Part shown: positions 1 through 64,000 of the stretch, in pieces
Layout of the letters: every line of letters begins with the position of its first letter
How positions within the stretch are numbered: position 1 is the first letter of the stretch
Source: Pelosinus fermentans JBW45
GTDB lineage: Bacteria > Bacillota > Negativicutes > DSM-13327
Direction of reading: 5' to 3'
Length of the DNA: 64,000 nt
NCBI RefSeq assembly: GCF_000271665.2
Contig: NZ_CP010978.1
Coordinates: 2,696,501-2,760,500 of the forward strand
Made by a program: the position numbers and the translations under genes
Notes under the pieces: model-generated
Databases searched by the model: none
What the model saw: the letters and a program-made list of their open reading frames with translations, nothing else
Told to the model about the DNA's origin: nothing

Positions 1-621
1 TGCCATAGCTGGTCCCATTGCATTCGGATCTTTTATACCATAATCAACAATCTTACCAATTGTTCCTGTAGTAATACGCGGACCACTACCCGAGGTGGAA
101 ACAACTACAGCTCCCGATCCTGTTACTGTCCATTGAGCTCCAGGCGGCCGTTGTACACCCATTTCATTAGGAAAACGATATTGTCGCTCTGCAGCATCAT
201 GATGGCTAGAAGCAGCCGCTACAATTTTATTAAAAAATCCCCCATCTAGTAATATAGCACTTAACAGCATGCCTTCTACCATAGTAGAGCATGCTCCATA
301 TAAGCCTAAGAATGGTCTTTTTAAATTTTTCATTGCAAAATGAGTACTCATTAACTGATTCAGCAAATCACCAGCAAAGACACAGTCAACCTCTTCCATC
401 GTGCTACTTTCTTTTTCTATCGCTTTTTTTATCGCATATTCCATCAAATACGATTCACATTGCTCCCAACTAGCCAAACCATTTAGGTTATCCGGCATAA
501 TATAATCAAAGTATCCTTGTAATAACCCTTTTCCTTCCATAGGGCCAACAATGTTTGCTGTGCTCGTTATGATTGGAGGATTTGTAAAAACAACACTTTG
601 CATACCTTGTTTCTTATTCAT
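1..621 (-). CDS. spoVAD: Stage V sporulation protein AD (N-terminal 207 residues; cut by window edge)
   Basis: This open frame has its ATG at 621 and runs off the left edge of the window. It has the thiolase-like fold typical of SpoVAD: an early 'PPIITSTANIVGP' segment, a 'GACSTMVEG' stretch around residue 108 and 'ASSHHDAAERQYRFPNE' near residue 135. SpoVAD is part of the SpoVA complex in the spore inner membrane and in Bacillus binds and helps import dipicolinic acid. A GGAGGTAG Shine-Dalgarno lies 6 bases upstream and overlaps the stop codon of spoVAC, so the two genes are probably translationally coupled. The rest of the spoVA operon (spoVAE) should lie to the left of the window. Identification is from family recognition and is firm. 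Confidence 0.93.
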   Translation of the reverse strand, partial: MNKKQGMQSVVFTNPPIITSTANIVGPMEGKGLLQGYFDYIMPDNLNGLASWEQCESYLMEYAIKKAIEKESSTMEEVDCVFAGDLLNQLMSTHFAMKNLKRPFLGLYGACSTMVEGMLLSAILLDGGFFNKIVAAASSHHDAAERQYRFPNEMGVQRPPGAQWTVTGSGAVVVSTSGSGPRITTGTIGKIVDYGIKDPNAMGPAMA

Positions 622-633
622 TTAATCTACCTC

Positions 634-1110
634 CTATTGTCTGATCCAATAGATTAAGCCAATTATAAATGCAGTTACCATTCCATATACTAATACCGGT
701 CCGGCAATAACAAACATTTTAGCTCCAACACCAAATACATAGCCTTCACGTTTAAACTCCATAGCTGGCGCTACAATGGAGTTTGCAAATCCTGTTATAG
801 GGACAATTGAACCTGCCCCAGCTCGCTTGCCTAAGTCATCATAAACACCAATCCCTGTAAAAAACGCTCCTAAAAAGACTAATACAGCTGTCGCACAAGC
901 AGAAGCCTCTTTTTTTGGTAAATCTAGCCCCAAGAAATAATCTGTAAATAATTGCCCTAAAGTACAGATAAGTCCACCAACGACAAAGGCCCAGCAAATA
1001 TTCTTAAGTAATGGGGGGGTGGGCGTAACATTATCTACCTTACTTTGATATTTTTGTTGCTGCATTTTTTCTTTAATCTCTTGTTGTTTCTTATTCATTT
1101 CATTAGGCAT
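634..1110 (-). CDS. spoVAC: Stage V sporulation protein AC
   Basis: A 158-residue membrane protein with the SpoVAC signature: a short charged N-terminus (residues 1-35), then four hydrophobic segments separated by motifs such as 'GQLFTDYFLGL', 'GAFFTGIGVYDDLGKRAGAGS' and 'PITGFANSIVAPAMEFKREG'. In Bacillus SpoVAC behaves as a mechanosensitive channel component that moves dipicolinic acid across the forespore or spore inner membrane. The start is an ATG behind AAAGGGTGA. It is followed immediately by spoVAD. No spoVAA/spoVAB is present upstream, which is the usual clostridial arrangement (spoVAC-VAD-VAE only). A terminator upstream (1228-1262) separates it from the dodecin gene, so it should have its own, probably sigma-G, promoter; I found no clear consensus for one. 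Confidence 0.94.
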   Translation of the reverse strand: MPNEMNKKQQEIKEKMQQQKYQSKVDNVTPTPPLLKNICWAFVVGGLICTLGQLFTDYFLGLDLPKKEASACATAVLVFLGAFFTGIGVYDDLGKRAGAGSIVPITGFANSIVAPAMEFKREGYVFGVGAKMFVIAGPVLVYGMVTAFIIGLIYWIRQ

Positions 1111-1225
1111 ATTGTCACCCTTTGTAAAATTATAATTCTTACTTAAAACAATGCATACCTTAGCCTTTTCTTATTTTGACCACTCAAATCTGAAATATGC
1201 ATCTTTCAAAAAGAAAACTTTATTT

Positions 1226-1264
1226 ATAAAAAAGAGCACCACAAAGGGTACTCTTTCTTTTGTG
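1226..1264 (-). terminator. Rho-independent terminator after the dodecin gene
   Basis: An inverted repeat (AAAGAGTACC / GGTGCTCTTT on the minus strand, one mismatch) is followed by a T-run on the minus strand. It lies 10 bases beyond the dodecin stop codon and insulates spoVAC from it. Confidence 0.75.
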
Positions 1265-1272
1265 ATCATACT

Positions 1273-1473
1273 TTAATGATTCACTTTAAATGCAACTTTT
1301 ACATCAGCTTTGTATTCTGCAATATGTCCATTGTCAATATTAGCAGTAAAGTTAGTTACTTCGACGCCAAGTATATCATCAATTGATCTAGAAGCTTCCA
1401 TTACCGCGTTGTCTACTGCATCTGTCCAGTTATGGCTAGATGTGCCAACTAACTCAATTACTTTTACAACCAT
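1273..1473 (-). CDS. Dodecin family flavin-binding protein
   Basis: A 66-residue protein beginning MVVKVIELVG with 'SSHNWTDAVDNAV' and 'GVEVTNF', the hallmarks of dodecins. These small beta-alpha-beta-beta proteins assemble into hollow dodecamers that store riboflavin, FMN or other cofactors; the conserved Trp stacks on the isoalloxazine ring. The reading frame can be extended upstream to 1542, but the ATG at 1473 has a GGAGG 7 bases in front and matches family length, so the extension is rejected. It sits alone between the sigF terminator and the spoVAC gene, an unusual place for a dodecin. Whether it has a sporulation role is unknown. Confidence 0.9.
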   Translation of the reverse strand: MVVKVIELVGTSSHNWTDAVDNAVMEASRSIDDILGVEVTNFTANIDNGHIAEYKADVKVAFKVNH

Positions 1474-1582
1474 GCCATTACCTCCTTGATTAATTATACG
1501 ATTCTCCAATAGTGTGCGCATAACGATTGGTATTATACTCATTGCGTAGCGACTACTTGATCTTTTTAGTATAGAATATTTA

Positions 1583-1747
1583 TCAACATGTTAAGTGATT
1601 TGATTCTACCTTATTCAAATAGAGAACTTGCTTTGCTCCCATTGGCGAGCGCTGGGGAAAATTACTATAAAGAAATAGCCAAGTAAATATGCTGCTACTT
1701 AGAGCGACAATCACAGCCCAAATAATATATTTTCTTTTGCCAGACAT
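1583..1747 (-). CDS. Small single-pass membrane protein, 54 residues
   Basis: A 54-residue frame starting MSGKRKYIIWAVIV and ending NHLTC before TGA. Residues 8-27 form one hydrophobic segment preceded by Lys/Arg, so it should be a single-span protein with the basic end inside. An AGAGGTGG Shine-Dalgarno sits 5 bases before the ATG, which is good evidence that it is translated. It lies just downstream of the sigF terminator and upstream of the dodecin gene. I do not recognise a family. Position suggests, but does not show, expression during sporulation. Confidence 0.6.
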   Translation of the reverse strand: MSGKRKYIIWAVIVALSSSIFTWLFLYSNFPQRSPMGAKQVLYLNKVESNHLTC

Positions 1748-1781
1748 AATTACCACCTCTTTATCTTAGTATGCCTATTTT

Positions 1782-1814
1782 ATAAAAAAATAAGACCTCT
1801 GTTTATGAGGTCTG
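1782..1814 (-). terminator. Terminator of the spoIIA operon, overlapping the sigF stop codon
   Basis: The minus strand reads AGACCTC, a 7-base loop, GAGGTCT, then TATTTTTTT. The left arm includes the last sigF codons and the loop contains its stop codon, so transcription should end within about 20 bases of the end of sigF. Confidence 0.85.
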
Positions 1815-2534
1815 CATAAATTCTTTCATGAGTTTTAAAGCTTGTTTTTCAATTCTAGAAATTTGTACTTGAGATAATCCTATTATTTGGGCTACTTCTG
1901 CTTGGGTTTTATCAGCAAAGAAACGTAAATGAATTACAAGACGCTCTTTTTCTGGTAGACGTAATACAATTTCTTTTAATGCTAATTTTTCAAAGTAAGC
2001 GCTATCTTCTTCCTCACAATACTTCATTTGATCCAATAACAGTATTGGATCACCATCATCATGAAAAACATTAGCATATAAGGATGTCGGTGTCTGAATT
2101 GCTTCTAAAGCAGCCACGACTTCTTGCGGTGCTAGGCTCAACTCCTTTGCAATTTCCGTTATGGTTGGATCTCGTCCTAATACGCCCTGCAATCTTTCTT
2201 GAGTACGGTGCACTTTATATGCCAATTCTTTTACTGGGCGGCTAACTTTCACGGGATTATCATCTCGGATAAATCGTCGGATTTCTCCAATAATCATTGG
2301 CACTGCATAAGTTGAAAACTTAACACTAAATTTAGTGTCAAAACGTTCAATTGCTTTGACCAAACCGATACAGCCTAATTGGAATAAATCGTCCCATTCA
2401 TAGCCGCGGTTTGTAAAGCGATGCACCACACTTCGTACCAAATTGATATTATTTTCTAAAATATATTCCTTAGCAATTTGATCACCAGCTTGTGCTTTAT
2501 GTAATAAATTTTTGATTTCTTCATCTTCAAGCAT
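1803..2534 (-). CDS. sigF: RNA polymerase sporulation sigma factor F
   Basis: A 243-residue sigma-70 family protein of the SigF/SigG/SigB group. Region 2 includes 'NLVRSVVHRF' and 'DDLFQLGCIGLVKAIERFD'; region 2.4 includes 'FSTYAVPMIIGEIRRFIRDD'; region 4 ends with the helix-turn-helix 'KTQAEVAQIIGLSQVQISRIEKQAL'. As third gene after spoIIAA and spoIIAB it is SigF rather than SigG. SigF is the first forespore-specific sigma factor, held inactive by SpoIIAB until SpoIIAA is dephosphorylated. Spacing to spoIIAB is 10 bases, consistent with one transcript from the sigma-H promoter at 3356-3385. Confidence 0.96.
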   Translation of the reverse strand: MLEDEEIKNLLHKAQAGDQIAKEYILENNINLVRSVVHRFTNRGYEWDDLFQLGCIGLVKAIERFDTKFSVKFSTYAVPMIIGEIRRFIRDDNPVKVSRPVKELAYKVHRTQERLQGVLGRDPTITEIAKELSLAPQEVVAALEAIQTPTSLYANVFHDDGDPILLLDQMKYCEEEDSAYFEKLALKEIVLRLPEKERLVIHLRFFADKTQAEVAQIIGLSQVQISRIEKQALKLMKEFMQTS

Positions 2535-2544
2535 GGTATCCCAC

Positions 2545-2976
2545 CTAATGCTCTGTCTTAAGCAAAGTTTTTTTCACCATTCTCACCAGTGTTCCCTTAT
2601 TAACTTCCGACTCAATATAAAGTTCATCCATGAAAGATTCCATAAAAGCAAAGCCTAACCCCATACGTTCTGGATCACTAGAATAGGACGGTTGACGTGC
2701 TAATGCAATATCAGCGATACCTTTTCCGTGATCTACAATAATATATTCTAATTGATCCTCATATAAGGTCATCTTGATTTGGATTTCTCCATCTTGGTAC
2801 TCATATCCATGTATGACAGCGTTAGAAACTGCTTCTGATACAGCAACCTTTATTTCCTCGATCTCATTTAAAGTAAAATCCACCTGAGCTGCAAAAGCAG
2901 CAGTACTCACCCTGGCAATACCAACGTTTTCGCTAAGACTTCGAATACTCATAGTAATCTGATTTTTTATTGCCAT
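2545..2976 (-). CDS. spoIIAB: Anti-sigma F factor / serine kinase SpoIIAB
   Basis: A 143-residue GHKL-type ATPase/kinase. The N-box 'EIKVAVSEAVSNAVIHGY' lies near residues 40-57, the G1 box 'DHGKGIAD' near 92, and the G2 region 'RMGLGFAFME' near 109. SpoIIAB binds and inhibits SigF, and phosphorylates SpoIIAA on a serine using ATP. It lies between spoIIAA and sigF with about 10 bases on each side, giving the stoichiometric operon arrangement conserved in spore-formers. Confidence 0.96.
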   Translation of the reverse strand: MAIKNQITMSIRSLSENVGIARVSTAAFAAQVDFTLNEIEEIKVAVSEAVSNAVIHGYEYQDGEIQIKMTLYEDQLEYIIVDHGKGIADIALARQPSYSSDPERMGLGFAFMESFMDELYIESEVNKGTLVRMVKKTLLKTEH

Positions 2977-2986
2977 GATGCCCTCC

Positions 2987-3322
2987 TCATAAGCATTCTA
3001 GTGCTTCTTTTTCAGAATGGTATAGTTTAATAATCTTTAAGAGCCCAGATAATTCAAAAATCTGTAATACTTGTGGCTGAATCTGAGTGGCAGACATAAT
3101 ACCACCTAAACCACTAATTTTTTTGTAACGTCCTAATAAAACACCTAAACCAGAACTATCAATAAACTTTACCGCTTCTAAATTAAACAAAACGTGTTTT
3201 ACCCCGCTTAATTCTAATGCATGATCTACGGTTTCTCTAAACTCAGTAGCAACATGCATGTCCAACTCCCCTTCGACTCTTACTAACAAAACACCTCGTT
3301 TCAGTGAAGTGACTATATTCAA
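2987..3322 (-). CDS. spoIIAA: Anti-sigma F factor antagonist SpoIIAA
   Basis: A 111-residue STAS-domain protein. The phospho-acceptor motif 'IDSSGLGVLLGRY' places the regulatory serine at residue 57, matching Ser58 of B. subtilis. Unphosphorylated SpoIIAA displaces SigF from SpoIIAB in the forespore; the phosphatase SpoIIE is not in this window. The start is a TTG at 3322 with AGGAGG 8 bases upstream. It is the first gene of the spoIIA operon, behind the sigma-H-type promoter at 3356-3385. Confidence 0.96.
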   Translation of the reverse strand: MNIVTSLKRGVLLVRVEGELDMHVATEFRETVDHALELSGVKHVLFNLEAVKFIDSSGLGVLLGRYKKISGLGGIMSATQIQPQVLQIFELSGLLKIIKLYHSEKEALECL

Positions 3323-3355
3323 TATATTTTCCTCCTCTTCGTGACTCTGCTACTA

Positions 3356-3385
3356 ATATTCTTTCAATAGGTAAATTTTTCCTGC
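3356..3385 (-). promoter_or_regulatory. Sigma-H type promoter of the spoIIA operon
   Basis: On the minus strand GCAGGAAAA (3385-3377) is followed by exactly 12 bases and AAAGAATAT (3364-3356). This fits every position of the published sigma-H consensus RNAGGAWWW-N11-12-RNNGAATWW. It lies just after the dacF terminator and about 35 bases before the spoIIAA start. In B. subtilis the spoIIA operon is transcribed by sigma-H with Spo0A~P. I saw no exact TGTCGAA 0A box here. Confidence 0.85.
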
Positions 3386-3391
3386 CTAAAA

Positions 3392-3426
3392 ATAAAAAAA
3401 GCGGAATAATTTCCGCTTTTTTTATT
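3392..3426 (-). terminator. Terminator after dacF (works on both strands)
   Basis: The stem AAAAAAAGCGGAA / TTCCGCTTTTTTT has a 4-base loop and is flanked by A and T runs. It separates dacF from the spoIIA operon, so here dacF is not co-transcribed with spoIIA unless readthrough occurs. Confidence 0.9.
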
Positions 3427-3445
3427 TTAAATCTACTATGTTGAA

Positions 3446-4621
3446 TTATTTTATAGAAAATAAATTAGTAAACATATTTTGCAACGTCTTCATTAAACTT
3501 GCTTTTTCAATATTTTTTTCTGCCACTAAATCGACTTTGCCGATTTCTTTACCATCTCGTAATACTAATAATTCCCCACATTTCTGACCTTGCACGATTG
3601 GAGCCGTTAAAGTTGAATCAGTAACTACTTGCTTTTGTAAATTCTTATTTTCTCCCTTGCTTAATAATAATGTTAAATCTTCAGAAGCTACTAATTGGAG
3701 TTCCTTTTCCATTCCTTTACTTACTTTTACTCGTTCTACTACTGCACCTGAATTGATAATTGGCATTGCTGCGAAATTAGCGAATCCCCAGTCAAGCAGC
3801 TTCATACTCTCTCTTAAATGTGATCTTGGCTCAGGTGTAGCAAAAACTACAGAAATCAATCGTAATCCATCACGTTTCGCTGTACCAGCAAAGCAATATT
3901 GAGCTTCTTGCGTCCAACCTGTCTTTAAGCCGTCAGCACCTTTATACCACCATAATAATTTGTTCGTATTTACTAGCCAATTTTTCCCATCGCGCAACCA
4001 ATATTCTTTAATACTACATAGTTCCATATAGAAAGGATGTTTTACTGCCTCTTTAGCAATCAATGCTGTATCAAAGGCACTCATATAATGATCTGGAGTT
4101 GGCAAACCATTTACATTTGCAAAATGAGTATCATTAAGCCCTAAAGCAGTACTGCGCTGATTCATAGCTTCTACAGCAGCAGCTTGACTGCCATAGATGT
4201 GTTCCATAACAGCAACTGCAGCATCATTGGCACTAACTACAGCCATGGCAATCATTAATTCATGCAAAGTCATCTGTTCGCCAGGTTCTAACCATATCTG
4301 TGAGCCACCTTGGTGCCAAGCATTTTCTGTAATTGATACTCTGTCTGTTAAACTCACCCGTCCTTGCTCAACAGCTTCTACTGCTAACAACAATGTCATT
4401 GATTTTGTCACACTTGCTGGAGGTAAACGTTTATGTGAATCTTTTTCGAATAAAACAGTCCCATTACCATCCATTAAAACAGCCGATTGCGCAATTGTTT
4501 CTAGTCCTGCACCTGATACTTTCTTGTTTTCAGCTGCTTGTAAGATGGGATTGCAAATACTCAATAACACCAGTAGGCACATAAGAATCATTACTATTTT
4601 AGATTGGATGAATCGAAACAT
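3446..4621 (-). CDS. dacF: D-alanyl-D-alanine carboxypeptidase DacF (sporulation PBP)
   Basis: A 391-residue secreted penicillin-binding protein of the low-molecular-mass class (peptidase S11). A signal peptide occupies residues 1-29 (MFRFIQSK followed by a hydrophobic run). The catalytic motifs are SVTK (SxxK) near residue 71, SAN (SxN) near 130, and KTG in 'GLKTGWTQEA' near 234. A C-terminal PBP5-type domain and a terminal amphipathic helix follow. It trims D-Ala from peptidoglycan stem peptides. In B. subtilis dacF is forespore-expressed and affects spore cortex cross-linking. The promoter at 4650-4679 resembles a sigma-F site. Confidence 0.93.
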   Translation of the reverse strand: MFRFIQSKIVMILMCLLVLLSICNPILQAAENKKVSGAGLETIAQSAVLMDGNGTVLFEKDSHKRLPPASVTKSMTLLLAVEAVEQGRVSLTDRVSITENAWHQGGSQIWLEPGEQMTLHELMIAMAVVSANDAAVAVMEHIYGSQAAAVEAMNQRSTALGLNDTHFANVNGLPTPDHYMSAFDTALIAKEAVKHPFYMELCSIKEYWLRDGKNWLVNTNKLLWWYKGADGLKTGWTQEAQYCFAGTAKRDGLRLISVVFATPEPRSHLRESMKLLDWGFANFAAMPIINSGAVVERVKVSKGMEKELQLVASEDLTLLLSKGENKNLQKQVVTDSTLTAPIVQGQKCGELLVLRDGKEIGKVDLVAEKNIEKASLMKTLQNMFTNLFSIK

Positions 4622-4649
4622 ATTTAAAACACTCCTTTCATCTTTTTTT

Positions 4650-4679
4650 TAGCTTCTCCAAGATAAAAAGCAATTACAC
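4650..4679 (-). promoter_or_regulatory. Putative sigma-F (or sigma-G) promoter of dacF
   Basis: The minus strand has GTGTA (4679-4675), a 15-base spacer, then GGAGAAGCTA (4659-4650). Against the sigma-F consensus GYWTA-N15/16-GGNRANAHTR this is one mismatch in each box. The dacF start codon lies 29 bases downstream behind AAAGGAGTG. Known sigma-F control of dacF in Bacillus supports the reading; I have no transcript evidence. Confidence 0.55.
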
Positions 4680-4691
4680 TGGAAATTAACA

Positions 4692-4724
4692 ATAAAAAAA
4701 GACTAGCTAAACTAGTCTTTTTGA
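4692..4724 (-). terminator. Terminator after the decayed nucleoside phosphorylase locus
   Basis: The stem AAAAAGACTAG / CTAGTCTTTTT has a short loop and is T-rich on both strands. It still marks the 3' end of the former pdp operon. Confidence 0.85.
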
Positions 4725-4734
4725 TATATTTATT

Positions 4735-5359
4735 AGCTTACGTAGCTTTAAAGCCATAATGATCAACTACGCCTAAAATTAGGTTTGTTTTTGGTACTTG
4801 CTTATTATCAATTTTTATTGCATCTACCTATAATGATTGTACTTCTTTTATTTTTGCTTCATTATTGGCATAAATTGTACAAAGGCTTTGACCTTTTTCA
4901 ATACGATCGCCTACGCGTTTCTTCAGCATGATACCAGCAGATAAATCATTTCTTGTCCTTTATATTCACGGCCTGCTCCTAGTCTCATAGCACAATAACC
5001 AGCATCAATTTTTTGTATGTAGCCTTCCTCAGAGCAGATCACCTTAGTTTCTATTTTTGCTTGTGGCAATGCTTTTGGGTTGCTGACAACATCCACATTT
5101 CCACCTTGGGCAATTATAAATTCTTTAAATTTATGTAGTGCCACTTTACAATCATATTACCTGACATAGCCATAGCCATAGTTAAGGATGCCGTTTCTTT
5201 CATGGTCATCCCTTTAAAAAAGACTGCCATTAGCCATGCCGCCATCTGATAGTCAGGTATTTCATTATTGGTGTAGGCATGGATCAAATACTTAATTTCC
5301 AAATCTGTAAGCATAAGGCCATCACGCTTTTTTGTAATGACATCTAAAAAAATGTGCAA
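4735..5359 (-). pseudogene. pdp: Decayed pyrimidine-nucleoside phosphorylase
   Basis: Two pieces of one gene are recognisable. The N-terminal piece (5359 to about 5150) reads 'TKKRDGLMLTDLEIKYLIHAY' and 'IPDYQMAAWLMAVFFKGMT', the usual start of thymidine/pyrimidine phosphorylases, up to the 'LTMAMAMSG' motif. It then jumps directly to C-terminal sequence in another frame (about 5144 to 4740): 'FKEFIIAQGGNVDVV', 'GYIQKIDAG', then 'LKKRVGDRIEKGQ' and 'NEAKIKEVQSL' followed by an in-frame TAG. The central catalytic and phosphate-binding part of about 250 residues is missing, and frameshifts and a stop are present. An intact enzyme is about 430 residues. This is a clear pseudogene made by a large internal deletion. 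Confidence 0.85.
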
Positions 5360-5421
5360 ATACTAAAATTGAAGCATATGCTCGACGTAAACTACATAAA
5401 AGCTTTTATCGTAATTTAAAA

Positions 5422-5683
5422 TCATTCATCTGGATAAACAGGAAGAGGGATAGCTAGACATCTTATCATGTAAAAAGGCTTTTACTCAAGAATGAATTTA
5501 ATGGATCGAGCCCTAATCCTATTTTTCCATATAGACGAAAGAATTCCTTTACGGCCAGTAATTGTTACTGGCGTATCTACATCAAAATTCCTATAGTACG
5601 CTGCATTAGACAAGGCACCAACTCCTACTGTCAATTGCTATAGCAATCATGCATTGAACATGATCAAATCGTTTGGTTGCCAA
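5422..5683 (-). pseudogene. Remnant of an unidentified protein-coding gene
   Basis: The minus strand carries a protein-like stretch broken by a one-base shift near 5634 and by a stop near 5488. The pieces read 'LATKRFDHVQCMIAIAI', then (next frame) 'TVGVGALSNAAYYRNFD', 'VDTPVTITGRKGILSSIWKN', 'RIRARSIKFILE', stop, 'KPFYMIRCLAIPLPVYPDE'. The composition and continuity across the breaks argue for a recently degraded gene rather than noise. I do not recognise the family. It abuts the xerD stop codon on one side and the pdp remnant on the other, so both belong to one eroding segment. Confidence 0.5.
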
Positions 5684-5686
5684 CTA

Positions 5687-6574
5687 TTATGCTCGCGGAT
5701 GCGTTTTATCATACACTTCTTTTAAACGGTTTTTAGTAACATGAGTATAAATCTGTGTGGTGGAAATATCGGCATGACCAAGCATTTCTTGTACCGATCG
5801 TAAATCAGCACCATTTTCTAATAAATGTGTTGCAAAAGAATGACGTAACGTATGGGGAGTAATTGCCTTATTAATATCAGCTTCTTGCGCATATTTCTTA
5901 ATTATTTTCCAAAAACCTTGTCTCGTAAGTCGATTTCCATGATGATTGACAAAGAGAGCAGCCTCTTCATATGTACGTATTAATTTAGAACGTCCCTTAC
6001 CGATATAATCTTGCACACATTTAGCAGCTATGGACCCTAAGGGTACGATCCGCTCTTTTGCGCCTTTACCATAACATTTTATATATCCCATATCTAAATT
6101 AACATCTGAAATATTTAAAGAGATTAACTCCGATACTCGAATTCCTGTTGCATATAAAAGTTCTAACATTGCTTTATCCCTTAGTCCTGTAGGTAAAAAA
6201 CCACTCGGTTGTTTTAGAAGTTCTTCAACCTCTGTAATACTAAGGACTTTTGGCAACTTCTTCTCAAGTTTAGGCGACTCAAGATTAGCAGCAGGATCCT
6301 TTTCTAAATAACGCTCACGTACCAAATATTGATAAAAGGATTTTATGGCAGCAAGGTTACGTGAGATCGTGGAAACTGCCCGACCTTTCGATTGAAGACT
6401 ACTTAAATAACTGAGGATGGTAGTGCGATTTGAGTCCTTCAAAATTTCCATGTTGCCGTTTTGTAAATACAATTGGAATTGATGTAAATCACGTCCATAT
6501 GATTCTAGCGTATTTTGCGCTAAACCTCGTTCAACTGCAAGATAGTTAATAAACTCATTAACATAACCTTCCAT
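5687..6574 (-). CDS. xerD: Site-specific tyrosine recombinase XerD
   Basis: A 295-residue tyrosine recombinase. The N-terminal SAM-like DNA-binding domain includes 'FINYLAVERGLAQNTLESYGRDL'. The catalytic domain has the Arg in 'ATGIRVSELI', the Lys in 'GKGAKERIVPL', 'HTLRHSFATHLL' (His-x-x-Arg), 'LGHADISTTQIYTHV' (His and nucleophile Tyr). XerD resolves chromosome dimers at dif with a partner (XerC or CodV) not in this window. The frame can start at a GTG at 6583, but the ATG at 6574 has AAGGGTGG 5 bases upstream and fits the family better. In B. subtilis the homologue lies in the same fur/spoIIM-to-dacF neighbourhood. Confidence 0.93.
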   Translation of the reverse strand: MEGYVNEFINYLAVERGLAQNTLESYGRDLHQFQLYLQNGNMEILKDSNRTTILSYLSSLQSKGRAVSTISRNLAAIKSFYQYLVRERYLEKDPAANLESPKLEKKLPKVLSITEVEELLKQPSGFLPTGLRDKAMLELLYATGIRVSELISLNISDVNLDMGYIKCYGKGAKERIVPLGSIAAKCVQDYIGKGRSKLIRTYEEAALFVNHHGNRLTRQGFWKIIKKYAQEADINKAITPHTLRHSFATHLLENGADLRSVQEMLGHADISTTQIYTHVTKNRLKEVYDKTHPRA

Positions 6575-6718
6575 TTTTACCACCCTTTTTTTACTTTTGC
6601 GATAATGCTCACGAAAATCTTTTTCTTTCTAATTTCCTTTATTCCACATAATATTTACTTTTCCTGTCTAATATTAACAAAATCCATCTATTGGAATATA
6701 TTTTTTTGTCAACTCCCG

Positions 6719-6925
6719 TTACATTGATTTTATAAGGTCCTCACTTACCCTCATTGGCTTCTCAATCAGATGCTCTTGGCGTATTTTCTCTTCTGGAGGA
6801 CTTAAATACCATAAAATACTTAATAACTTAGGTAAAATATAGAAAACTATAATTAACAGAATTACGATTTTAGTATATAATTTACATTTTTTCATTATGT
6901 TGTGTCCTGAAAAGTTAATTACCAT
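6719..6925 (-). CDS. Small single-pass membrane protein
   Basis: A 68-residue frame with one membrane segment (about residues 17-38) followed by a short hydrophilic tail 'PPEEKIRQEHLIEKP...IKSM'. An excellent GGAGGTGG ribosome site precedes the ATG at 6925, so translation is likely; an internal ATG at residue 11 is possible but has a poorer site. It occupies the place held by yqzK, a similar-sized single-span protein beside xerD in Bacillus. Whether it is a true homologue cannot be judged from sequence alone, and I assign no function. Confidence 0.65.
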   Translation of the reverse strand: MVINFSGHNIMKKCKLYTKIVILLIIVFYILPKLLSILWYLSPPEEKIRQEHLIEKPMRVSEDLIKSM

Positions 6926-7002
6926 TTTCTTACCACCTCCTAATTAGCTTAACTTAATATTATGCTTATTCACTATCTATCTGGTTTATTCAACTATAAA
7001 TA

Positions 7003-7036
7003 AAATGAGGACTGTAAATTTTACAGTCCTCATCAT
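7003..7036 (-). terminator. Terminator after spoIIM
   Basis: A perfect 13-base inverted repeat (7005-7017 with 7021-7033; ATGAGGACTGTAA) has a 3-base loop and is followed on the minus strand by TTTATTTAT. It lies 50 bases beyond the spoIIM stop. Confidence 0.9.
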
Positions 7037-7085
7037 TATTGAAACTAAAATGCTGATTAACGAGTTTGCTTCTATGAGTCAGCTG

Positions 7086-7727
7086 TTAGTGTTTTGTTAA
7101 GAACGTTGCAGCTAATTTCATAAATACTGGTGAAATATATACTTCTAGTAAAGCTGCAACCAACATGACAGCCAATACCATTATGCACACCATAGAATAT
7201 CGCACCGCTTCATACCATATATTAATTTTGTCATAGGTTTTGCGGCGTACTAGCATGAGTGAGAATGTTGTGGCAGATACCCCTAATACTAGTATGGCTG
7301 GAACTGCGAAGAGATTGTGGGGTAATATCGAAGCAAAAGCAAATAACAATCCTCTCATAACATATTCATTTACTAGAAATCCTACGGTAAATCCAATAAT
7401 AAAACCTCGCGTAAATAAAATGAATAGTACAAAGGGAATGCCAATGATAGTAAATCCTAATATCCACATTAATACAACCGTTTTGACATTATTAAACATG
7501 ACCATGCCTATCATATTATTGGAGGAAGCATCATCATTTCCTTGCGATAATCCGGTAAAGAACATATGAAGATAATTAATAAGCTCGCTCTTTTGGTCAT
7601 CAGGAAGTATTTTTACAGCTAATGCGCCTATTACTATCCCAATGACCAATATAAGAATCATAAAGAAATACGCAACTATATTTGCTTTTAAATAAAAACT
7701 AAAGTTTTGACGAAAATAAGCTAGCAT
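7086..7727 (-). CDS. spoIIM: Stage II sporulation protein M
   Basis: A 213-residue polytopic membrane protein of the SpoIIM/DUF95 family, with about five membrane segments. It begins 'MLAYFRQNFSFYLKANIVAYFFMI' and has the conserved 'MFNNVKTVVLMWILGFTIIGIPFVLFILFTRGFIIGF' core (residues about 75-112). SpoIIM anchors the SpoIID-SpoIIM-SpoIIP peptidoglycan-degrading complex that drives forespore engulfment. It is monocistronic here, bounded by terminators at 7003-7036 and 7871-7926. The position near xerD and the Nudix gene matches the Bacillus arrangement. Confidence 0.93.
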   Translation of the reverse strand: MLAYFRQNFSFYLKANIVAYFFMILILVIGIVIGALAVKILPDDQKSELINYLHMFFTGLSQGNDDASSNNMIGMVMFNNVKTVVLMWILGFTIIGIPFVLFILFTRGFIIGFTVGFLVNEYVMRGLLFAFASILPHNLFAVPAILVLGVSATTFSLMLVRRKTYDKINIWYEAVRYSMVCIMVLAVMLVAALLEVYISPVFMKLAATFLTKH

Positions 7728-7870
7728 GCAACCGTCCTCCCTGTTTGTTCTGTTATGATATATGATAAGGCAGCAAACTTTATACCATATTTGTCCACAT
7801 ACTCTCTTCTACAATATTGAATGTTGATGCGTCAAATATGAGTAAGATTATATTCTTTCTTCCTTATCAC

Positions 7871-7926
7871 AAAAAAGACTAAAATTCAGTTAAGTTTAAA
7901 AACCAACTGAATTTTAGTCTAAAAAA
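7871..7926 (-). terminator. Terminator after the Nudix hydrolase gene (works on both strands)
   Basis: A 16-base inverted repeat AGACTAAAATTCAGTT / AACTGAATTTTAGTCT is flanked by six A and six A/T residues. The minus strand continues into TTTTTT, downstream of the Nudix stop. Confidence 0.9.
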
Positions 7927-7943
7927 TGTAAAGCAAATTTTAA

Positions 7944-8471
7944 TTATATTCCTGCTAATAATAATGCCAGCATGCTTTTCGCATCATTGATTCTTCCATC
8001 GGCAATCATCTCTTTTATTTTTTCTTTGGTATAGATTTCTACATCTAAGAACTCATCTTCATCTGGAGATGGCTTAGATAATATCAAATCTTCAGCACGA
8101 TAAAGATGTATTATTTCGTCAGTAAAACCGGGAGTTGTATAAATGGATGCGATCTTCTTTATATTCTTAGCCACATAACCCGTTTCTTCTTCCAACTCTC
8201 GCAATGCACATTCATCAGGTTGTTCGCCCTGATCTAATTTCCCAGCAGGTACTTCCAATAGCAACTTTCCAATCGGATAACGATATTGCCTAACTAATAC
8301 AATATTTCCTTCTTGTGTAATTGGCACAACTGCAACTGCTCCTGGGTGTTTAATATATTCTCGTGATGCTTTTTTACCATTTGGTAATTCTACTTGATCA
8401 GAGAATACATTAAGTAAATTACCTTTAAAAACTACTTTTGAAGCTAAGGATTTCTCTATTAAGTTACTCAT
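7944..8471 (-). CDS. nudF: ADP-ribose pyrophosphatase (Nudix hydrolase)
   Basis: A 175-residue Nudix protein. The Nudix box Gx5Ex7REUxEExGU is intact, from 'GKLDQGEQ' to 'ALRELEEETGY'. The upstream 'HPGAVAVVPI' and 'LVRQYRYPIGKLLLEVPAGKL' match the ADP-ribose pyrophosphatase (NudF/YqkG) group, which hydrolyses ADP-ribose to AMP and ribose 5-phosphate. The frame is open to 8546, but the upstream part lacks family similarity and GGGGGA lies 7 bases before the ATG at 8471, so that start is chosen. The gene is flanked by terminators and is probably monocistronic. Confidence 0.9.
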   Translation of the reverse strand: MSNLIEKSLASKVVFKGNLLNVFSDQVELPNGKKASREYIKHPGAVAVVPITQEGNIVLVRQYRYPIGKLLLEVPAGKLDQGEQPDECALRELEEETGYVAKNIKKIASIYTTPGFTDEIIHLYRAEDLILSKPSPDEDEFLDVEIYTKEKIKEMIADGRINDAKSMLALLLAGI

Positions 8472-8659
8472 TATCATTCCCCCAATAAATTGACATAGTT
8501 TAGTGCTGATTACATATATTTGTACTAAGCAAGAATTTTTACACACGATCTCTAGTGTTGTATGCTCGAATCAATCATCAGAGATCTTAACATATTTATT
8601 CAGTTTTCTTTGTAAAAGTCCTGCATTATTATAAAACTACTCTTAAGTTGCATACCTTT

Positions 8660-8708
8660 ACTAAAAAAGCTCTATAAAACTAGTTTAACCAGTTTTATAG
8701 AGCTTTAC
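8660..8708 (-). terminator. Terminator after spo0A
   Basis: The inverted repeat AAAGCTCTATAAAACT / AGTTTTATAGAGCTTT, 47 bases past the spo0A stop, continues into TTTTTT on the minus strand. Confidence 0.88.
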
Positions 8709-8753
8709 AGATACAAACTTGTAAAAATTAAATTTTCAGATATCTTAAAGAAC

Positions 8754-9524
8754 TTATACTCGCATCTCCATTCTCAATTTATCAGCAATCATTGCCATAA
8801 ATTCAGAATTTGTTGGTTTTCCTTTTTCAAGTTTAACAGTATAGCCAAATAAACGGTTAATCATGTCCATATTACCACGACTCCACGCTACTTCAATGGC
8901 ATGCCTAATAGCTCTTTCTACCCGACTAGGTGTAGTAGCATATTTCTCAGCAATCATAGGATAGAGTACTTTGGTTACAGCTCCCAATAAATCAATTTCT
9001 GTTATTATCATCATGATTGCATCACGTAAATATTGATAACCTTTAATATGGGCGGGGATACCAATCTCACGAATGATATTAGTGACCTCTACGTCTATAG
9101 GCCGAGCTTTTATAGCTTGAGCTACCACTGGACGCTGTGCCGTAATCGTAGTAGCTAATTGTCTGATTCTACTGGCCAGTACATCCATATTAAATGGCTT
9201 TAATATATAATAATCAGCGCCCAGCTCTACTACACGCTGAGTGATACTTTCCTGACCAAATGCGGTAAGCATAATTATTTTAGGACGTTTAGCTGATAAT
9301 GTATTAAGACGTTCTAACACACCGATACCATCAAGATGCGGCATTATAATATCTAAAATTACCACATCAGGACTTTTCTCCTCAATTATTGATAAGATTT
9401 GTTCTCCATTATATGCTATGCCAACCAATTGAAAATCCACCTGTTGAGTAAGATATTCCTGAACAATTCCAACAAACTCTCGGTTGTCATCAGCAATAGC
9501 TACTTTAATTGTTTCTTTAATCAC
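8754..9524 (-). CDS. spo0A: Sporulation master response regulator Spo0A
   Basis: A 256-residue response regulator. The receiver domain (residues about 5-125) has the acidic pocket Asp12-Asp13, the phospho-acceptor Asp58 in '[13 protein letters not shown]', and the conserved Lys in 'YYILKPF'. The C-terminal Spo0A DNA-binding domain (about 145-256) includes '[15 protein letters not shown]', '[22 protein letters not shown]' and '[18 protein letters not shown]'. It controls entry into sporulation through phosphorelay input. The start is a GTG at 9524 behind AGAGGA. A perfect 0A box lies 41 bases upstream (9565-9571), suggesting autoregulation. The gene follows spoIVB as in Bacillus and is bounded by a terminator. 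Confidence 0.97.
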
Positions 9525-9843
9525 GTTATAATCCTCTCCCTGCTATTTTCTATAATAATAACTGTTCGACAAAGCTATATAAATCCCTTCCTCTTTTGGA
9601 AAAAAAATACAATTATATTTTATTATTTATTGATAGAAATTTACATTTTTTTATGAAATTTTACAGAAAAAATCATTATGTATCAAAATTCTGTTAAAAA
9701 TCGAAATTAATTCTATAAAAAATAGCAGATGTGAAAACTTCTTAAATAATTATTTACTCCCTTTACGCATCAAAATTCGTCCAGTTCGATCAAAATTACG
9801 ACATTGCATATTTCTCGATCTATTTTTTAATAATAAACCTATA
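9525..9843. other. Intergenic region between spoIVB and spo0A
   Basis: About 320 very AT-rich bases. It must contain the spo0A promoter(s) on the minus strand and carries the 0A box at 9565-9571. I could not identify a confident sigma-H or sigma-A promoter, and I see no terminator for spoIVB and no convincing open frame. Confidence 0.6.
9565..9571 (-). promoter_or_regulatory. 0A box (Spo0A binding site) upstream of spo0A
   Basis: TGTCGAA on the minus strand is an exact match to the Spo0A box, 41 bases before the spo0A start codon. The heptamer alone is expected several times by chance in a window this size. Its place in the spo0A leader, where Bacillus spo0A also has 0A boxes, is what makes it credible. 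Confidence 0.6.
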
Positions 9844-11202
9844 TTACACAATCTTATTATCAAAGAAAAAACCAGAAAACGTAAAAAGTTTTCTGGCAGA
9901 TTGTTTCCCTGCTTTAGGTACGATTCCGCTTTCAATTAACATCCATTCAATAAAACATCCATATCCTCTAGTTGGATCATGGACAAATACATGAGTCACT
10001 GCACCTACTAACTTACCATTTTGAATAATTGGACTGCCACTCATTCCTTGCACGATTCCACCTGTTTTTTCTAATAACACAGGATCCGTCACTTTAATAA
10101 CGAGTCCTTTACCTTCTGGAGCTTCTTGTAAGTTCACTTTCTGGATATCAATACTAAAACGTTTAATGGTTTGTCCATCTACTACAGTTAATATTTCTGC
10201 ATAACCTGTTTGAATTTGATTCATAGAAGCTACTGGTATTGCTTCAGAATAAAGCTCATTTGGAACTTTGTCAACTAATTTTCCGTATATTCCAAATTTT
10301 GTGTTTTTATCAATGTTACCCAACAAATGATCTTCGTTTATAAAAATACCTATCTTTTCTCCTGGTTGACCACGCTTACTATGCTGTATTCCCGATACTG
10401 ATGCAGATACGATCTTTCCCTGTTCACAGTCAATGGGCTGATTAGTATCACTATCTGTAATTATATGCCCTAAAGCACCATAAGCATGGGATTTGGGATC
10501 ATAAAATGATAATGTACCAACACCAGCTGCACTATCACGTACAAATAAGCCAATTCTATATCTTTTGGTATCATTACATAATATTGGTGCTAAGTTAATA
10601 TGAATTTGTTCTTCTCCACGTTTCAATAAAATATCGAGTTTTTCTTTTTCCTTACCACTGCTATCAATAATTTCGGCTACTTGGCTATCGCTTTGAACGG
10701 AAATACCATTAATACTCATAATAACATCACCAATATTAATACCTGCATCCTTAGCTGGAGTTACATATTCTTCATTACCAATTGGAACTGGAGAATGTCC
10801 AACGATAATGACTCCGCGAGAATGCAACACAACACCGATAGAATGCCCTCCAGGTACTAATTCAATGGGCGGCAGTACATCTACTTGTACGGTTCGTATG
10901 GGTATTATACCTAAAAGCTTAAACTCAACAGTAGATTTTCCTAGCTTTAAACTTTCTAAAAAGACTGACCTTGACAATGCATACTTTGATAAAGGAGATT
11001 CTTCTTTAATATTTTTTTCTAAATCTGGATGAATCGTGAGGGTTAAGGGAAAATTAACATTAAATAACGCAACTTCTCCTGCAATAATGCGCATATGAGG
11101 AGGTAACCCATAAACAGTACGGAATTGTGGTGAAAAACTAAATGCAATAATTAACGCTGCAATACATATTCCCATGAAGGAACGACACTTACTATTCCTC
11201 AT
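9844..11202 (-). CDS. spoIVB: SpoIVB serine peptidase
   Basis: A 452-residue exported protein. An N-terminal signal anchor (about residues 10-28) is followed by a PDZ domain ('DAGINIGDVIMSINGISVQS', about 150-205) and the S55 peptidase domain. The catalytic His is in 'YGALGHIITD' and the catalytic Ser in 'QGMSGSPIIQNGKLVGAVTHV'. SpoIVB is secreted from the forespore and signals to the mother cell by cleaving SpoIVFA, which leads to pro-sigma-K processing. Gene order recN-spoIVB-spo0A is conserved in spore-formers. The tail after 'WMLIESGIVP' is about 25 residues longer than needed for the peptidase core. Confidence 0.95.
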   Translation of the reverse strand: MRNSKCRSFMGICIAALIIAFSFSPQFRTVYGLPPHMRIIAGEVALFNVNFPLTLTIHPDLEKNIKEESPLSKYALSRSVFLESLKLGKSTVEFKLLGIIPIRTVQVDVLPPIELVPGGHSIGVVLHSRGVIIVGHSPVPIGNEEYVTPAKDAGINIGDVIMSINGISVQSDSQVAEIIDSSGKEKEKLDILLKRGEEQIHINLAPILCNDTKRYRIGLFVRDSAAGVGTLSFYDPKSHAYGALGHIITDSDTNQPIDCEQGKIVSASVSGIQHSKRGQPGEKIGIFINEDHLLGNIDKNTKFGIYGKLVDKVPNELYSEAIPVASMNQIQTGYAEILTVVDGQTIKRFSIDIQKVNLQEAPEGKGLVIKVTDPVLLEKTGGIVQGMSGSPIIQNGKLVGAVTHVFVHDPTRGYGCFIEWMLIESGIVPKAGKQSARKLFTFSGFFFDNKIV

Positions 11203-11425
11203 GTTTTTGCATTCCCCCTTTTCATCTAGTGCTAAATTTATACATAAGAAATTCAGTCATCTTTCAAGTTACGCATTTTGAAAAGGTCTGGAATTTACAG
11301 CAAATTATCAAATTATTACTTATCACTTTCTCTTCTAACTTTAAACATTCCCGTTTTTTAAAGCGATTATTCTCAATTAACAGCGTATAATCTCTTGAAA
11401 TTTGATTTTCAGCTAATTCAGCAAA

Positions 11426-11464
11426 AAATAAAGCCCAAGCTTATGCTTGCGCTTTATTTTTCCA
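11426..11464 (-). terminator. Terminator overlapping the end of recN
   Basis: The minus strand has AAATAAAGC-G-CAAGC, a 4-base loop, GCTTG-G-GCTTTATTT, then T's. The left arm encodes the last recN codons ('KNKAQA') and the stop falls in the loop, a compact arrangement also seen at sigF. Confidence 0.8.
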
Positions 11465-13156
11465 TTTTTCTTTTTTTATCAATGCAGATTTAAATATTTG
11501 ATTCGCATTTTCCAATGCAATTGGTGTAATCTCATTGCCTGAAATCATTCGCGTTAATTCTAATAATTGCTCATCTTTTGTGAGAACCGTAATGATTGTA
11601 TTTGTCCTCTCACCCTCAATTTGTTTCTTTATATACACATGGCGATCAGCCATACAAGCAATCTGAGGCAAATGAGTAATGCACAATACTTGTCTGGCAC
11701 AAGCTACTTTAGCTACCTTTTCGGCTACCATATGTCCAGCTTGTCCGCCAATTCCTGCATCAATTTCATCAAAGACCATAATACCAACAGCATCACGATA
11801 GGCACAAACTGTTTTTATTGCTAGAGCAATACGGGAAAGTTCTCCACCAGACGCAATTTTATATAGCGGTTTAGTTTGCTCACCAAGGTTGGCAGAAAAT
11901 AAGAAACTTACTTCATCAGCGCCATGAAAAGTAAAATCTGGACGAGGTATAACTTCAATATCAAATGTCGCATTTGTCATTCCTAAATCCGCTAAATGTT
12001 TACTGATCTGCTCTGATAATATCTTAGATGATTGCGTCCTTAGCGCATGAAGTTTTTCGCAGTAAGAATTTAACTTTTCTTCTAAAGTCTTTTGTTGTTG
12101 ATTTAAGTTAGCGATTGTCTGATCATAATTATGTATATCTTCCAGCTCAGCAAGAGATTTTTCGTAATATTGCAATATTTCTATAATGGTTGTTCCATAT
12201 TTTTTCTTTAATTTATAAATTACATCCATACGTTCTTGTAATGTAACTAATTTATGAGGATCAAAATCAATTTCATCACCATATACACGTAAATCGGTGC
12301 AACTTTCTTCTAATTGATATAATGCATCACTTACAGCAGTTAACTGTTCCTGTATGCGATTATCATAACGGGCAATCACTTCTAATTCATGCTTCACTTC
12401 AGCCAAAGCTGGTAAAATACCTTGTACTCCAGCAGTACCTTGTTCCAATAAAATATAGGACCGATTGACTGCAGTTGTAATTTTCTCAACATTTGCCAAT
12501 ACGGGGATTTGCCGCTCAATCTCCTCATCTTCACTGGGTTTTAATTGTGCTAACGCTATTTCTTTGGTTTGCCAACTTAACATATCAATGCGTTGAGCTC
12601 TTTCTCGAGAGCTTTGTGCAAGTACTGCTTGCTGCTTTATTACATCAAGCCACCTTTGATATATTTGACGATATTGTTCCAATTCTATTTTAATTTTTTC
12701 ATCAAAAGCATCTAGTAGGAATAAATAAGATTCTGGGCGTAATAGGGCTTGATTTTCATGTTGACCATGCATATCAACAAGTTTTTCACCAATTTGCCGC
12801 AATGTATTTACGGTAACATGACAGCCATTAATTAAAATACTATTTTTGCCTTGTCTAGAGAAACGACGGCTAATAATTACTACTGCATCATCTTCAATTG
12901 TAATGCCTTGCTCATCGATTATTTTATAAATAGAAGTTAATTTAGAAATATCAAATACTGCCTCAACTCTAAAAAAATCGCAGCCTGTTCGAATCGAATC
13001 AACAGAAGCTCGATTTCCTAAAATGATACTTAAAGCATCTATTAGGATCGATTTTCCTGCGCCTGTTTCTCCAGTTAGTATATTTAACCCTTCATCAAAT
13101 TCCACCACGGCTTGTTCAATTAATGCAAAATTAGTAACAGTCAATGATTTTAACAC
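11441..13156 (-). CDS. recN: DNA repair protein RecN
   Basis: A 571-residue SMC-like ATPase. The N-terminal Walker A 'GETGAGKSILIDAL' (about residues 30-43) and C-terminal ABC signature 'ASGGELSRIALAIK' and Walker B 'IMVFDEIDAGIGG' bracket a central coiled coil (about 150-370). RecN acts early in double-strand-break repair, tethering broken ends. The start is a GTG at 13156 behind GGAGCG. It is the last gene of the operon running from xseA, directly after argR (18-base gap), the same pair as ahrC-recN in Bacillus. Confidence 0.96.
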   Translation of the reverse strand: MLKSLTVTNFALIEQAVVEFDEGLNILTGETGAGKSILIDALSIILGNRASVDSIRTGCDFFRVEAVFDISKLTSIYKIIDEQGITIEDDAVVIISRRFSRQGKNSILINGCHVTVNTLRQIGEKLVDMHGQHENQALLRPESYLFLLDAFDEKIKIELEQYRQIYQRWLDVIKQQAVLAQSSRERAQRIDMLSWQTKEIALAQLKPSEDEEIERQIPVLANVEKITTAVNRSYILLEQGTAGVQGILPALAEVKHELEVIARYDNRIQEQLTAVSDALYQLEESCTDLRVYGDEIDFDPHKLVTLQERMDVIYKLKKKYGTTIIEILQYYEKSLAELEDIHNYDQTIANLNQQQKTLEEKLNSYCEKLHALRTQSSKILSEQISKHLADLGMTNATFDIEVIPRPDFTFHGADEVSFLFSANLGEQTKPLYKIASGGELSRIALAIKTVCAYRDAVGIMVFDEIDAGIGGQAGHMVAEKVAKVACARQVLCITHLPQIACMADRHVYIKKQIEGERTNTIITVLTKDEQLLELTRMISGNEITPIALENANQIFKSALIKKEKWKNKAQA

Positions 13157-13174
13157 ATTAATTCGCTCCTAACA

Positions 13175-13627
13175 CTACTGTGATAATGTCTGCAATTTTG
13201 CAATTACCTTAGGTACAGCATCAGTCGGTTTAACAACAACCAAAATATTATCATCACCGGCTACTGTACCAATAATATCGGGCCATTTTGTATTATCAAT
13301 GGCCGCAGCGACTGCTTGAGCAGTTCCAGGCAAGGTTTTTATAACAATAATATTTTCACTATAGTCGATATCAACAACAGAGTCCTGGAAAATACGTTCC
13401 ATACGAGGTTGCAAAAATGCAGCATTTTGTTCTACAGGAAAAGCATAGCGATAACGTCCATCACCTGCAGGCACCTTAATAAGCATTAATTCCTTAATAT
13501 CCCTCGATACCGTAGCCTGAGTGACTTCAATTTCTTGTTTACGTAATGCGACGGCTAATTCTTCTTGGGTTTCAATCACATTATCTTCAATAATTTCTTT
13601 AATCTTACTGTGGCGCCGTATTTTCAT
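13175..13627 (-). CDS. argR: Arginine repressor ArgR/AhrC
   Basis: A 150-residue regulator with an N-terminal winged helix ('RHSKIKEIIEDNVIETQEELAVAL', 'VTQATVSRDIKELMLIKVP') and a C-terminal oligomerisation and arginine-binding domain ('VIKTLPGTAQAVAAAID', 'IIGTVAGDDNILVV'). Hexameric ArgR uses L-arginine as co-repressor to control arginine biosynthesis and catabolism. No arginine genes are in this window, so its targets lie elsewhere. It overlaps the end of the preceding methyltransferase gene by 23 bases. Confidence 0.95.
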   Translation of the reverse strand: MKIRRHSKIKEIIEDNVIETQEELAVALRKQEIEVTQATVSRDIKELMLIKVPAGDGRYRYAFPVEQNAAFLQPRMERIFQDSVVDIDYSENIIVIKTLPGTAQAVAAAIDNTKWPDIIGTVAGDDNILVVVKPTDAVPKVIAKLQTLSQ

Positions 13628-14198
13628 ATGATTCCCCCCTCATTTTTTCAACTATATATAATATTGGTGGGTTATTACTATGATTTATCATTGACCAACA
13701 GCCAACCGTAAAGATATTTGAAGGCAATGATGTAAGTAATTCTTGTACTGCTTTGTTTTCCAGATATCCTTCCTGATGACCAGAGTAAGCTATGATAGAA
13801 ATTACCCCTCCTGTAGAGAGTAAGCCTAGTATTTTTTGTAAAGCCGCTATTGTAGATTGACATTGAGTTGTAATCTTGTGCTGAGCGTTAGGTAAATACC
13901 CCAGATTAAACATAGCTACATCAATTCTTCTATTAAAATACTGATCTATATTTGCATGACTGTCTATTATCAATTTTACTTTATCATCTAAACTATATTT
14001 CGACAATAATTCTTTTGTTTTTATAATTGCTGCTTGTTGAACATCAAAACTCCAAACCATCGCATCTATAGGTGAATTTTGTGCTAGGAATAAAGAGTCT
14101 TTTCCATTACCAGCTGTAGTATCTACTAAAAATTTGGCCCTATTTACTTTATCACTTAATAACCGTTGTGCCAATTTTATAGCATTAAAGGTTTGCAT
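13605..14198 (-). CDS. mnmM: tRNA wobble-uridine (mnm5s2U34) methyltransferase, YtqB/MnmM family
   Basis: A 197-residue class I SAM-dependent methyltransferase. Motif I is 'DTTAGNGKDSLFLA' (near residue 28), followed by 'MFNLGYLPNAQHKITT', 'IAYSGHQEGYLE' and the C-terminal 'NNPPILYIVEK', all typical of the YtqB family. YtqB was renamed MnmM after being shown to methylate nm5U34 in tRNA. The ATG at 14198 has GGAG 8 bases upstream; a GTG three codons earlier is possible. It overlaps nadK upstream and argR downstream within one operon. Confidence 0.85.
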   Translation of the reverse strand: MQTFNAIKLAQRLLSDKVNRAKFLVDTTAGNGKDSLFLAQNSPIDAMVWSFDVQQAAIIKTKELLSKYSLDDKVKLIIDSHANIDQYFNRRIDVAMFNLGYLPNAQHKITTQCQSTIAALQKILGLLSTGGVISIIAYSGHQEGYLENKAVQELLTSLPSNIFTVGCWSMINHSNNPPILYIVEKMRGESYENTAPQ

Positions 14199-15054
14199 TT
14201 TTCTCACTCCGCCACAATTTTATCCGTAAGGTCTCATAATAACTTCTGTTATTCAAACGTATAAATTGAGCACTAAAAGGAGATTGCTTTATTAGTACTG
14301 TATCATTTGCAATTAAACTATATACTGTTTGCCCATCAATAGTTAGAACGACATCTTCTTGGTTTCCTGTCATCTCAACTTTAATTTCCTCTTTTTCAGA
14401 AACAACTAATGGTCTAACATGCAATGTATGAGAACAAATAGGTGTTAACACCATAACTTTTAATAATGGATTAATGATTGGACCGCCAGCGGATAAAGAA
14501 TATCCTGTAGAGCCAGTAGCTGTAGCAATAATTAAGCCATCAGCAGCATAATTTGCGGTTAGTACATTATCTAGAGATACATTAAACTTAATCATGCGTG
14601 AGACACCACTTTTACTTATAACAACATCATTAAGAGCAGATGATACATGAATGAGTCTATTTTGGCGAAGAATCATTGCATCTAACATTAAGTGCTCTTC
14701 AATTTGATACTTTCTATCAATAAGCTTATCTAATGATGCATTCAAATCAGGAAGTTCTATCTCTGTTAAGAATCCAAGCCTGCCCATATTAACTCCACAA
14801 AGAGGTATACCCATAGCAGAGATTTCTCTTGCGGTGTTTAATAACGTCCCATCTCCACCTATCGTTAAGCCTACAGTTATTTTTTTTATCATGTCTTGCT
14901 GGCTACAGCCTAATTCTGGATAGCCAATTTTCTCCGCAACATCTTTAAGTAATACTATCTGCACATTGCGTTTTTGAAAATGCTGTATCACTTGGATTAG
15001 TACGGTGACAACACTTTGTTTATTAATATTAGGAAATAGACCTACTGTCAACAC
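14185..15054 (-). CDS. nadK: NAD kinase
   Basis: A 289-residue NAD kinase with the diagnostic 'GGDGTLLNTAR' at residues 66-76, 'GINMGRLGFLTE'-like 'CGVNMGRLGFLTEIEL', and 'ATATGSTGYSLSAGGPI'. It phosphorylates NAD to NADP. The frame is open to 15135, but the GTG at 15054 has GGGGGA in front and gives the conserved start 'MLTVGLFPN', so I take that. It lies between tlyA and mnmM. A hairpin at 15086-15110 stands in the 118-base gap upstream. Confidence 0.94.
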   Translation of the reverse strand: MLTVGLFPNINKQSVVTVLIQVIQHFQKRNVQIVLLKDVAEKIGYPELGCSQQDMIKKITVGLTIGGDGTLLNTAREISAMGIPLCGVNMGRLGFLTEIELPDLNASLDKLIDRKYQIEEHLMLDAMILRQNRLIHVSSALNDVVISKSGVSRMIKFNVSLDNVLTANYAADGLIIATATGSTGYSLSAGGPIINPLLKVMVLTPICSHTLHVRPLVVSEKEEIKVEMTGNQEDVVLTIDGQTVYSLIANDTVLIKQSPFSAQFIRLNNRSYYETLRIKLWRSEKNANL

Positions 15055-15085
15055 AAGCAATCCCCCATTAATTAAGTACACCATA

Positions 15086-15110
15086 GGCAGGTGATATAAA
15101 ATCGCCTGCC
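15086..15110. other. Hairpin in the tlyA-nadK gap
   Basis: The 10-base arms GGCAGGTGAT and ATCGCCTGCC surround a 5-base loop, with one G-U pair (+ RNA) or one C-A mismatch (minus RNA). No T-run follows on the minus strand, so it does not look like a terminator. It may modulate the operon transcript ahead of nadK. Confidence 0.4.
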
Positions 15111-15172
15111 CTAATGTATCTTTATTAGAATTCACCTATAAATGGTCAATTCCTCTGTTACATTTTTTATTT

Positions 15173-15985
15173 TTATACTGCATTAGCATGAGCTTCTTTT
15201 ACAATTTCTTCAATCGTCTCAATTGTAACGTTTATATCTGCTGGAAAATTTGCTAGGTAAACAAGGTATTCGATGTTTCCTTCAGGTCCTTTTACAGGAG
15301 AATAGGTAAGACCAAGAGGCGTAAAACCAACAGTACATGCATGCTCAATAATATTAAAAATAACTTCCTTATGCACTAAGGGGTCTTTTACGACTCCTTT
15401 CTTGCCGACTTTTTCACGTCCAGCTTCAAACTGTGGTTTAATCAAAGCTACAACAGCTCCATCTGAAGACAACAACGTTTTAATAACCGGCAACACTTTA
15501 TTTAATGATATAAACGCTACATCAATTGAAACAAAGTCTAAGGTTTCTCCTAACTGTTCTAAGGTCACATTCCGAATATTAGTACGCTCCATATTAATGA
15601 CTCGACTATCCGTTCGAAGTGACCATGCTAATTGTCCATAACCAACATCAACAGCATATACCTTCTGAATACCATTCTTCAAGGCACAGTCTGTAAATCC
15701 GCCCGTAGAAGCACCAATATCAGCCATAATCTTGTCTTTAAGATTTATATTGAAATACTCCAAAGCTTTAGCAAGCTTCAAACCACCTCGGCTAACATAG
15801 CCAATATTATCTCCTGTGATCAGTATCTTACTTTCAACGGGTACTAAAGTGCCTGCTTTATCTATCTTTTGCCCAGCAACAAAAACTAAACCTGCCATGA
15901 TACAGGATTTAGCTCTTTCCCGACTGGAAACTAGGCCTTTATGTAGTAGTAAAACATCTAATCGTTCTTTATTGATTTTACCCAT
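15173..15985 (-). CDS. tlyA: TlyA family rRNA 2'-O-methyltransferase (S4 domain plus FtsJ fold)
   Basis: About 270 residues. The N-terminal S4 RNA-binding domain ('RLDVLLLHKGLVSSRERAKSCIMAGLVFV') is followed by an FtsJ-type methyltransferase domain with 'KIMADIGASTGGFTDCAL' (SAM site) and 'SIDVAFISLNKVLP' and 'LIKPQFEAGREKVGKKGVV'. TlyA proteins methylate riboses in 16S and/or 23S rRNA; the older 'hemolysin A' label comes from the same family. The gene overlaps or abuts the dxs stop codon; ATG 15985 fits AAGGTG best, while GTG 15994 and ATG 15991 are alternatives. Confidence 0.92.
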   Translation of the reverse strand: MGKINKERLDVLLLHKGLVSSRERAKSCIMAGLVFVAGQKIDKAGTLVPVESKILITGDNIGYVSRGGLKLAKALEYFNINLKDKIMADIGASTGGFTDCALKNGIQKVYAVDVGYGQLAWSLRTDSRVINMERTNIRNVTLEQLGETLDFVSIDVAFISLNKVLPVIKTLLSSDGAVVALIKPQFEAGREKVGKKGVVKDPLVHKEVIFNIIEHACTVGFTPLGLTYSPVKGPEGNIEYLVYLANFPADINVTIETIEEIVKEAHANAV

Positions 15986-15990
15986 TAGCA

Positions 15991-17904
15991 TCACACCTTA
16001 ATTTTTTGGACATATGATTTTGCAGTAGAAGCAATGCCGGCTGCATCTAATCCATATTTTGCTAAAATTTGTTTGCGTGCACCTTGTTCAATAAATTGAT
16101 CTGGGAATCCTAACCGTAGAACATTTACATCATCAATGTTTTGATCATGTATGTATTCCAATACACTAGAGCCAAAACCACCAGCTAAAACATTTTCTTC
16201 AACTGTAATGATGATTCCAAAATTTTTACACACCTTTCTTATCATCTGTTCATCTAGCGGCTTAATAAATCTAGCATTTATAACACTTGCTAATATACCT
16301 TCTGAAGCTAAAATTTCTCTTGCTTCTATACAGGTTCCAACCATGGAACCAACCGCTAAAAAAGCTACATTTGTGCCAGTTTTCACTTCATCTGCAACGC
16401 CAATCGTAAGTTGTTGCAATGATTGATCGATGGGCACGCCTAATCCACTTCCCCTAGGATAACGAATCGCTACGGGTCCATTCGTATTAAGTGCGGTGAA
16501 TACCATATGCCGTAACTCATTTTCATCTTTAGGTGCCATAATGGTTAGATTAGGAATATGCCGTAGATAGCTGTAATCAAATAATCCATGATGTGTCGGC
16601 CCATCCTCACCTACGATTCCAGCACGATCCAAAGCAAATAATACAGGAAGCTTCTGCAAGCAAATATCATGTAAGATTTGATCATATGCCCTTTGAGCAA
16701 AGGTAGAATACAAGGCTACAACTGGTCTCATTCCTTTGGTAGCCATACCCGCTGCCATAGTAACAGCATTTTGTTCCGCAATACCTACATCAAAGAAACG
16801 TTTGGGAAACTCAGCTGCAAATTTTTTAAGGCCTGTTCCTTCTGGCATTGCAGCTGTTATTGCAACAATCCGCTTATCCTGTTTGGCTAAATGAAGTAGT
16901 GTTTCGCCGAAAATAGCAGTATAGGTTGGTGTATTCCCATTTTTTATAACTTCGCCAGACTCAATGCAATAGGGACCAACACCATGAAATTTATCAGGAT
17001 TACATTCGGCAGGTTTATATCCCTTTCCTTTGCAAGTAAGAACATGAATGAGTATTGGTCCCTGCATTTTTTTAGCTTTTTCTAGTACTTCACTTAATAG
17101 TTCAAAATTATGTCCATCAATGGGGCCGATATAATTAAATCCCAATTCTTCAAAAAGAACACCAGGGACTAATAGATAGCGTAAACTATCTTTAACACGT
17201 TCTACTGTTTTGGCAACACTTTCACCAATTGCAGGAATGCGGCGCAATAAGAATTCGATGTCCTGCTTTATTTTTGTATATTTAGGTTCTGTTCGCATTT
17301 TGGACAAATATTCTGACATAGCGCCCACATTTTTAGCAATTGACATTTCATTATCATTAAGAATAACAATCATATTAGTACCCGTGTGACCAGCATGGTT
17401 TAATGCCTCATATGCCTGTCCTCCAGTTAGCGAGCCATCACCGATAACGGCCAGTATATGTTCTTTATCACCTGCAATATCTCTGGCAAGCGCCATTCCC
17501 AAAGCAGCAGATATAGAAGTACTTGAATGTCCTGTGCCAAAGAAATCATGTACACTCTCACTAATTTTCGGAAAGCCACTAATGCCGCCAAATTGGCGTA
17601 AAGTCGCGAATCCATCGCGTCTGCCTGTTAATATCTTATGTATATAGGACTGATGCCCAACATCCCAGACGATCTTATCAATCGGACTATTAAATACTTT
17701 ATGTATCGCAAGAGTTAGTTCTACGACACCTAAATTTGGCGCTAAATGTCCTCCTGTTTTTGAAACAGAACATATTAAAAAATGGCGTATTTCCTCTGCC
17801 AGCAACTTGATCTGTTCATGTGATAATTTTTTTAAATCTTGGGGCTTGTCAATGGCCTCAAGTAATGTCTTCAAATGTAACAACCCCCGTTCCCCGTAAT
17901 CCAC
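15991..17904 (-). CDS. dxs: 1-deoxy-D-xylulose-5-phosphate synthase
   Basis: A 637-residue thiamine-diphosphate enzyme. The family motifs are 'DVGHQSYIHKILTGR', the ThDP site 'AVIGDGSLTGGQAYEALNHAG', 'FDVGIAEQNAVTMAAGMA' and 'LDRAGIVGEDGPTHHGLFD'. It condenses pyruvate with glyceraldehyde 3-phosphate, the first step of the methylerythritol phosphate route to isoprenoids. Full length. It lies downstream of the prenyl synthase ispA and yuiD and upstream of tlyA, a cluster conserved in Firmicutes. Confidence 0.97.
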   Translation of the reverse strand: MDYGERGLLHLKTLLEAIDKPQDLKKLSHEQIKLLAEEIRHFLICSVSKTGGHLAPNLGVVELTLAIHKVFNSPIDKIVWDVGHQSYIHKILTGRRDGFATLRQFGGISGFPKISESVHDFFGTGHSSTSISAALGMALARDIAGDKEHILAVIGDGSLTGGQAYEALNHAGHTGTNMIVILNDNEMSIAKNVGAMSEYLSKMRTEPKYTKIKQDIEFLLRRIPAIGESVAKTVERVKDSLRYLLVPGVLFEELGFNYIGPIDGHNFELLSEVLEKAKKMQGPILIHVLTCKGKGYKPAECNPDKFHGVGPYCIESGEVIKNGNTPTYTAIFGETLLHLAKQDKRIVAITAAMPEGTGLKKFAAEFPKRFFDVGIAEQNAVTMAAGMATKGMRPVVALYSTFAQRAYDQILHDICLQKLPVLFALDRAGIVGEDGPTHHGLFDYSYLRHIPNLTIMAPKDENELRHMVFTALNTNGPVAIRYPRGSGLGVPIDQSLQQLTIGVADEVKTGTNVAFLAVGSMVGTCIEAREILASEGILASVINARFIKPLDEQMIRKVCKNFGIIITVEENVLAGGFGSSVLEYIHDQNIDDVNVLRLGFPDQFIEQGARKQILAKYGLDAAGIASTAKSYVQKIKV

Positions 17905-17947
17905 AATCTATGAATTTTCAATAATATTTTTCTTACTATTGCAGTAA

Positions 17948-18415
17948 TTAACCTACAAAATTCTTAAAACCGTAGGCTATTGAAATTCCCAGTATAGCAC
18001 CTGCTAATACTTCTAGTGGAGTGTGTCCTAATAATTCTTTTAATCGAATATCACGAATCGTATGCTCTGCTCGGAGTTCACGTACTAATTTATTTATCAC
18101 TTTGGCTTGTTTTCCTGCAGCTCTACGTACTCCAGCAGCATCATACATTACAATACTTGCTAATACAATGGTTACCGCAAATAAGGAAGAGGTAAAACCA
18201 TCATGAAGTCCTACAGCCCAGGCCAAACTCATAACCAATGCTGTGTGAGAGCTAGGCATTCCGCCAGCTCCAACTAAACGCTCAAAATTTAAGGCACCAT
18301 GTTTCCAATAAGAAGTCAAAGTCTTGAGTATCTGAGCACAAAACCAAGCAGACAAAGCGGTGGCCAATATAATATTTTGTCCAAGGATAACAACGAAATC
18401 TGCCACAACAAACAC
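17948..18415 (-). CDS. Divergent PAP2 family membrane protein (YuiD/DUF212)
   Basis: A 155-residue protein with four hydrophobic segments. It carries the DUF212 signatures 'AQILKTLTSYWKHGALNFERLVGAGGMPSSHTALVMSL' (residues about 27-65) and 'IVMYDAAGVRRAAGKQA' (about 86-102), and a terminal 'LGHTPLEVLAGAILGISIAY'. The SSH and the HTPLEV segment correspond to phosphatase motifs of PAP2 enzymes, so a lipid or prenyl phosphate phosphatase role is plausible, which the prenyl-pathway neighbours ispA and dxs support. The substrate is not established. Confidence 0.88.
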   Translation of the reverse strand: MFVVADFVVILGQNIILATALSAWFCAQILKTLTSYWKHGALNFERLVGAGGMPSSHTALVMSLAWAVGLHDGFTSSLFAVTIVLASIVMYDAAGVRRAAGKQAKVINKLVRELRAEHTIRDIRLKELLGHTPLEVLAGAILGISIAYGFKNFVG

Positions 18416-18416
18416 C

Positions 18417-19295
18417 TCAATTATCGCGTGTTAATAAAGCCCTTACCAACTCTCTTAGAATATCTGCTTCTTGGCCGAACTGTTTTAATGCTTGTAGAGC
18501 ATTGGTTACAGCTTGATCTGCCATATCTTGAGCCTCACCTAAAGAATATAAGGTAACATAGGTTGCTTTATGATTTTTAACGTCACTTCCAACAGGTTTA
18601 CCAATTTTCTCTTGCGTTCCTGTCACATCCAAAATATCATCTGTAATCTGAAAAGCCAGACCATACTGCTTAGCATATTCTGTTAATGAAGCAACCTGCC
18701 ACTCTTCTCCACCGGCTAGTTGCGCTCCGGCTCTTACAGCCGCTTTAAATAAAGCTCCCGTTTTCGCTTGGTGCATATAACTGAGAGTATCAATGTCAAT
18801 TTTTTCTCCCTCGGAAGATAAATCGATTACTTGTCCTCCAATCATCCCCAAAGCACCAGCTGCATTACTAATTTCTCCAACTACTTTTATTAACACATCT
18901 GCTTGAACTCCAGGTTGAGCAAGCATAACCGTAAAGGCTGCAGTTAATAATCCATCACCAGCTAAAATTGCCATGCCCTCACCAAAAACTTTATGACTGG
19001 TCAATTTTCCCCGCCGATAATCATCATCATCCATTGCTGGTAAATCATCATGAATTAAAGAATAAGTATGAATCATCTCTAAGCCACAAGCTACATTTAG
19101 ATAATCACTACCTTTTCCACCTATGGAATCAGCAGCAGCCATAAGGAGAATGGGACGCAATCGTTTGCCACCAGCAAATAAACTGTAGCGCATCGCTTCA
19201 AAAATCTTTGGTGGATATACATTTTCACTAGGAACAAATGCAGCCAATGCATGATCAACAATCTTACCTTTTTCTTGACAATATTGTTTTAACAT
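18417..19295 (-). CDS. ispA: Polyprenyl (farnesyl) diphosphate synthase
   Basis: A 292-residue all-helical isoprenyl synthase. The first Asp-rich motif is 'IHDDLPAMDDDDYRRG' (near residue 82) and the second 'FQITDDILDVTGT' (near 223), with 'FAGGKRLRPIL' early on. The family couples isopentenyl diphosphate to allylic primers; the two-residue insertion in the first motif (DDxxxxD type) marks the short-chain bacterial farnesyl/geranyl synthases. It overlaps xseB by 7 bases and is followed within 2 bases by yuiD. Confidence 0.93.
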   Translation of the reverse strand: MLKQYCQEKGKIVDHALAAFVPSENVYPPKIFEAMRYSLFAGGKRLRPILLMAAADSIGGKGSDYLNVACGLEMIHTYSLIHDDLPAMDDDDYRRGKLTSHKVFGEGMAILAGDGLLTAAFTVMLAQPGVQADVLIKVVGEISNAAGALGMIGGQVIDLSSEGEKIDIDTLSYMHQAKTGALFKAAVRAGAQLAGGEEWQVASLTEYAKQYGLAFQITDDILDVTGTQEKIGKPVGSDVKNHKATYVTLYSLGEAQDMADQAVTNALQALKQFGQEADILRELVRALLTRDN

Positions 19296-19555
19296 GAACC
19301 GTCCTCCTGTAATTGTAGAGGCCTTTCTATTATTTTCCCCTTTTCTTCTGATAAAATTTTATCAATTTGCTGTTCCGCAAAATTTAATTTCTGCAAACAA
19401 TTTTTTGATAAGTCTATACCTTCAGCAAAATGTTCTAAAGACTCATTTAAAGGCAGTTCACCTTTTTCTAATTGCTTAACAATAGCTTCTAGCTTTTCTA
19501 AAGCTTGTTCAAAGCTAATTTCATGCTGGTCTTCCTTTTTCTTAGCTCTTACCAT
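19289..19555 (-). CDS. xseB: Exodeoxyribonuclease VII small subunit
   Basis: An 88-residue protein matching XseB: 'ISFEQALEKLEAIVKQLEKGELPLNESLEHFAEGIDLSKNCLQKLNFAEQQID' spans almost the whole chain, forming the helical hairpin that binds the XseA C-terminal region. The C-terminal 'GKIIERPLQLQEDGSC' is a non-conserved tail. It overlaps xseA upstream and ispA downstream, as expected for coupled translation. Confidence 0.94.
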   Translation of the reverse strand: MVRAKKKEDQHEISFEQALEKLEAIVKQLEKGELPLNESLEHFAEGIDLSKNCLQKLNFAEQQIDKILSEEKGKIIERPLQLQEDGSC

Positions 19556-20756
19556 GATGCTCCTCCTGTATATGAATTATCTCAGCGTCTACCCTTCCTC
19601 GATTTAACACAATCTCAATCTTTTGGCCGGGTTGCAATGCAGCAGTGTCTTTAACCACCTGACCATCTAAAGTATGTACAATACTATAACCTCTCGCTAA
19701 TACAGCCAGAGGATTAAGCATCGCTAATTTTTCTGCAGTAATTGTAAACGTATGTTTTTTATCTCGAACAATTACCTTTATTGCCTGCTCTAAGCGTTGC
19801 ATACAATTGTCTAAGGCTTGCTGCCGATCTGCTAACACTTCATAAGGATAGGTAAAGACTCTATTCAGAGTAGATTGTTCAAGTCGTCTGAAATGATGTT
19901 GTAATACATTACGTATATTACTTTCTAACATATTATGCAAGGTTGATACATATTTATACAATTCTCTAACATCTGGTACAACAAATTCTGCTGCCTGGGA
20001 TGGAGTAGCTGCTCTGCGGTCAGCAGCAAAATCTGCCAAAGTATAATCCGTTTGATGACCTACGGCTGATACAATAGGAATCTTTGATGCAACAATGGCC
20101 CGTACCACTCTTTCATCATTAAATGCCCATAATTCTTCAATAGAGCCACCACCACGCCCGACAATAATAACGTCTACGTTATTCAACTCATTAAAGACTT
20201 CAATTCCATGTACAATCTGCATAGGCGCCTCTGGTCCTTGTACCTGCACAGGATATAGTTTCAATAAAATTCCTGGATGCCGCCGCTTTGCTACGATCAT
20301 AATATCTTTTATTACTGCGCCTGTAGCTGAGGTAAGAATGCCTACAACTTTAGGCAAAACAGGCAAGTCCTTTTTTAGCGTATCAGCAAATAAGCCTTCA
20401 TTTTCTAGTTTTTCTTTAAGCTGAGCAAAAGCTAAGCTTAACTCTCCAATGCCGTCAGGTACTAATTGATTCGCATATAACTGATATTGCCCATCTCGCT
20501 CAAATACTGTTATTTGTCCCCCAACAATTATTTTCATACCATCTTTAGGTTCGAATTTTAAAAATTGGGCACGACTTTTAAACATTACGGCTTTAATTGT
20601 GGCATTGCTATCTTTTAACGTAAAATAGCAATGACCAGAGTAATGTTTCTTAAAGTTTGATATTTCTCCACGTATGAATACAGAACTAACTTTAGAATCA
20701 TATTCAAAAAGTTGTTTTATGTATTTTGTAATTTCACTTACACTAAAGATATTCAT
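19542..20756 (-). CDS. xseA: Exodeoxyribonuclease VII large subunit
   Basis: A 404-residue protein with an N-terminal OB fold ('SSVFIRGEISNFKKHYSGHCYFTLKDSNATIKAVMF'), the catalytic domain with 'ILTSATGAVIKDI', 'DVIIVGRGGGSIEELWAFNDERVVRAI' and 'SAVGHQTDYTLADFAADRRAATPSQAAEF', and a long C-terminal coiled coil. The XseAB complex degrades single-stranded DNA from either end. It is the first gene of the ten-gene operon ending at recN. Confidence 0.96.
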   Translation of the reverse strand: MNIFSVSEITKYIKQLFEYDSKVSSVFIRGEISNFKKHYSGHCYFTLKDSNATIKAVMFKSRAQFLKFEPKDGMKIIVGGQITVFERDGQYQLYANQLVPDGIGELSLAFAQLKEKLENEGLFADTLKKDLPVLPKVVGILTSATGAVIKDIMIVAKRRHPGILLKLYPVQVQGPEAPMQIVHGIEVFNELNNVDVIIVGRGGGSIEELWAFNDERVVRAIVASKIPIVSAVGHQTDYTLADFAADRRAATPSQAAEFVVPDVRELYKYVSTLHNMLESNIRNVLQHHFRRLEQSTLNRVFTYPYEVLADRQQALDNCMQRLEQAIKVIVRDKKHTFTITAEKLAMLNPLAVLARGYSIVHTLDGQVVKDTAALQPGQKIEIVLNRGRVDAEIIHIQEEHHGKS

Positions 20757-20856
20757 AAATCACCTTTGCTCGAAAATGTAATTTATTGCTTAAAATATTT
20801 TGATGAAAAATAGGAACACTGCATAAATTAAGTCTTCTTTATCATATAACAAGAGT

Positions 20857-20884
20857 ACAAAAAAAACCAGACAAAAGTCTGGGT
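20857..20884 (-). terminator. Terminator after the 45-residue membrane peptide gene
   Basis: CCAGAC, a 4-base loop and GTCTGG are followed by eight T's on the minus strand, starting 10 bases past the stop of the small gene at 20893. Confidence 0.88.
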
Positions 20885-20892
20885 AGTCTCCT

Positions 20893-21030
20893 TCAATATC
20901 GGCGCTGATCGATATATGGACGTGCTATATATCCACTAGCTGCACCTAATATAAACCAGAAAAAGCTCCCTGGAGGAATGAGATAGCCTATCGTTGCACC
21001 AATTGTTGCTCCTAATAATATATACCCCAT
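20893..21030 (-). CDS. Glycine-rich small membrane protein, 45 residues
   Basis: A 45-residue frame: MGYILLGATIGATIGY, then LIPPGS, then FFWFILGAASGYIARPY and DQRRY. The GxxxGxxxG-type spacing of small residues in two hydrophobic stretches suggests helix-helix packing in the membrane. A GGGAGG ribosome site lies before the ATG and a clean terminator follows, so it appears to be a real, separately ended gene. It sits between nusB and xseA. I do not recognise a family; its architecture resembles the DUF2273 protein two genes upstream, but is shorter. Confidence 0.65.
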   Translation of the reverse strand: MGYILLGATIGATIGYLIPPGSFFWFILGAASGYIARPYIDQRRY

Positions 21031-21173
21031 GATAAGAGCCTCCCTTCACATATGATTTTTTTATGTATCATATGCAAAGGAATATATAATGGTACCATTA
21101 AACCAATATCAGTAATTGTCTACAAAAAACCAATATCTTAAGGGCAAGTAAAACTATAGATAAGGCACTTTTG

Positions 21174-21578
21174 TTACTTTTTCTTCACTAAAGACCCTAA
21201 AATGCCATTAACAAAACGGCTGGATTCCTCTGTGCCAAACAATTTGGCTAATTCAACAGCTTCATTAATAACTACATTAGGCGGTAGTGCCTCATTTCCA
21301 AAACGCATTTCGTAAATGGCTATTCTAGCAATATTTCGATCAATTCCAGGCATGCGATCGATTTTCCATTCATTTGATATTTCACCAATAAGAGTATCAA
21401 TTTCTGTTATATGTGCTTGAGTACCACTAACGAGATTTTCTGCATATTCTTTGGTGTTTTCAGCTATATTACTATATTCACTTAGTACGATTTCTAATGC
21501 TTCATCTTTACCCTTACTATTATAATCTAATTGAAATAAAGTCTGAAGTGCCATTTCCCGGGCTTTTCTACGACTCAT
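21174..21578 (-). CDS. nusB: Transcription antitermination factor NusB
   Basis: A 134-residue all-helical RNA-binding protein. It begins 'MSRRKAREMALQTLFQLDYNSKG' and ends 'LPPNVVINEAVELAKLFGTEESSRFVNGILGSLVKK', both near-invariant in NusB. With NusE (S10) it binds boxA in rRNA leaders and prevents premature termination. It lies downstream of asp23-amaP-DUF2273, the standard clostridial order. Confidence 0.96.
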   Translation of the reverse strand: MSRRKAREMALQTLFQLDYNSKGKDEALEIVLSEYSNIAENTKEYAENLVSGTQAHITEIDTLIGEISNEWKIDRMPGIDRNIARIAIYEMRFGNEALPPNVVINEAVELAKLFGTEESSRFVNGILGSLVKKK

Positions 21579-21661
21579 AAATTACCTCTTTTCTATTGCT
21601 TCACTCTAAAGTATTCCTATCATTTTTAAATTATGTGATTCGTCTGTTCTATTTGTACACT

Positions 21662-21892
21662 CTATTGTCGATGATATCCAGGAGGTAATAACCTTCCTAA
21701 TATATCCATAATATCCTCTTTCTCATCAATCCGCTTACCGACAATATAACCAGCCATCATACATATCATTACAAACATAGTATTGAAAAAACCAAATACA
21801 AGAATAAATACACCAACCAATAGTCCTATAGACATTCCTGTAATCTTACCGCTATGATGCTGCCATATTTCTGCTAGTAATTCGGTTTTCAT
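21662..21892 (-). CDS. DUF2273 small integral membrane protein
   Basis: A 76-residue protein with two adjacent membrane segments (about residues 16-50) and a hydrophilic C-terminus 'GKRIDEKEDIMDILGRLLPPGYHRQ'. It fits the DUF2273 family that usually sits beside Asp23 and AmaP genes. It probably belongs to the same membrane-anchored alkaline-shock complex; no activity is known. Confidence 0.85.
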   Translation of the reverse strand: MKTELLAEIWQHHSGKITGMSIGLLVGVFILVFGFFNTMFVMICMMAGYIVGKRIDEKEDIMDILGRLLPPGYHRQ

Positions 21893-21933
21893 ATTCCTGC
21901 TCCTTTCTTTTACTAGAACATGGTTATATTGTA

Positions 21934-22473
21934 TTATTCTACACGCTGTTTACTCTTAAAATCATTAGATATATTCTCAACTATTATTTGGACATCAACT
22001 AGTTGAACTCCAACTGTATTCTTTATATATTCATGTACTTTCTTTTGCAATTCTTCTGAAACATTTGGTACATTATTTTCTGGACTGATTACAGCTTTTA
22101 AGACAACCTTTAATCCTTGTCCATCATGGTTAACGCGAACTTTCACTCCACGTACACCACGCGTGTGTCTCGCAGTTTTTTCGACTAAATTTTTTATGGC
22201 CTCAAGAGATATATGTACATCACCCATATCTGTATGATGTACAATCGTATCTTTTACACGGCGAGTACGAATTCCTGCCAATAATAATCGAAGACTCACC
22301 AAGAAAAACACCATCCCCAGCAAACCGGCTTCCCATCGGCCGTTAATATGTAAAATGCCTGTCCAAACCCATTCCAAAGAAATAAGGCGTACAGATAGCA
22401 ACACTACGCCCAATGATAAAAGTGCCAACAACAATGTGTAAATAGATAAGATGATACGATCAAAAATTCCCAT
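21934..22473 (-). CDS. amaP: Alkaline shock response membrane anchor protein AmaP
   Basis: A 179-residue protein with two N-terminal membrane segments (about residues 7-30 and 47-66) followed by an Asp23-like soluble domain that includes 'HTDMGDVHISLEAIKNLVEKTARHTRGVRGVKVRV' and 'NTVGVQLVDVQIIVENIS'. In Staphylococcus AmaP anchors Asp23 to the membrane. The gene lies directly after the Asp23 gene here. Confidence 0.88.
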   Translation of the reverse strand: MGIFDRIILSIYTLLLALLSLGVVLLSVRLISLEWVWTGILHINGRWEAGLLGMVFFLVSLRLLLAGIRTRRVKDTIVHHTDMGDVHISLEAIKNLVEKTARHTRGVRGVKVRVNHDGQGLKVVLKAVISPENNVPNVSEELQKKVHEYIKNTVGVQLVDVQIIVENISNDFKSKQRVE

Positions 22474-22511
22474 ACCCTACTCCTTTCTAGGCGGCTGCTA
22501 CAGCATATCTT

Positions 22512-22919
22512 TTAACGCACACGAAGATCTTCTTCTTTACCGTCTTGACCAAATCCAACACCTTGAACATGAACGTTTACTTCTACAACATCTAATCCTG
22601 TCATAGATTCAATACCGCGTTTTACATTTTCCTGCACTCTTAATGCTATATCAGGTATACGTACACCATATTCTACAATTATGTATAAATCCACTGCGGC
22701 TTCACGCTCGCCAACCTCTACTTTAACACCTTTTGCTAAGTTTTTTTTACCAAGCATTTCTGCAATGCCGCCTACTAAACCAGCGCTCATTCCAGCTACA
22801 CCAGAAACTTCAGTAGCTGCCATGCCAGCAATAATACCTACAACTTCATCAGCAATTCGAATTGACCCAACATCGTTGTTTTCAAACTTTTCATTGCCAT
22901 CTCGTTTATCCACTAACAA
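22512..22919 (-). CDS. Asp23/Gls24 family envelope stress response protein
   Basis: A 135-residue protein with the Asp23 core 'GSIRIADEVVGIIAGMAATEVSGVAGMSAG' and 'VEVGEREAAVDLYIIVEYGVRIPDIALRVQENVKRGIESMTGLDVVEVNVHVQGV'. This family forms abundant cytoplasmic or membrane-associated layers linked to cell-envelope stress. It is the first gene of the asp23-amaP-DUF2273(-nusB) group. Confidence 0.92.
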   Translation of the reverse strand: MLVDKRDGNEKFENNDVGSIRIADEVVGIIAGMAATEVSGVAGMSAGLVGGIAEMLGKKNLAKGVKVEVGEREAAVDLYIIVEYGVRIPDIALRVQENVKRGIESMTGLDVVEVNVHVQGVGFGQDGKEEDLRVR

Positions 22920-23038
22920 CCCCCCATTCCAAAAAATTATAATACCATATGACAGGTAATAACTTTTCTATAACTATATTATTATAACAAATATTTTCCT
23001 TCTTTACAATTTAGGACAAAATAAATTTCAAACTTATG

Positions 23039-23569
23039 TTAAGGTTTAGCACTAATTGATATATTTTCGGCTTTTACACCTGATATCCTTGTAATGACAT
23101 CCGCTATTTGAATAACTTCTTCATGAGAAAGTGAAGTGGTTTTTATAACTGCGCTTACTGAATTTTCTCTTACGAATACTAAAGCATCTGTAAAGCCACG
23201 GGATTTGATTAGACTCTCCATTTCCGCTTCCTTTTGTTTTTCTGCAATCATTTTCAAGACAGTATCTTGTGCTTGGTTTCTGCTATCATCCGTTTTGGCA
23301 TTTTTAATACTTTCTCGTAATAAATCCGAGCGTTCACTACGAATTTTATCTCTTTCTAATCGATATTCGATAAAAAAATCAGGGCTGCTAGCTGGTATAA
23401 GAGGATCCGCAACGCTCATAGTCGCAACTTGCATAGCATTAGAATGATTAACCTTTGCTTGCAGCATTGATTCAATATTGGCTATTACCATCATTATAAC
23501 TATACTAACCATTAATACAGCAGCAAATACAACATATCTATTTTTTTTGTGGAAGGTAAATATTTTCAT
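23039..23569 (-). CDS. spoIIIAH: Stage III sporulation protein AH
   Basis: A 176-residue protein with one N-terminal membrane segment (about residues 13-31) and a mother-cell-exported domain ending in a ring-building RBM/YscJ-like fold ('MESLIKSRGFTDALVFVRENSVSAVIKTTSLSHEEVIQIADVITRISGVKAENISISAKP'). In B. subtilis SpoIIIAH meets forespore SpoIIQ across the intermembrane space to form the feeding-tube channel. Last gene of the spoIIIA operon. Confidence 0.93.
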   Translation of the reverse strand: MKIFTFHKKNRYVVFAAVLMVSIVIMMVIANIESMLQAKVNHSNAMQVATMSVADPLIPASSPDFFIEYRLERDKIRSERSDLLRESIKNAKTDDSRNQAQDTVLKMIAEKQKEAEMESLIKSRGFTDALVFVRENSVSAVIKTTSLSHEEVIQIADVITRISGVKAENISISAKP

Positions 23570-23579
23570 AATATGTTCC

Positions 23580-24185
23580 TCACTTTTTTTGAGCTAATAC
23601 GGTAATTTTGTAAGAAGGAATACCGAGGCCTGCTTCAACTGCCTTTGTTAAAATAGCCTTTATATTAGAATCATATGCACCATCAGCAATAACCAGCACT
23701 CCTTTTATCATTGGCTTAATTTCTCTAACAAGAACTGGACGGTCCATATTGTTTTCTTTACTGACTAGAATTTGTGTACTTTCTTTTGTTTCAGTCGTAC
23801 TGCGCACTCCTCCTGCAGTATCTTTTTCTTGAATGATTTTGCTTTCCTTGGTTATATTTCTGGCATGTTCCTGAGTGGTACTATTTTCCCAAGTTATATT
23901 AACAACAACGGTTCCAGCACCCTTTACTTGAGACAACGTATGTGTTAGCTTTCCCTCTACAGCTTCTTCATAACTAAGATTAGCTGCTGCAGGGACTTTT
24001 AAAGGTTCATTGCTAACCTTTGGACTAGGATTTACGTTTTGACGATCAATCACTCCTCCCATCACCAATAAGATCACTCCTAGAAGCCCTAGCCAAATTA
24101 AACGTGTGTTTATAACCCCATCTTTTAATAATTGTTTAGGCCATATTTTTTTAGTATAAGTGAGAAAGCTTTCCATACTACTCAT
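23580..24185 (-). CDS. spoIIIAG: Stage III sporulation protein AG
   Basis: A 201-residue protein with one membrane segment (about residues 30-46) and a long soluble region carrying the ring-forming fold: 'LTHTLSQVKGAGTVVVNITWENS', 'STTETKESTQILVSKENN' and 'EIKPMIKGVLVIADGAYDSNIKAILTKAVEAGLGIPSYKITVLAQ'. SpoIIIAG forms a large ring in the mother-cell membrane part of the channel. The ATG at 24185 has AAAGGAG 8 bases upstream; a GTG three codons earlier is less likely. Confidence 0.93.
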   Translation of the reverse strand: MSSMESFLTYTKKIWPKQLLKDGVINTRLIWLGLLGVILLVMGGVIDRQNVNPSPKVSNEPLKVPAAANLSYEEAVEGKLTHTLSQVKGAGTVVVNITWENSTTQEHARNITKESKIIQEKDTAGGVRSTTETKESTQILVSKENNMDRPVLVREIKPMIKGVLVIADGAYDSNIKAILTKAVEAGLGIPSYKITVLAQKK

Positions 24186-24198
24186 GGTCAACACTCCT

Positions 24199-24804
24199 TT
24201 ATGAATACAACATTTTTATTTCTACCTTTTCTTTTGGAATCTGATATAGTTCCATGATCATGTCTGTAATTCTTTGCTTTAAATCTGTATGTTTTTCTTC
24301 TGTTTTATTAAATTCCTTATCAATCTTAACCTTTGCTATACTTACTATTTTTTCACTTTTAGTAGATATGCCAGGCTTAACATATACGATAATATGGTTA
24401 ACCCCCATTGCTAACGTACTCGCATTGTCCTTCTTAATCTCTACCACTACATTAGCATCAGCCACGCCATCCATCGCCATAACTAAAATTCTAATTTGTT
24501 GACTTAATTCTTTCTTATATAGTTCAAGTGATAAAGCGTTGCGTTCATTAGTAACATGGTTTACTTCATTTGTTATGACATTCAAGTCTCCAGAAGTTGC
24601 AGCAAAAGTAGGGATTTGATCTTTGGAGGTCAAGTGCTGCACTGCACCAATAATTGGATTCAATATTGCCAACATTATAAATAATCCCATAATTACTCTT
24701 ACAAAGCGTTGCATACTACTGCTTGGTAACAGTAATTCGAGAAAAGAAGCAAATAATACAACAAAAATAATATTTTTAATCCAATCCGTTAACATTGTAA
24801 GCAA
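24199..24804 (-). CDS. spoIIIAF: Stage III sporulation protein AF
   Basis: A 201-residue protein with two N-terminal membrane segments ('WIKNIIFVVLFASFLELLL', 'FVRVIMGLFIMLAILNPII') and a C-terminal RBM-like domain ('QIRILVMAMDGVADANVVVEIKKD ... TDMIMELYQIPKEKVEIKML'). It belongs to the SpoIIIA channel. Start codon is TTG at 24804 or ATG at 24795; the spacing of AGGTG favours the TTG. Confidence 0.9.
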   Translation of the reverse strand: MLTMLTDWIKNIIFVVLFASFLELLLPSSSMQRFVRVIMGLFIMLAILNPIIGAVQHLTSKDQIPTFAATSGDLNVITNEVNHVTNERNALSLELYKKELSQQIRILVMAMDGVADANVVVEIKKDNASTLAMGVNHIIVYVKPGISTKSEKIVSIAKVKIDKEFNKTEEKHTDLKQRITDMIMELYQIPKEKVEIKMLYS

Positions 24805-24814
24805 TAAAACACAC

Positions 24815-25975
24815 CTACCTTAGCATCATAGCTGCACTACCTGCAGCAATAATCATAGTAATTGCTAAAAAGAACATTAGCGCAACTGTTAATACTGCAC
24901 CAAAAACCAGTAACAAATTATTTCCCATTGCATCAAGACATTTTGCCATTTTTTCATCGCCTAAAGGTTGTACTAGTGCACCAGAAATTTTTATAACTAA
25001 GATTAAAGATAATAATTTAATAATAGGAAAGACACAAATCATAAATACTACGATAACGCCAAAAATTCCAACAGCATTTTTTAATAATAAAGAGGCCCCC
25101 ATAACGAGTTCCACAGTATCAGCAAACATCTTTCCCACAACTGGAATAAAGGTTGCCGTTGCAAACTTGGCTGTCCGAAGAGCAAGACCATCAGCAATGC
25201 TGCCTGCTGCACCTTGAATGGTAATAATACCAATAAAAATTACCATAGAAAAACCAAGAACAATCATACTTAACTGCTTTAAAACGCCGGATAGATTACT
25301 TAGACGATATGTATCTGATAAATAATTTAGGCATTCAAGAGCAGCTGTTAGAAATAACAGTGGTAATACGATGTCTTTTACAATCACACTCATGCTACTT
25401 ATGACAAATAACATTAACGGTGTAAATAAACTCGCAGAAGTTAAAGCTCCTACGCCTGCCAATAGGGAAATTAGGAGAGGTAATAAGGATTCCATAAATC
25501 CAACCATATATTCTACTGTTTGGCTAGCTAATTTTAAAGCATTATAAAATGCAGTAAGTGCAATCGATGACATAAAAATAAAGCAAACACTATACGATAA
25601 TATAGATATACTTGATTGTTCGAATGAATTTTGTAAATTTTTTAACATGGCACACAATACAGCCAAAAATAATAGTTTTCCCATCAAATGAGTATTCAAC
25701 GTAACTTCACGAAAGAAATTATGAACCAATGCTTGCCACATGCTTTGCCAACTGACATGTATGCCATTTGTAGCTATTGTGTGAATAGTCTCACTTGTTA
25801 ATAACGGTATATCGCCATTGAGTTCTTGATTCACTTTGCTAATAAATTGATTCACATGATCAGTGGATATGGTTTCTAGTAATTGTTGCTCAATTTCAGA
25901 ACTACTTAGTGGAACAGCCATAACAGTTATGGTATTGACCAGCAACAAGATTATAATTAATACGCAGATTTTCAT
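24815..25975 (-). CDS. spoIIIAE: Stage III sporulation protein AE
   Basis: A 386-residue protein with an N-terminal signal sequence (residues 1-20) and about eight membrane segments. 'LLISLLAGVGALTSASLFTPLM', 'LSGVLKQLSMIVLGFSMVIFIGIITIQGAAGSIADGLALRTAKFATATFIPVVGKMFADTVE' and the 'GDEKMAKCLDAMGNNLLLVFGAVL' region are characteristic. It is the large polytopic core of the mother-cell SpoIIIA complex, resembling an export-gate component. Confidence 0.94.
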   Translation of the reverse strand: MKICVLIIILLLVNTITVMAVPLSSSEIEQQLLETISTDHVNQFISKVNQELNGDIPLLTSETIHTIATNGIHVSWQSMWQALVHNFFREVTLNTHLMGKLLFLAVLCAMLKNLQNSFEQSSISILSYSVCFIFMSSIALTAFYNALKLASQTVEYMVGFMESLLPLLISLLAGVGALTSASLFTPLMLFVISSMSVIVKDIVLPLLFLTAALECLNYLSDTYRLSNLSGVLKQLSMIVLGFSMVIFIGIITIQGAAGSIADGLALRTAKFATATFIPVVGKMFADTVELVMGASLLLKNAVGIFGVIVVFMICVFPIIKLLSLILVIKISGALVQPLGDEKMAKCLDAMGNNLLLVFGAVLTVALMFFLAITMIIAAGSAAMMLR

Positions 25976-25987
25976 TTATATACCACC

Positions 25988-26383
25988 TTATGGAATCAAT
26001 CTCACAATAGTATCCATTACTAAAGCAATAATCGGAATGGCCATTACCATCACCATTACTTTACCAGCAAATTCAATCTTACCTGCTATGGCTCCTTCGC
26101 CCGCATCTCGACAAACCTGAGCACCAAATTCTGTAATATAGGCAATGCCAATAATCTTTAAAATAGTATTTAAATACATTTGACTAATATTAGCCTTTTC
26201 CGCCATATCACGAAATAAATTTAACACAACTGTTATTTTAGTAAGTATTAGCAGAAAAATAATACTTGCTAAGGTTAAACTTAACTGCACAGCAATTTCA
26301 GGCTTTTCTCGCTTAATGATTAAGATAAGTAGGGTTACAATAAACCCCAACCCAACTATTTGAATAATTTCCACACCCTGCAC
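25988..26383 (-). CDS. spoIIIAD: Stage III sporulation protein AD
   Basis: A 131-residue membrane protein with four hydrophobic segments. It begins 'MQGVEIIQIVGLGFIVTLLILIIKREKPEIAVQLSLTL' and contains 'ILKIIGIAYITEFGAQVCRDAGEGAIAGKIEFAGKV', the SpoIIIAD signature. It lies between spoIIIAC and spoIIIAE, with 3 and 12 bases separating them. Confidence 0.94.
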   Translation of the reverse strand: MQGVEIIQIVGLGFIVTLLILIIKREKPEIAVQLSLTLASIIFLLILTKITVVLNLFRDMAEKANISQMYLNTILKIIGIAYITEFGAQVCRDAGEGAIAGKIEFAGKVMVMVMAIPIIALVMDTIVRLIP

Positions 26384-26386
26384 CCC

Positions 26387-26584
26387 TTAAAATAGCTTAA
26401 AAACATCCTGTACAGTGTTGAATAACTTGCCCAATAATTGTACAACCCAAAGCAATACTACAGTAAATCCAGCCAAAGTACATAAATGTGCCATATCTTC
26501 TTTACCTGCCTGCTTTAGTGCTGTATGAAAAACAGAAACCAGAATTCCAACACCAGCAATTTTAAATAATATATCCAGGCCCAT
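26387..26584 (-). CDS. spoIIIAC: Stage III sporulation protein AC
   Basis: A 65-residue protein with two membrane helices, 'GLDILFKIAGVGILVSVFHTALKQAGKEDMAHLCTLAGFTVVLLWVVQLL'. This matches SpoIIIAC at full family length. It and SpoIIIAD are small membrane subunits of the channel. Confidence 0.93.
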   Translation of the reverse strand: MGLDILFKIAGVGILVSVFHTALKQAGKEDMAHLCTLAGFTVVLLWVVQLLGKLFNTVQDVFKLF

Positions 26585-26648
26585 TTTCCTCCCCCTTCAC
26601 ACTCACGATATATGTAATTTGCAGATCTTTTTAATGGAAATATTTATA

Positions 26649-27167
26649 TCAAACCAGAATAATTACAATCGCTAATCCTCCACATATGCCCAAATATCTA
26701 TACATCTTTGTATTGAGATCCCGTAATCGTGTTGCCTCATTTTCAAATCGTTCTAATTGCTCAATGACTAAAGACAGATATTTTTCTTGTTCCTTACAGT
26801 TCATAACGCCTAGATTTCCCCCTAAAACATAGAGTACTTCAATTTCTGGTCTTTTTAAAATCAGACTTCCTTCCATCTCGCTTAACACTTTTTTAATAAT
26901 TTCTTGAGGTGTAAGGGAAGCATTCTTTTCTAATGAATTAGCAACCTGTTGAAAAAATTCAGCTACTGGTCCGTATATACCATTCGTAGAATTTGCGATA
27001 GCTTCATGTAAAGGTAAACAGGAATAAATTATATGGGATCTCAATGATCCAACACAAGTTATGATTTGTCTGAGCTGACGAGGCCTTTCTTGACAACGAG
27101 ATGCCATATTAAATCCAATATATGAACTTACCAGCAAAACTAAAAGGCTACCTATCAATTTCAACAT
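26649..27167 (-). CDS. spoIIIAB: Stage III sporulation protein AB
   Basis: A 172-residue protein with an N-terminal membrane segment ('LIGSLLVLLVSSYIGF') containing the start 'R(Q)ERPRQLRQIITCVGSLRSHI', a helical soluble region, and a C-terminal membrane anchor ('YLGICGGLAIVIILV'). The fold resembles GspF-type platform proteins. The ATG at 27167 follows AAGGAG with 7 bases spacing and overlaps the spoIIIAA stop; a further ATG at 27185 is less likely. Confidence 0.92.
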   Translation of the reverse strand: MLKLIGSLLVLLVSSYIGFNMASRCQERPRQLRQIITCVGSLRSHIIYSCLPLHEAIANSTNGIYGPVAEFFQQVANSLEKNASLTPQEIIKKVLSEMEGSLILKRPEIEVLYVLGGNLGVMNCKEQEKYLSLVIEQLERFENEATRLRDLNTKMYRYLGICGGLAIVIILV

Positions 27168-28162
27168 TTTTTTGCTCCTTCCCATAAGATTTTATTATTG
27201 CTACTATCTATAATTTTCTTAATTGTACCAACGCGAGGGTCATCACTTAGCAGAATATATCGATGAAAATACTTATTTTCTAGCAGCTCTCCGACGTAGG
27301 GCCTATGTAATAATTCGCTAAGGTCTTTACCATGAACTGTTGTTACTACACTTACACCAGCATTCAAAGCTTCACGTACAGCATGTATGTCCTCGGCTCT
27401 TCCTAATTCATCAGTAGCTACAACCGCAGGTGACATGGAACGAATTAACATAAGCATGCCCATTGCTTTGGGACAATTGTCAAGTACATCTGTTCTGATG
27501 CCCAAATCAACTGTACTAATACCACTTTTGCAGGCTGCTATCTCTGAGCGCTCGTCAACAACCCCCACCGGTAAACCTTTATATATATTAGATCCCATAC
27601 TAATTTGCCGAATTAAATCTCGCAAAATAGTTGTTTTGCCGCAACGAGGCGGCGAAATAATTAAAGTATTTAAAACCTGTCCTTCTTTTGTAATAATATA
27701 GGGTATAATTTGATCAGCACAGCCTTTTACTTCTCTTGCTAAACGAATATTAAGACCATTGATACTTTTTAGTGTTTTGACCTCCCCAGCATCGATAATT
27801 GCTTGTCCTGTCAATCCGATTCTATGTCCTCCATCAATTGTTAAGAAGCCCATTTTTAGTTGATGCTCAAAAGCATATAATGAATTTTTACTCATAAGCT
27901 GCAATGTTCTTTGAATATCATCTTGATTACATAAGTATGCTTCATTATAATTCACAACAACTTCTCCCATGGGATTTACCGTAATATCCTGATTTCCTAA
28001 AACAAGTAATAAGGGTTGATTAATTCGTAGACGGATTTCCGTCAAATTCCTCAGGTGCTCTAGAGATACGGCACTAATCATGGAAATTAACTGTTCAGGT
28101 AAAACTGGATAAATTGATTGTTCTAATATCTTTTTGATCAAAATATTTTTATTATCAGTCAT
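27161..28162 (-). CDS. spoIIIAA: Stage III sporulation protein AA (secretion-type ATPase)
   Basis: A 333-residue ATPase with Walker A 'SPPRCGKTTILRD' at residues 170-182 and Walker B 'AVVATDELGRAED'. The N-terminal 'LTEIRLRINQPLLLV' and 'YAFEHQLKMGFLTIDGGHRIGLTGQA' are specific to SpoIIIAA. It powers the SpoIIIA channel from the mother-cell cytoplasm. It is the first gene of the operon. Upstream at about 28190-28215 are elements loosely like a sigma-E promoter. Confidence 0.95.
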   Translation of the reverse strand: MTDNKNILIKKILEQSIYPVLPEQLISMISAVSLEHLRNLTEIRLRINQPLLLVLGNQDITVNPMGEVVVNYNEAYLCNQDDIQRTLQLMSKNSLYAFEHQLKMGFLTIDGGHRIGLTGQAIIDAGEVKTLKSINGLNIRLAREVKGCADQIIPYIITKEGQVLNTLIISPPRCGKTTILRDLIRQISMGSNIYKGLPVGVVDERSEIAACKSGISTVDLGIRTDVLDNCPKAMGMLMLIRSMSPAVVATDELGRAEDIHAVREALNAGVSVVTTVHGKDLSELLHRPYVGELLENKYFHRYILLSDDPRVGTIKKIIDSSNNKILWEGAKKC

Positions 28163-28189
28163 ATCTGCTACTTCCTTTCTTTACATAGA

Positions 28190-28214
28190 TATGGTGCAAA
28201 AAGAAAATTATACC
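28190..28214 (-). promoter_or_regulatory. Possible sigma-E promoter of the spoIIIA operon
   Basis: The minus strand has GTATAAT, about 13 bases, then CATATCTAT ahead of the spoIIIAA ribosome site. This resembles the sigma-E pattern KMATATT-N14-15-CATACAAT but with several mismatches. Operon identity (sigma-E in Bacillus) is the main support. Confidence 0.35.
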
Positions 28215-28265
28215 AACAATAAAAAAAACTCGAATATCGAGATTTTTTTATTGTTGGTATAATTA
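28208..28265 (-). terminator. Strong bidirectional terminator between the CD1247-like gene and spoIIIAA
   Basis: A near-perfect palindrome about 50 bases long, with ACCAACAATAAAAAAA at one end, its complement at the other and CTCGATATTCGAG at the centre. On the minus strand the inner stem is followed by eight T's, ending the CD1247-like transcript. Confidence 0.9.
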
Positions 28266-28332
28266 AAAAGTAAGAAGCAAGAAGGTTTGTCCTTCTTGCT
28301 ACATCGCAGAAAACTATGTGTACGTTTTAATA

Positions 28333-28779
28333 TCAAATTCCTGGATGAATGCCATATCTAAAATCAGAATTAACTTGTCTATTACCATTATCACTGACTT
28401 CAATTTCTAAAGTGCTATCATATACGATGTCACCGCAATGAGGACATGAAACTTCCAGATCATCATCAGATTCTAATAAGTTAGATTCAAAGCTAACTGT
28501 TTCATGGCAGGAGGGACATTGAACTTCCACTAATTCTTCGTTATCAATGTCTTCATAAACTTCATCTTCTAAATCTGTTAAATCATCATCCATACTTTCT
28601 ACATATGTTTCTAAATCCTCTTGTACCATTTGAATATTATTAAATTCTTCTGCCATATCATCAAGGACATCTATAATATTTATTAACAACTTCCCTTCAG
28701 CTGAACGCTCATTGACATTAAGCCCTTGTGTTAATCCTTGTAAATAAGCTACTCGTTCTTTAATATTTCCCATAGACAT
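28333..28779 (-). CDS. CD1247 N-terminal domain-like protein with a zinc ribbon
   Basis: A 148-residue acidic protein. The N-terminal part (residues 1-85) is helical, starting 'MGNIKERVAYLQGLTQGLNVNERSAEGKLLINIIDVLDDMAEEFN', which matches the CD1247 N-terminal domain of clostridial proteins. It is followed by an Asp/Glu-rich stretch and two CxxC pairs ('VQCPSCHE' near 88, 'VSCPHCGD' near 111) that should bind one zinc. Function is unknown. It is flanked by a strong terminator downstream and by the insertion sequence upstream. Confidence 0.8.
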   Translation of the reverse strand: MSMGNIKERVAYLQGLTQGLNVNERSAEGKLLINIIDVLDDMAEEFNNIQMVQEDLETYVESMDDDLTDLEDEVYEDIDNEELVEVQCPSCHETVSFESNLLESDDDLEVSCPHCGDIVYDSTLEIEVSDNGNRQVNSDFRYGIHPGI

Positions 28780-28941
28780 AAAGCCCCCTCTAAAGTATAG
28801 TTATTTGATATTGTCATTATACCCATTTTTTAAATAGTTCATTCTTGCTGTTTTAAACTATCATATTGCTTCTTTAAAATTATTTTTATACAAATAATTA
28901 CTCTCTTAAATTAAAAAAGAAACTGTATTCTTTGATATGCT

Positions 28942-28985
28942 ACCCCTATATAGGACACTGAAATATAAAAGTCCTATATGGGGGT
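28942..28985 (+). promoter_or_regulatory. Hairpin covering the transposase ribosome-binding site
   Basis: ACCCCTATATAGGAC (28942-28956) pairs with GTCCTATATGGGGGT (28971-28985), 15 pairs including one G-U, with a 14-base loop. The right arm contains the GGGGG Shine-Dalgarno 6 bases before the orfA start. Transcripts entering from outside the element would fold and hide the site. Confidence 0.6.
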
Positions 28986-28991
28986 ATTTCT

Positions 28992-29678
28992 ATGTCTAGA
29001 AAAAGTAAGATTGATCCAGTAGAAAAAGTAAAAATTGTTGAACGATACCTGAATGGCAAAATTGGCATTAGACAAGCGGGAAGAATTGCAAACGTAGCCT
29101 ACCAAAGTGTGCAGAGATGGGTGCGAATATATAAAGCAGAAGGTCCTATCGGATTGCTTAATCAAACCAAGAACCGAAGTTATTCAAAAACGTTAAAGAT
29201 GAATGCGGTTAATGACTATCTGAGTGGAAAAGGATCACTTGGTGACATTTGTCAAAAGTACGATATTCGTTCTAACAAGCAACTTTGTGATTGGATAAAG
29301 GTGTATAATTCTGGTGGAATACTTAAAGAATCCACTGGAGGTACATACATGACAAAAGCAAGAACAACAACTCCTGAAGAACGATTACAGGTAGTCAAGG
29401 ATTGTTTAATGAATGATAAAAACTATGGAGCAATGGCAAGCAAATACAATTGTTCTTATCAACAGATTCGAAACTGGGTCAAAAAGTATGAAGATATGGG
29501 AAGGGCTGGACTTGAAGACAGACGTGGTCACCGTGTTGGTTCGCAGCCAAGTCGTAGTCCAGAAGAAGAGCTACGGGATAAAATTGCAGAGTTGGAACGA
29601 ATGAACACCGATCTACAAATGGAGAATGATCTGTTAAAAAAAGTCAGGGAACTGGAGAGGAGGGATCACTATCTTTAG
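28992..29678 (+). CDS. IS150-type transposase OrfA (helix-turn-helix subunit)
   Basis: A 228-residue protein with three successive HTH_28-type units ('GIRQAGRIANVAYQSVQRWVRIYKAEG', 'LGDICQKYDIRSNKQLCDWIKVYN', 'YGAMASKYNCSYQQIRNWVKKYEDMG') and a C-terminal leucine-zipper coiled coil ('LRDKIAELERMNTDLQMENDLLKKV'). OrfA binds the terminal repeats and represses or assists transposition. The A7 run at 29636-29642 near its end is the frameshift site that fuses it to OrfB. At 228 residues it is longer than the roughly 170 of IS150 itself. Confidence 0.88.
   Translation: MSRKSKIDPVEKVKIVERYLNGKIGIRQAGRIANVAYQSVQRWVRIYKAEGPIGLLNQTKNRSYSKTLKMNAVNDYLSGKGSLGDICQKYDIRSNKQLCDWIKVYNSGGILKESTGGTYMTKARTTTPEERLQVVKDCLMNDKNYGAMASKYNCSYQQIRNWVKKYEDMGRAGLEDRRGHRVGSQPSRSPEEELRDKIAELERMNTDLQMENDLLKKVRELERRDHYL
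29636..29642 (+). other. A7 slippery sequence for -1 programmed frameshift
   Basis: Seven A residues read as TTA AAA AAA GTC in the orfA frame. Slipping back one base joins the orfA coiled coil directly to the open orfB frame. IS150-group elements use the same A-run device to make the active OrfAB transposase. Confidence 0.75.
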
Positions 29679-30571
29679 TACAGTACCTTACAGCCTATAT
29701 AGCTATCAAGGAATTATCTTCAACCAAAGGCTATCCAACAAAAAAATTATGTAAATATCTTAAAATCACGCGCTCTGCTTATTATCGTTGGCTCAATCAT
29801 CCAAAGAGTGATAGTGAAATTAAGAATGAACGTATTTCGGAAGAAATATATACTATCCATAAACAACATCCAGATATGGGATACCGCCGTATTCGTGATG
29901 AGCTGGATGTAAATTACAAAATTGTTGTGAACGATAAACGCGTTCTTCGTATTTGCAGAAACAAAGGAATTCAATCCACCATTAAATGGAGACCAAAAAG
30001 TTGTACCAGATCTGCTCGAAATCCGGACCACATCGCAAAAAACTATTTACACCGTGAATTCCACGCTGATATGCCTAATGAAAAATGGCTTACGGATGTT
30101 TCTGAATTCAAGTATTATATCGGTATTGAAGTTCACAAGATATATCTGAGTGCCATCCTGGATTTATACGACCGCAGAATTGTAGCCTTTAAAATTAGTA
30201 ATCATAACGATAATCCATTGGTTATGGATACTTTTGATGAAGCTGTTCGTTTGGAACCGGAGGCTCATCCGCTGTTCCACAGCGACCGTGGTTATCAATA
30301 TACAAGTGCTCAATTCCATATGCGTTTAAAAGATCATCACATGAAGCAAAGTATGTCCCGAGTAGCCCATTGCATTGACAATGGACCAATGGAAGGATTT
30401 TGGGGAATTTTGAAACGAGAAATGTATTATGGTCATCGTTTCACTAATAGAGATAATCTAGTGGAGGCTATAACGGATTACATAGATTACTACAATAATC
30501 GACGTCTGCAACGCAAGTTAAATGTAATGACACCAATGGCATACCATAATCATTATAGATTGGCAGCATAA
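29639..30571 (+). CDS. IS150-type transposase OrfB (DDE catalytic part, expressed by frameshift)
   Basis: About 310 residues in the -1 frame relative to orfA, with no good independent start until an ATG at 29876. The N-terminal HTH_21 region ('RSAYYRWLNHPKS', 'HKQHPDMGYRRIRDEL') is followed by the rve integrase core. The acidic triad lies in 'NEKWLTDVSEF', 'PLFHSDRGYQYTS' and 'NGPMEGFWGILKREMYYG'. It ends 'YYNNRRLQRKLNVMTPMAYH', typical of IS3-family transposases. No frame interruption is seen. Confidence 0.88.
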   Translation, partial: KSQGTGEEGSLSLVQYLTAYIAIKELSSTKGYPTKKLCKYLKITRSAYYRWLNHPKSDSEIKNERISEEIYTIHKQHPDMGYRRIRDELDVNYKIVVNDKRVLRICRNKGIQSTIKWRPKSCTRSARNPDHIAKNYLHREFHADMPNEKWLTDVSEFKYYIGIEVHKIYLSAILDLYDRRIVAFKISNHNDNPLVMDTFDEAVRLEPEAHPLFHSDRGYQYTSAQFHMRLKDHHMKQSMSRVAHCIDNGPMEGFWGILKREMYYGHRFTNRDNLVEAITDYIDYYNNRRLQRKLNVMTPMAYHNHYRLAA

Positions 30572-30625
30572 AAATATCGCCAACCGTTATCAGGCTGGCG
30601 ATAGAAAAATTTATTATTTTTTATT
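30572..30625 (+). terminator. Terminator-like hairpin after the transposase genes
   Basis: ATCGCCAACC and GGCTGGCGAT form a 9-pair stem with one mismatch and a 7-base loop, followed by the A/T-rich AGAAAAATTTATTATTTTTT. The T-run is delayed, so efficiency is uncertain. Confidence 0.5.
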
Positions 30626-30717
30626 GTCCTCTTGACGGGTAGCACACCACTTCACTTAAGTAAGAGTACAGTTTCTTTTTAATTCAATGAATAAACTATC
30701 CTAATGGCTCTCTCGCT

Positions 30718-31275
30718 TTATGCTCTTTCTAGATACTCTCCTGTACGAGTATCGACTCTCAAAACGTCACCAATATTAATAAATAAAGGCACACGTACTA
30801 CACAGCCAGATTCCATTTTTGCAGGTTTCGTACCACCAGTAGCTGTATCTCCACGAATACCAGGATCCGTTTCAACAACTGTTAGCTCAACTGCAACAGG
30901 TAACTCAACACCAATTACCGTTCCTTGAAAAAACATGATGCTAATATTCATATTTTCTTTAAGATACTTTACTGCATCACCTAACTGCTCAGATGTTAAT
31001 TCACTCTGTTCATAATTTTCATTATCCATAAAATTATAATTTCCATCGCTCTCATACAAATATTGCATCTCACGACGGTCCACATGAGCCTTAGGAAATT
31101 TTTCTCCCGGATTAAAGGTACGCTCAACCACTGCACCAGTACGTACGTTTTTCATTTTCGTACGTACAAAGGCAGCACCTTTACCTGGTTTTACATGCTG
31201 AAAATCCACTATTTGCCAAACATTATTATCAATTTCAATTGTTGCTCCTGTACGAAAATCACTACTTGATATCAT
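30718..31275 (-). CDS. efp: Translation elongation factor P
   Basis: A 185-residue EF-P with three beta-barrel domains. The tip loop '[17 protein letters not shown]' places the modifiable lysine at residue 32, flanked by prolines and glycines as in B. subtilis EF-P, where Lys32 carries 5-aminopentanol. It relieves ribosome stalling at proline runs. It lies after the Xaa-Pro peptidase gene, the usual pairing. Its own downstream terminator seems to have been split by the insertion sequence (see findings). Confidence 0.96.
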
Positions 31276-31316
31276 TTTACTACCTCCACAATCCCATTTA
31301 ATAAAAGTAAAGAATT

Positions 31317-32381
31317 TTAATATAACTCTATTAACTGCTTACTACTAGCGGTCAATATTTGACACCCTTCATCACTAACTAAAACAGTGTCTTCAATGCG
31401 CACTCCGCCCCAATCAGGGAGGTATATTCCTGGTTCAACTGTTACTATCATATTTCTCAATAAAACAGTATGTATATTAGCAGGAGAAAGCCTCGGCTCC
31501 TCATGGATATTAAGACCTAGCCCATGTCCTAATCCATGTCCGAAGAATTCACCAAAACCAGCGTCTATAATAATATTTCTGGATACAGTATCAACATCTT
31601 TGCCAATTTTTCCAGGGGCAACAGCCTGCACTCCAGCTAATTGAGCAGCCAAAACAATTTTATAAATTTCTTTTTGTTTAGCTGTAGCTTTTCCCATACA
31701 AATAGTGCGAGTAATATCAGAATGGTAACCTTGATATACTGCACCAAAATCCATCGTTACAAAATCACCAAGTTCAATTATTTTTTCAGAAGCTCTCCCA
31801 TGAGGTAGTGCCCCGCGCCTACCAGAGGCCATGATGGTATCAAAGGCTGGTTTTTCTGCTCCAAACTTTCGCATATAATACTCTAATTCTAAAGCTACTT
31901 CCTGTTCAGTCATACCCGGCTTGATAAATGATACAATTCTAGAAAAAGCATTATCAGCAATTTCCACGGCTTTTTTTATCGATGCAATTTCATTCTCATC
32001 CTTTACCATACGTAAAGCATCCAACTGGACAGGAACTAGATTTACAGAATGCAAGTTGTTAATTAGTTCTTGATGTCCATCATAGGTAACAAAGTCACTT
32101 TCAAAACCAATTTGAAAGACTCCTAGCTTGTTAATCATTTCTGTCAAAGTTTTACCGACTGTATGGTAACGTACAATTTCATATTGCGCAGCTTGCATAG
32201 TAGCTTGCTCAATATAACGAAAATCAGTTAATAAGAGATTAGAGTGATTAGAAATTAACAATATGCCTGCCGAACCGCTGAACCCACTGAAATAATGTCT
32301 ATTCTCTGGCTTCTGAATCAGCATGCATTCTAATTTATGTTCGTTCATAAACTTACGAAGTTTAATTAATCTGTTTTCCAT
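31317..32381 (-). CDS. M24 family Xaa-Pro aminopeptidase (YqhT type)
   Basis: About 354 residues. The N-terminal creatinase-like domain ('[41 protein letters not shown]') is followed by a pita-bread peptidase domain with metal ligands in '[21 protein letters not shown]' (two Asp), '[16 protein letters not shown]' (His, Glu) and '[25 protein letters not shown]' (Glu). The frame continues upstream to 32486, but that part lacks family similarity; ATG 32381 gives the usual start, although its ribosome site is weak. It probably releases N-terminal residues ahead of proline. It is upstream of efp as in Bacillus. Confidence 0.88.
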
Positions 32382-32610
32382 ATTAACTCGCGCTGCTAGT
32401 TCGATCAGCAGCTGCCTCCAATGCCAAAAGATAACTATGTCTTGGCCATAAGCAAAAACGATTCGGTTCGTGAATAGCCAAAACATAAGGCCTTTTTACT
32501 CTCATCATATCACAGCCTTAGCATAAGAATTCATTATCTTTTATATTTTATCATAAATTTAATTTATTGCCTAGTTCTTTGTACGCCAATTAACGATATG
32601 CTACTATATC

Positions 32611-34269
32611 TCACAACTTGGTGATTTCTTTTATAATTTCATAAAACATGGGAGCAGCGATATCACTACCAGACATACCTTCTTCAACGAAAATAACTAC
32701 CGCATATTGAGGATTTTTTACTGGAGCATAACCTGCAAACCAAGCATGGTTGATGCTTTGTCCATCTGCATTTTTTCTTCCAGTTTCGGCTGATCCAGTT
32801 TTACCCGCCGATCCAATTCCTTCAACATACGCCGCCTGACCTGTACCATAACGAGTGACAGCCATCATCATATCTTGAATTTGTGCGGCAGTTCTTGGAG
32901 ATATAACTCGAATGCCTGGAGGCGTATCATATGCTTTTATAACTACACCATCAGCATTTGTCAGTTTACTAACGACATACGGTACCACTTTTATACCATC
33001 ATTAGCAATGGTAGCTACCAAGGAGGCAATCTGTAGAGGCGTTGCCTCTAATTTGCCCTGGCCGATAGCTAAATTGGCAAGTTCACCTGAATAAAGATTA
33101 TCAGATGGTGGTAAATAGCCTTCTGCCTCATCATTAAAATCTACACTCGTCTTATGACCAAAGCCAAATTTTTGTGCATAGGAAATTAAGGATTCTGCGC
33201 CTATTTTTAAGCCCACTTCAATAAAAACAGGATTACTAGAATAAGCTAATGCTTCTTTAAAAGTTATTTGACCACGCCCCCCCTTATCATAGTCCCATCC
33301 ATTAAAGCGTAGATGATCAACTTCAATATATCCTGGATCAAAAAATACATCCCCTGGCTGTATACTCTCTTGTTCTAAAGCTGCAGCTGCTGTTACCAAC
33401 TTAAATACAGATCCAGGCTGATAGGGGGATATAGCTCTATTTAGTAAAGGTGCGCTACTTTGATTTAAATACTCCTCAAGATGATTTGCATTGAAATTGG
33501 GTCTTGAAGCCATGGCCAATATTTCGCCTGTAGTAGGACGCAATACTACTACTGCTCCCTTGATACCATGCTTGTCTACTATATTTTCTACTGCTTTTTG
33601 GATTTGTTTATCTAAGGTTAACACTACATTACTTGGGTCGGAATGGCTTGATAATCGCAATCTCTTATAGCCAAGTCCTGGAATAATTTGTTGTCCGGCA
33701 TCCACTAGCGCAACTGCATATTCTGGTTGATTGCCTTTTAATATATCATCGTACATGCCTTCAATGCCGCTAACTCCTTGATTATCTGCAAGATTAATAT
33801 AGCCTTTAATATGTGCAGCCAAAGGAAGATATCCATATCTAACTTTTTCTGTTACTACCACAACTCCTGGAATTAGCGCCTTATTTATTTTTTCTCCCAT
33901 GGCAGCATCAATTTTACTCTTTATTTTAAATGGTCGATGATTTTCTGTAATTTGCGAAAAAAGGTTCAGTTCTGAGATTCCCGTTAATTCGGATAATTGT
34001 TCGGCAACCATTGCTGCATTTAGAATTTGTCCAGGAAAAACAGCGATTTTATAATGCTGCGCCGTATTTGTTAATGGTAATCCATTTCGATCTACAATTT
34101 CTCCTCGCGCAACCTCAATAGGTACTTCCTGAATACGCATACTCAAACTCTGCGTTACTAAATTATCATTCTCAATAACCTGCAAATAAAATAAACGTAT
34201 AATCAATAAACTACCAAATAGTACAAAGAAAATTAACAACTTATAAATGCGTAAAATTTGCAATGCCAT
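32611..34269 (-). CDS. Class B penicillin-binding protein (peptidoglycan transpeptidase, SpoVD/PBP2-like)
   Basis: A 552-residue protein with an N-terminal membrane anchor (residues 8-27), a PBP dimerisation domain ('VPIEVARGEIVDRNGLPL', 'IKGYINLADNQGVSGIEGMYDDIL') and a transpeptidase domain. The catalytic motifs are 'PGSVFKLVTAAAA' (SxxK), 'YSSNPVF' (SxN) and 'GKTGSAET' (KTG). No PASTA repeats are present. It cross-links peptidoglycan stem peptides outside the membrane. Its place, away from the dcw cluster and upstream of the efp region, does not say whether it serves growth or spore-wall synthesis. The ATG is inside a perfect hairpin (34260-34299). Confidence 0.88.
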   Translation of the reverse strand: MALQILRIYKLLIFFVLFGSLLIIRLFYLQVIENDNLVTQSLSMRIQEVPIEVARGEIVDRNGLPLTNTAQHYKIAVFPGQILNAAMVAEQLSELTGISELNLFSQITENHRPFKIKSKIDAAMGEKINKALIPGVVVVTEKVRYGYLPLAAHIKGYINLADNQGVSGIEGMYDDILKGNQPEYAVALVDAGQQIIPGLGYKRLRLSSHSDPSNVVLTLDKQIQKAVENIVDKHGIKGAVVVLRPTTGEILAMASRPNFNANHLEEYLNQSSAPLLNRAISPYQPGSVFKLVTAAAALEQESIQPGDVFFDPGYIEVDHLRFNGWDYDKGGRGQITFKEALAYSSNPVFIEVGLKIGAESLISYAQKFGFGHKTSVDFNDEAEGYLPPSDNLYSGELANLAIGQGKLEATPLQIASLVATIANDGIKVVPYVVSKLTNADGVVIKAYDTPPGIRVISPRTAAQIQDMMMAVTRYGTGQAAYVEGIGSAGKTGSAETGRKNADGQSINHAWFAGYAPVKNPQYAVVIFVEEGMSGSDIAAPMFYEIIKEITKL

Positions 34270-34299
34270 ACGATCACCTCAATGATAGTATGGCATTGC
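34260..34299 (-). promoter_or_regulatory. Perfect 12-base hairpin enclosing the PBP ribosome site and start codon
   Basis: GCAATGCCATAC (minus strand, 34299-34288) is the exact complement of GTATGGCATTGC (34271-34260), with a 16-base loop. The ATG is in the 3' arm (34269-34267) and the GAGGTGAT Shine-Dalgarno in the loop. Folding would block initiation. The 5' arm also opens a five-codon frame, MPYYH, whose TGA overlaps the Shine-Dalgarno. Confidence 0.7.
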
Positions 34300-34330
34300 T
34301 TGGCAAAATTATTATTTTTTTATCACTAAT

Positions 34331-34531
34331 CTAAACATAATCAAAATCAATCGGAAGATTTGCTAAAATATCCTGCACCTCTTTACATGTGTCAGGTGTA
34401 ACACGAATACGCAATACCCCGATCGTATCCTTTACCGTCGTCACTACCCCAAAATATTCATAGCCTTCCATAATTCGATTTAGATAATTAATATGTTTTA
34501 CATCTAGGCGAATCAAAATTTCCTCACGCAT
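34331..34531 (-). CDS. DUF4911 domain protein
   Basis: A 66-residue protein, 'MREEILIRLDVKHINYLNRIMEGYEYFGVVTTVKDTIGVLRIRVTPDTCKEVQDIL', matching DUF4911 at full length. The ATG at 34531 follows GAGGT with 8 bases spacing; an upstream GTG at 34546 is less likely. It overlaps the U32 gene by 8 bases, so it is probably translationally coupled to it. Function unknown; the fold reads like a small ACT-type alpha/beta domain (inference). Confidence 0.8.
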   Translation of the reverse strand: MREEILIRLDVKHINYLNRIMEGYEYFGVVTTVKDTIGVLRIRVTPDTCKEVQDILANLPIDFDYV

Positions 34532-35753
34532 TTTTTGGTACCTCACGTCGTAACATAGCGTATTCTACTACCTCTTGGCGCATTCGCATCTTTAAAAGTT
34601 GTTGAGGGTGAGGTGCGGTACTAATACTATTATCTTCTATGTCGAACATTTCAGTAATTACCTGGCTAAAATTAGGTTTTCCCGGTTGCATAATTTCTAT
34701 TTCCTGTCCGACTTTTATATTGTTACGTTGTTCAATAGTAGCCATTTTGGTTGTTGGATCATAGTTTTTGACTAAACCAATAAAATCAAAAGTTTGTTCA
34801 TAAGAGGAAGTTCCGTAGATCTGATCTTCTTGAGTTGCTTTGTTGAAATAAAATCCACTGGTATAAGCACGATGAGAAATTTTCTGCAACTCTTCCAGCC
34901 ATTCGGCTTTAACACTGTAATGATTCGGATCGTTTACATAAGCATCAATAGCCTCCCGATATACCTTAATGACAGTAGCTGCATAATGCACACTTTTCAT
35001 ACGTCCTTCTATCTTGAAACTATTTAAACTACTATTAATTAATTCTGGAATATGAGGGAGTAAGCATAAGTCTTTTGAGTTGAAGATATATGTCCCGCGT
35101 TCATCTTCCATAACAGGATAATATTCTCCTGGACGTTTTTCTTCCACTAAGCTAAATTTCCAACGACAGGGTTGGGCACATTGACCTCGATTTGCATCAC
35201 GATCTGTAAAATAATTGCTCATCAAACAACGTCCCGAATAAGAAATACACATAGCTCCATGAACAAAGGCTTCTAGTTCAATAGTAACTTTATCACGAAT
35301 TACAGTAATATCTGCTAATGACAGCTCCCTAGCTAATACTACTCGATTAGCCCCTAATTCCTGCCAAAACAGTACTGATGACCAATTGGTATTATTAGCT
35401 TGGGTGCTGATATGTATGGGCAGATTAGGTGCAACTTCTCGGATAATACGGTATACACCTAAATCTGCGACAATAACCGCATCGACGTGGCAATTAGACA
35501 AATATCGAATATAATCTGGCAATGTCGGTAAATCTTCATTATGGGGAAATATATTTACCGTTACATATGCTTTTTTTTGCAAACTATGAGCAAATTCAAC
35601 TCCTTCTTTAAGTTCATCTTCCGTAAAGTTGTCACTAAAAGCTCGCAATCCAAAAGACTTTCCTGCCAAAAAAACTGCATCTGCACCATATAAAAGAGCC
35701 ATCTTGAGTTTCTCAAGATTACCTGCTGGTGCTAAAAGTTCGGGTTTTTTCAC
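34524..35753 (-). CDS. trhP: U32 family protein, likely tRNA uridine hydroxylation factor TrhP
   Basis: A 409-residue U32 'peptidase' family protein: 'KPELLAPAGNLEKLKMALLYGADAVFLAG' at the start, 'ELEAFVHGAMCISYSGRCLMSNYFTDRDANRGQCAQPCRW' with the four Cys that hold an Fe-S cluster in this family, and 'FKIEGRMKSVHYAATVIKVYREAID'. In B. subtilis the homologues YrrN/YrrO (TrhP1/P2) make 5-hydroxyuridine at tRNA position 34. The adjacent TrmR gene, which methylates that product, supports the assignment over true peptidase activity. Only one U32 gene is present here. Confidence 0.85.
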   Translation of the reverse strand: MKKPELLAPAGNLEKLKMALLYGADAVFLAGKSFGLRAFSDNFTEDELKEGVEFAHSLQKKAYVTVNIFPHNEDLPTLPDYIRYLSNCHVDAVIVADLGVYRIIREVAPNLPIHISTQANNTNWSSVLFWQELGANRVVLARELSLADITVIRDKVTIELEAFVHGAMCISYSGRCLMSNYFTDRDANRGQCAQPCRWKFSLVEEKRPGEYYPVMEDERGTYIFNSKDLCLLPHIPELINSSLNSFKIEGRMKSVHYAATVIKVYREAIDAYVNDPNHYSVKAEWLEELQKISHRAYTSGFYFNKATQEDQIYGTSSYEQTFDFIGLVKNYDPTTKMATIEQRNNIKVGQEIEIMQPGKPNFSQVITEMFDIEDNSISTAPHPQQLLKMRMRQEVVEYAMLRREVPKNA

Positions 35754-36349
35754 TTTTTATTCGCTCCTTGATAATAAGAAATAGCTACGCCGTCACCCTC
35801 ATAATGAATCGTAGTAGAAAATCTCAGATCTGTATTCACAAATTGTAAATATTCTTTTAAACGCTTAACAATTGTTTTATAGCGCCGAAGGGGAGGATCT
35901 TCACTCATGACCATCCCCCGAAACAATACATTATCTGCTATCACAACGGCACCACTAGAAAGTTTATCTATAATTTTGCATAAATAATCAAGATACTGTG
36001 CTTTAGCGGCGTCAATAAATACCATATCAAATGTACCCTCAAGCTGTAATAAAATAGTACTGGCGTCTCCATCTAAAAGTTGAATTTGTTCGCTCTTACC
36101 AGCTCTAGCGATATAATCATAGGCAAGATCAATGCGAGCAGCGTCTTGTTCAATTGTAATAATTTTACCATCTTCAGGCATATAATGAGCCATAAGCAAA
36201 GCTGAATAACCAATCGCAGTGCCTATTTCTAAAATTGATTTTGGTTTATTCTTTTTTACAACATCAATTAATCGGTTACTGCTTATTTTATTAATAATTG
36301 GCACATTATATTCAGCAGCATATTCTTCAATTTCTTTAAACAAGTCCAA
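35750..36349 (-). CDS. trmR: tRNA 5-hydroxyuridine methyltransferase TrmR (O-methyltransferase family)
   Basis: A 199-residue SAM-dependent O-methyltransferase: 'LDVVKKNKPKSILEIGTAIGYSALLMAHY'-type motif I, 'ITIEQDAARIDLAYDYI', 'FDMVFIDAAKAQYLDYL' and 'GAVVIADNVLFRGMV'. It matches the YrrM/TrmR group, which converts ho5U34 to mo5U34. I choose the TTG at 36349, which follows AGGGGTG and lies just after mltG; the longer frame to 36484 overlaps mltG heavily and has no similarity. It overlaps the trhP start. Confidence 0.87.
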   Translation of the reverse strand: MDLFKEIEEYAAEYNVPIINKISSNRLIDVVKKNKPKSILEIGTAIGYSALLMAHYMPEDGKIITIEQDAARIDLAYDYIARAGKSEQIQLLDGDASTILLQLEGTFDMVFIDAAKAQYLDYLCKIIDKLSSGAVVIADNVLFRGMVMSEDPPLRRYKTIVKRLKEYLQFVNTDLRFSTTIHYEGDGVAISYYQGANKK

Positions 36350-36362
36350 TATATCACCCCTA

Positions 36363-37370
36363 TTATTTACGAACCTCTTCGATTGCTGCAAGGTGCTCCT
36401 CATATGTTGTGCTAAAATGATGTGCGCCCTGTTGATCAGCCACAAAATATACAAATTGCGTTTCTTTAGGATATAAAACAGCATTAATTGCTGCTATTCC
36501 AGGATTTGCGATAGGTCCGGGAGGTAAACCCATATGCTGATAGGTATTATAAGGTGATGGAATTTCAGTATCTTGTACTGAGAGCTCTGCTTTAGGATAA
36601 CCTAAAATATATTGAATCGTAGCACAAGACTGCAACGGCATTCCTAAATTCAAACGATTGATAAATACTCCAGCAATAACTGGACGATCAGCTTCTATCT
36701 GAGCTTCTTTCTCCACTAAAGAGGCTAAAATAATAACATCCTTAATCGAAAAACCCATTTGATTTGCTCTTGATCGCATACTCTCGTTAAATTCTTTATC
36801 AAATTGAGATATCATCATACTCAGTAACTGTTCCTCAGTAGTTCCTTTAGTAATTTGATACGTATCCGGAAAAATATAACCTTCAGCCTTATATATTACA
36901 TTAGGATTCTGATTTGCCATATAAGGAAATGGAGTAGCCTTTTGAGCTAGCTGCTGAAATTTTTCTGCACTACCTAATTGTTTTTCTTGTATTAGTTTAG
37001 CAATTTGTCCGACAGTATATCCCTCTGGTATGGTGATTTGTTGATATAACCTTTGCCCCTTTGCCAACATGGCAACAATTTGCTGTACAGTCATATCCTT
37101 CGTTAAAACATATTCACCAGCCTGTAGGGAATTTGCTAAGCCTTGAGTTTTTGCAATAACATGGAATACAAAAACACTTTTTATAGCACCTTGCTCTTGT
37201 AAAAGCTCTCCAATCTCATTGGCTGCCATTCCAGGTTTAACGGAAATAACAAATGTTTCTCCTGCAGGCGAAGTAACAGGTTGTGTTAACTTATATATGA
37301 TACTTCCCAAACAAAGACAAATTAACACCAATACAATATGCCATTTAAACTGCCTCAACCTATACGTCAT
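36363..37370 (-). CDS. mltG: Endolytic transglycosylase MltG
   Basis: A 335-residue YceG-like protein. It has an N-terminal membrane segment ('WHIVLVLICLCLGSIIY'), a LysM-like region ('QQITIPEGYTVGQIAKLIQEKQLG') and the catalytic domain 'VIILASLVEKEAQIEADRPVIAGVFINRLNLGMPLQSCATIQYIL', whose Glu in EKEA is the active-site acid, ending 'SPYNTYQHMGLPPGPIANPGIAAINAVLYP'. It cuts nascent glycan strands during peptidoglycan synthesis. The ATG at 37370 follows AGAGGTGAGG; upstream codons to 37463 are rejected. A promoter and a strong terminator-like hairpin lie in its 5' region. Confidence 0.93.
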   Translation of the reverse strand: MTYRLRQFKWHIVLVLICLCLGSIIYKLTQPVTSPAGETFVISVKPGMAANEIGELLQEQGAIKSVFVFHVIAKTQGLANSLQAGEYVLTKDMTVQQIVAMLAKGQRLYQQITIPEGYTVGQIAKLIQEKQLGSAEKFQQLAQKATPFPYMANQNPNVIYKAEGYIFPDTYQITKGTTEEQLLSMMISQFDKEFNESMRSRANQMGFSIKDVIILASLVEKEAQIEADRPVIAGVFINRLNLGMPLQSCATIQYILGYPKAELSVQDTEIPSPYNTYQHMGLPPGPIANPGIAAINAVLYPKETQFVYFVADQQGAHHFSTTYEEHLAAIEEVRK

Positions 37371-37460
37371 AGGATACCTCACCTCTGTTTGTATCTGTTT
37401 TATAAAGGGAATGGCTTTATCTGATAATGAAGCCGCTCTAAAAGTCTTCTTTATTATACA

Positions 37461-37522
37461 CAAAAAGACAAAAAAAGACTAGGCTTCTGCCAAGTCTTAG
37501 ACTTAGGCAAAAGCCTTAGCTT
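37461..37522 (-). terminator. Long hairpin and T-run between DUF1292 and mltG
   Basis: On the minus strand AGGCTTTTGCC-T-AAGTC folds back on GACTT-GGCAGAAGCCT (16 pairs, one G-U, one bulge) and runs into TCTTTTTTT. A shorter alternative stem, AAGACTTGGC with GCCTAGTCTT, shares one arm. It is either a second terminator for the DUF1292 operon or a leader terminator of mltG. Confidence 0.7.
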
Positions 37523-37539
37523 AAAAAAACTTCAATTAT

Positions 37540-37552
37540 CATTATATCAACT
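37540..37552 (-). promoter_or_regulatory. Extended -10 promoter element before mltG
   Basis: TGATATAAT on the minus strand is a full extended -10 (TGNTATAAT) placed just after the DUF1292 terminator. No good -35 is visible upstream. Transcripts from it would read through the hairpin at 37461-37522 before mltG. Confidence 0.4.
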
Positions 37553-37588
37553 GAAAAAAGATGAAGCCTATTCGGCTTCATCTTCTAC
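37552..37588 (-). terminator. Terminator overlapping the DUF1292 stop codon
   Basis: GAAGATGAAGCC, a 5-base loop, and GGCTTCATCTTTTTT on the minus strand. The left arm encodes the final residues of the DUF1292 protein and the stop is in the loop. Confidence 0.88.
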
Positions 37589-37909
37589 CATTAGTTCTTC
37601 ATAAGCTTTACGAACTTCTTCAAACTCTTCATCGGTAGGATCGACATATATTTCCTCGCCATTTTCATCAGTATCAATGCGCGCAATATATACATCAACT
37701 TCATCTTCAGAACAACCGCATCCAGCATTACATCCGCAATCTTCTTCCTCTTCGCCATCTTCAATGGGAATCAAAATAGCATACTGCTTGTCACCAACTG
37801 GAACAATCATTTCCTCACGATAATAATATTCATTACCCTCTTCATCAGTCATAACGACTACGAGCTCTTCATCCAATTCTTCGAGGTCATCTTTTTCAAT
37901 ATCAGCCAT
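37568..37909 (-). CDS. DUF1292 domain protein, acidic, with a Cys cluster
   Basis: A 113-residue strongly acidic protein. Residues 14-55 form the DUF1292 core ('VVVMTDEEGNEYYYREEMIVPVGDKQYAILIPIE'). It is followed by 'DCGCNAGCGCSED', five cysteines in ten residues, which could bind a metal ion, and a second half 'VYIARIDTDENGEEIYVDPTDEEFEEVRKAYEEL'. Homologues (YrzB in Bacillus) lie in the same place, after ruvX and before mltG. Function unknown. Confidence 0.88.
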   Translation of the reverse strand: MADIEKDDLEELDEELVVVMTDEEGNEYYYREEMIVPVGDKQYAILIPIEDGEEEEDCGCNAGCGCSEDEVDVYIARIDTDENGEEIYVDPTDEEFEEVRKAYEELMVEDEAE

Positions 37910-37978
37910 TCATTTCACCTCTTCCTTTTAATGTACATGTAATTTTATCTTAGAAAAGTTATCCTGTCAAGGAAGTTA

Positions 37979-38395
37979 TTAACAAGACAAACTATCTAGA
38001 TACCCTTGTAAAATAAATACTGCTGCCATCTTATCAATCACTTTTTTGCGCTTCGCACGACTTACGTCGGCAGCAATAAGTGCTTTTTGCGCTCCAACAG
38101 TAGATAAACGCTCATCCCATAAAACTACTTTCATTGTAGGGAACGTTTCAGCTACCAGATTAGCAAAGGTTTGCATTAATTCACCTCTAGGACCAATGGA
38201 ACCATTCATATTTTTAGGTAAACCAATAAGGATTGTCCCAACTTCATACTCAGTAATAATTTCATTTAAACGACTAAGATCTCTTTCCAAAGAGGTACGA
38301 CGAATCACCTCAATACCTTGTGCTGTTAATAATAACAAGTCACTTGCCGCCACACCAATCGTTTTATCACCAACATCAAGAGCTAGTATGCGCAT
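37979..38395 (-). CDS. ruvX: Putative pre-16S rRNA nuclease / Holliday junction resolvase RuvX (YqgF)
   Basis: A 138-residue RNase H-fold protein: '[21 protein letters not shown]' with the first catalytic Asp, '[18 protein letters not shown]', '[45 protein letters not shown]'. YqgF trims the 5' end of 16S rRNA in E. coli; resolvase activity was also proposed. It lies between ireB and DUF1292 in the conserved alaS-ireB-ruvX-DUF1292 group. Confidence 0.94.
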
Positions 38396-38422
38396 TTATC
38401 CTCCCACTATACCTAAAACATA

Positions 38423-38677
38423 TTATTTATCTTTGAGATATGCTCTTACCAACTCTTCTAGAAGTTCATCCCTTTCTAATTTGCGTATTAAACCACGGGC
38501 ATTATTATAGCTTGTAATGTATGTAGGATCTCCAGATAATAGATACCCGACTAATTGATTAATTGGATTATATCCTTTAGTCTTTAACGACTGATATACA
38601 GCATTAATTACCATGGCTGCATTATTCTCTTCATTATCCACACGAAACATCATAGTATCTTCCGATATATTAGGCAT
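38423..38677 (-). CDS. ireB: IreB family regulatory phosphoprotein (UPF0297)
   Basis: An 84-residue protein, '[81 protein letters not shown]', which matches IreB/YrzL over its whole length. In Enterococcus IreB is phosphorylated on threonine by the kinase IreK and affects cephalosporin resistance. It lies between alaS and ruvX as usual. Confidence 0.93.
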
Positions 38678-38812
38678 TGAGCATCCTCCTCTCTTATATT
38701 ATCTCCGCCTCTAACCATTATATTCTACCTTGACTAGTTATTTCCTCTAGAAAAATAAAAATACTTATATCCTTCAACTTATTAAACGATATACTATGTA
38801 ATCATTTTTTAC

Positions 38813-38864
38813 AAATAAAAAGTGTACTTAGAGTATAAAAATCCTTCTAAGTACACTTTCCTGT
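38813..38864 (-). terminator. Terminator after alaS
   Basis: AAAGTGTACTTAGAA and CTCTAAGTACACTTT form a long stem and the minus strand continues into TTTTATTTG. It begins at the alaS stop and separates alaS from ireB. Confidence 0.85.
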
Positions 38865-41491
38865 TATTTAACTTGATTTTTAATAACTTCTAGAACAAAC
38901 TGCAATGCATCAGAAATTTTCTCTGGCTGCTTGCCACCTGCTTGTGCCATATCAGGGCGACCGCCGCCGCCGCCGCCAGTAATTTTAGAAACTTCTTTTA
39001 CAATATTACCAGCATGAATACCTTTATTAATCGCTTCTTTCGTTGCCATCGCAACAAAATTAACTTTATCAGCATGAATAGATCCAAGGGTTACAACACC
39101 GCATTTTAAGCGATCACGCACCATATCAGCAATCGTACGCAAACCCTCTATATCATTAATACTTACCTGGCCGACAACAACTTGTACACCATTAACCTCT
39201 TGTACCTTGGACAATAAATCCATTACTTCACTATGTGCTAATTTACTAGTAAGAGCAGCTAATTCATTTTCTAATTCTTTAACACGGTTCATAACACTCT
39301 CTACTTTTACAACAAGTTCCTCAGGGCGTGATTTTAATTTTAACGCTGTGCTTAATAACACCTGATCTCGCCCATTAATATATTCCATAGCTCCACTACC
39401 TGTTACAGCTTCAATCCTTCGAATGCCGGAACCAATACCCGCTTCACTAACAATCTTAAACACGCATATTTCAGAGGTCTTCACAACATGACTGCCACCA
39501 CATAATTCCTTACTAACGCTGCCAACAGAAACAACTCTAACTGTTTCACCATATTTTTCACCAAATAATGCTACCGCACCCATTTCTTTGGCTTTATCCT
39601 GCTTAGTTTCTACGATAGTAACAGAAATATTTTCTAAAATTGCATGATTTACTAATTTTTCTATTTCTAGGAGTTGTTCTGAGGTGACTTGAGAAAAGTG
39701 TGAAAAGTCAAAACGTAATCTTTCGGGGCTTACCAACGACCCAGATTGATTTACATGGGTACCCAGTACTTGTTTTAAAGCCGCATGCAACAAATGGGTA
39801 GCCGTATGATTACGGGCAATTTCACGACGTCTATTTTCATCAACTTTAAGTTTGACAAGATCTCCAACTCTGAATAAACCTTCAGTAACATTCCCAACAT
39901 GATAGGTAGTACCATTTACTAGTTTTCTAGTAGCCGTAATTTTCATTTTTCCTAATGATCCTTCAAGGAAGCCAGTATCACCAACTTGGCCACCGCCTTC
40001 TGCATGAAAAGAAGTCACATCCAGAATAAATGCTACATCTTCACCATCATGAACTTCATCAACTAGGATACCATTCTTCCAAGCGAGTATAATGTTTCCA
40101 TTTTCAGCGTGTTCATCAACAATGAGCTTTTCTGTTTCTAGATGAGATAAATCTGGAATAATCTGCTGATCCTCATGGTCCTGGCGAGCAGCTCGTGCTC
40201 GCTCACGTTGTTCTTTCATGGCAGAATCAAAATTTGGTTTATCTAGCTGCATGTCATGTTCTTCTAATATTTCTAAAGTCAGCTCCCAAGGAAAACCAAA
40301 AGTATCGTACAATTTAAATGCAGTAGCACCATCCAGTACAGAAATATTCAATTCTTTTAACTTTTGAATGTGTCCATTCAATAATTCCATACCTTGTACT
40401 AATGTTGTTTGAAAGCGTTCTTCTTCTAATTGAATCACTTTTTTAATGTAGGATTGCTTTTCTACTAAATCGGGATAAGCTTCAGCAAATATGGTATTGA
40501 CGATATCAACCATCGGAACCAAGAATATTTTTTCAATTCCCAGCAAACGGGCATGACGAACTGCTCTACGCAAAATACGACGCAGTACATATCCTCTGCC
40601 TTCATTTGAAGGCAATATACCATCACCGATCATTACCGTCATACTACGAATATGATCGGCAATTACTTTTAATGAAACATCAGTTTTATTATTAGAGCCA
40701 TATTCAACATTCGCTACTTTTGCTGCATGCTCAATGAGCGGAAATAATAAATCTGTTTCAAAATTTGATCTTTTTTTCTGTAAGACAGAAGCAATACGTT
40801 CAAGTCCTGCTCCTGTATCAATATTTTTCTTAGCTAAAGGAGTATAATTACCAACTTCATCACGATCGTATTGTGTAAATACTAAATTCCAAATTTCTAG
40901 AAAACGATCACAGTCACAACCAACTGCACAATCGGATTTATTACAACCTCGTTCCTCACCCAAATCAAAATAAATTTCTGAACATGGCCCACATGGTCCA
41001 GGACCGATCTCCCAAAAATTATCCGCCATTCTAATAATTCGATCGGCTGGTATATGTATATCATTATGCCATATCGCAAATGCTTCATCATCTTCTGTAT
41101 GAATCGTTATCCACAATTTATCTTTAGGCATTTCTAAATGCTCAGTAATAAATTCCCAAGCCCAAGCGATCGCTTCTTTTTTAAAATAATCGCCAAAAGA
41201 AAAGTTGCCTAACATCTCAAAAAAAGTGTGATGACGAGCAGTACGCCCCACATTCTCGATATCACCTGTACGCACACATTTCTGACTCGTGCTAATACGC
41301 GGATGGGGCGGATTCATTTTACCAGTAAAAAAAGGTTTAAATGGTGCCATACCTGCACCAACTAATAATAATGTAGGATCATTTTCAGGAATCAATGGAT
41401 AACTTTGCAAAATCAAATGATCTTTACTTTTAAAAAAATCTAAAAATTTCTTACGTAGTTCATTTCCACTTATATAATTCAAGTTTCTCAA
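38864..41491 (-). CDS. alaS: Alanyl-tRNA synthetase
   Basis: An 875-residue AlaRS of full length. The class II catalytic core opens 'LDFFKSKDHLILQSYPLIPENDPTLLLVGAGMAPFKPFF' and includes 'RISTSQKCVRTGDIENVGRTARHHTFFEMLGNFSFGDYFK'. The editing domain has 'RNHTATHLLHAAL' and 'CGGSHV' zinc ligands. The C-Ala domain ends in a Gly-rich 'ITGGGGGGRPDMAQAGG'. It charges tRNA-Ala. A perfect sigma-A promoter lies at 41524-41552. No T-box leader is present. Confidence 0.97.
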   Translation of the reverse strand: MRNLNYISGNELRKKFLDFFKSKDHLILQSYPLIPENDPTLLLVGAGMAPFKPFFTGKMNPPHPRISTSQKCVRTGDIENVGRTARHHTFFEMLGNFSFGDYFKKEAIAWAWEFITEHLEMPKDKLWITIHTEDDEAFAIWHNDIHIPADRIIRMADNFWEIGPGPCGPCSEIYFDLGEERGCNKSDCAVGCDCDRFLEIWNLVFTQYDRDEVGNYTPLAKKNIDTGAGLERIASVLQKKRSNFETDLLFPLIEHAAKVANVEYGSNNKTDVSLKVIADHIRSMTVMIGDGILPSNEGRGYVLRRILRRAVRHARLLGIEKIFLVPMVDIVNTIFAEAYPDLVEKQSYIKKVIQLEEERFQTTLVQGMELLNGHIQKLKELNISVLDGATAFKLYDTFGFPWELTLEILEEHDMQLDKPNFDSAMKEQRERARAARQDHEDQQIIPDLSHLETEKLIVDEHAENGNIILAWKNGILVDEVHDGEDVAFILDVTSFHAEGGGQVGDTGFLEGSLGKMKITATRKLVNGTTYHVGNVTEGLFRVGDLVKLKVDENRRREIARNHTATHLLHAALKQVLGTHVNQSGSLVSPERLRFDFSHFSQVTSEQLLEIEKLVNHAILENISVTIVETKQDKAKEMGAVALFGEKYGETVRVVSVGSVSKELCGGSHVVKTSEICVFKIVSEAGIGSGIRRIEAVTGSGAMEYINGRDQVLLSTALKLKSRPEELVVKVESVMNRVKELENELAALTSKLAHSEVMDLLSKVQEVNGVQVVVGQVSINDIEGLRTIADMVRDRLKCGVVTLGSIHADKVNFVAMATKEAINKGIHAGNIVKEVSKITGGGGGGRPDMAQAGGKQPEKISDALQFVLEVIKNQVK

Positions 41492-41517
41492 CCTCCAGAT
41501 AGTTAGGCATACTCTCG

Positions 41518-41524
41518 TTCGACA
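41518..41524 (-). promoter_or_regulatory. 0A-box-like heptamer at the alaS transcription start
   Basis: TGTCGAA on the minus strand sits immediately after the TATAAT of the alaS promoter, so bound Spo0A~P would block RNA polymerase. The heptamer is short and occurs by chance elsewhere in the window inside genes; only this copy and the one near spo0A are intergenic. Confidence 0.35.
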
Positions 41525-41552
41525 TTATACATAAATTATCGCATGATGTCAA
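41524..41552 (-). promoter_or_regulatory. Consensus sigma-A promoter of alaS
   Basis: The minus strand has TTGACA (41552-41547), exactly 17 bases ending in TG, then TATAAT (41529-41524): a perfect consensus in both boxes. The alaS start is about 30 bases downstream. Confidence 0.9.
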
Positions 41553-41564
41553 TTAATGGCTGCC

Positions 41565-42599
41565 TTAAAGCAACATTTTAACAATATGACGGACCAAGAC
41601 TTTTCCAATTGCTGCGACTGGAACACCAAGCAACATTCCAATAATTCCCGCCACTTCACCACCAACAAAAACAACAAAAATTACACTTAACGGATGAAGC
41701 CCAATATTTACACCAATGATTTTAGGATGAATAATATTTCCTTCTATTTGCTGAATAATAAAAAAGAGTAAAATGACTTTTATCGTCAGCCACGGTGATT
41801 CCAAAATGGCCAGCATGACTGCTGGTGAAGCCCCTATAATAGGACCAAAATAAGGAATTATGTCGAATAAGGCTGCTAAGATGCCAATAATTAAAGCAAA
41901 CTTTACCTGTAGCAAATACAATCCGATTGTTACAAACACACCAATAATGGAAGCCACTAATAATTGACCTCGAATAATCCCCCCTAAGACTTTGTCGGCA
42001 TCCCGAAAAAATAAAACTAACTCTGCTCGCCAGCCACTTGGCAATAATGCTAAAATTTCGCTTTTAATTTTATACCAGTCATGAAGAAGATAAAATGCTA
42101 ATATTGGGCTAATAGCCAAACCAATAGAATGACTAATAATTTTAATAATAAAATTTACCACTTGCCCCATAAACTCCTGCATTTCATTCTCTAATAGCAA
42201 TAAATTATTATCAATTGCGATGCGCAAATAATAAGGAAGTGCAGAATTTTGATACTGTGACTGCATTTGTGTTAGTAGTTTATTAATATTTTCTATCATA
42301 AATGGTAAATCCAGGGCAAAAGACTGTAACTCTTTAATAAATAGAGCAAGCAACTTACTTCCTCCAATAATAACAACACCAAACAAAATAATATATACAG
42401 CAATAATTGCCCACAATCTTCCTATATTTTTTCTCTCTATATAACATACTGCAGGATTTAATAAATAAGCTAAAAACAAGCCAATGATAAAAGGATATAA
42501 TGCATTATGTACCATCCAAAAGAAATATAAGAAACAAATAAGAATTACAATAATAAGAGTAATTCTTATTGCTGCCTTAGTTACTAACATAAAAATCAC
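41565..42599 (-). CDS. AI-2E family transporter (YrrI-like)
   Basis: A 344-residue membrane protein with about eight membrane segments. It starts 'AAIRITLIIVILICFLYFFWMVHNALYPFIIGLFLAYLLNP' and has the family's 'GLYLLQVKFALIIGILAALFDIIPYFGPIIGASPAVMLA' and 'GNIIHPKIIGVNIGLHPLSVIFVVFVGGEVAGIIGMLLGVPVAAIGK'. The superfamily includes the AI-2 exporter TqsA and sodium/proton antiporters, so the substrate is open. In Bacillus yrrI also precedes alaS. A paralogue is at 52689-53732. Confidence 0.88.
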   Translation of the reverse strand: MIFMLVTKAAIRITLIIVILICFLYFFWMVHNALYPFIIGLFLAYLLNPAVCYIERKNIGRLWAIIAVYIILFGVVIIGGSKLLALFIKELQSFALDLPFMIENINKLLTQMQSQYQNSALPYYLRIAIDNNLLLLENEMQEFMGQVVNFIIKIISHSIGLAISPILAFYLLHDWYKIKSEILALLPSGWRAELVLFFRDADKVLGGIIRGQLLVASIIGVFVTIGLYLLQVKFALIIGILAALFDIIPYFGPIIGASPAVMLAILESPWLTIKVILLFFIIQQIEGNIIHPKIIGVNIGLHPLSVIFVVFVGGEVAGIIGMLLGVPVAAIGKVLVRHIVKMLL

Positions 42600-42637
42600 T
42601 CCATCATGATATCGTCATACACTCTAGCGGGTACAAG

Positions 42638-42663
42638 CAAAAGGGAGACCCTCAGGTCTCCAC
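42638..42663 (-). terminator. Terminator after the zinc-ribbon gene
   Basis: GGAGACC, a 4-base loop and GGTCTCC are followed by CTTTTG on the minus strand, about 45 bases past the stop at 42705. Confidence 0.7.
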
Positions 42664-42704
42664 TTTATCTAAAGTAATGTATCCCATGCTGTACATTCTC
42701 CATT

Positions 42705-42887
42705 TTATTGTGCAACTGTTTCCAATGGGTCTAAATAAAGTGTTAATGTTCCATCTGGCTGAACACTGAAAATTTTAATGTCATCTCCACGAATAATGAA
42801 CTCTATGCAGCAATCCCAACAATAATATTGTGCTGCTCCCACTTTTCCAATTGCCCGATTACTATTGCATACAGGGCAAGCTGTCAT
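42705..42887 (-). CDS. Small zinc-ribbon protein, 60 residues
   Basis: 'MTACPVCNSNRAIGKVGAAQYYCWDCCIEFIIRGDDIKIFSVQPDGTLTLYLDPLETVAQ' in outline: two Cys pairs (CPVC at residues 4-7, CWDC at 23-26) that should bind one zinc, then a short beta-rich tail. It lies just downstream of the PRC-barrel gene (44-base gap) and is ended by a terminator. I do not recognise a named family; it may act as an adaptor with its neighbour (inference). Confidence 0.7.
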   Translation of the reverse strand: MTACPVCNSNRAIGKVGAAQYYCWDCCIEFIIRGDDIKIFSVQPDGTLTLYLDPLETVAQ

Positions 42888-42930
42888 ACATATACACCTC
42901 TCATAATAGAATAATAGCTTTTATTATTCT

Positions 42931-43434
42931 TTACTCTTCTTTATGCAGTAATTTTGCCATTTCTCCTGGAACAATTACTGTATCTTTTCCAACGATTTGT
43001 ATTTTAGGCAGCGGCATTATCCTACGACCATATAGTAGATCGCTTACTAAACTATCCGATATTTGGTACCATTTCATTTCGCCAGTACTAGTGTCAAAAA
43101 AAATATCCACTAATATACCCAATCGCAAACCATCTTCTGTAATAATTTCTTTCTTAAATAATTCTTTTACATAGTAATTGCTTGTTATTTCAAAGATAGC
43201 GGCACATTGCTGCATTACAGAATGATTACGTACCATAACAGCATCACGACCTACACTTAAAAGGTCCACATAAGCAATCCCCATTTCAAAAGCTTTTTGT
43301 TTTTCTTCATCAATTGTAACGCCATATACCCTTGCCTCTTCGATATGTAAAACTACATCTTTTATTTGGCCAATTTGCGTGCCTGTTTCAGTTTCCAATA
43401 ATGGCAGTCCAAGTAGATCTTGCAACCTGTGCAT
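42931..43434 (-). CDS. PRC-barrel domain protein
   Basis: A 167-residue protein with two PRC-barrel-like halves: residues about 4-75 ('LLGLPLLETETGTQIGQIKDVVLHIEEARVYGVTI') and 85-165 ('KKEIITEDGLRLGILVDIFFDTSTGEMKWYQISDSLVSDLLYGRRIMPLP'). PRC barrels appear in RimM and in photosynthetic and sporulation-associated proteins as RNA or protein contact modules. A GGAGG ribosome site precedes the ATG. It stands downstream of mnmA, separated by that gene's terminator. Confidence 0.85.
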   Translation of the reverse strand: MHRLQDLLGLPLLETETGTQIGQIKDVVLHIEEARVYGVTIDEEKQKAFEMGIAYVDLLSVGRDAVMVRNHSVMQQCAAIFEITSNYYVKELFKKEIITEDGLRLGILVDIFFDTSTGEMKWYQISDSLVSDLLYGRRIMPLPKIQIVGKDTVIVPGEMAKLLHKEE

Positions 43435-43531
43435 AAGAAATGGCCTCCAAATGTAGATTGTAATCTTAGTATTACCAAAATCCCGTATTTTTATAAATAT
43501 TCAAAGGTTCTTACCATTTCTCAAAAACACC

Positions 43532-43562
43532 AAAGGACTTGGCATAATGCCAAGCCCTTCCA
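43532..43562 (-). terminator. Terminator after mnmA
   Basis: GGGCTTGGCA, a 3-base loop, and TGCCAAGTCC on the minus strand, followed by TTTGGTGTTTTTG, about 25 bases past the mnmA stop. Confidence 0.8.
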
Positions 43563-43586
43563 CATAAAGCCTGTCCTCTATTATTC

Positions 43587-44678
43587 TCAAATCGAATTTC
43601 TAATAATACCTCCACCAATGACCATGTCTTTATCATAAAAGACTACTGACTGCCCCGGTGTAATGGCGCGCTGCGGTTCGGAGAATCTCACATGTACACG
43701 GCCTTCAGTCAGAGGAGTCACTACAGCAACTCCTTCACGAGAACCATAACGAATTTTAGCTGAAACTGTAATTGGTTTTTCTAAACGATCAATTGTAATA
43801 AAATTCAAATCTTCAGCAATGAGTTCAGAAGAAAATACATCTTCATTAGAGCCAACAATAACTTGATTATTTGCAAAATCTAATTTTACTACATACAGTG
43901 GCTTTTCTGCTGCAATACCTAACCCTTTACGTTGACCAATCGTGTATAGCGGCAGACCTTGATGTTGCCCTACTATTTTTCCATGTACATCGATTATATT
44001 ACCTGGACGTAAAGAATCAGGCGATTTTTCTGCCAAAAATCCCTTATAATCATCATCGGGAACAAAACAGATCTCTTGACTTTCAGGTTTATTAGCAACA
44101 GATAATCCGAATTCAGCTGCTAATTCTCTTGTTCTTACTTTCGTATAATCACCTAAAGGCATCAAAAAATGTTTTAGTGTATTTTGATTCAGATGATATA
44201 GAGCGTAGGATTGATCTTTAGTATGATCGATTCCTTTACTTAATGTATGCCTACCTAATGTATCATCATACCCGATACGGGCATAATGACCAGTAGCAAC
44301 ATACTCAGCACCTAAAGCTAATGCCTTTTGCAATAAACCTTCAAATTTAACATAACGATTGCAAGCAATACAAGGATTCGGAGTCTTTCCCGCTCCATAT
44401 TCGGCTACAAAATAGTCAATAACAGTGTCTTCGAACATTTCACGAAAATTTAAGACATAATAAGGTATGCCTATTTTATCAGCAACCCTGCGGGCATCAT
44501 CAACTGCACTTAGCGAACAGCATCCGCGATTTTCAGCATCACTTTCTGGCACATCTTTATCCCATATTTGCATAGTTGCACCAATGACATCATATCCTTG
44601 CTGCACCAAAAGGGCGGCAGTTAAAGAACTGTCCACCCCTCCGCTCATCGCTACAAGAACTCTTGGCTTTGTACTCAT
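43587..44678 (-). CDS. mnmA: tRNA-specific 2-thiouridylase MnmA
   Basis: A 363-residue enzyme. The PP-loop is 'VLVAMSGGVDSSLTAALL' (residues 6-23). The catalytic Cys are in 'TPNPCIACNRYVKF' (near 102) and 'ESQEICFVPDDDY' (near 199). 'YVATGHYARI' and 'QGLPLYTIGQRKGLGIA' are family motifs. It puts sulfur on U34 of Lys, Glu and Gln tRNAs, using persulfide from the cysteine desulfurase encoded just upstream. It is 8 bases after iscU. Confidence 0.96.
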   Translation of the reverse strand: MSTKPRVLVAMSGGVDSSLTAALLVQQGYDVIGATMQIWDKDVPESDAENRGCCSLSAVDDARRVADKIGIPYYVLNFREMFEDTVIDYFVAEYGAGKTPNPCIACNRYVKFEGLLQKALALGAEYVATGHYARIGYDDTLGRHTLSKGIDHTKDQSYALYHLNQNTLKHFLMPLGDYTKVRTRELAAEFGLSVANKPESQEICFVPDDDYKGFLAEKSPDSLRPGNIIDVHGKIVGQHQGLPLYTIGQRKGLGIAAEKPLYVVKLDFANNQVIVGSNEDVFSSELIAEDLNFITIDRLEKPITVSAKIRYGSREGVAVVTPLTEGRVHVRFSEPQRAITPGQSVVFYDKDMVIGGGIIRNSI

Positions 44679-44686
44679 GAATTAAA

Positions 44687-45058
44687 TCACTTTCCTTTTT
44701 TGCTGATATAGTCTTTAATCGCTTCATGCAATGCATCAGCTGCTAAATTGGAACAGTGCATTTTAGCGGGTGGAAGACCATCTAGAGCTTCAGCTACTGC
44801 ATCATTTGAAATTTTTAAAGCTTCATCAAGGGTTTTTCCCATTACTAACTCTGTTACCATACTACTAGTAGCAATGGCGGCACCACAGCCAAAAGTTTTA
44901 AATTTCACATCTTTAATAATATCATCTTGAACGTCTAAATAAATTCTCATGATGTCTCCGCATTTGGCATTGCCAACTTCTCCAACACCATTAGCGTTTT
45001 CTATTTCACCCACATTGCGAGGATTTGTAAAATGATCCATTACTTTTTCAGTATACAT
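44687..45058 (-). CDS. iscU: Iron-sulfur cluster scaffold IscU/NifU
   Basis: A 123-residue scaffold protein with its three conserved Cys: 'GNAKCGDIM' (near residue 33), 'FKTFGCGAAIATSSMVTE' (near 57) and 'AKMHCSNLAADAL' (near 100); the Asp after the first Cys is also conserved. It assembles Fe-S clusters from sulfur delivered by IscS. Directly between iscS and mnmA in the iscR operon. Confidence 0.95.
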   Translation of the reverse strand: MYTEKVMDHFTNPRNVGEIENANGVGEVGNAKCGDIMRIYLDVQDDIIKDVKFKTFGCGAAIATSSMVTELVMGKTLDEALKISNDAVAEALDGLPPAKMHCSNLAADALHEAIKDYISKKGK

Positions 45059-45087
45059 AAAAAGTGTCCCCTTTCAAATAAATTAAA

Positions 45088-46293
45088 TTAATGATGATCG
45101 CATTGACTACAAGGATTATTAGCTGCTAATTTGGAATTGGCATTTAATGGTGACATACTCCGCAATCTTTCAAGAATTTGTGGCAATACTTCTAAGCAAT
45201 AATTTATATCAGCTTCTGTGTTGCCACGTCCTAAAGAGAGTCGAAGTGAGCCGTGTGCGACTTCATGTGTAAGACCCATAGCCAATAAGACATGAGATGG
45301 ATCGAGAGATCCTGAAGTGCATGCTGAACCGCTTGATGCGGCAATACCTTTTAAATCAAGATTTAAAAGAAGAGACTCCCCTTCCACATAAAAGAAACTA
45401 ATATTTACGTTACCGGGTAAACGAATTTCTTTATGACCGTTTAGCTTAATATCAGGAATCTTTTCTTGGATTCCTTTAATCAGTTTATCCCTTAGATTTG
45501 TAAGATGTGAAATTCTTTGATCTAATTCAATCCTGGCAAGTTCGGCAGCTTTTCCTAATCCTACAATACCTGGTACATTTTCAGTTCCCGGTCTTAGTTT
45601 GCGTTCTTGAGAGCCTCCATGCTGCGTAGATTCAATTTTTACACCCTTACGTATATAAATAGCTCCAATGCCTTTTGGACCATAAATTTTGTGTCCTGAC
45701 AAACTAAGTACATCGATATTAAGTTCATTCACATCAATATGACAATTCCCTACAGCTTGTACTGCGTCTGTATGAAAATATATTTTCTTTTCTTTTGCTA
45801 ATTGTCCAATCTCTTTAATGGGTTGGATCGTACCTACTTCGTTATTAGCAAACATTACACTGATGAGTATTGTCTTATCAGTAATAGCATTTTTTACATC
45901 TTCTACGTTAACCATTGCATTTTCATCAACTGGCAAATAAGTAACTGTAAAACCTTGTTTCTCTAAGTATTCACAGGCGTGTAATATCGCATGATGTTCA
46001 ATAGCTGTAGTAATGATATGATTTCCTTTTTTTCGATTAGCAAAAGCAATGCCTTTTAATGCAAGATTATCTGACTCTGTGCCGCCGCTAGTAAAAAAAA
46101 TTTCATTTGCAGCAGCACCAAGTAAAGTTGCTACACTGTTTCTTGCTTCTTCTACTGCCTTACGAGTTTCACGGCCAAAAGAGTGAACACTAGAAGGGTT
46201 ACCAAATTTTTCTGTCATATATTCTAGCATTACCTTTGCTACTTCCCTATCCACTGGTGTAGTAGCCGAATGATCAAAATAAATTCTTTCCAT
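45088..46293 (-). CDS. iscS: Cysteine desulfurase IscS/NifS
   Basis: A 401-residue PLP enzyme. 'MERIYFDHSATTPVDREVAKVMLEYMTEKFGNPSS' is the typical start, 'SLSGHKIYGPKGIGAIYIRKG' holds the PLP lysine, and 'SSGSACTSGSLDPSHVLLAMG' the catalytic Cys loop. It yields persulfide for Fe-S clusters and tRNA thiolation. The C-terminal 'NPCSQCDHH' could ligate metal. The ATG at 46293 overlaps iscR; a GTG at 46299 with AAGGAG at 6 bases is an alternative start. Confidence 0.95.
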   Translation of the reverse strand: MERIYFDHSATTPVDREVAKVMLEYMTEKFGNPSSVHSFGRETRKAVEEARNSVATLLGAAANEIFFTSGGTESDNLALKGIAFANRKKGNHIITTAIEHHAILHACEYLEKQGFTVTYLPVDENAMVNVEDVKNAITDKTILISVMFANNEVGTIQPIKEIGQLAKEKKIYFHTDAVQAVGNCHIDVNELNIDVLSLSGHKIYGPKGIGAIYIRKGVKIESTQHGGSQERKLRPGTENVPGIVGLGKAAELARIELDQRISHLTNLRDKLIKGIQEKIPDIKLNGHKEIRLPGNVNISFFYVEGESLLLNLDLKGIAASSGSACTSGSLDPSHVLLAMGLTHEVAHGSLRLSLGRGNTEADINYCLEVLPQILERLRSMSPLNANSKLAANNPCSQCDHH

Positions 46294-46732
46294 TATCACA
46301 TACATCTCCTTGTAATTGTTCTTCTTGGCACAAGTCAGCAAGAGAAATTGAATCTAAAACAGAACTTATACTGTCGCAAACTTTAGCCCAAACACCACGG
46401 GTTACACAAATTTCAGCTCGCTCACAATAATCATTGTCCTCTGCATCTGTTAACAAACAATCAACTAAGACAATCGGACCTTCCATCGTTCTTATAATAT
46501 CGCCAACTGAAATTTTTTCAGGTTCTTTGCTTAAAGAATATCCACCTTGCGCGCCACGAATACTTTTAACATATCCAGCATTGCGTAAAGTACTCATGAG
46601 TTGTTCTAAGTAATTTTCAGAAATTTTTTGCCTTAGTGCGATACTTTTTAAAGATATTGGTCCCTCTCCATAGTGCATAGCTAAATCATACATGGCCGCC
46701 ACACCATAACGTCCTTTTGTAGATATTTTCAC
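46274..46732 (-). CDS. iscR: Rrf2 family Fe-S regulator IscR
   Basis: A 152-residue regulator with an N-terminal winged helix ('MKISTKGRYGVAAMYDLAMHYGEGPISLKSIALRQKISENYLEQLMSTLRNAGYVKSIRGAQGGY') and three Cys in 'VDCLLTDAEDNDYCERAEICVTRGVW' spaced Cx10Cx5C, suited to a [2Fe-2S] cluster. This distinguishes it from CymR, which lacks them. It heads the iscR-iscS-iscU-mnmA operon. Repeated TACTAGG motifs lie just upstream. Confidence 0.92.
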   Translation of the reverse strand: MKISTKGRYGVAAMYDLAMHYGEGPISLKSIALRQKISENYLEQLMSTLRNAGYVKSIRGAQGGYSLSKEPEKISVGDIIRTMEGPIVLVDCLLTDAEDNDYCERAEICVTRGVWAKVCDSISSVLDSISLADLCQEEQLQGDVCDNGKNLF

Positions 46733-46756
46733 ATTAGCCTCTCCTCTTTGCTATAT

Positions 46757-46782
46757 CCTAGTATTCCTAGTAGCATAGTAGG
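46757..46782 (-). promoter_or_regulatory. Putative IscR operator with three TAGTAGG/TACTAGG motifs
   Basis: On the minus strand CCTACTA, TACTAGG and TACTAGG lie within 26 bases, the first inverted and the last two a direct repeat. The array is between the -10 box and the iscR ribosome site, a position fit for repression by the gene's own product. Confidence 0.5.
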
Positions 46783-46796
46783 TTTTCTTATTTATT

Positions 46797-46825
46797 AATA
46801 TACCAAAATAATTGCAGAATGTCAA
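46797..46825 (-). promoter_or_regulatory. Sigma-A promoter of the iscR operon
   Basis: TTGACA (46825-46820), 17 bases, TATATT (46802-46797) on the minus strand: one mismatch from full consensus. The iscR start lies about 65 bases downstream, past the motif array. Confidence 0.8.
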
Positions 46826-46836
46826 AATGAAATTAT

Positions 46837-48126
46837 TTATTTTTTGACATTTTCTTCTTTACCATTTTTGCTAGGTCTGTAATAGACTGTACCAACCAAT
46901 GCATCTGGCAAATATTGTTGTTTGACAATATTACCCTCATAATTATGGGGATATAAATAATTTGCACCATGACCTAATTTTTTAGCGCCTTGATAATGTG
47001 CATCTCGTAAATGAAGAGGAACTGAACCACAATTTTTTTGTTTAAGATCATTGATTGCCTGATCAATAGCCATATAACATGCATTACTTTTTGGCGCTGT
47101 TGCAATATAAATCACAGCCTGTGACAAAATAATCCTCGCTTCGGGCATGCCAATGAACTGAACTGCTTGGGCAGCAGCCATTGCGACGACTAAAGCCTGA
47201 GGATCTGCATTACCAACGTCTTCAGCTGCACAGATTACGATACGCCTAGCAATAAACTTAACATCTTCCCCTGCAGCAACCATACGTGCCAAGTAATGTA
47301 CTGCAGCATCAGCATCCGATCCACGCATACTCTTAATAAAAGCCGAAACGATATCATAATGATGATCTCCGGATTTGTCGTAAGGCTGTATTCTTTCGCC
47401 CACTACTTCTTTGAGAATGGAAATCGTTATTTTTTTTATATTCATTGAACTCATCATAGTGGCTGATTGTTCTATAATATTTAATGCTACTCGTGCATCA
47501 CCACCAGATAGGTCAGCAATGATCGACAATGTTTCTTGATCATATATAAGATTAAACTTACCGAGACCACGTTCCTGGTCTGCAAGGGCTTGTTCCATGA
47601 TTTCTACCAGCTCTGCCACTCCAAGGGATTTTAAACGAATTACTCTCATTCTAGATAGTAAGGCAGCATTTACTTCAAAATAAGGATTTTCAGTTGTTGC
47701 ACCAATTAGAATGATCCTGCCATCTTCCACATAAGGCAACAATACATCTTGTTGCCCTTTATTAAATCGATGTATTTCATCAATAAAAACAATCGTACGC
47801 TGGCGATAAAATCCAAGCCTTTCTTGTGCAGCCTCGACAATCTTACGAATATCTGCAATGCCTGCTGACACTGCATTCAATTTTTCAAAATAACTACCGG
47901 TACTATTGGCAATGATTTGCGCTAAGGTCGTCTTCCCTGTACCCGGTGGTCCAAATAAAATCATCGAAGGAAGATTATCGCCATCAATCATCTTTCGTAA
48001 AAATTTATCTTCGCCGATAATATCATTCTGCCCAATAAACTCATCCAAGATTCTTGGACGCATACGTACAGCTAAAGGAGCTGTTTGGTTATTCTCTACT
48101 TGATTGGAATATGAAAATAAATCCAT
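46837..48126 (-). CDS. rarA: Replication-associated recombination protein RarA
   Basis: A 429-residue AAA+ ATPase: 'PLAVRMRPRILDEFIGQNDIIGE', Walker A 'MILFGPPGTGKTTLAQIIA', Walker B 'RTIVFIDEIHRFNKGQQDVLLPYVEDG', sensor 1 'ILIGATTENPYFEVN', and the C-terminal tetramerisation domain ending 'HYQGAKKLGHGANYLYPHNYEG'. RarA works at stalled forks. The order aspS-rarA-iscR-iscS-mnmA is conserved from Bacillus. Confidence 0.95.
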   Translation of the reverse strand: MDLFSYSNQVENNQTAPLAVRMRPRILDEFIGQNDIIGEDKFLRKMIDGDNLPSMILFGPPGTGKTTLAQIIANSTGSYFEKLNAVSAGIADIRKIVEAAQERLGFYRQRTIVFIDEIHRFNKGQQDVLLPYVEDGRIILIGATTENPYFEVNAALLSRMRVIRLKSLGVAELVEIMEQALADQERGLGKFNLIYDQETLSIIADLSGGDARVALNIIEQSATMMSSMNIKKITISILKEVVGERIQPYDKSGDHHYDIVSAFIKSMRGSDADAAVHYLARMVAAGEDVKFIARRIVICAAEDVGNADPQALVVAMAAAQAVQFIGMPEARIILSQAVIYIATAPKSNACYMAIDQAINDLKQKNCGSVPLHLRDAHYQGAKKLGHGANYLYPHNYEGNIVKQQYLPDALVGTVYYRPSKNGKEENVKK

Positions 48127-48314
48127 TATATCACCTTCTCATCAAAAATATATTAAACTTTACTATTTTCCATTTTATTACATAGTTTTTCAATTAATAT
48201 TTTTCTTTGACTTTATATACAGCTTTTATTATACTTTATATAAGTGCTTGTAGTAACTTGTATTTTTTTAAATTAATATGAAATTTATTGATTAAAGGAC
48301 GGGTAATAAAAACT

Positions 48315-48632
48315 ATGGAAGACATCCTTCGCCAGCTCCTCGCAGGTCAAAAGCAAATTACAGAACGTTTTGATCTTATCGATCAACAACTTGATACGTT
48401 AACAGAGGGACAAGCCTCTATCAATGATAGGCTTGATAACTTGCAAGATGATCTCCTCAGTCTAAGCAGCGATGTTTCCAATCTTAAAGGTGATGTTTTG
48501 GCTATTCGTAAGGATACTACAACCTTGAAAAAAGATGCTAGCGCCATAAAGAAAGACTTACGTTATGCTTGGGAAGATATTCAAAAATTGGATAAGCGTG
48601 TACATATTCATGAAAATTTAATCGCAAAATAA
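48315..48632 (+). CDS. Coiled-coil protein, 105 residues
   Basis: This is one of only two + strand gene units in the window. It begins MEDILRQLLAGQ and is helical throughout, with heptad-like repeats: 'ITERFDLIDQQLDTLTEGQ', 'INDRLDNLQDDLLSL', 'SDVSNLKGDVLAI', 'TTTLKKDASAIKKDL'. No membrane segment or catalytic motif is visible. The frame opens at a TTG at 48288, but the ATG at 48315 is the more natural start; AAAGGACGGG lies 12-15 bases before it, a little far. A strong terminator follows. It is divergent from rarA. Short proteins of this kind occur in spore-formers and phages; no function can be assigned. Confidence 0.7.
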   Translation: MEDILRQLLAGQKQITERFDLIDQQLDTLTEGQASINDRLDNLQDDLLSLSSDVSNLKGDVLAIRKDTTTLKKDASAIKKDLRYAWEDIQKLDKRVHIHENLIAK

Positions 48633-48666
48633 TAAAACGACCTGCACAAGGTGGTTTTATTATTAG
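48627..48666 (+). terminator. Terminator after the coiled-coil gene
   Basis: AATAATAAAAC-G-ACC and GGT-G-GTTTTATTATT form a 14-pair stem with an internal mismatch and a 7-base loop. It overlaps the stop codon and is T-rich on the + strand. Confidence 0.85.
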
Positions 48667-48686
48667 CCACAACTTATCAATCAAAT

Positions 48687-48739
48687 TAAGCCGCTCTAAG
48701 TCTCACCTATAAAAGATGAGAATTTTAGAGCGGCTTCTT
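48687..48739. terminator. Long GC-rich-ended hairpin between the coiled-coil gene and the 6S RNA candidate
   Basis: AAGCCGCTCTAA pairs with TTAGAGCGGCTT, and inside it CTCA pairs with TGAG, with a 9-base loop. No clear T-run follows on either strand, so it may be a backstop terminator for the minus-strand RNA or a structured 3' element. Confidence 0.5.
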
Positions 48740-48747
48740 AAGCATTA

Positions 48748-48932
48748 AAATAAAACAATACTCCACCATGCCGTAGTGCTAGTGTTTTGAACCTGCTTAA
48801 GCAGGTGGGTGCCCTCCTGCTCACATTAGGTTTCCCTAAAAGGGCATACTGCAGTAAGCAGAGATAAGCTCCCTAGTACAATGTGTTGGATCAAAACATC
48901 TAACGTTTACGTACACAGTAGAGTCATTACTT
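48748..48932 (-). ncRNA. ssrS: Probable 6S RNA
   Basis: The 390-base gap downstream of aspS has no gene but folds as a rod on the minus strand. A closing stem pairs the 5' AAAGTAATGACTCTACT with the 3' GGTGGAGTATTGTTT (one bulge, some G-U pairs). A large asymmetric bubble follows, containing the short 3'-side hairpin CCTGC-TTAA-GCAGG. A helix GTTTTGA / TCAAAAC and a distal stem including CTGCTTAC / GTGAGCAG continue the rod. The 3' end runs into TTTTATTTT. A TATAAT at 48945-48940 places the start near 48932, giving about 185 nt. In B. subtilis the 6S-1 gene bsrA is also in the aspS-rarA neighbourhood. 6S RNA sequesters sigma-A RNA polymerase. No covariance model could be run. Confidence 0.62.
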
Positions 48933-48977
48933 TCTTAAAATTATAGTAACAAATCCATCACTAAATAGCAAGAATGA

Positions 48978-49014
48978 GAGCAAGGAACATTTTACCATCC
49001 CTTGCTCGTTTGGT
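48978..49014 (-). terminator. Hairpin after aspS
   Basis: GAGCAAGG and CCTTGCTC pair on the minus strand around an AT-rich loop, about 10 bases past the aspS stop. The following sequence, TCATTCTTG, is only moderately T-rich. Confidence 0.6.
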
Positions 49015-49024
49015 GTATCTTTTT

Positions 49025-50818
49025 TTAAACTTTAGCTTTAGATGGAACCGTTGTCTTAATAGATAACTCTCGTAATTGTTTAATATCAACCTCAGATGGT
49101 GCCTGCGTCATTACATCAGTAGCGCTTTGATTTTTTGGGAAAGCAATTACATCACGGATGGAAGAACGTTTTGCCATTAACATAATAAGCCGATCTAATC
49201 CAAAGGCAATTCCACCATGGGGTGGTGTGCCAAACTCAAATGCTTCTAGCATATAACCGAATTTAGCTACTGCTTCTTCTTGAGATAATCCAATAGCTGT
49301 AAATACTCGTTCTTGTAGCTCGCGATTATAAATTCTCATGCTACCGCCACCGATTTCAGTACCATTAAGTACCATGTCATAGGCTTTTGCTTTAATGCGA
49401 CCAGGATCGCTTTCTAGATATTGTATATCTTCTTCTCTTGGTGAAGTAAACGGATGATGCATAGCAACCCAACGATTTTCTTCTTCGTCATACTCAAACA
49501 TTGGGAAATCTACAACCCATAAGAAAGATAGCTTATCCTCATCAATTAAGTTAAGACGACGAGCCATTTCTAAGCGTAGCTGACCTAATGCATTAGCGAC
49601 TATAGATGGTTTATCTGCAATAATAAGCAACAAATCACCAGTTTCAATTTCAGCAGCTTTAGTAATATCTGCCATAATATCATCAGACAAAAATTTAGTA
49701 ATGGCAGACTTAATGCCGTCAGCAGTATAACTAATCCAAGCTAAACCTTTAGCACCATAAATAGAAACATACTCAATTAAACCATCAAGTTCGCGCCTTG
49801 GAGCATGGGCATACCCTTTAACATTTATTGCTTTTACTTGGCCCCCATTTGCTAATACAGTTTCAAATACTTTAAAATTCGATCCTTTAACAGCATTGGA
49901 AAGATCAATAAGCTCCATAGCAAAACGCACATCAGGCTTGTCAGAACCAAAACGATTCATTGCATCATCATAACTCAACCGTAAGAAAGGAGTCTGCAGT
50001 TCAGCACCAATTGCTTCTTTAAACAATTGAACTGTCATCTCCTCCATCATCGGCAAAAGATCTTCACGATCAACAAAAGACATTTCAATATCAAGCTGTG
50101 TAAATTCAGGCTGACGATCGGCTCGTAAATCTTCATCGCGGAAGCAGCGTGCAATTTGGAAATAGCGCTCCATCCCTGCAACCATTAGCATTTGTTTGAA
50201 AATTTGAGGGGATTGAGGCAACGCATAGAATTTCCCGGAATTTACACGACTTGGTACCAAATAATCCCGAGCGCCTTCCGGAGAACTTTTCATAAGTACA
50301 GGTGTTTCAATTTCCATAAAACCATTATTATCAAAAAAGTCCCGCATACTTTTGGTTACGCGATGCCGCAGCATTAAATTTCTTTGCATCTCTGGACGAC
50401 GTAAATCCAAATAACGATATTTTAAACGTAAATTTTCATCTACGTCAATATTATCCTGAATATAAAATGGCGGAGTTTTTGCAGTATTTAAAACTCTAAG
50501 TTCTGCGGCATAAACCTCAATCTCGCCTGTTGCAATATTGACATTTATCGTAGATGCATCTCGCAATTTTACTGTACCACGAACCGCTAATACAAATTCA
50601 GAGCGAACTGACTCTGCTTTTTTAAAGGACTCAATATCTACCTCTTGGGAGAAAACAACTTGTACAAAACCAGAACGGTCTCGCAAATCAATAAAAATAA
50701 GTCCCCCATGGTCACGACGACGTGCCACCCATCCACATAATACAACTTCTTGTCCTACATTTTCTTTGTTTAGAAAATCACACGAATGTGTCCGTTTTAA
50801 ACCTACCATTGTTTCCAT
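49025..50818 (-). CDS. aspS: Aspartyl-tRNA synthetase
   Basis: A 597-residue class IIb synthetase with an N-terminal OB fold ('VVLCGWVARRRDHGGLIFIDLRDRSGFVQVVF'), motif 2 'YFQIARCFRDEDLRADRQPEFTQLDIEMSF', a bacterial GAD insertion (about residues 300-410) and motif 3 'FGTPPHGGIAFGLDRLIML'. The ATG at 50818 has GGAGG 6 bases upstream; the frame extends five codons further but overlaps the hisS end. It follows hisS directly, the standard pair. Confidence 0.97.
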   Translation of the reverse strand: METMVGLKRTHSCDFLNKENVGQEVVLCGWVARRRDHGGLIFIDLRDRSGFVQVVFSQEVDIESFKKAESVRSEFVLAVRGTVKLRDASTINVNIATGEIEVYAAELRVLNTAKTPPFYIQDNIDVDENLRLKYRYLDLRRPEMQRNLMLRHRVTKSMRDFFDNNGFMEIETPVLMKSSPEGARDYLVPSRVNSGKFYALPQSPQIFKQMLMVAGMERYFQIARCFRDEDLRADRQPEFTQLDIEMSFVDREDLLPMMEEMTVQLFKEAIGAELQTPFLRLSYDDAMNRFGSDKPDVRFAMELIDLSNAVKGSNFKVFETVLANGGQVKAINVKGYAHAPRRELDGLIEYVSIYGAKGLAWISYTADGIKSAITKFLSDDIMADITKAAEIETGDLLLIIADKPSIVANALGQLRLEMARRLNLIDEDKLSFLWVVDFPMFEYDEEENRWVAMHHPFTSPREEDIQYLESDPGRIKAKAYDMVLNGTEIGGGSMRIYNRELQERVFTAIGLSQEEAVAKFGYMLEAFEFGTPPHGGIAFGLDRLIMLMAKRSSIRDVIAFPKNQSATDVMTQAPSEVDIKQLRELSIKTTVPSKAKV

Positions 50819-50819
50819 A

Positions 50820-52085
50820 TTAAGCCTCCACATCTAATTCTATCTTTTGCTGTACTTCATCCATACTTACTAATTCTTGCACACCGGTTAGCATATTTTT
50901 TAACATGACTTTGTTTTGCGCAGCTTCCTCTTCACCAATGATAGCAACAAATTTAGCTGAATACTTATTGGCCTGCTTCATCTGCCACTTAATACCTTTT
51001 TCCATAAAATCCATTTCTGCAGTTATACCCTTTTCACGCAATTTACATAGCAATTTAAAAGCAATTCCTTGCATATCGCTTCCCATTGGTGCAACAAACA
51101 CATCGATGGCATTTGAAATAACGGGCAACAAATTCTGCTTTTCCAAAGCCAGCAGGATACGCTCTATACCAATTGCAAAACCAATACCTGGAGTTGATTG
51201 TCCTCCACATTCAGCAACCAAACCATCATACCTGCCGCCACCACATACAGCGCTTTGTGCTCCAAGAGGTGAATATTGAATCTCAAATGCAGTTTTCGTA
51301 TAATAATCCAATCCGCGAACTAAACGAGGATTTAGAATAAAGTCTACTTCCGCTAGAGTTAACAATGATTTTAATTGATTGAAATGTGTACTGCATTCAT
51401 CACATAAACAATCAGCAATATGAGGAGCACCTTGGGTTTGTTCTGTACACTTCTCTTTTTTACAATCAAGCACTCGCATCGGATTACGTTCAAACCTTGA
51501 TTGACAATCCGAGCATAAATGCAAGGTTTTCTCTCGTAAAAAATCCTGTAATTTTTCACGATAAATAGGTCGGCATTGCGGACATCCTACGGAATTCAAA
51601 TATAACGTTAAATCATCTAACCCCAATTTTCTTAGTAACTGTACTGCTAACATAATGATTTCAGCATCAATAGCTGGTCCTTTAGAACCTAATGCTTCCA
51701 CACCAAATTGATGGAATTGACGATATCTACCAGCTTGAGGGCGGTCATATCTAAACATCGGCCCTATATAAAAAAGCTTGTTTAATAACGTATCAGCATA
51801 TAATTTATTTTCTAAGTAAGAGCGTACTACTGCAGCTGTATTCTCAGGTCGCAAGGTAAGACTACGCTCACCTCTGTCAGTAAAAGTATACATTTCTTTT
51901 TCTACAATATCAGTTGTTTCGCCAATACCACGCAAAAATAATTCTGTATGCTCAAAAACCGGAGTTCGAATTTCTTTATATAAATACAAACGACAAATAT
52001 CCCGGACAACTTGTTCAATATATTGCCAATTGCCGCTAGCCTCAGGCAATATATCCTTCGTCCCGCGCGGGCCTGTTACCAACAT
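50820..52085 (-). CDS. hisS: Histidyl-tRNA synthetase
   Basis: A 421-residue HisRS. 'GPRGTKDILPEASGNW' opens the protein, motif 2 is 'FYIGPMFRYDRPQAGRYRQFHQFGVEALG', the histidine-binding motif 'LVRGLDYYTKTAFEI' and motif 3 'GIGFAIGIERILLAL'. A Cys-rich insertion ('CPQC', 'CSDC', 'CLCDEC') near residues 165-230 looks like the zinc-binding insertion of many Firmicute HisRS. The ATG at 52085 follows AAGGAGG. No T-box is seen upstream. Confidence 0.96.
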   Translation of the reverse strand: MLVTGPRGTKDILPEASGNWQYIEQVVRDICRLYLYKEIRTPVFEHTELFLRGIGETTDIVEKEMYTFTDRGERSLTLRPENTAAVVRSYLENKLYADTLLNKLFYIGPMFRYDRPQAGRYRQFHQFGVEALGSKGPAIDAEIIMLAVQLLRKLGLDDLTLYLNSVGCPQCRPIYREKLQDFLREKTLHLCSDCQSRFERNPMRVLDCKKEKCTEQTQGAPHIADCLCDECSTHFNQLKSLLTLAEVDFILNPRLVRGLDYYTKTAFEIQYSPLGAQSAVCGGGRYDGLVAECGGQSTPGIGFAIGIERILLALEKQNLLPVISNAIDVFVAPMGSDMQGIAFKLLCKLREKGITAEMDFMEKGIKWQMKQANKYSAKFVAIIGEEEAAQNKVMLKNMLTGVQELVSMDEVQQKIELDVEA

Positions 52086-52125
52086 ATTTTTCCTCCTTAT
52101 TATCACCTTTAACATCATTCTGAAA

Positions 52126-52168
52126 AGGCAAAAACTGACGTTGCCTCATAGCAACATCAGTTACTAAC
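52126..52168 (-). terminator. Terminator after fur
   Basis: AACTGA-T-GTTGC and GCAAC-G-TCAGTT form a 12-position stem with a 6-base loop and run into TTTTGCC on the minus strand. It separates fur from hisS. Confidence 0.75.
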
Positions 52169-52223
52169 ATAGCCTATTACTGTCAATTACCTAGTGATCA
52201 ATTTACCTAACAACCCTAATAAA

Positions 52224-52688
52224 TTAATCGCTAATCTCACGTTTTTTCTGACATTCCTCACAATACCCATAGAATTTCACTTGGTGATCAACAATAGTAA
52301 AATTACTTTTGCGGGAAATCACAGTTTCGAGAGTCTCTAGTAGATCATCTTCAAATTCTTTTACCTTACTGCAGGATAAGCAAATCAGATGATGATGATG
52401 ATGTGGTGTAGTTTTCTCATTAATTTCATAACGACTGCGTCCATCACCAAAATCCATCTTTTGTAGAACATCTAATTCACTAAACAACTCTAAAGTACGA
52501 TATACAGTAGCTAGTCCTATTTCAGATGAATGTTGACGAACAATGGTATGCACATCTTCTGCGCTTAAATGTTCATCTTGATGATCAACGAAAGCTTCTA
52601 GAATAATTCTACGCTGAGGTGTTAACTTATATTGTTTCTCTTGAAATTTTTGTCTAATATCCACCATGTCAATTGTCATTTTATCCAC
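52224..52688 (-). CDS. fur: Fur family metal-dependent repressor
   Basis: A 154-residue regulator with a winged helix ('KLTPQRRIILEAFVDHQDEHLSAEDVHTIVRQHSSEIGLATVYRTLELFSE') and a dimerisation domain with 'TPHHHHHLICLSCSKVKEFED' and a C-terminal 'GYCEECQKK'. The two Cys pairs form the structural zinc site. Fur, PerR and Zur look alike at this level; Fur is the default and PerR is possible. It lies one base after the AI-2E transporter gene. Confidence 0.88.
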   Translation of the reverse strand: MDKMTIDMVDIRQKFQEKQYKLTPQRRIILEAFVDHQDEHLSAEDVHTIVRQHSSEIGLATVYRTLELFSELDVLQKMDFGDGRSRYEINEKTTPHHHHHLICLSCSKVKEFEDDLLETLETVISRKSNFTIVDHQVKFYGYCEECQKKREISD

Positions 52689-53732
52689 CTATCTTTCATT
52701 TGTTATCCATAACTGTTTAATTAATACCCTCAAGAGTGCCGCTGCCGGAACAGCCAACATCATTCCAATAATTCCCCATAACTGACCACCAATTAACAAA
52801 CTAATAATAATCATAACAGGATGTAAATCAATAGTATGCCCCATAATATTCGGAACAACAATCTGGTTCTCAAAGAATTGCACAAGGATATAAAAGATAA
52901 TCACCTTAAATGCTAACGTTGGAGAAATCAAATACGCCAGCATAATGGCTGGAACAGAACCAACAATGGGTCCAATAATTGGAATCGATTCTGTACACGC
53001 CGCAAGAAGCCCAAGCACCAAAGGATAATCCACCCCTAACAGATACATACCACTAAATACAAAGATACCAATAATGATACTTATGATTACTTGTCCTCGA
53101 ATATAAGCACTAATAACTAGGGACATTTCCTCAATAATTCTACGGACTCTCTCACGAGATTCCACCGTAAATAATGATACGATCTTATCTTTTAAAATAC
53201 TCCAGTCTTTTAAAAAATAATAAGCAAGGACAGGTACAACCACAAGTTCAACAATGCTTGAGGCAAAGCCAAATGCAGCCTGCAATATGCGTTTAGCCAA
53301 ATCAGCAGAAAAGGAAGCGGCACTAGAAATAGCCTGCTCAATAAAAGTGTTAATATTTGTTGGAAGATCTAATAATTGGGCACGTTGCTGAATTTTAATA
53401 ACGATATTTTGTATTTTTGATATTAAATTTGGCAAATCAATAATAAATTTATCAAATTCATGTATAAAGGGCAATAATACAAAAGTCCCCACTAGCAAAA
53501 GAAATAAAATAAGTATTAAAAATGCACATATTACTGAAATTCCTCGACCAATATGCCTCTTTTTTGCCCCAAATCGTATACTAGTGATATAGTTTACCAG
53601 TGGATTTAAAACAAATGCCAATATCATAGCAAGAATGATAGGAAAATAAATAGGCATAACCTTTATTATGATGTAAAATCCTAATAATAAAATGCTGATT
53701 TTAAACCATGTATCATATGATTTAAATGACAT
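52689..53732 (-). CDS. AI-2E family transporter (second copy)
   Basis: A 347-residue paralogue of the protein at 41565-42599: the same eight-segment layout, 'GMYLLGVDYPLVLGLLAACTESIPIIGPIVGSVPAIMLAYL' and 'NQIVVPNIMGHTIDLHPVMIIISLLIGGQLWGIIGMMLAVPAAALLR'. The substrate is unknown. It abuts fur (one base), which suggests co-transcription. Confidence 0.88.
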   Translation of the reverse strand: MSFKSYDTWFKISILLLGFYIIIKVMPIYFPIILAMILAFVLNPLVNYITSIRFGAKKRHIGRGISVICAFLILILFLLLVGTFVLLPFIHEFDKFIIDLPNLISKIQNIVIKIQQRAQLLDLPTNINTFIEQAISSAASFSADLAKRILQAAFGFASSIVELVVVPVLAYYFLKDWSILKDKIVSLFTVESRERVRRIIEEMSLVISAYIRGQVIISIIIGIFVFSGMYLLGVDYPLVLGLLAACTESIPIIGPIVGSVPAIMLAYLISPTLAFKVIIFYILVQFFENQIVVPNIMGHTIDLHPVMIIISLLIGGQLWGIIGMMLAVPAAALLRVLIKQLWITNER

Positions 53733-53755
53733 AGACCTCCCCCATTCATATAAGG

Positions 53756-54376
53756 TTATTGAATAAATGGATTATTATAACGCTCATTTCCGATGGTTGT
53801 TCCTGACCCATGTCCAGGCAATATTTGGGTAGCATCCGATAAAATCAATAACCTTTCCTTAATACTCTTTATTAATTGCTGATGTGATCCCCCAGGAAAA
53901 TCAGATCTACCTACAGATTGTTCAAATAAGGTATCGCCGCTAAATACAACCTCATTGACTTTTATACATATTCCTCCAGGAGTATGACCAGGGGTATGTA
54001 TTACTTGAAGTTTCATCCCCCCAACTTGAATGATTTCACCATCCGTTAACAAACGATCTGCTGCCTTACATATAAGATTATTACCAATATACATAGATAA
54101 ATTACCTTGAGCACTGGTTAACATACTTGCATCATCTTTATGAATCAGTATCGGTGCACCAGTATACTCCTTGATTTTATCATTATCGCCAATATGATCT
54201 GCATGTCCATGAGTATTAATGATGGCTACTATTTTAATATTTTCTCGTTGTATGATATTGATAATATCCTGAGCGTTGCCCCCAGGATCGATTACGACGC
54301 CCTCTAGAGCTTCTTTACTGTAAACAATATAACAATTAGCCCCCAGATTCCCTACTTCTAATCTAATAATCTCCAT
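53756..54376 (-). CDS. MBL-fold metallo-hydrolase (glyoxalase II-like)
   Basis: A 206-residue metallo-beta-lactamase fold protein. The metal motif is 'NTHGHADHIGDNDKI' (HxHxDH), with 'VIHTPGHTPGGICIKVN' and 'VFSGDTLFEQSVGRSDFPGG' and a terminal 'ILPGHGSGTTIGNE'. It matches the YqgX/GloB-like group that hydrolyses thioesters such as lactoylglutathione analogues; the real substrate is not fixed. It lies 13 bases downstream of dtd. Confidence 0.88.
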   Translation of the reverse strand: MEIIRLEVGNLGANCYIVYSKEALEGVVIDPGGNAQDIINIIQRENIKIVAIINTHGHADHIGDNDKIKEYTGAPILIHKDDASMLTSAQGNLSMYIGNNLICKAADRLLTDGEIIQVGGMKLQVIHTPGHTPGGICIKVNEVVFSGDTLFEQSVGRSDFPGGSHQQLIKSIKERLLILSDATQILPGHGSGTTIGNERYNNPFIQ

Positions 54377-54389
54377 TATGATTCACCTC

Positions 54390-54839
54390 CTAAAAAATTC
54401 GTTTGCTATCAAGTAAAATAGTGACTGGTCCATGATTATCTAAAGTCACCGTCATTTCTGCTTGAAATTTTCCAGTAGCAACGACTATGCCGAACTGCTT
54501 ACAACGATCAATAAAAGCTTCATATAGTTTTAGAGCTGATTTTGGCGGAGCAGCTCCATCAAAGCTTGGGCGTCGTCCTTTTCGACAATCGCCAAACAAG
54601 GTAAACTGTGAAACAACTAGCAATTCTCCTTTTATGTCCAATAATGATAAGTTCATTTTACCACTATTATCAGAAAAAATTCGTAAATTTACAATTTTTT
54701 CTGCCAAATAAGATACATCTTCTTCTGTATCTTCCTGCCCTACACCCAATAACACTGTCAATCCTTGCCCAATGGCAGCTATTACTTCATTATCAACAGA
54801 CACTCTTGACTGTAATATACGCTGAACGACTGCTCTCAT
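54390..54839 (-). CDS. dtd: D-aminoacyl-tRNA deacylase
   Basis: A 149-residue protein with the family motifs '[19 protein letters not shown]', '[27 protein letters not shown]' (SQxT) and '[24 protein letters not shown]' (the NxGPxT-type Gly-cisPro loop). It removes D-amino acids and glycine from mischarged tRNAs. Its start overlaps the relA stop by 4 bases. Confidence 0.96.
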
Positions 54840-57046
54840 CCTACACCACCTAAATTAGGCATAGCCCGATGTACACTATATACATCTTTAACACGACGCA
54901 TCTTAGTCATAATATGCTCTAATTGATTTAAATTACTAATATTTAAGGTTAATGTAATAGAACCAATATTACTTTTTAGTACTTTAGCATTTACAGAGCT
55001 AACTTTAATTTTGCTTTCAGAAGTAACCAGAAGGATATCCGATAATAATTCAGAACGATCGACACCTGTAACCTCAATAATCACTTTATATAAATTACCA
55101 GCAGTTAAATCCCAACTCACTTCAATCATACGTTCATATTCCTCTGGCTGAACTAAAATATTGGTACAATCCGCACGATGTACCGATACTCCACGTCCCC
55201 TTGTAATATAACCGATGATGGGATCTCCTGGCAATGGATTACAACATTTGGCTAACCGCACCATTAAACCTGATTCACCTTCTACTAAAATACCATGTCC
55301 TGATTTATTAGTATTATTATGCGGTTTAAGTTTAGCTAATAATTTTGAAACATCAGAAGCTTCTTTAGTACTCCCTACTTCTTTTTTATAGGCTTCAATT
55401 AACTTTGTCATTATGCCATGAGTTGTTACACCACCATAGCCTAATGCCGCCATTAAATCCTCTTCTGTTTGTATGTTAAATTTCTTCCCAACTTCAGCTA
55501 ATCTTTCCCCTTTGGCTAGCTCACGCCAATCATACCCTATTTTTTTGCTCTCTTTTTCGAGCATTTCCCGACCCTTAATAATATTTTCTTCCCGTTTTTC
55601 CTTCTTGAACCACTGACGGATTTTATTCTTAGTATCGGAAGAGCCTACTATGTTGAGCCAATCCCAACTAGGCCCATTCCCTGTTTTACTTGTAACAATT
55701 TCCACAATATCTCCATTAGTTAATTTGGTTTCAAGTGGAATCATTTTACCATTAATACGAGCACCAACACAACGATTTCCTACACCAGTATGAATACGAT
55801 AAGCAAAATCAATAGGCGTGGAACCCGCCGGCAAATCAATTACATCTCCTTTAGGAGTAAAGACAAATACTTCATCCGAGAAGATATCCATTTTAACAGT
55901 TTCCATAAACTCATGGGGATCTCGCAAATCTTGCTGCCACTCAGAGAGTTGCCGAAGCCATGTCAATTTTTCATCAAAATCTTTATTAGCCCCTTTAGAC
56001 CCTTCCTTATAGCGCCAATGAGCCGCAATACCATATTCAGATGTACGGTGCATATCCATTGTACGAATTTGAATTTCCAGAGGCTGCCCTTCAGTACTAA
56101 TTACTGTAGTATGTAATGACTGATACATATTACTCTTTGGCATGGCAATATAGTCTTTAAACCTCAAGGGCAAAGGTTTCCACAGCGTATGTACAACACC
56201 TAAGGCTCCATAACAATCCTTAACCGTATCCACTAATATTCGAACAGCGGACAGATCGTAGATCTCACTAAGATCTTTATTCCCCTTCAGCATTTTTTTA
56301 TATATGCTATAAAAATGTTTAGGTCGCCCCTGGATATCGGCTTTAATTTCAACATCGTCTAAACGTGTTGATAAAATTTTGATTGCCTCATTAATCAATT
56401 GTTCTCGCTCACGACGTTTTTGTTTTACCTTTTCAACTAATTCATAATACTTTTCAGGCTCCAAATAGCGAAATGCGAGGTCTTCCAATTCCCATTTTAC
56501 ACTAGATATTCCTAGCCTATGAGCAAGAGGAGCAAAAATTTCGTGGGTCTCTTGAGAAATCCTGCGCTGCTTATGTTCCGGCATATGCTTAAGAGTTCGC
56601 ATGTTATGTAAGCGATCAGCCAATTTTATCAATACTACACGGATATCCTTCGCCATTGCCAAAAACATTTTACGAAAATTCTCTAACTGTTGTTCCTCTT
56701 TTGATTTATATTCAATTCGACTTAGTTTAGTTACCCCATCTACCAACATAGCAACTTCTTTGCCAAATAACTTTTCAAGTTCTTCCAAGGAAAAAGCTGT
56801 ATCTTCCACAACGTCATGCAATAAGGATGCGCTAATAGTCAGTGCATCAATTTGTAATTCAGCTAATATCTTAGCTACTCCTAGCGGGTGGCAAATATAT
56901 TCTTCGCCCGAAGCACGTGTTTGCCCTTTATGAGCATCAACAGCAAGCTCATAAGCTTGTTGAACAATTGCGATAGGAGCATCAATCTGGTAGGATTGTA
57001 TTTTTTTTATAATCTCTTTAATCGTATTCTGCCCTTCACAATCCAT
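54836..57046 (-). CDS. relA: Bifunctional (p)ppGpp synthetase/hydrolase RelA/SpoT
   Basis: A 736-residue Rel protein. The HD hydrolase domain contains '[11 protein letters not shown]' and '[12 protein letters not shown]', so hydrolysis should be active. The synthetase domain contains '[13 protein letters not shown]' and '[11 protein letters not shown]'. TGS ('[39 protein letters not shown]'), helical and ACT domains follow. It makes and breaks the alarmone on amino acid starvation. ATG 57046 has GAGGTG 5 bases upstream. Confidence 0.95.
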
Positions 57047-57074
57047 ATGCACACCTCAATACACTATATTCTTT

Positions 57075-57587
57075 CTAATATTTCAACAATGACATAATAT
57101 TATAATTTGTTAGATTTTTGCGTCCTTCAAGATAAGACAACTCAATTAGAAAAACAAGACCCGCAACGACTCCTCCTAAAGCTTCAACCATAGCAATCGT
57201 AGCTTGTACCGTACCGCCAGTAGCCAGCAGATCATCAACAATTAATACACTTTGACCTGGAATAATCGCATCTTTATGTATTTCCAAAGAGTCTTTACCA
57301 TACTCTAAATTATATTCATGCTTTAGTGTTTCAGCAGGTAATTTACCTGGCTTACGCACTGGTACAAAACCAGCTTCTAAGGCATAGGCAACGGGAGCGC
57401 CAATAACAAATCCTCGCGCTTCAGGCCCTACCACCAACTCGATACCTTGCCCTTTAAATGGCTTAGTTAAAGCATCTATCGCTTGGTGAAAACGCTTTCC
57501 ATCTTTCAGCAATGTAGTAATATCTTTAAACCGAATACCCGCCTCTGGAAAATCAGCTACCACCCTAATATTTTCTTTAAAATCCAT
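57075..57587 (-). CDS. apt: Adenine phosphoribosyltransferase
   Basis: A 170-residue PRTase: '[19 protein letters not shown]', '[32 protein letters not shown]', and the PRPP loop '[19 protein letters not shown]'. It salvages adenine to AMP. It stands between recJ and relA, as in Bacillus. Confidence 0.96.
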
Positions 57588-57668
57588 GAAATGAACCTCC
57601 TATATATTCTAAATTAACTTATATTATTAACCTTTTAACCGTGAATCATTATATCCTTATTAATCTGC

Positions 57669-60296
57669 TTAAACATGATTACCTTTCATTTCTTGCAGCA
57701 GAGCAGTACTTGATACATTCATTATCTTTTCTGCAAATTTTGCAAACTCATCTTTTAGTAATATGCCTTCTCTAAACGTTTTAGATTGCTCAATCTCTAA
57801 CTTTTCTTTTGGAGCAGGCAAGACCACTATTTTTCTCTTGTTCCCTGATAATTCATGAGTTACTAATTTTAAGTCTTCAAATATTTTAATAGCAATCGCA
57901 ACGGATGATTCACAAATAATAGTTTGATACTTGCTTCGTACTAGCTCGACAACTTGAAGATCTGTTACAAAAGTCTCTGCATACTTCTTAAGCACCAAAT
58001 AGATTTGACCTATTACGATACGTTCTGGTCTGAGTTCTTGCAATAAAGAAAGGTTGTCCTTTAAATCTTTTTGATTAAATAACAAATGGATATCATTTGC
58101 CTTATTACGCCCTACCAAATTACATTGCTGAATCAAACTTTGCATATTAAGAGGTACATCATAGACCACGATATGTCGAATATCATTTATTGCAATATAT
58201 TTTTTCCCTAATAGAGTCGTACATAGTACTGTAAATTGATCTTCTTTAAACCATGCTTCAACTTTATTCCTCCAGGTCTCATCCAATCTTGAATGATAAA
58301 AACCAATTCGCTCTTTATATTTCGACAAAGACTTTCGTATTCCTTGTGCCAGTTCGAATGCAGCCTGAGGAGTATTGACGAAAATTAAGATTTTCTCTTG
58401 TGTTTTTATTAAATTTAATAGATATGTGATTTTATCATCAATATTTCGAGAATCTTTTAATACCCAAGTGATCTGCTCGCCCAAATCATTTCCAAGGCTA
58501 ATTATACTTTCATCAGCATAACAATCCTCTAAACAACCGAATTGCTGATCCCTTTGTCCATATAATGAATATAACCTTTCCACTTCTGTTATTTCCTTTT
58601 TTCGAATATCATAAGCACGCAATTGAATTTTTTGCTGTCCTTGCCACTCGTTGATTTCAGGGAAAAATGCCATCTCTATTTTTTCTTTGATCTGTATTTT
58701 TTCCGCCAGTTCACCCATCTGCCAAGCAACGACATCATTTGTAATATTCTTTTGCTTAACTTTAAGTTTTAAATGACGAGCTTCTTGTCCAAGAGTTCGT
58801 ACCTGCTCTACTTCTATATCCTCACACGCAAAGACTGGGCTGCGATTTCCCATGCCATATGGTTCAAGGCAACCTAATTGTTCTAAAAATCCTTTATTTA
58901 TTTCATTTAAGGAAAGTAATGAGTCAATTGTAAGTACGGGTATATAATCAGCTGGTGTTAGCTTAGTATCTGCAATATGATTCAACCGAGTTTTTAATTC
59001 CTCAATCTTTTCAGGCAAAACACTAAAACCAGCAGCTTGACGATGACCACCAAATTGAAGCAATATATCAGAACATTGGTTCAAAGCATCATATATATCA
59101 AAGGCAGGGATACTGCGGCAGGAAGCTTTACCGATCCCGTCCCGTATACTAATCATAAAGACAGGACGAAAATATTTTTCAACTAACCGTGATGCCACAA
59201 TGCCGATAACCCCAGGGTGCCAGTCTTCACCAACAACAACTAACACACTAGCCATATTCAAATCCAGCTCATTTACAACACCTTCTGCAGCCGCTTGAAT
59301 ATCCTTCTCTACTGTTTGGCGCTGAATATTCTCACATTCTAAATAAGTTGCCAACTCTCTTGCTCTTTCTGTATTATCAGTGATTAACAACTCAACACCA
59401 TAGTCAGCTCTACTAATGCGACCAGCAGCGTTAAGGCGTGGAGCAATTGCAAAGCCAATTTTACCTGCATCAATCTTATCGGGATCCACTCTGCAGACCT
59501 CAATTAATTCTTTTAAGCCTATATTCTCAGTATGGACAATTTCACCTAAGCCTAGCTTTACTAAAATACGATTTTCACTAGTTAAGGGAACAATATCTGC
59601 TACTGTACCAATTGCAACGATATCAAGGTATTTCAAAAATTTATCATCATGTCCATAATAGTAGCGTGATAACGCTTGGGCTAATTTAAATGCTACGCCA
59701 ACTCCAGCTAAGTTCTTTTCAGGATAAGGACAGTCTTTTTGCTTGGGATTAATAATGGCGTAAGCTAAGGGCAAAACTTCAGGCGGCTGATGGTGATCTG
59801 TAATAATAATATCCATTTGATGTGCAATTGCATTTACTTCTTCAACAGCACTTATACCACAATCAACTGTAATCAGAAGGTTTGTACCTGAATGAATTAA
59901 AGTTGCTAGAGCGGTACTATTTAGACCATAGCCTTCACTTTGCCTTTCAGGTATATAATACTCAATAGCTCCACCTAACTCCTTAATTACTTTATATAAT
60001 AGTGCACTTGATGTTATACCATCAACATCATAGTCGCCATATACAATTATCTTTTGTTTATGTGTGATTGCCTCTGCAATACGGGCAACAGCCTTCTCCA
60101 TACCTTTTAACAAATAAGGATCAGCTAGCTTTTCGATTCCGCCAGATAAGAAATCGTTAGCAGTATCCGTATCTACTATACCACGATTAATTAGAACTTG
60201 AGCAATTATATCTGATATTCCCAATGTGTTACTTAATTCTTGTCTTAGATTCTTATTTTTTGGCATGACCTGCCATAACGGTTTTACTTTTGGCAT
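57669..60296 (-). CDS. recJ: Single-stranded-DNA exonuclease RecJ with a long C-terminal half
   Basis: An 875-residue protein. Residues 80-470 are a standard RecJ core: DHH phosphoesterase motifs 'YGDYDVDGITSSALL' (88-93 core), 'ITDHHQPPEVLP' (167-169), 'GGHRQAAGFSV' (DHHA1), then an OB domain ('YGMGNRSPVFA ... VAWQMGE'). The last 300 residues exceed the E. coli enzyme (577) and are nearer Firmicute RecJ (about 790). They include 'EKILIFVNTPQAAFELAQGI', 'IGFYHSRLDETWRNKVEAWFKEDQFTVLCTT' and 'IRHIVVYDVPLNMQSLIQQCNLVGRN', which resemble helicase C-terminal motifs IV-VI. No Walker A is visible. It degrades ssDNA 5' to 3' in repair. Confidence 0.94.
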   Translation of the reverse strand: MPKVKPLWQVMPKNKNLRQELSNTLGISDIIAQVLINRGIVDTDTANDFLSGGIEKLADPYLLKGMEKAVARIAEAITHKQKIIVYGDYDVDGITSSALLYKVIKELGGAIEYYIPERQSEGYGLNSTALATLIHSGTNLLITVDCGISAVEEVNAIAHQMDIIITDHHQPPEVLPLAYAIINPKQKDCPYPEKNLAGVGVAFKLAQALSRYYYGHDDKFLKYLDIVAIGTVADIVPLTSENRILVKLGLGEIVHTENIGLKELIEVCRVDPDKIDAGKIGFAIAPRLNAAGRISRADYGVELLITDNTERARELATYLECENIQRQTVEKDIQAAAEGVVNELDLNMASVLVVVGEDWHPGVIGIVASRLVEKYFRPVFMISIRDGIGKASCRSIPAFDIYDALNQCSDILLQFGGHRQAAGFSVLPEKIEELKTRLNHIADTKLTPADYIPVLTIDSLLSLNEINKGFLEQLGCLEPYGMGNRSPVFACEDIEVEQVRTLGQEARHLKLKVKQKNITNDVVAWQMGELAEKIQIKEKIEMAFFPEINEWQGQQKIQLRAYDIRKKEITEVERLYSLYGQRDQQFGCLEDCYADESIISLGNDLGEQITWVLKDSRNIDDKITYLLNLIKTQEKILIFVNTPQAAFELAQGIRKSLSKYKERIGFYHSRLDETWRNKVEAWFKEDQFTVLCTTLLGKKYIAINDIRHIVVYDVPLNMQSLIQQCNLVGRNKANDIHLLFNQKDLKDNLSLLQELRPERIVIGQIYLVLKKYAETFVTDLQVVELVRSKYQTIICESSVAIAIKIFEDLKLVTHELSGNKRKIVVLPAPKEKLEIEQSKTFREGILLKDEFAKFAEKIMNVSSTALLQEMKGNHV

Positions 60297-60462
60297 ACAG
60301 CCTCCATTTTGTCTAGAACATAATATCCAATATGAGGATATTATGCAAAATAATCCAAGTATTTAGCTTAAAGAAATTTATTCTACCAATGATCTCATGT
60401 ATTAAATTTCCTTCGACTTTATAATATTCTTGATGTAAGTATGATAATCCTCTTAAAATTCA

Positions 60463-60498
60463 CAAAAAAAAAGTGTAAAAAAGGTTTTTACACTCTTC
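60463..60498 (-). terminator. Terminator after the DUF456 gene
   Basis: GAGTGTAAAAA and TTTTTACACT form the stem and the minus strand continues into nine T's. It lies between the DUF456 gene and recJ, which must then have its own promoter in 60297-60460. Confidence 0.85.
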
Positions 60499-60569
60499 TA
60501 ACATGTCCATTTCTTACAAATTTTCAACTACAGGTATTTGGACTTATTGCTTATTCTAAACTTATATCC

Positions 60570-61043
60570 CTATACGTATAGTAGGTACTTGCATATAATC
60601 GTAATCATGATTATCCCGCATATAAAACGTAATACTGCCAATATCATTAACCTTACTAATATTTTGCTGATACATTCTACATAGGGTACTAAAGCCTTAC
60701 CCACTACTAATTCCCATATTGTAAGACCTATTAAGGAACCCAATAAGGCATCAGCGACAATAATTCCCGCTAAATTACATACAGGAGTATTCACACTATA
60801 TGTTTTTGAAACATTATATCCCCGTGTCAGATAGTTTCTGAGCCCCCTCATCCCAATTTCTGCAACGATTGCTAAAGACGCTAATACAATTATGATCCAT
60901 GAAGGTAATGTGCTAAATCCAATTATCGACGCATAAATGCAAGCGGCAGCTAAAATAATGATTGTCCCATAGAAATTAGGAGCTAATGTACATAACTGTC
61001 CTATAAACATGATTAATAATATACTACTTTTTACTATCACCAT
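60570..61043 (-). CDS. DUF456 family membrane protein
   Basis: A 157-residue protein with about four membrane segments. The 'GTIIILAAACIYASIIGFSTLPSWIIIVLASLAIVAEIGMRGLRNYLTRGYNV' layout matches the DUF456 family, and a Gly/Ala-rich 'LAGIIVADALLGSLIGLTIWELVVG' follows. The ATG at 61043 sits after AAAGGG; a GTG at 61058 is less likely. It lies 35 bases downstream of the YkvI-like gene and is probably co-transcribed with it. Function unknown. Confidence 0.75.
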   Translation of the reverse strand: MVIVKSSILLIMFIGQLCTLAPNFYGTIIILAAACIYASIIGFSTLPSWIIIVLASLAIVAEIGMRGLRNYLTRGYNVSKTYSVNTPVCNLAGIIVADALLGSLIGLTIWELVVGKALVPYVECISKILVRLMILAVLRFICGIIMITIICKYLLYV

Positions 61044-61077
61044 GAATCCCTTTCTCACCTAACCATAGTTACTATCA

Positions 61078-62094
61078 TTATTGCTGATTTTCCCTATATT
61101 TATGTACTAAATAAGCAGTATAAATAATAAATACTATCATTATGAAACCTGAATAACTCATAATCCATAATATCGTTGTAAAACGCATGCAACTTACTAA
61201 ATATATAATAATTCCTGCCACTGTTAGCGCAGGTAAAAAAGATATTTGTATAATACTACTAACTTGTCTAGCATTAACCAGCATAGCTGGAACCATAGTA
61301 TTGGTAAAAGTACAAAATAAAATGATGTTAAAAGTAAATACCATAGCAGCGCCGCCTACTTGACTAACAATACCTGCTAATGCCAATGGACCAGAAATAT
61401 TAGCAACTAATACTAGATAGGCAATCAGTATCGTAAATACGCCCTCAACAGACTTTGCCAATAGAATCAAACAAATGGCTATGTAACCTTTTTGTGATAA
61501 ATATGCTCCCATTTCAACAACTAAGATAGACCACATTCCGCCAACATTATAGCCTAATAACCCTAAAACAAGCTGCCAATTAACACTACTGAACCTCGGC
61601 ATAACAATATCGAGTTTAAAATCAAAAAGAAATAATAAAATGAGCAACAAGGGAACTAATAATAAGCCAATATAATTAGATAGTATTAACAAACAACGAC
61701 CATAGCCAGCCGCTAATACTGAGAATAATAGTAAACAAATGAAACTTGCGACAAGAGGAGAAATACCCGTCAAAATATGTAAGACTTGGGCGGCATAATA
61801 ACCACCTGTTAAAGCACTTGCAGGAATGCATACAGATAATATTACAAATGCCAATATTCTTTTTCCCTGCAATCCATATAACTCTTTCATAACAACAACT
61901 AATTCTTCCCCAGTCTTAACACCGATCCAAACCAGTATAGTAGAAAGTAGCAAGCCAAATATAATAAAGATATATAACGTACTAACATACACTTCTTTAT
62001 TGCCTAATATACTCGCCAAATCGGGTATAACAGCAACGTGATCCCCTGCAATATGCAATATCGCTAAACAACATATTGGTAATATCATCCACAT
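61078..62094 (-). CDS. YkvI-like membrane transporter
   Basis: A 338-residue protein with about ten membrane segments and an APC/LeuT-like pattern. 'FGLLLSTILVWIGVKTGEELVVVMKELYG', 'SVCIPASALTGGYYAAQVL' and 'NVGGMWSILVVEMGAYLSQKG' resemble the YkvI family of Firmicutes. No substrate is known. The ribosome site GGTGGTG is good. It lies after the secF terminator, oriented with recJ. Confidence 0.65.
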   Translation of the reverse strand: MWMILPICCLAILHIAGDHVAVIPDLASILGNKEVYVSTLYIFIIFGLLLSTILVWIGVKTGEELVVVMKELYGLQGKRILAFVILSVCIPASALTGGYYAAQVLHILTGISPLVASFICLLLFSVLAAGYGRCLLILSNYIGLLLVPLLLILLFLFDFKLDIVMPRFSSVNWQLVLGLLGYNVGGMWSILVVEMGAYLSQKGYIAICLILLAKSVEGVFTILIAYLVLVANISGPLALAGIVSQVGGAAMVFTFNIILFCTFTNTMVPAMLVNARQVSSIIQISFLPALTVAGIIIYLVSCMRFTTILWIMSYSGFIMIVFIIYTAYLVHKYRENQQ

Positions 62095-62146
62095 AGATTC
62101 ACCACCTCTGTGCTTATATGATATTAGATTGCTTTACTAAGGGTGA

Positions 62147-62189
62147 ATAAAAAAGGTTATTGCCAAGATCTCCTGGCAATAACCTACTT
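62147..62189 (-). terminator. Terminator after secF
   Basis: AGGTTATTGCCA and TGGCAATAACCT form a perfect 12-pair stem with an 8-base loop, followed by TTTTTATTC on the minus strand, about 20 bases beyond secF. Confidence 0.92.
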
Positions 62190-62204
62190 AAATACGACTC
62201 TATT

Positions 62205-63113
62205 CTATTTTGAACCACCAGTTTTTAACACAGCTCTTTTACGTTCATCATACTCTTTCCAAGTAACCCAAATTGGGCTGGCATTGAAAATAGCTGAGTA
62301 AGCACCACTGAGAAAACCGATTAACATTGCTAGTGAGAAATTCTTTGTTGACTCGCCACCAAAGAAATGTAATGATCCACAAGCAAATAACACTGTCAGT
62401 AAAGTATAAATAGTACGTGTAAATGTTTGTCCTATGCTGCGGTTAACTAGATCTTGGAATGACTCTGTCTTACGATGTGTTTTTAAATTTTCTCTGATCC
62501 GATCAAAAACAACAATCGCCTCATTCATTGAGTATCCAATAACGGTTAAAATCGCTGCAACAAAAGATGAATCCATCTCGATGTGGAATAAGGAGAAAAT
62601 ACCTAGGACAATCAATACATCATGCAATATAGCTAAAATCGCTGAAACTGCGATTTTATACTCAAAACGATAGGAGATATAAGCAATTAATAAAGCACAA
62701 ACTACCGCTAAATTGAGTAGTGCTTGCTGCGTTAGCTCAGATCCCATAACAGCACCGACTTTTTCACTACGCAGAACTTCAAATGCTCCTAAACGTTTCT
62801 CCATATCTGTAAATAATATTTGGCTTTCATCATTAGACAAAACATGGGTTCTAATAAATAAATTATTTGATGTCTCCGCCTGATCCGTTGAAACTAACTG
62901 TATTACACTATTTTCTAGACGATGATCAACCAGCACTTCACGAACTTGAGCGACTGTCACTGGAGAAGCAAATTTCAAATCCAAAATCGTTCCGCCAGTA
63001 AAATCAATTCCTAAATTAAATCCCTGTAATGCCATGGAGATTAAACCAGGAATTAGGACAATTAAAGATAATGCAAACCACCAATACCGTTTTCCAATAA
63101 TATCAAATTTCAT
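62205..63113 (-). CDS. secF: Protein translocase subunit SecF
   Basis: A 302-residue RND-type membrane protein with six membrane segments. 'GFNLGIDFTGGTILDLKF' is the conserved periplasmic-entry motif, and 'AILTVIGYSMNEAIVVFDRIRENL' and 'RSIGQTFTRTIYTLLTVLFACGSL' the core helices. With SecD it uses the proton motive force to aid late steps of Sec export. Here secD and secF are separate genes, unlike the fused secDF of Bacillus. Confidence 0.96.
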   Translation of the reverse strand: MKFDIIGKRYWWFALSLIVLIPGLISMALQGFNLGIDFTGGTILDLKFASPVTVAQVREVLVDHRLENSVIQLVSTDQAETSNNLFIRTHVLSNDESQILFTDMEKRLGAFEVLRSEKVGAVMGSELTQQALLNLAVVCALLIAYISYRFEYKIAVSAILAILHDVLIVLGIFSLFHIEMDSSFVAAILTVIGYSMNEAIVVFDRIRENLKTHRKTESFQDLVNRSIGQTFTRTIYTLLTVLFACGSLHFFGGESTKNFSLAMLIGFLSGAYSAIFNASPIWVTWKEYDERKRAVLKTGGSK

Positions 63114-63126
63114 TTTTAATCACCCC

Positions 63127-64000
63127 TTACGCACCAAAGTATTTGCCATTTTTAGTCACATTGGACTGCATTAACATCCTCAGTAAATAACGACTTACTG
63201 TAATAGCCGTAAACATACTGAGAATTACTCCAAGTCCAAGCGTTATAGCAAAGCCTTTGATTGGGCCCGTTCCCAGGATAAATAATACTGTAGCAGTAAT
63301 CATAATGGACACATTTGAATCTAAGATTGTATTGAAAGCTCTTGAAAAACCAGCATCAAGAGCAGCTCTTAATGTTTTACCACTGCGATATTCTTCTTTA
63401 AATCTTTCAAATATTAATACATTCGCATCCACAGCAACCCCCATGGATAAAATAATACCAGCAATACCTGGCAATGTCATAGTTGCTTGGAGCATTTTTA
63501 AAGAGCCCACCAAAAGTAACACATAAACCAAAAGTGCAATCGTAGCAACAAAACCTGACAAACGATAAAACCCTAGCATAAATATTACGATTAAAGCAAT
63601 ACCAATGCTAAATGCTTTCTCACTCTTTTCCTTAGAATCTTGACCAAGTGTCGGTCCTACTGTTCTCATTTCCATAACATCTACTTTTACTGGAAGTGAG
63701 CCTGACCTTAATAAAATAGCTAAATTCTGCGCTTCTTCAATTGATCGGCTGCCTGTAATAACGGCTTTCCCATTAGGAATCGGCTCATTTACGACGGGAC
63801 TCGTAAGCACTTGCTTATCAAGTAAGATACTAATATGTTTACCAACATTCTTAGTAGTTAGATCAGCAAAAAGCTTACCACCTTGATCAGAAAATTCCAA
63901 GGCAACTACACTGTTTTTATTTTGTCCCATTTCAGCCTTAGCATCTTTTAAATCTTTACCTGTCATAACAGTAATGCCACTTTCGTCCTGAAATTCTAGC
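63127..64000 (-). CDS. secD: Protein translocase subunit SecD (C-terminal part; cut by window edge)
   Basis: The frame is open to the right edge and carries about 290 residues. The N-terminal part here is the end of the P1 domain ('ALEFSDQGGKLFADLTTKNVGKHISILLDKQVLTSPVV', 'IEEAQNLAILLRSGSLPV'). It is followed by six membrane segments with 'LPGIAGIILSMGVAVDANVLIFERFKEE' and 'AFNTILDSNVSIMITATVLFILG'. An internal ATG at 63966 is not the true start. It is 13 bases upstream of secF, as expected for a secD-secF operon. Confidence 0.95.
   Translation of the reverse strand, partial: LEFQDESGITVMTGKDLKDAKAEMGQNKNSVVALEFSDQGGKLFADLTTKNVGKHISILLDKQVLTSPVVNEPIPNGKAVITGSRSIEEAQNLAILLRSGSLPVKVDVMEMRTVGPTLGQDSKEKSEKAFSIGIALIVIFMLGFYRLSGFVATIALLVYVLLLVGSLKMLQATMTLPGIAGIILSMGVAVDANVLIFERFKEEYRSGKTLRAALDAGFSRAFNTILDSNVSIMITATVLFILGTGPIKGFAITLGLGVILSMFTAITVSRYLLRMLMQSNVTKNGKYFGA

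Follow-up and report, generated by a model that had tools for sequence, protein, structure and literature searches.

Shutting a gene in read-through RNA by a hairpin that is missing from the gene's own transcript is a type of mechanism that is already known, from bacteriophage T4 gene e and, as a proposal, from sigG of Bacillus subtilis. In T4, early read-through RNA of gene e (lysozyme), and also of soc, 49, and I-TevI, hides the Shine-Dalgarno sequence (SD) and the start codon in a hairpin, according to the available text of PMC3014915. Late promoters just upstream give transcripts without the 5′ strand, which are translated, and in T4-related phages the late promoter lies within the DNA encoding the 5′ strand of the hairpin (same text, PMC3014915). 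For sigG of B. subtilis, the available part of PMC5942855 proposes that a large hairpin blocks translation of spoIIGA-sigE read-through RNA, whereas RNA started at sigG's own forespore promoter cannot fold into this hairpin. The same part of PMC5942855 describes a small hairpin at the sigG ribosome-binding site (RBS) of Bacilli, which forms in the gene's own transcript and has a 2-4-fold damping effect.

A comparable arrangement is proposed here for the leader of a gene encoding a class B penicillin-binding protein (PBP) in the window, that is, the whole stretch of 64,000 nucleotides that was analyzed. The hairpin at the start of this gene would insulate a sporulation PBP from vegetative read-through, and the gene's own forespore promoter, located in the 5′ arm, would yield unlocked RNA; we give this reading a probability of roughly 0.7. 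The sporulation promoter would sit between the upstream growth genes and the start codon, and its −10 element, CATACTAT, together with the bases just before it, would pair with the start codon and codons 2-3. Forespore RNA from this promoter would begin in the loop, lack the 5′ arm, and be translated. Read-through RNA from the alaS-to-DUF4911 genes would carry the 5′ arm, so that the hairpin would fold and the PBP start would be shut. The same bases would serve as promoter in DNA and as lock in RNA, which would be economical.

The arrangement proposed for the PBP leader is the one described for gene e in the available text of PMC3014915. However, the T4 case involves a phage late sigma factor and the timing of lysis, whereas the PBP case involves a chromosomal gene, a proposed forespore promoter, and a cell-wall transpeptidase, in 15 families. 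As in B. subtilis sigG, the lock is proposed for read-through RNA and would be absent from own-promoter RNA, but in sigG the read-through comes from a sporulation operon and the stem has 20 or more pairs, whereas the PBP gene would be read through from housekeeping genes. The small sigG hairpin shares with it the occlusion of the RBS of a sporulation gene, yet the PBP hairpin would be absent from the gene's own transcript. In yeast, long undecoded transcript isoforms are known, in which a longer transcript of a developmental gene is made and not decoded, as is proposed for PBP; these are eukaryotic and act via upstream reading frames and chromatin, not via an RBS hairpin. Searches on Negativicutes sporulation PBP, leader, and mechanism, with subscription literature mostly outside reach, found no published description of the PBP leader. 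What seems new is how deeply the arrangement is conserved within a bacterial class, that a −10 element forms part of the lock, and that the lock is exchanged with terminator-like hairpins. The sigG leaders of the class were considered as a second case and dropped, since no start hairpin comparable to that of PBP was seen in them by eye.

The first-pass annotation had described 12-base perfect arms, a 16-base loop containing the SD, and an ATG in the 3′ arm, and this was confirmed on the minus strand at 34260-34299, where the letters from 34299 to 34260 read GCAATGCCATAC-TATCATTGAGGTGATC-GTATGGCATTGC (Table 1). Its assignment of the gene to the class B PBPs also holds, as the protein has the Pfam domains Transpeptidase and PBP_dimer; it matches the PBP2 and SpoVD models below their cut-offs. 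Six named loci are matched by the protein: three from Pelosinus (92, 91, and 81% identity), two from Selenomonadales metagenome-assembled genomes (MAGs; 62%), and a fragment with 95% identity in a MAG labelled Clostridia bacterium. From the Pelosinus match, the class of genomes compared is taken to be Negativicutes.

The predicted fold of a 101-nt piece with the hairpin has an energy of −23.8 kcal/mol (z = −4.06; 0 of 200 shuffles equally stable); it was computed on the plus strand, whose hairpin is the mirror image of the minus-strand one. Among the 58 scorable of 59 gene-like open reading frames in the window, the PBP start is the only one within a perfect stem of at least 8 pairs (12; the next longest is 7), and random window positions reach a stem of at least 12 in 50 of 20,000 draws. 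A search of the 5.38-Mb genome for the hairpin pattern, tolerating up to 3 mismatches, gave a single site, which ruled out a repeat family or mobile palindrome. An Rfam search of 33900-34700 gave no family at cut-off, its sole match being a snoRNA at 18.7 bits (cut-off 50) on the other strand. The hairpin itself as a terminator was set aside by eye, as AAATTTTACG comes after the 3′ arm; the terminator scan of the region took loops of 3-8 only, and a hairpin with a 16-base loop is outside its reach.

Table 1. Features of the PBP locus and of a similar arrangement in two other genomes (window positions unless a contig is given)
Feature	Position	Strand	Basis or remark
Class B penicillin-binding protein gene, 552 aa	32611-34269	-	Pfam Transpeptidase and PBP_dimer; sporulation-associated in the class
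3′ arm GTATGGCATTGC	34260-34271	-	2 bases before start, ATG, codons 2-3, first base of codon 4
PBP ATG	34267-34269	-	Inside 3′ arm
Loop with Shine-Dalgarno	34272-34287	-	Sequence
Shine-Dalgarno GAGGTGAT	34273-34280	-	Sequence and relatives' leaders
Expected transcription start, in loop	34277-34282	-	Inferred from usual spacing
CATACTAT, proposed −10 of a forespore (sigma-G/F type) promoter	34285-34292	-	Overlaps 5′ arm; resembles SASP promoter −10
5′ arm GCAATGCCATAC	34288-34299	-	Non-coding; expected only in RNA entering from upstream; conserved and covarying in relatives
Weak candidate −35 AAAATAA, spacer 18	34312-34318	-	Promoter model
DUF4911 gene, 66 aa	34331-34531	-	Upstream; end 61 nt from PBP start
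U32 peptidase-family gene	34524-35753	-	Upstream of DUF4911 gene
Sigma-70-like promoter TTGACA-17-TAAAAT, 11/12	37942-37970	-	Consensus match only; upstream of small acidic protein gene 37568-37909; possible read-through source
Sigma-70-like promoter TTGACA-17-TATAAT, 12/12	41524-41552	-	Consensus match only; upstream of alaS; possible read-through source
DUF1540-domain gene L131	G017 C22:54890-54926	minus	CATACTA...SD...AGTATGGC arrangement
DUF1540 case, second copy	G034 C30:15473-15509		Pattern match only

The PBP gene tracks sporulation in the class. Among the 380 class genomes returned by the search, an orthologue of PBP (E <= 1e-95) is present in 51 and SpoIVA in 52; both are found in 50, PBP only in 1, SpoIVA only in 2, and neither in 327. 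The genome with PBP only has SASP genes and sigG over the cut-off. Of the two with SpoIVA only, one (G008) has the PBP leader at the very end of a contig, and the other (G102) is 88% complete, with SpoIVA split in two pieces near contig ends. To our knowledge, spore wall synthesis of Negativicutes has been little studied, and this class B PBP, proposed to be forespore-expressed, is hereby marked as part of the sporulation set of the class.

On the same strand, the gene order towards PBP is alaS, small genes, a YceG/MltG-family gene, a methyltransferase-like gene (by eye), the U32 peptidase-family gene, and the DUF4911 gene; spoIIIAA lies downstream of PBP within the window. A scan for a hairpin followed by T-rich sequence found no terminator-like site in the 61-nt gap between DUF4911 and PBP. 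On the minus strand between 37942 and PBP, it found two, both within genes, and the whole scan gave 7 such sites against 5.2 in shuffles. Promoter-like sites in the region number 33 against 35.1 by chance in shuffles, and it is from consensus promoters that are thus no commoner than chance that we infer vegetative read-through into PBP. A DUF4911-like gene directly precedes PBP in most of 50 orthologous loci, as judged by eye; the domain itself was tested in the window only. The window also carries a two-frame transposase-like insertion on the plus strand (28992-30571), between efp and the CD1247-domain/spoIIIA genes (IS3-like character and efp by eye).

Leaders were read for 50 of the 51 orthologues; G142 was left out, as its match begins only at residue 51. 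Leaders, genomes, and families are labelled L, G, and f with a number, and the window gene belongs to f1. The motif CATACTA occurs in 40 of the 50 leaders and in 15 of 18 families. A contiguous stem of at least 9 pairs (G-U allowed) runs through the start codon in 37 of these 40, with at least one such leader in each of the 15 families.

With the 5′ arm in the RNA, the PBP start should be closed according to structure prediction. Opening the window gene from SD to start has a predicted cost of 22.6 kcal/mol, the highest value among 40 window genes whose SD is strong (next 10.5, median 6.6). As the 5′ end of the RNA shifts from 34299 to 34290, the predicted cost falls from 23.9 to 4.9 kcal/mol; it is 22-24 with the arm and at most 5 once the 5′ end is at 34290 or further downstream. 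Over 40 leaders, the predicted medians are 21.1 kcal/mol for the long RNA, 4.4 for RNA starting after the −10 (constrained to at least 14 nt before the start), and 10.3 with the arm shuffled. The cost reaches at least 16 kcal/mol in 37 of the 50 orthologous leaders. Their median of 21.0 (n=50) compares with 8.4 for SASP genes (highest 13.7, n=30) and 4.8 for spoIVA (highest 9.1, n=13) of the same genomes.

The first-pass annotation had taken the hairpin for a gate on initiation, opened by ribosome movement through a mini-frame, by a protein or RNA partner, or by temperature. Predicted closure of the start agrees with this as long as the arm is in the RNA, but the opening switch is not supported: the mini-frame lacks conservation, Rfam gives no family at cut-off, and a forespore-type −10 lies within the arm. 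The five-codon frame opened by the 5′ arm is present in the window leader, as had been described (ATG CCA TAC TAT CAT TGA), yet it looks incidental because an ATG is kept at this place in only 15 of 40 orthologous leaders, and in 2 of those 15 the frame runs beyond the gene start. A regulated translational gate, in which the gene would be read from RNA with the whole hairpin, is unlikely, real, strong, and conserved as the hairpin is. The loop length varies widely (the start is 23 to 75 nt from the C of CATACTA), contrary to what a fixed partner site would require, and a gate leaves the −10 in the arm and the terminator-like hairpins of lock-less leaders unexplained. A forespore-type −10 in the arm would place the 5′ end of the active message downstream of the arm; therefore, the hairpin would form only in read-through RNA. 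A transcription start inside the arm, with no hairpin formed, had been counted by the first-pass annotation against its own reading, and it would become half of the insulation mechanism.

The candidate −10, CATACTAT, satisfies the pattern CATnCTA, and the SASP set yields gCATtCTAT. After seeding with a sigma-G consensus, a two-block promoter model was fitted on SASP leaders from the same set of genomes (24 of 30, once near copies had been dropped), and it gave −35 tGTATgT and −10 gCATtCTAT. Its best site coincides with the CATACTA motif in 38 of the 40 leaders and lies elsewhere in two of the eight f1 leaders. For only 19 of the 40 leaders with CATACTA is the promoter score higher than in every one of 30 shuffles of that leader. 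The window gene falls outside these 19, scoring 10.0 against a shuffle mean of 6.9 and a maximum of 13.1. It is the −10 that carries the score. A −35 like GnATA, at about 16-18 nt, is better in f3, f31, f32, L010, L020, L022, and L026, partly in f23, and weak in f1, the Pelosinus family. With a full score inside the shuffle range and a poor −35 in Pelosinus, the case for the promoter depends chiefly on conservation of the −10 and on the link with sporulation. Assuming the usual distance from promoter to transcription start, the most frequent spacing class would leave the sporulation mRNA a leader of just 8-13 nt or so, which counts against the claim.

Insulation of the same kind could also operate with an internal promoter read by sigma-A, through an extended −10 (TGCCATACT), or by sigma E, F, or K, not by sigma-G. 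CATACT agrees with TATAAT at 4 of 6 positions by eye, and Pelosinus has a weak −35. CATACTA is missing from all six f26 and both f27 leaders. Five in f26 have GGAGAAACTAA, the f27 pair has GGAGAAAATA or GGAGAGAATA, and the sixth f26 leader, L039, has neither. All three sequences look similar to the sigma-F −10 consensus. A reader other than sigma-G is nevertheless improbable: the 7-base CATACTA is kept far past the needs of sigma-A, the T at −3 that a TG extension would require is absent from 20 of the 36 distinct leaders, the SASP-trained model, though seeded with a sigma-G consensus, picks the site in 38 of the 40, and presence of the gene follows sporulation. We do not insist on sigma-G for the insulating promoter, because sigma-F and sigma-G forespore promoters overlap in Clostridioides difficile, as stated in the available part of PMC7438776. 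In L054, one of the f27 pair, another hairpin (AGGCAATAT/ATATTGCCT) surrounds the proposed −10, upstream of the SD and not over the start. Many sigG leaders of the class (L141-L170) have a promoter-like GAATAAAA...GGCAATAATG by eye, which is a useful forespore promoter reference.

Alignment of the leaders of relatives, which had been suggested together with the gate, showed that the 5′ arm is conserved and changes in compensation with the coding arm. After identical arms were merged, 36 distinct arm pairs remained, and the counts from them carry no correction for descent. Across from base −3 of the 5′ arm lies the third base of codon 2, which coding leaves free; the two form A-T in 18, T-A in 15, and G-U in 2, and are unpaired in 1. 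This gives 35 of 36 paired (97%), against 46% with partners from other families. Over pairs −6 to −1, 182 of 216 cells are paired (permutation mean 151.2, sd 5.3; 0 of 5000 as high), and the excess is located at −5 to −3. Beyond −5, pairing does not exceed what partners from other families give (56 vs 51% at −6; 33-44 vs 33-43% further out), the two outermost pairs of the window hairpin (−6, −7) are not kept above chance in relatives, and positions 5 to 7 show no pairing beyond expectation (83 of 108; 591 of 5000 as high). Both orientations at −3, A-T and T-A, occur within f9 and within f23, and f24 has T-A and G-U. L029 encodes Pro in place of Ala at codon 2, and its 5′ arm shows the matching change, GGC in place of GCC. 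L023 and L011 have quite different letters and still a predicted hairpin over the start or SD. In a tree of 43 proteins, the switch at the wobble position amounts to 3 independent contrasts on supported branches (median p 0.25); over 200 random pairings, the contrasts are nearly always as expected and never opposite. Phylogenetic sign tests were given up as proof, with independent contrasts too few. An excess of G-U pairs was likewise unusable as proof of RNA, as 10 were observed at −5 to −1 against 11.3 expected; only the drop in other mismatches, 18 against 51.3 of 180 cells, favours pairing. On these comparisons of sequence, the hairpin looks to be under selection.

It is very improbable that the inverted repeat is a DNA site, such as the operator of a dimeric repressor, and not an RNA structure: many leaders have a near-palindrome at the central GCCATACTAT / ATAGTATGGC, but the distance between the arms varies as widely as the loop, outer arm letters change while complementarity stays, mismatches other than G-U are depleted with G-U about as expected, and the site is unique in the genome. 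Hardly credible, too, is the absence of any selected structure, with the 5′ arm only a promoter, the 3′ arm only coding, and their match due to descent and chance; the −10 element and the ATG can account for the core CATAC/GTATG, and kin genomes share letters, so that shuffle tests overstate, but bases upstream of the −10, unneeded by the promoter, follow a free codon position in both orientations within single families (f9, f23), L029 is altered on both sides, and the hairpins of L023 and L011 are built from unrelated letters.

In two families, the start lock is, as far as the leaders can be read, replaced by terminator-like hairpins. Each gap in the 50 leaders was scored for a hairpin followed by T-rich sequence, and the cut-offs of 16 kcal/mol for the start hairpin and −16 for the terminator were picked after the values were seen. 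The terminator-like score reaches −16 kcal/mol in 8 of the 50 leaders, namely all six of f26, L054, and L055; the term terminator-like fits, as the T-run is poor in some f26 leaders. Seven of these eight have no strong start hairpin (<16 kcal/mol; L039 15.0, L038 12.8), and L055 carries both kinds of hairpin. A strong start hairpin is found in 36 of the 42 leaders without a terminator-like one (Fisher p = 1.2e-4, uncorrected for descent), and terminator gain is a single event among the 43 tree rows. The 13 of 50 leaders without a strong lock comprise 7 that are terminator-like, from the two families, 1 with a divergent neighbour (L058, stem broken), 1 with a distant neighbour (L056, moved to 641 nt behind an unrelated gene), and 4 that are unexplained. 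These four are poorer fits, with a co-directional gene upstream and no strong terminator: L016 has a 7-bp stem, L020 has lost the start stem and keeps an SD hairpin only, L022 has a 75-nt spacing and an opening cost of 8.7 kcal/mol, and L043 has an opening cost of 12.7 kcal/mol. Lineages with a terminator-like hairpin instead of the lock would be a natural experiment.

If the insulation reading is true, a trick of a phage and of a single Bacillus gene would be a stable way to silence a developmental gene behind growth genes, across most spore-formers of the class. A general rule in spore-formers, by which forespore genes behind growth operons would use their own −10 region as anti-start arm, with the lock exchanged with a terminator, is doubtful. 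A search for the pattern CCATACTA...GTATGG gave matches in 29 of 60 genomes, and the reversed control pattern also matched often. The 19 pattern loci that were inspected comprise PBP leaders, sites whose ATG opens no long frame, one frame of 199 aa (L134), and one case with a DUF1540 domain. This DUF1540-domain gene, present in two f9 genomes, starts inside GCCATACTA...AGGAGGTG...AGTATGGC, with arms of about 9 pairs, and is a possible second lock.
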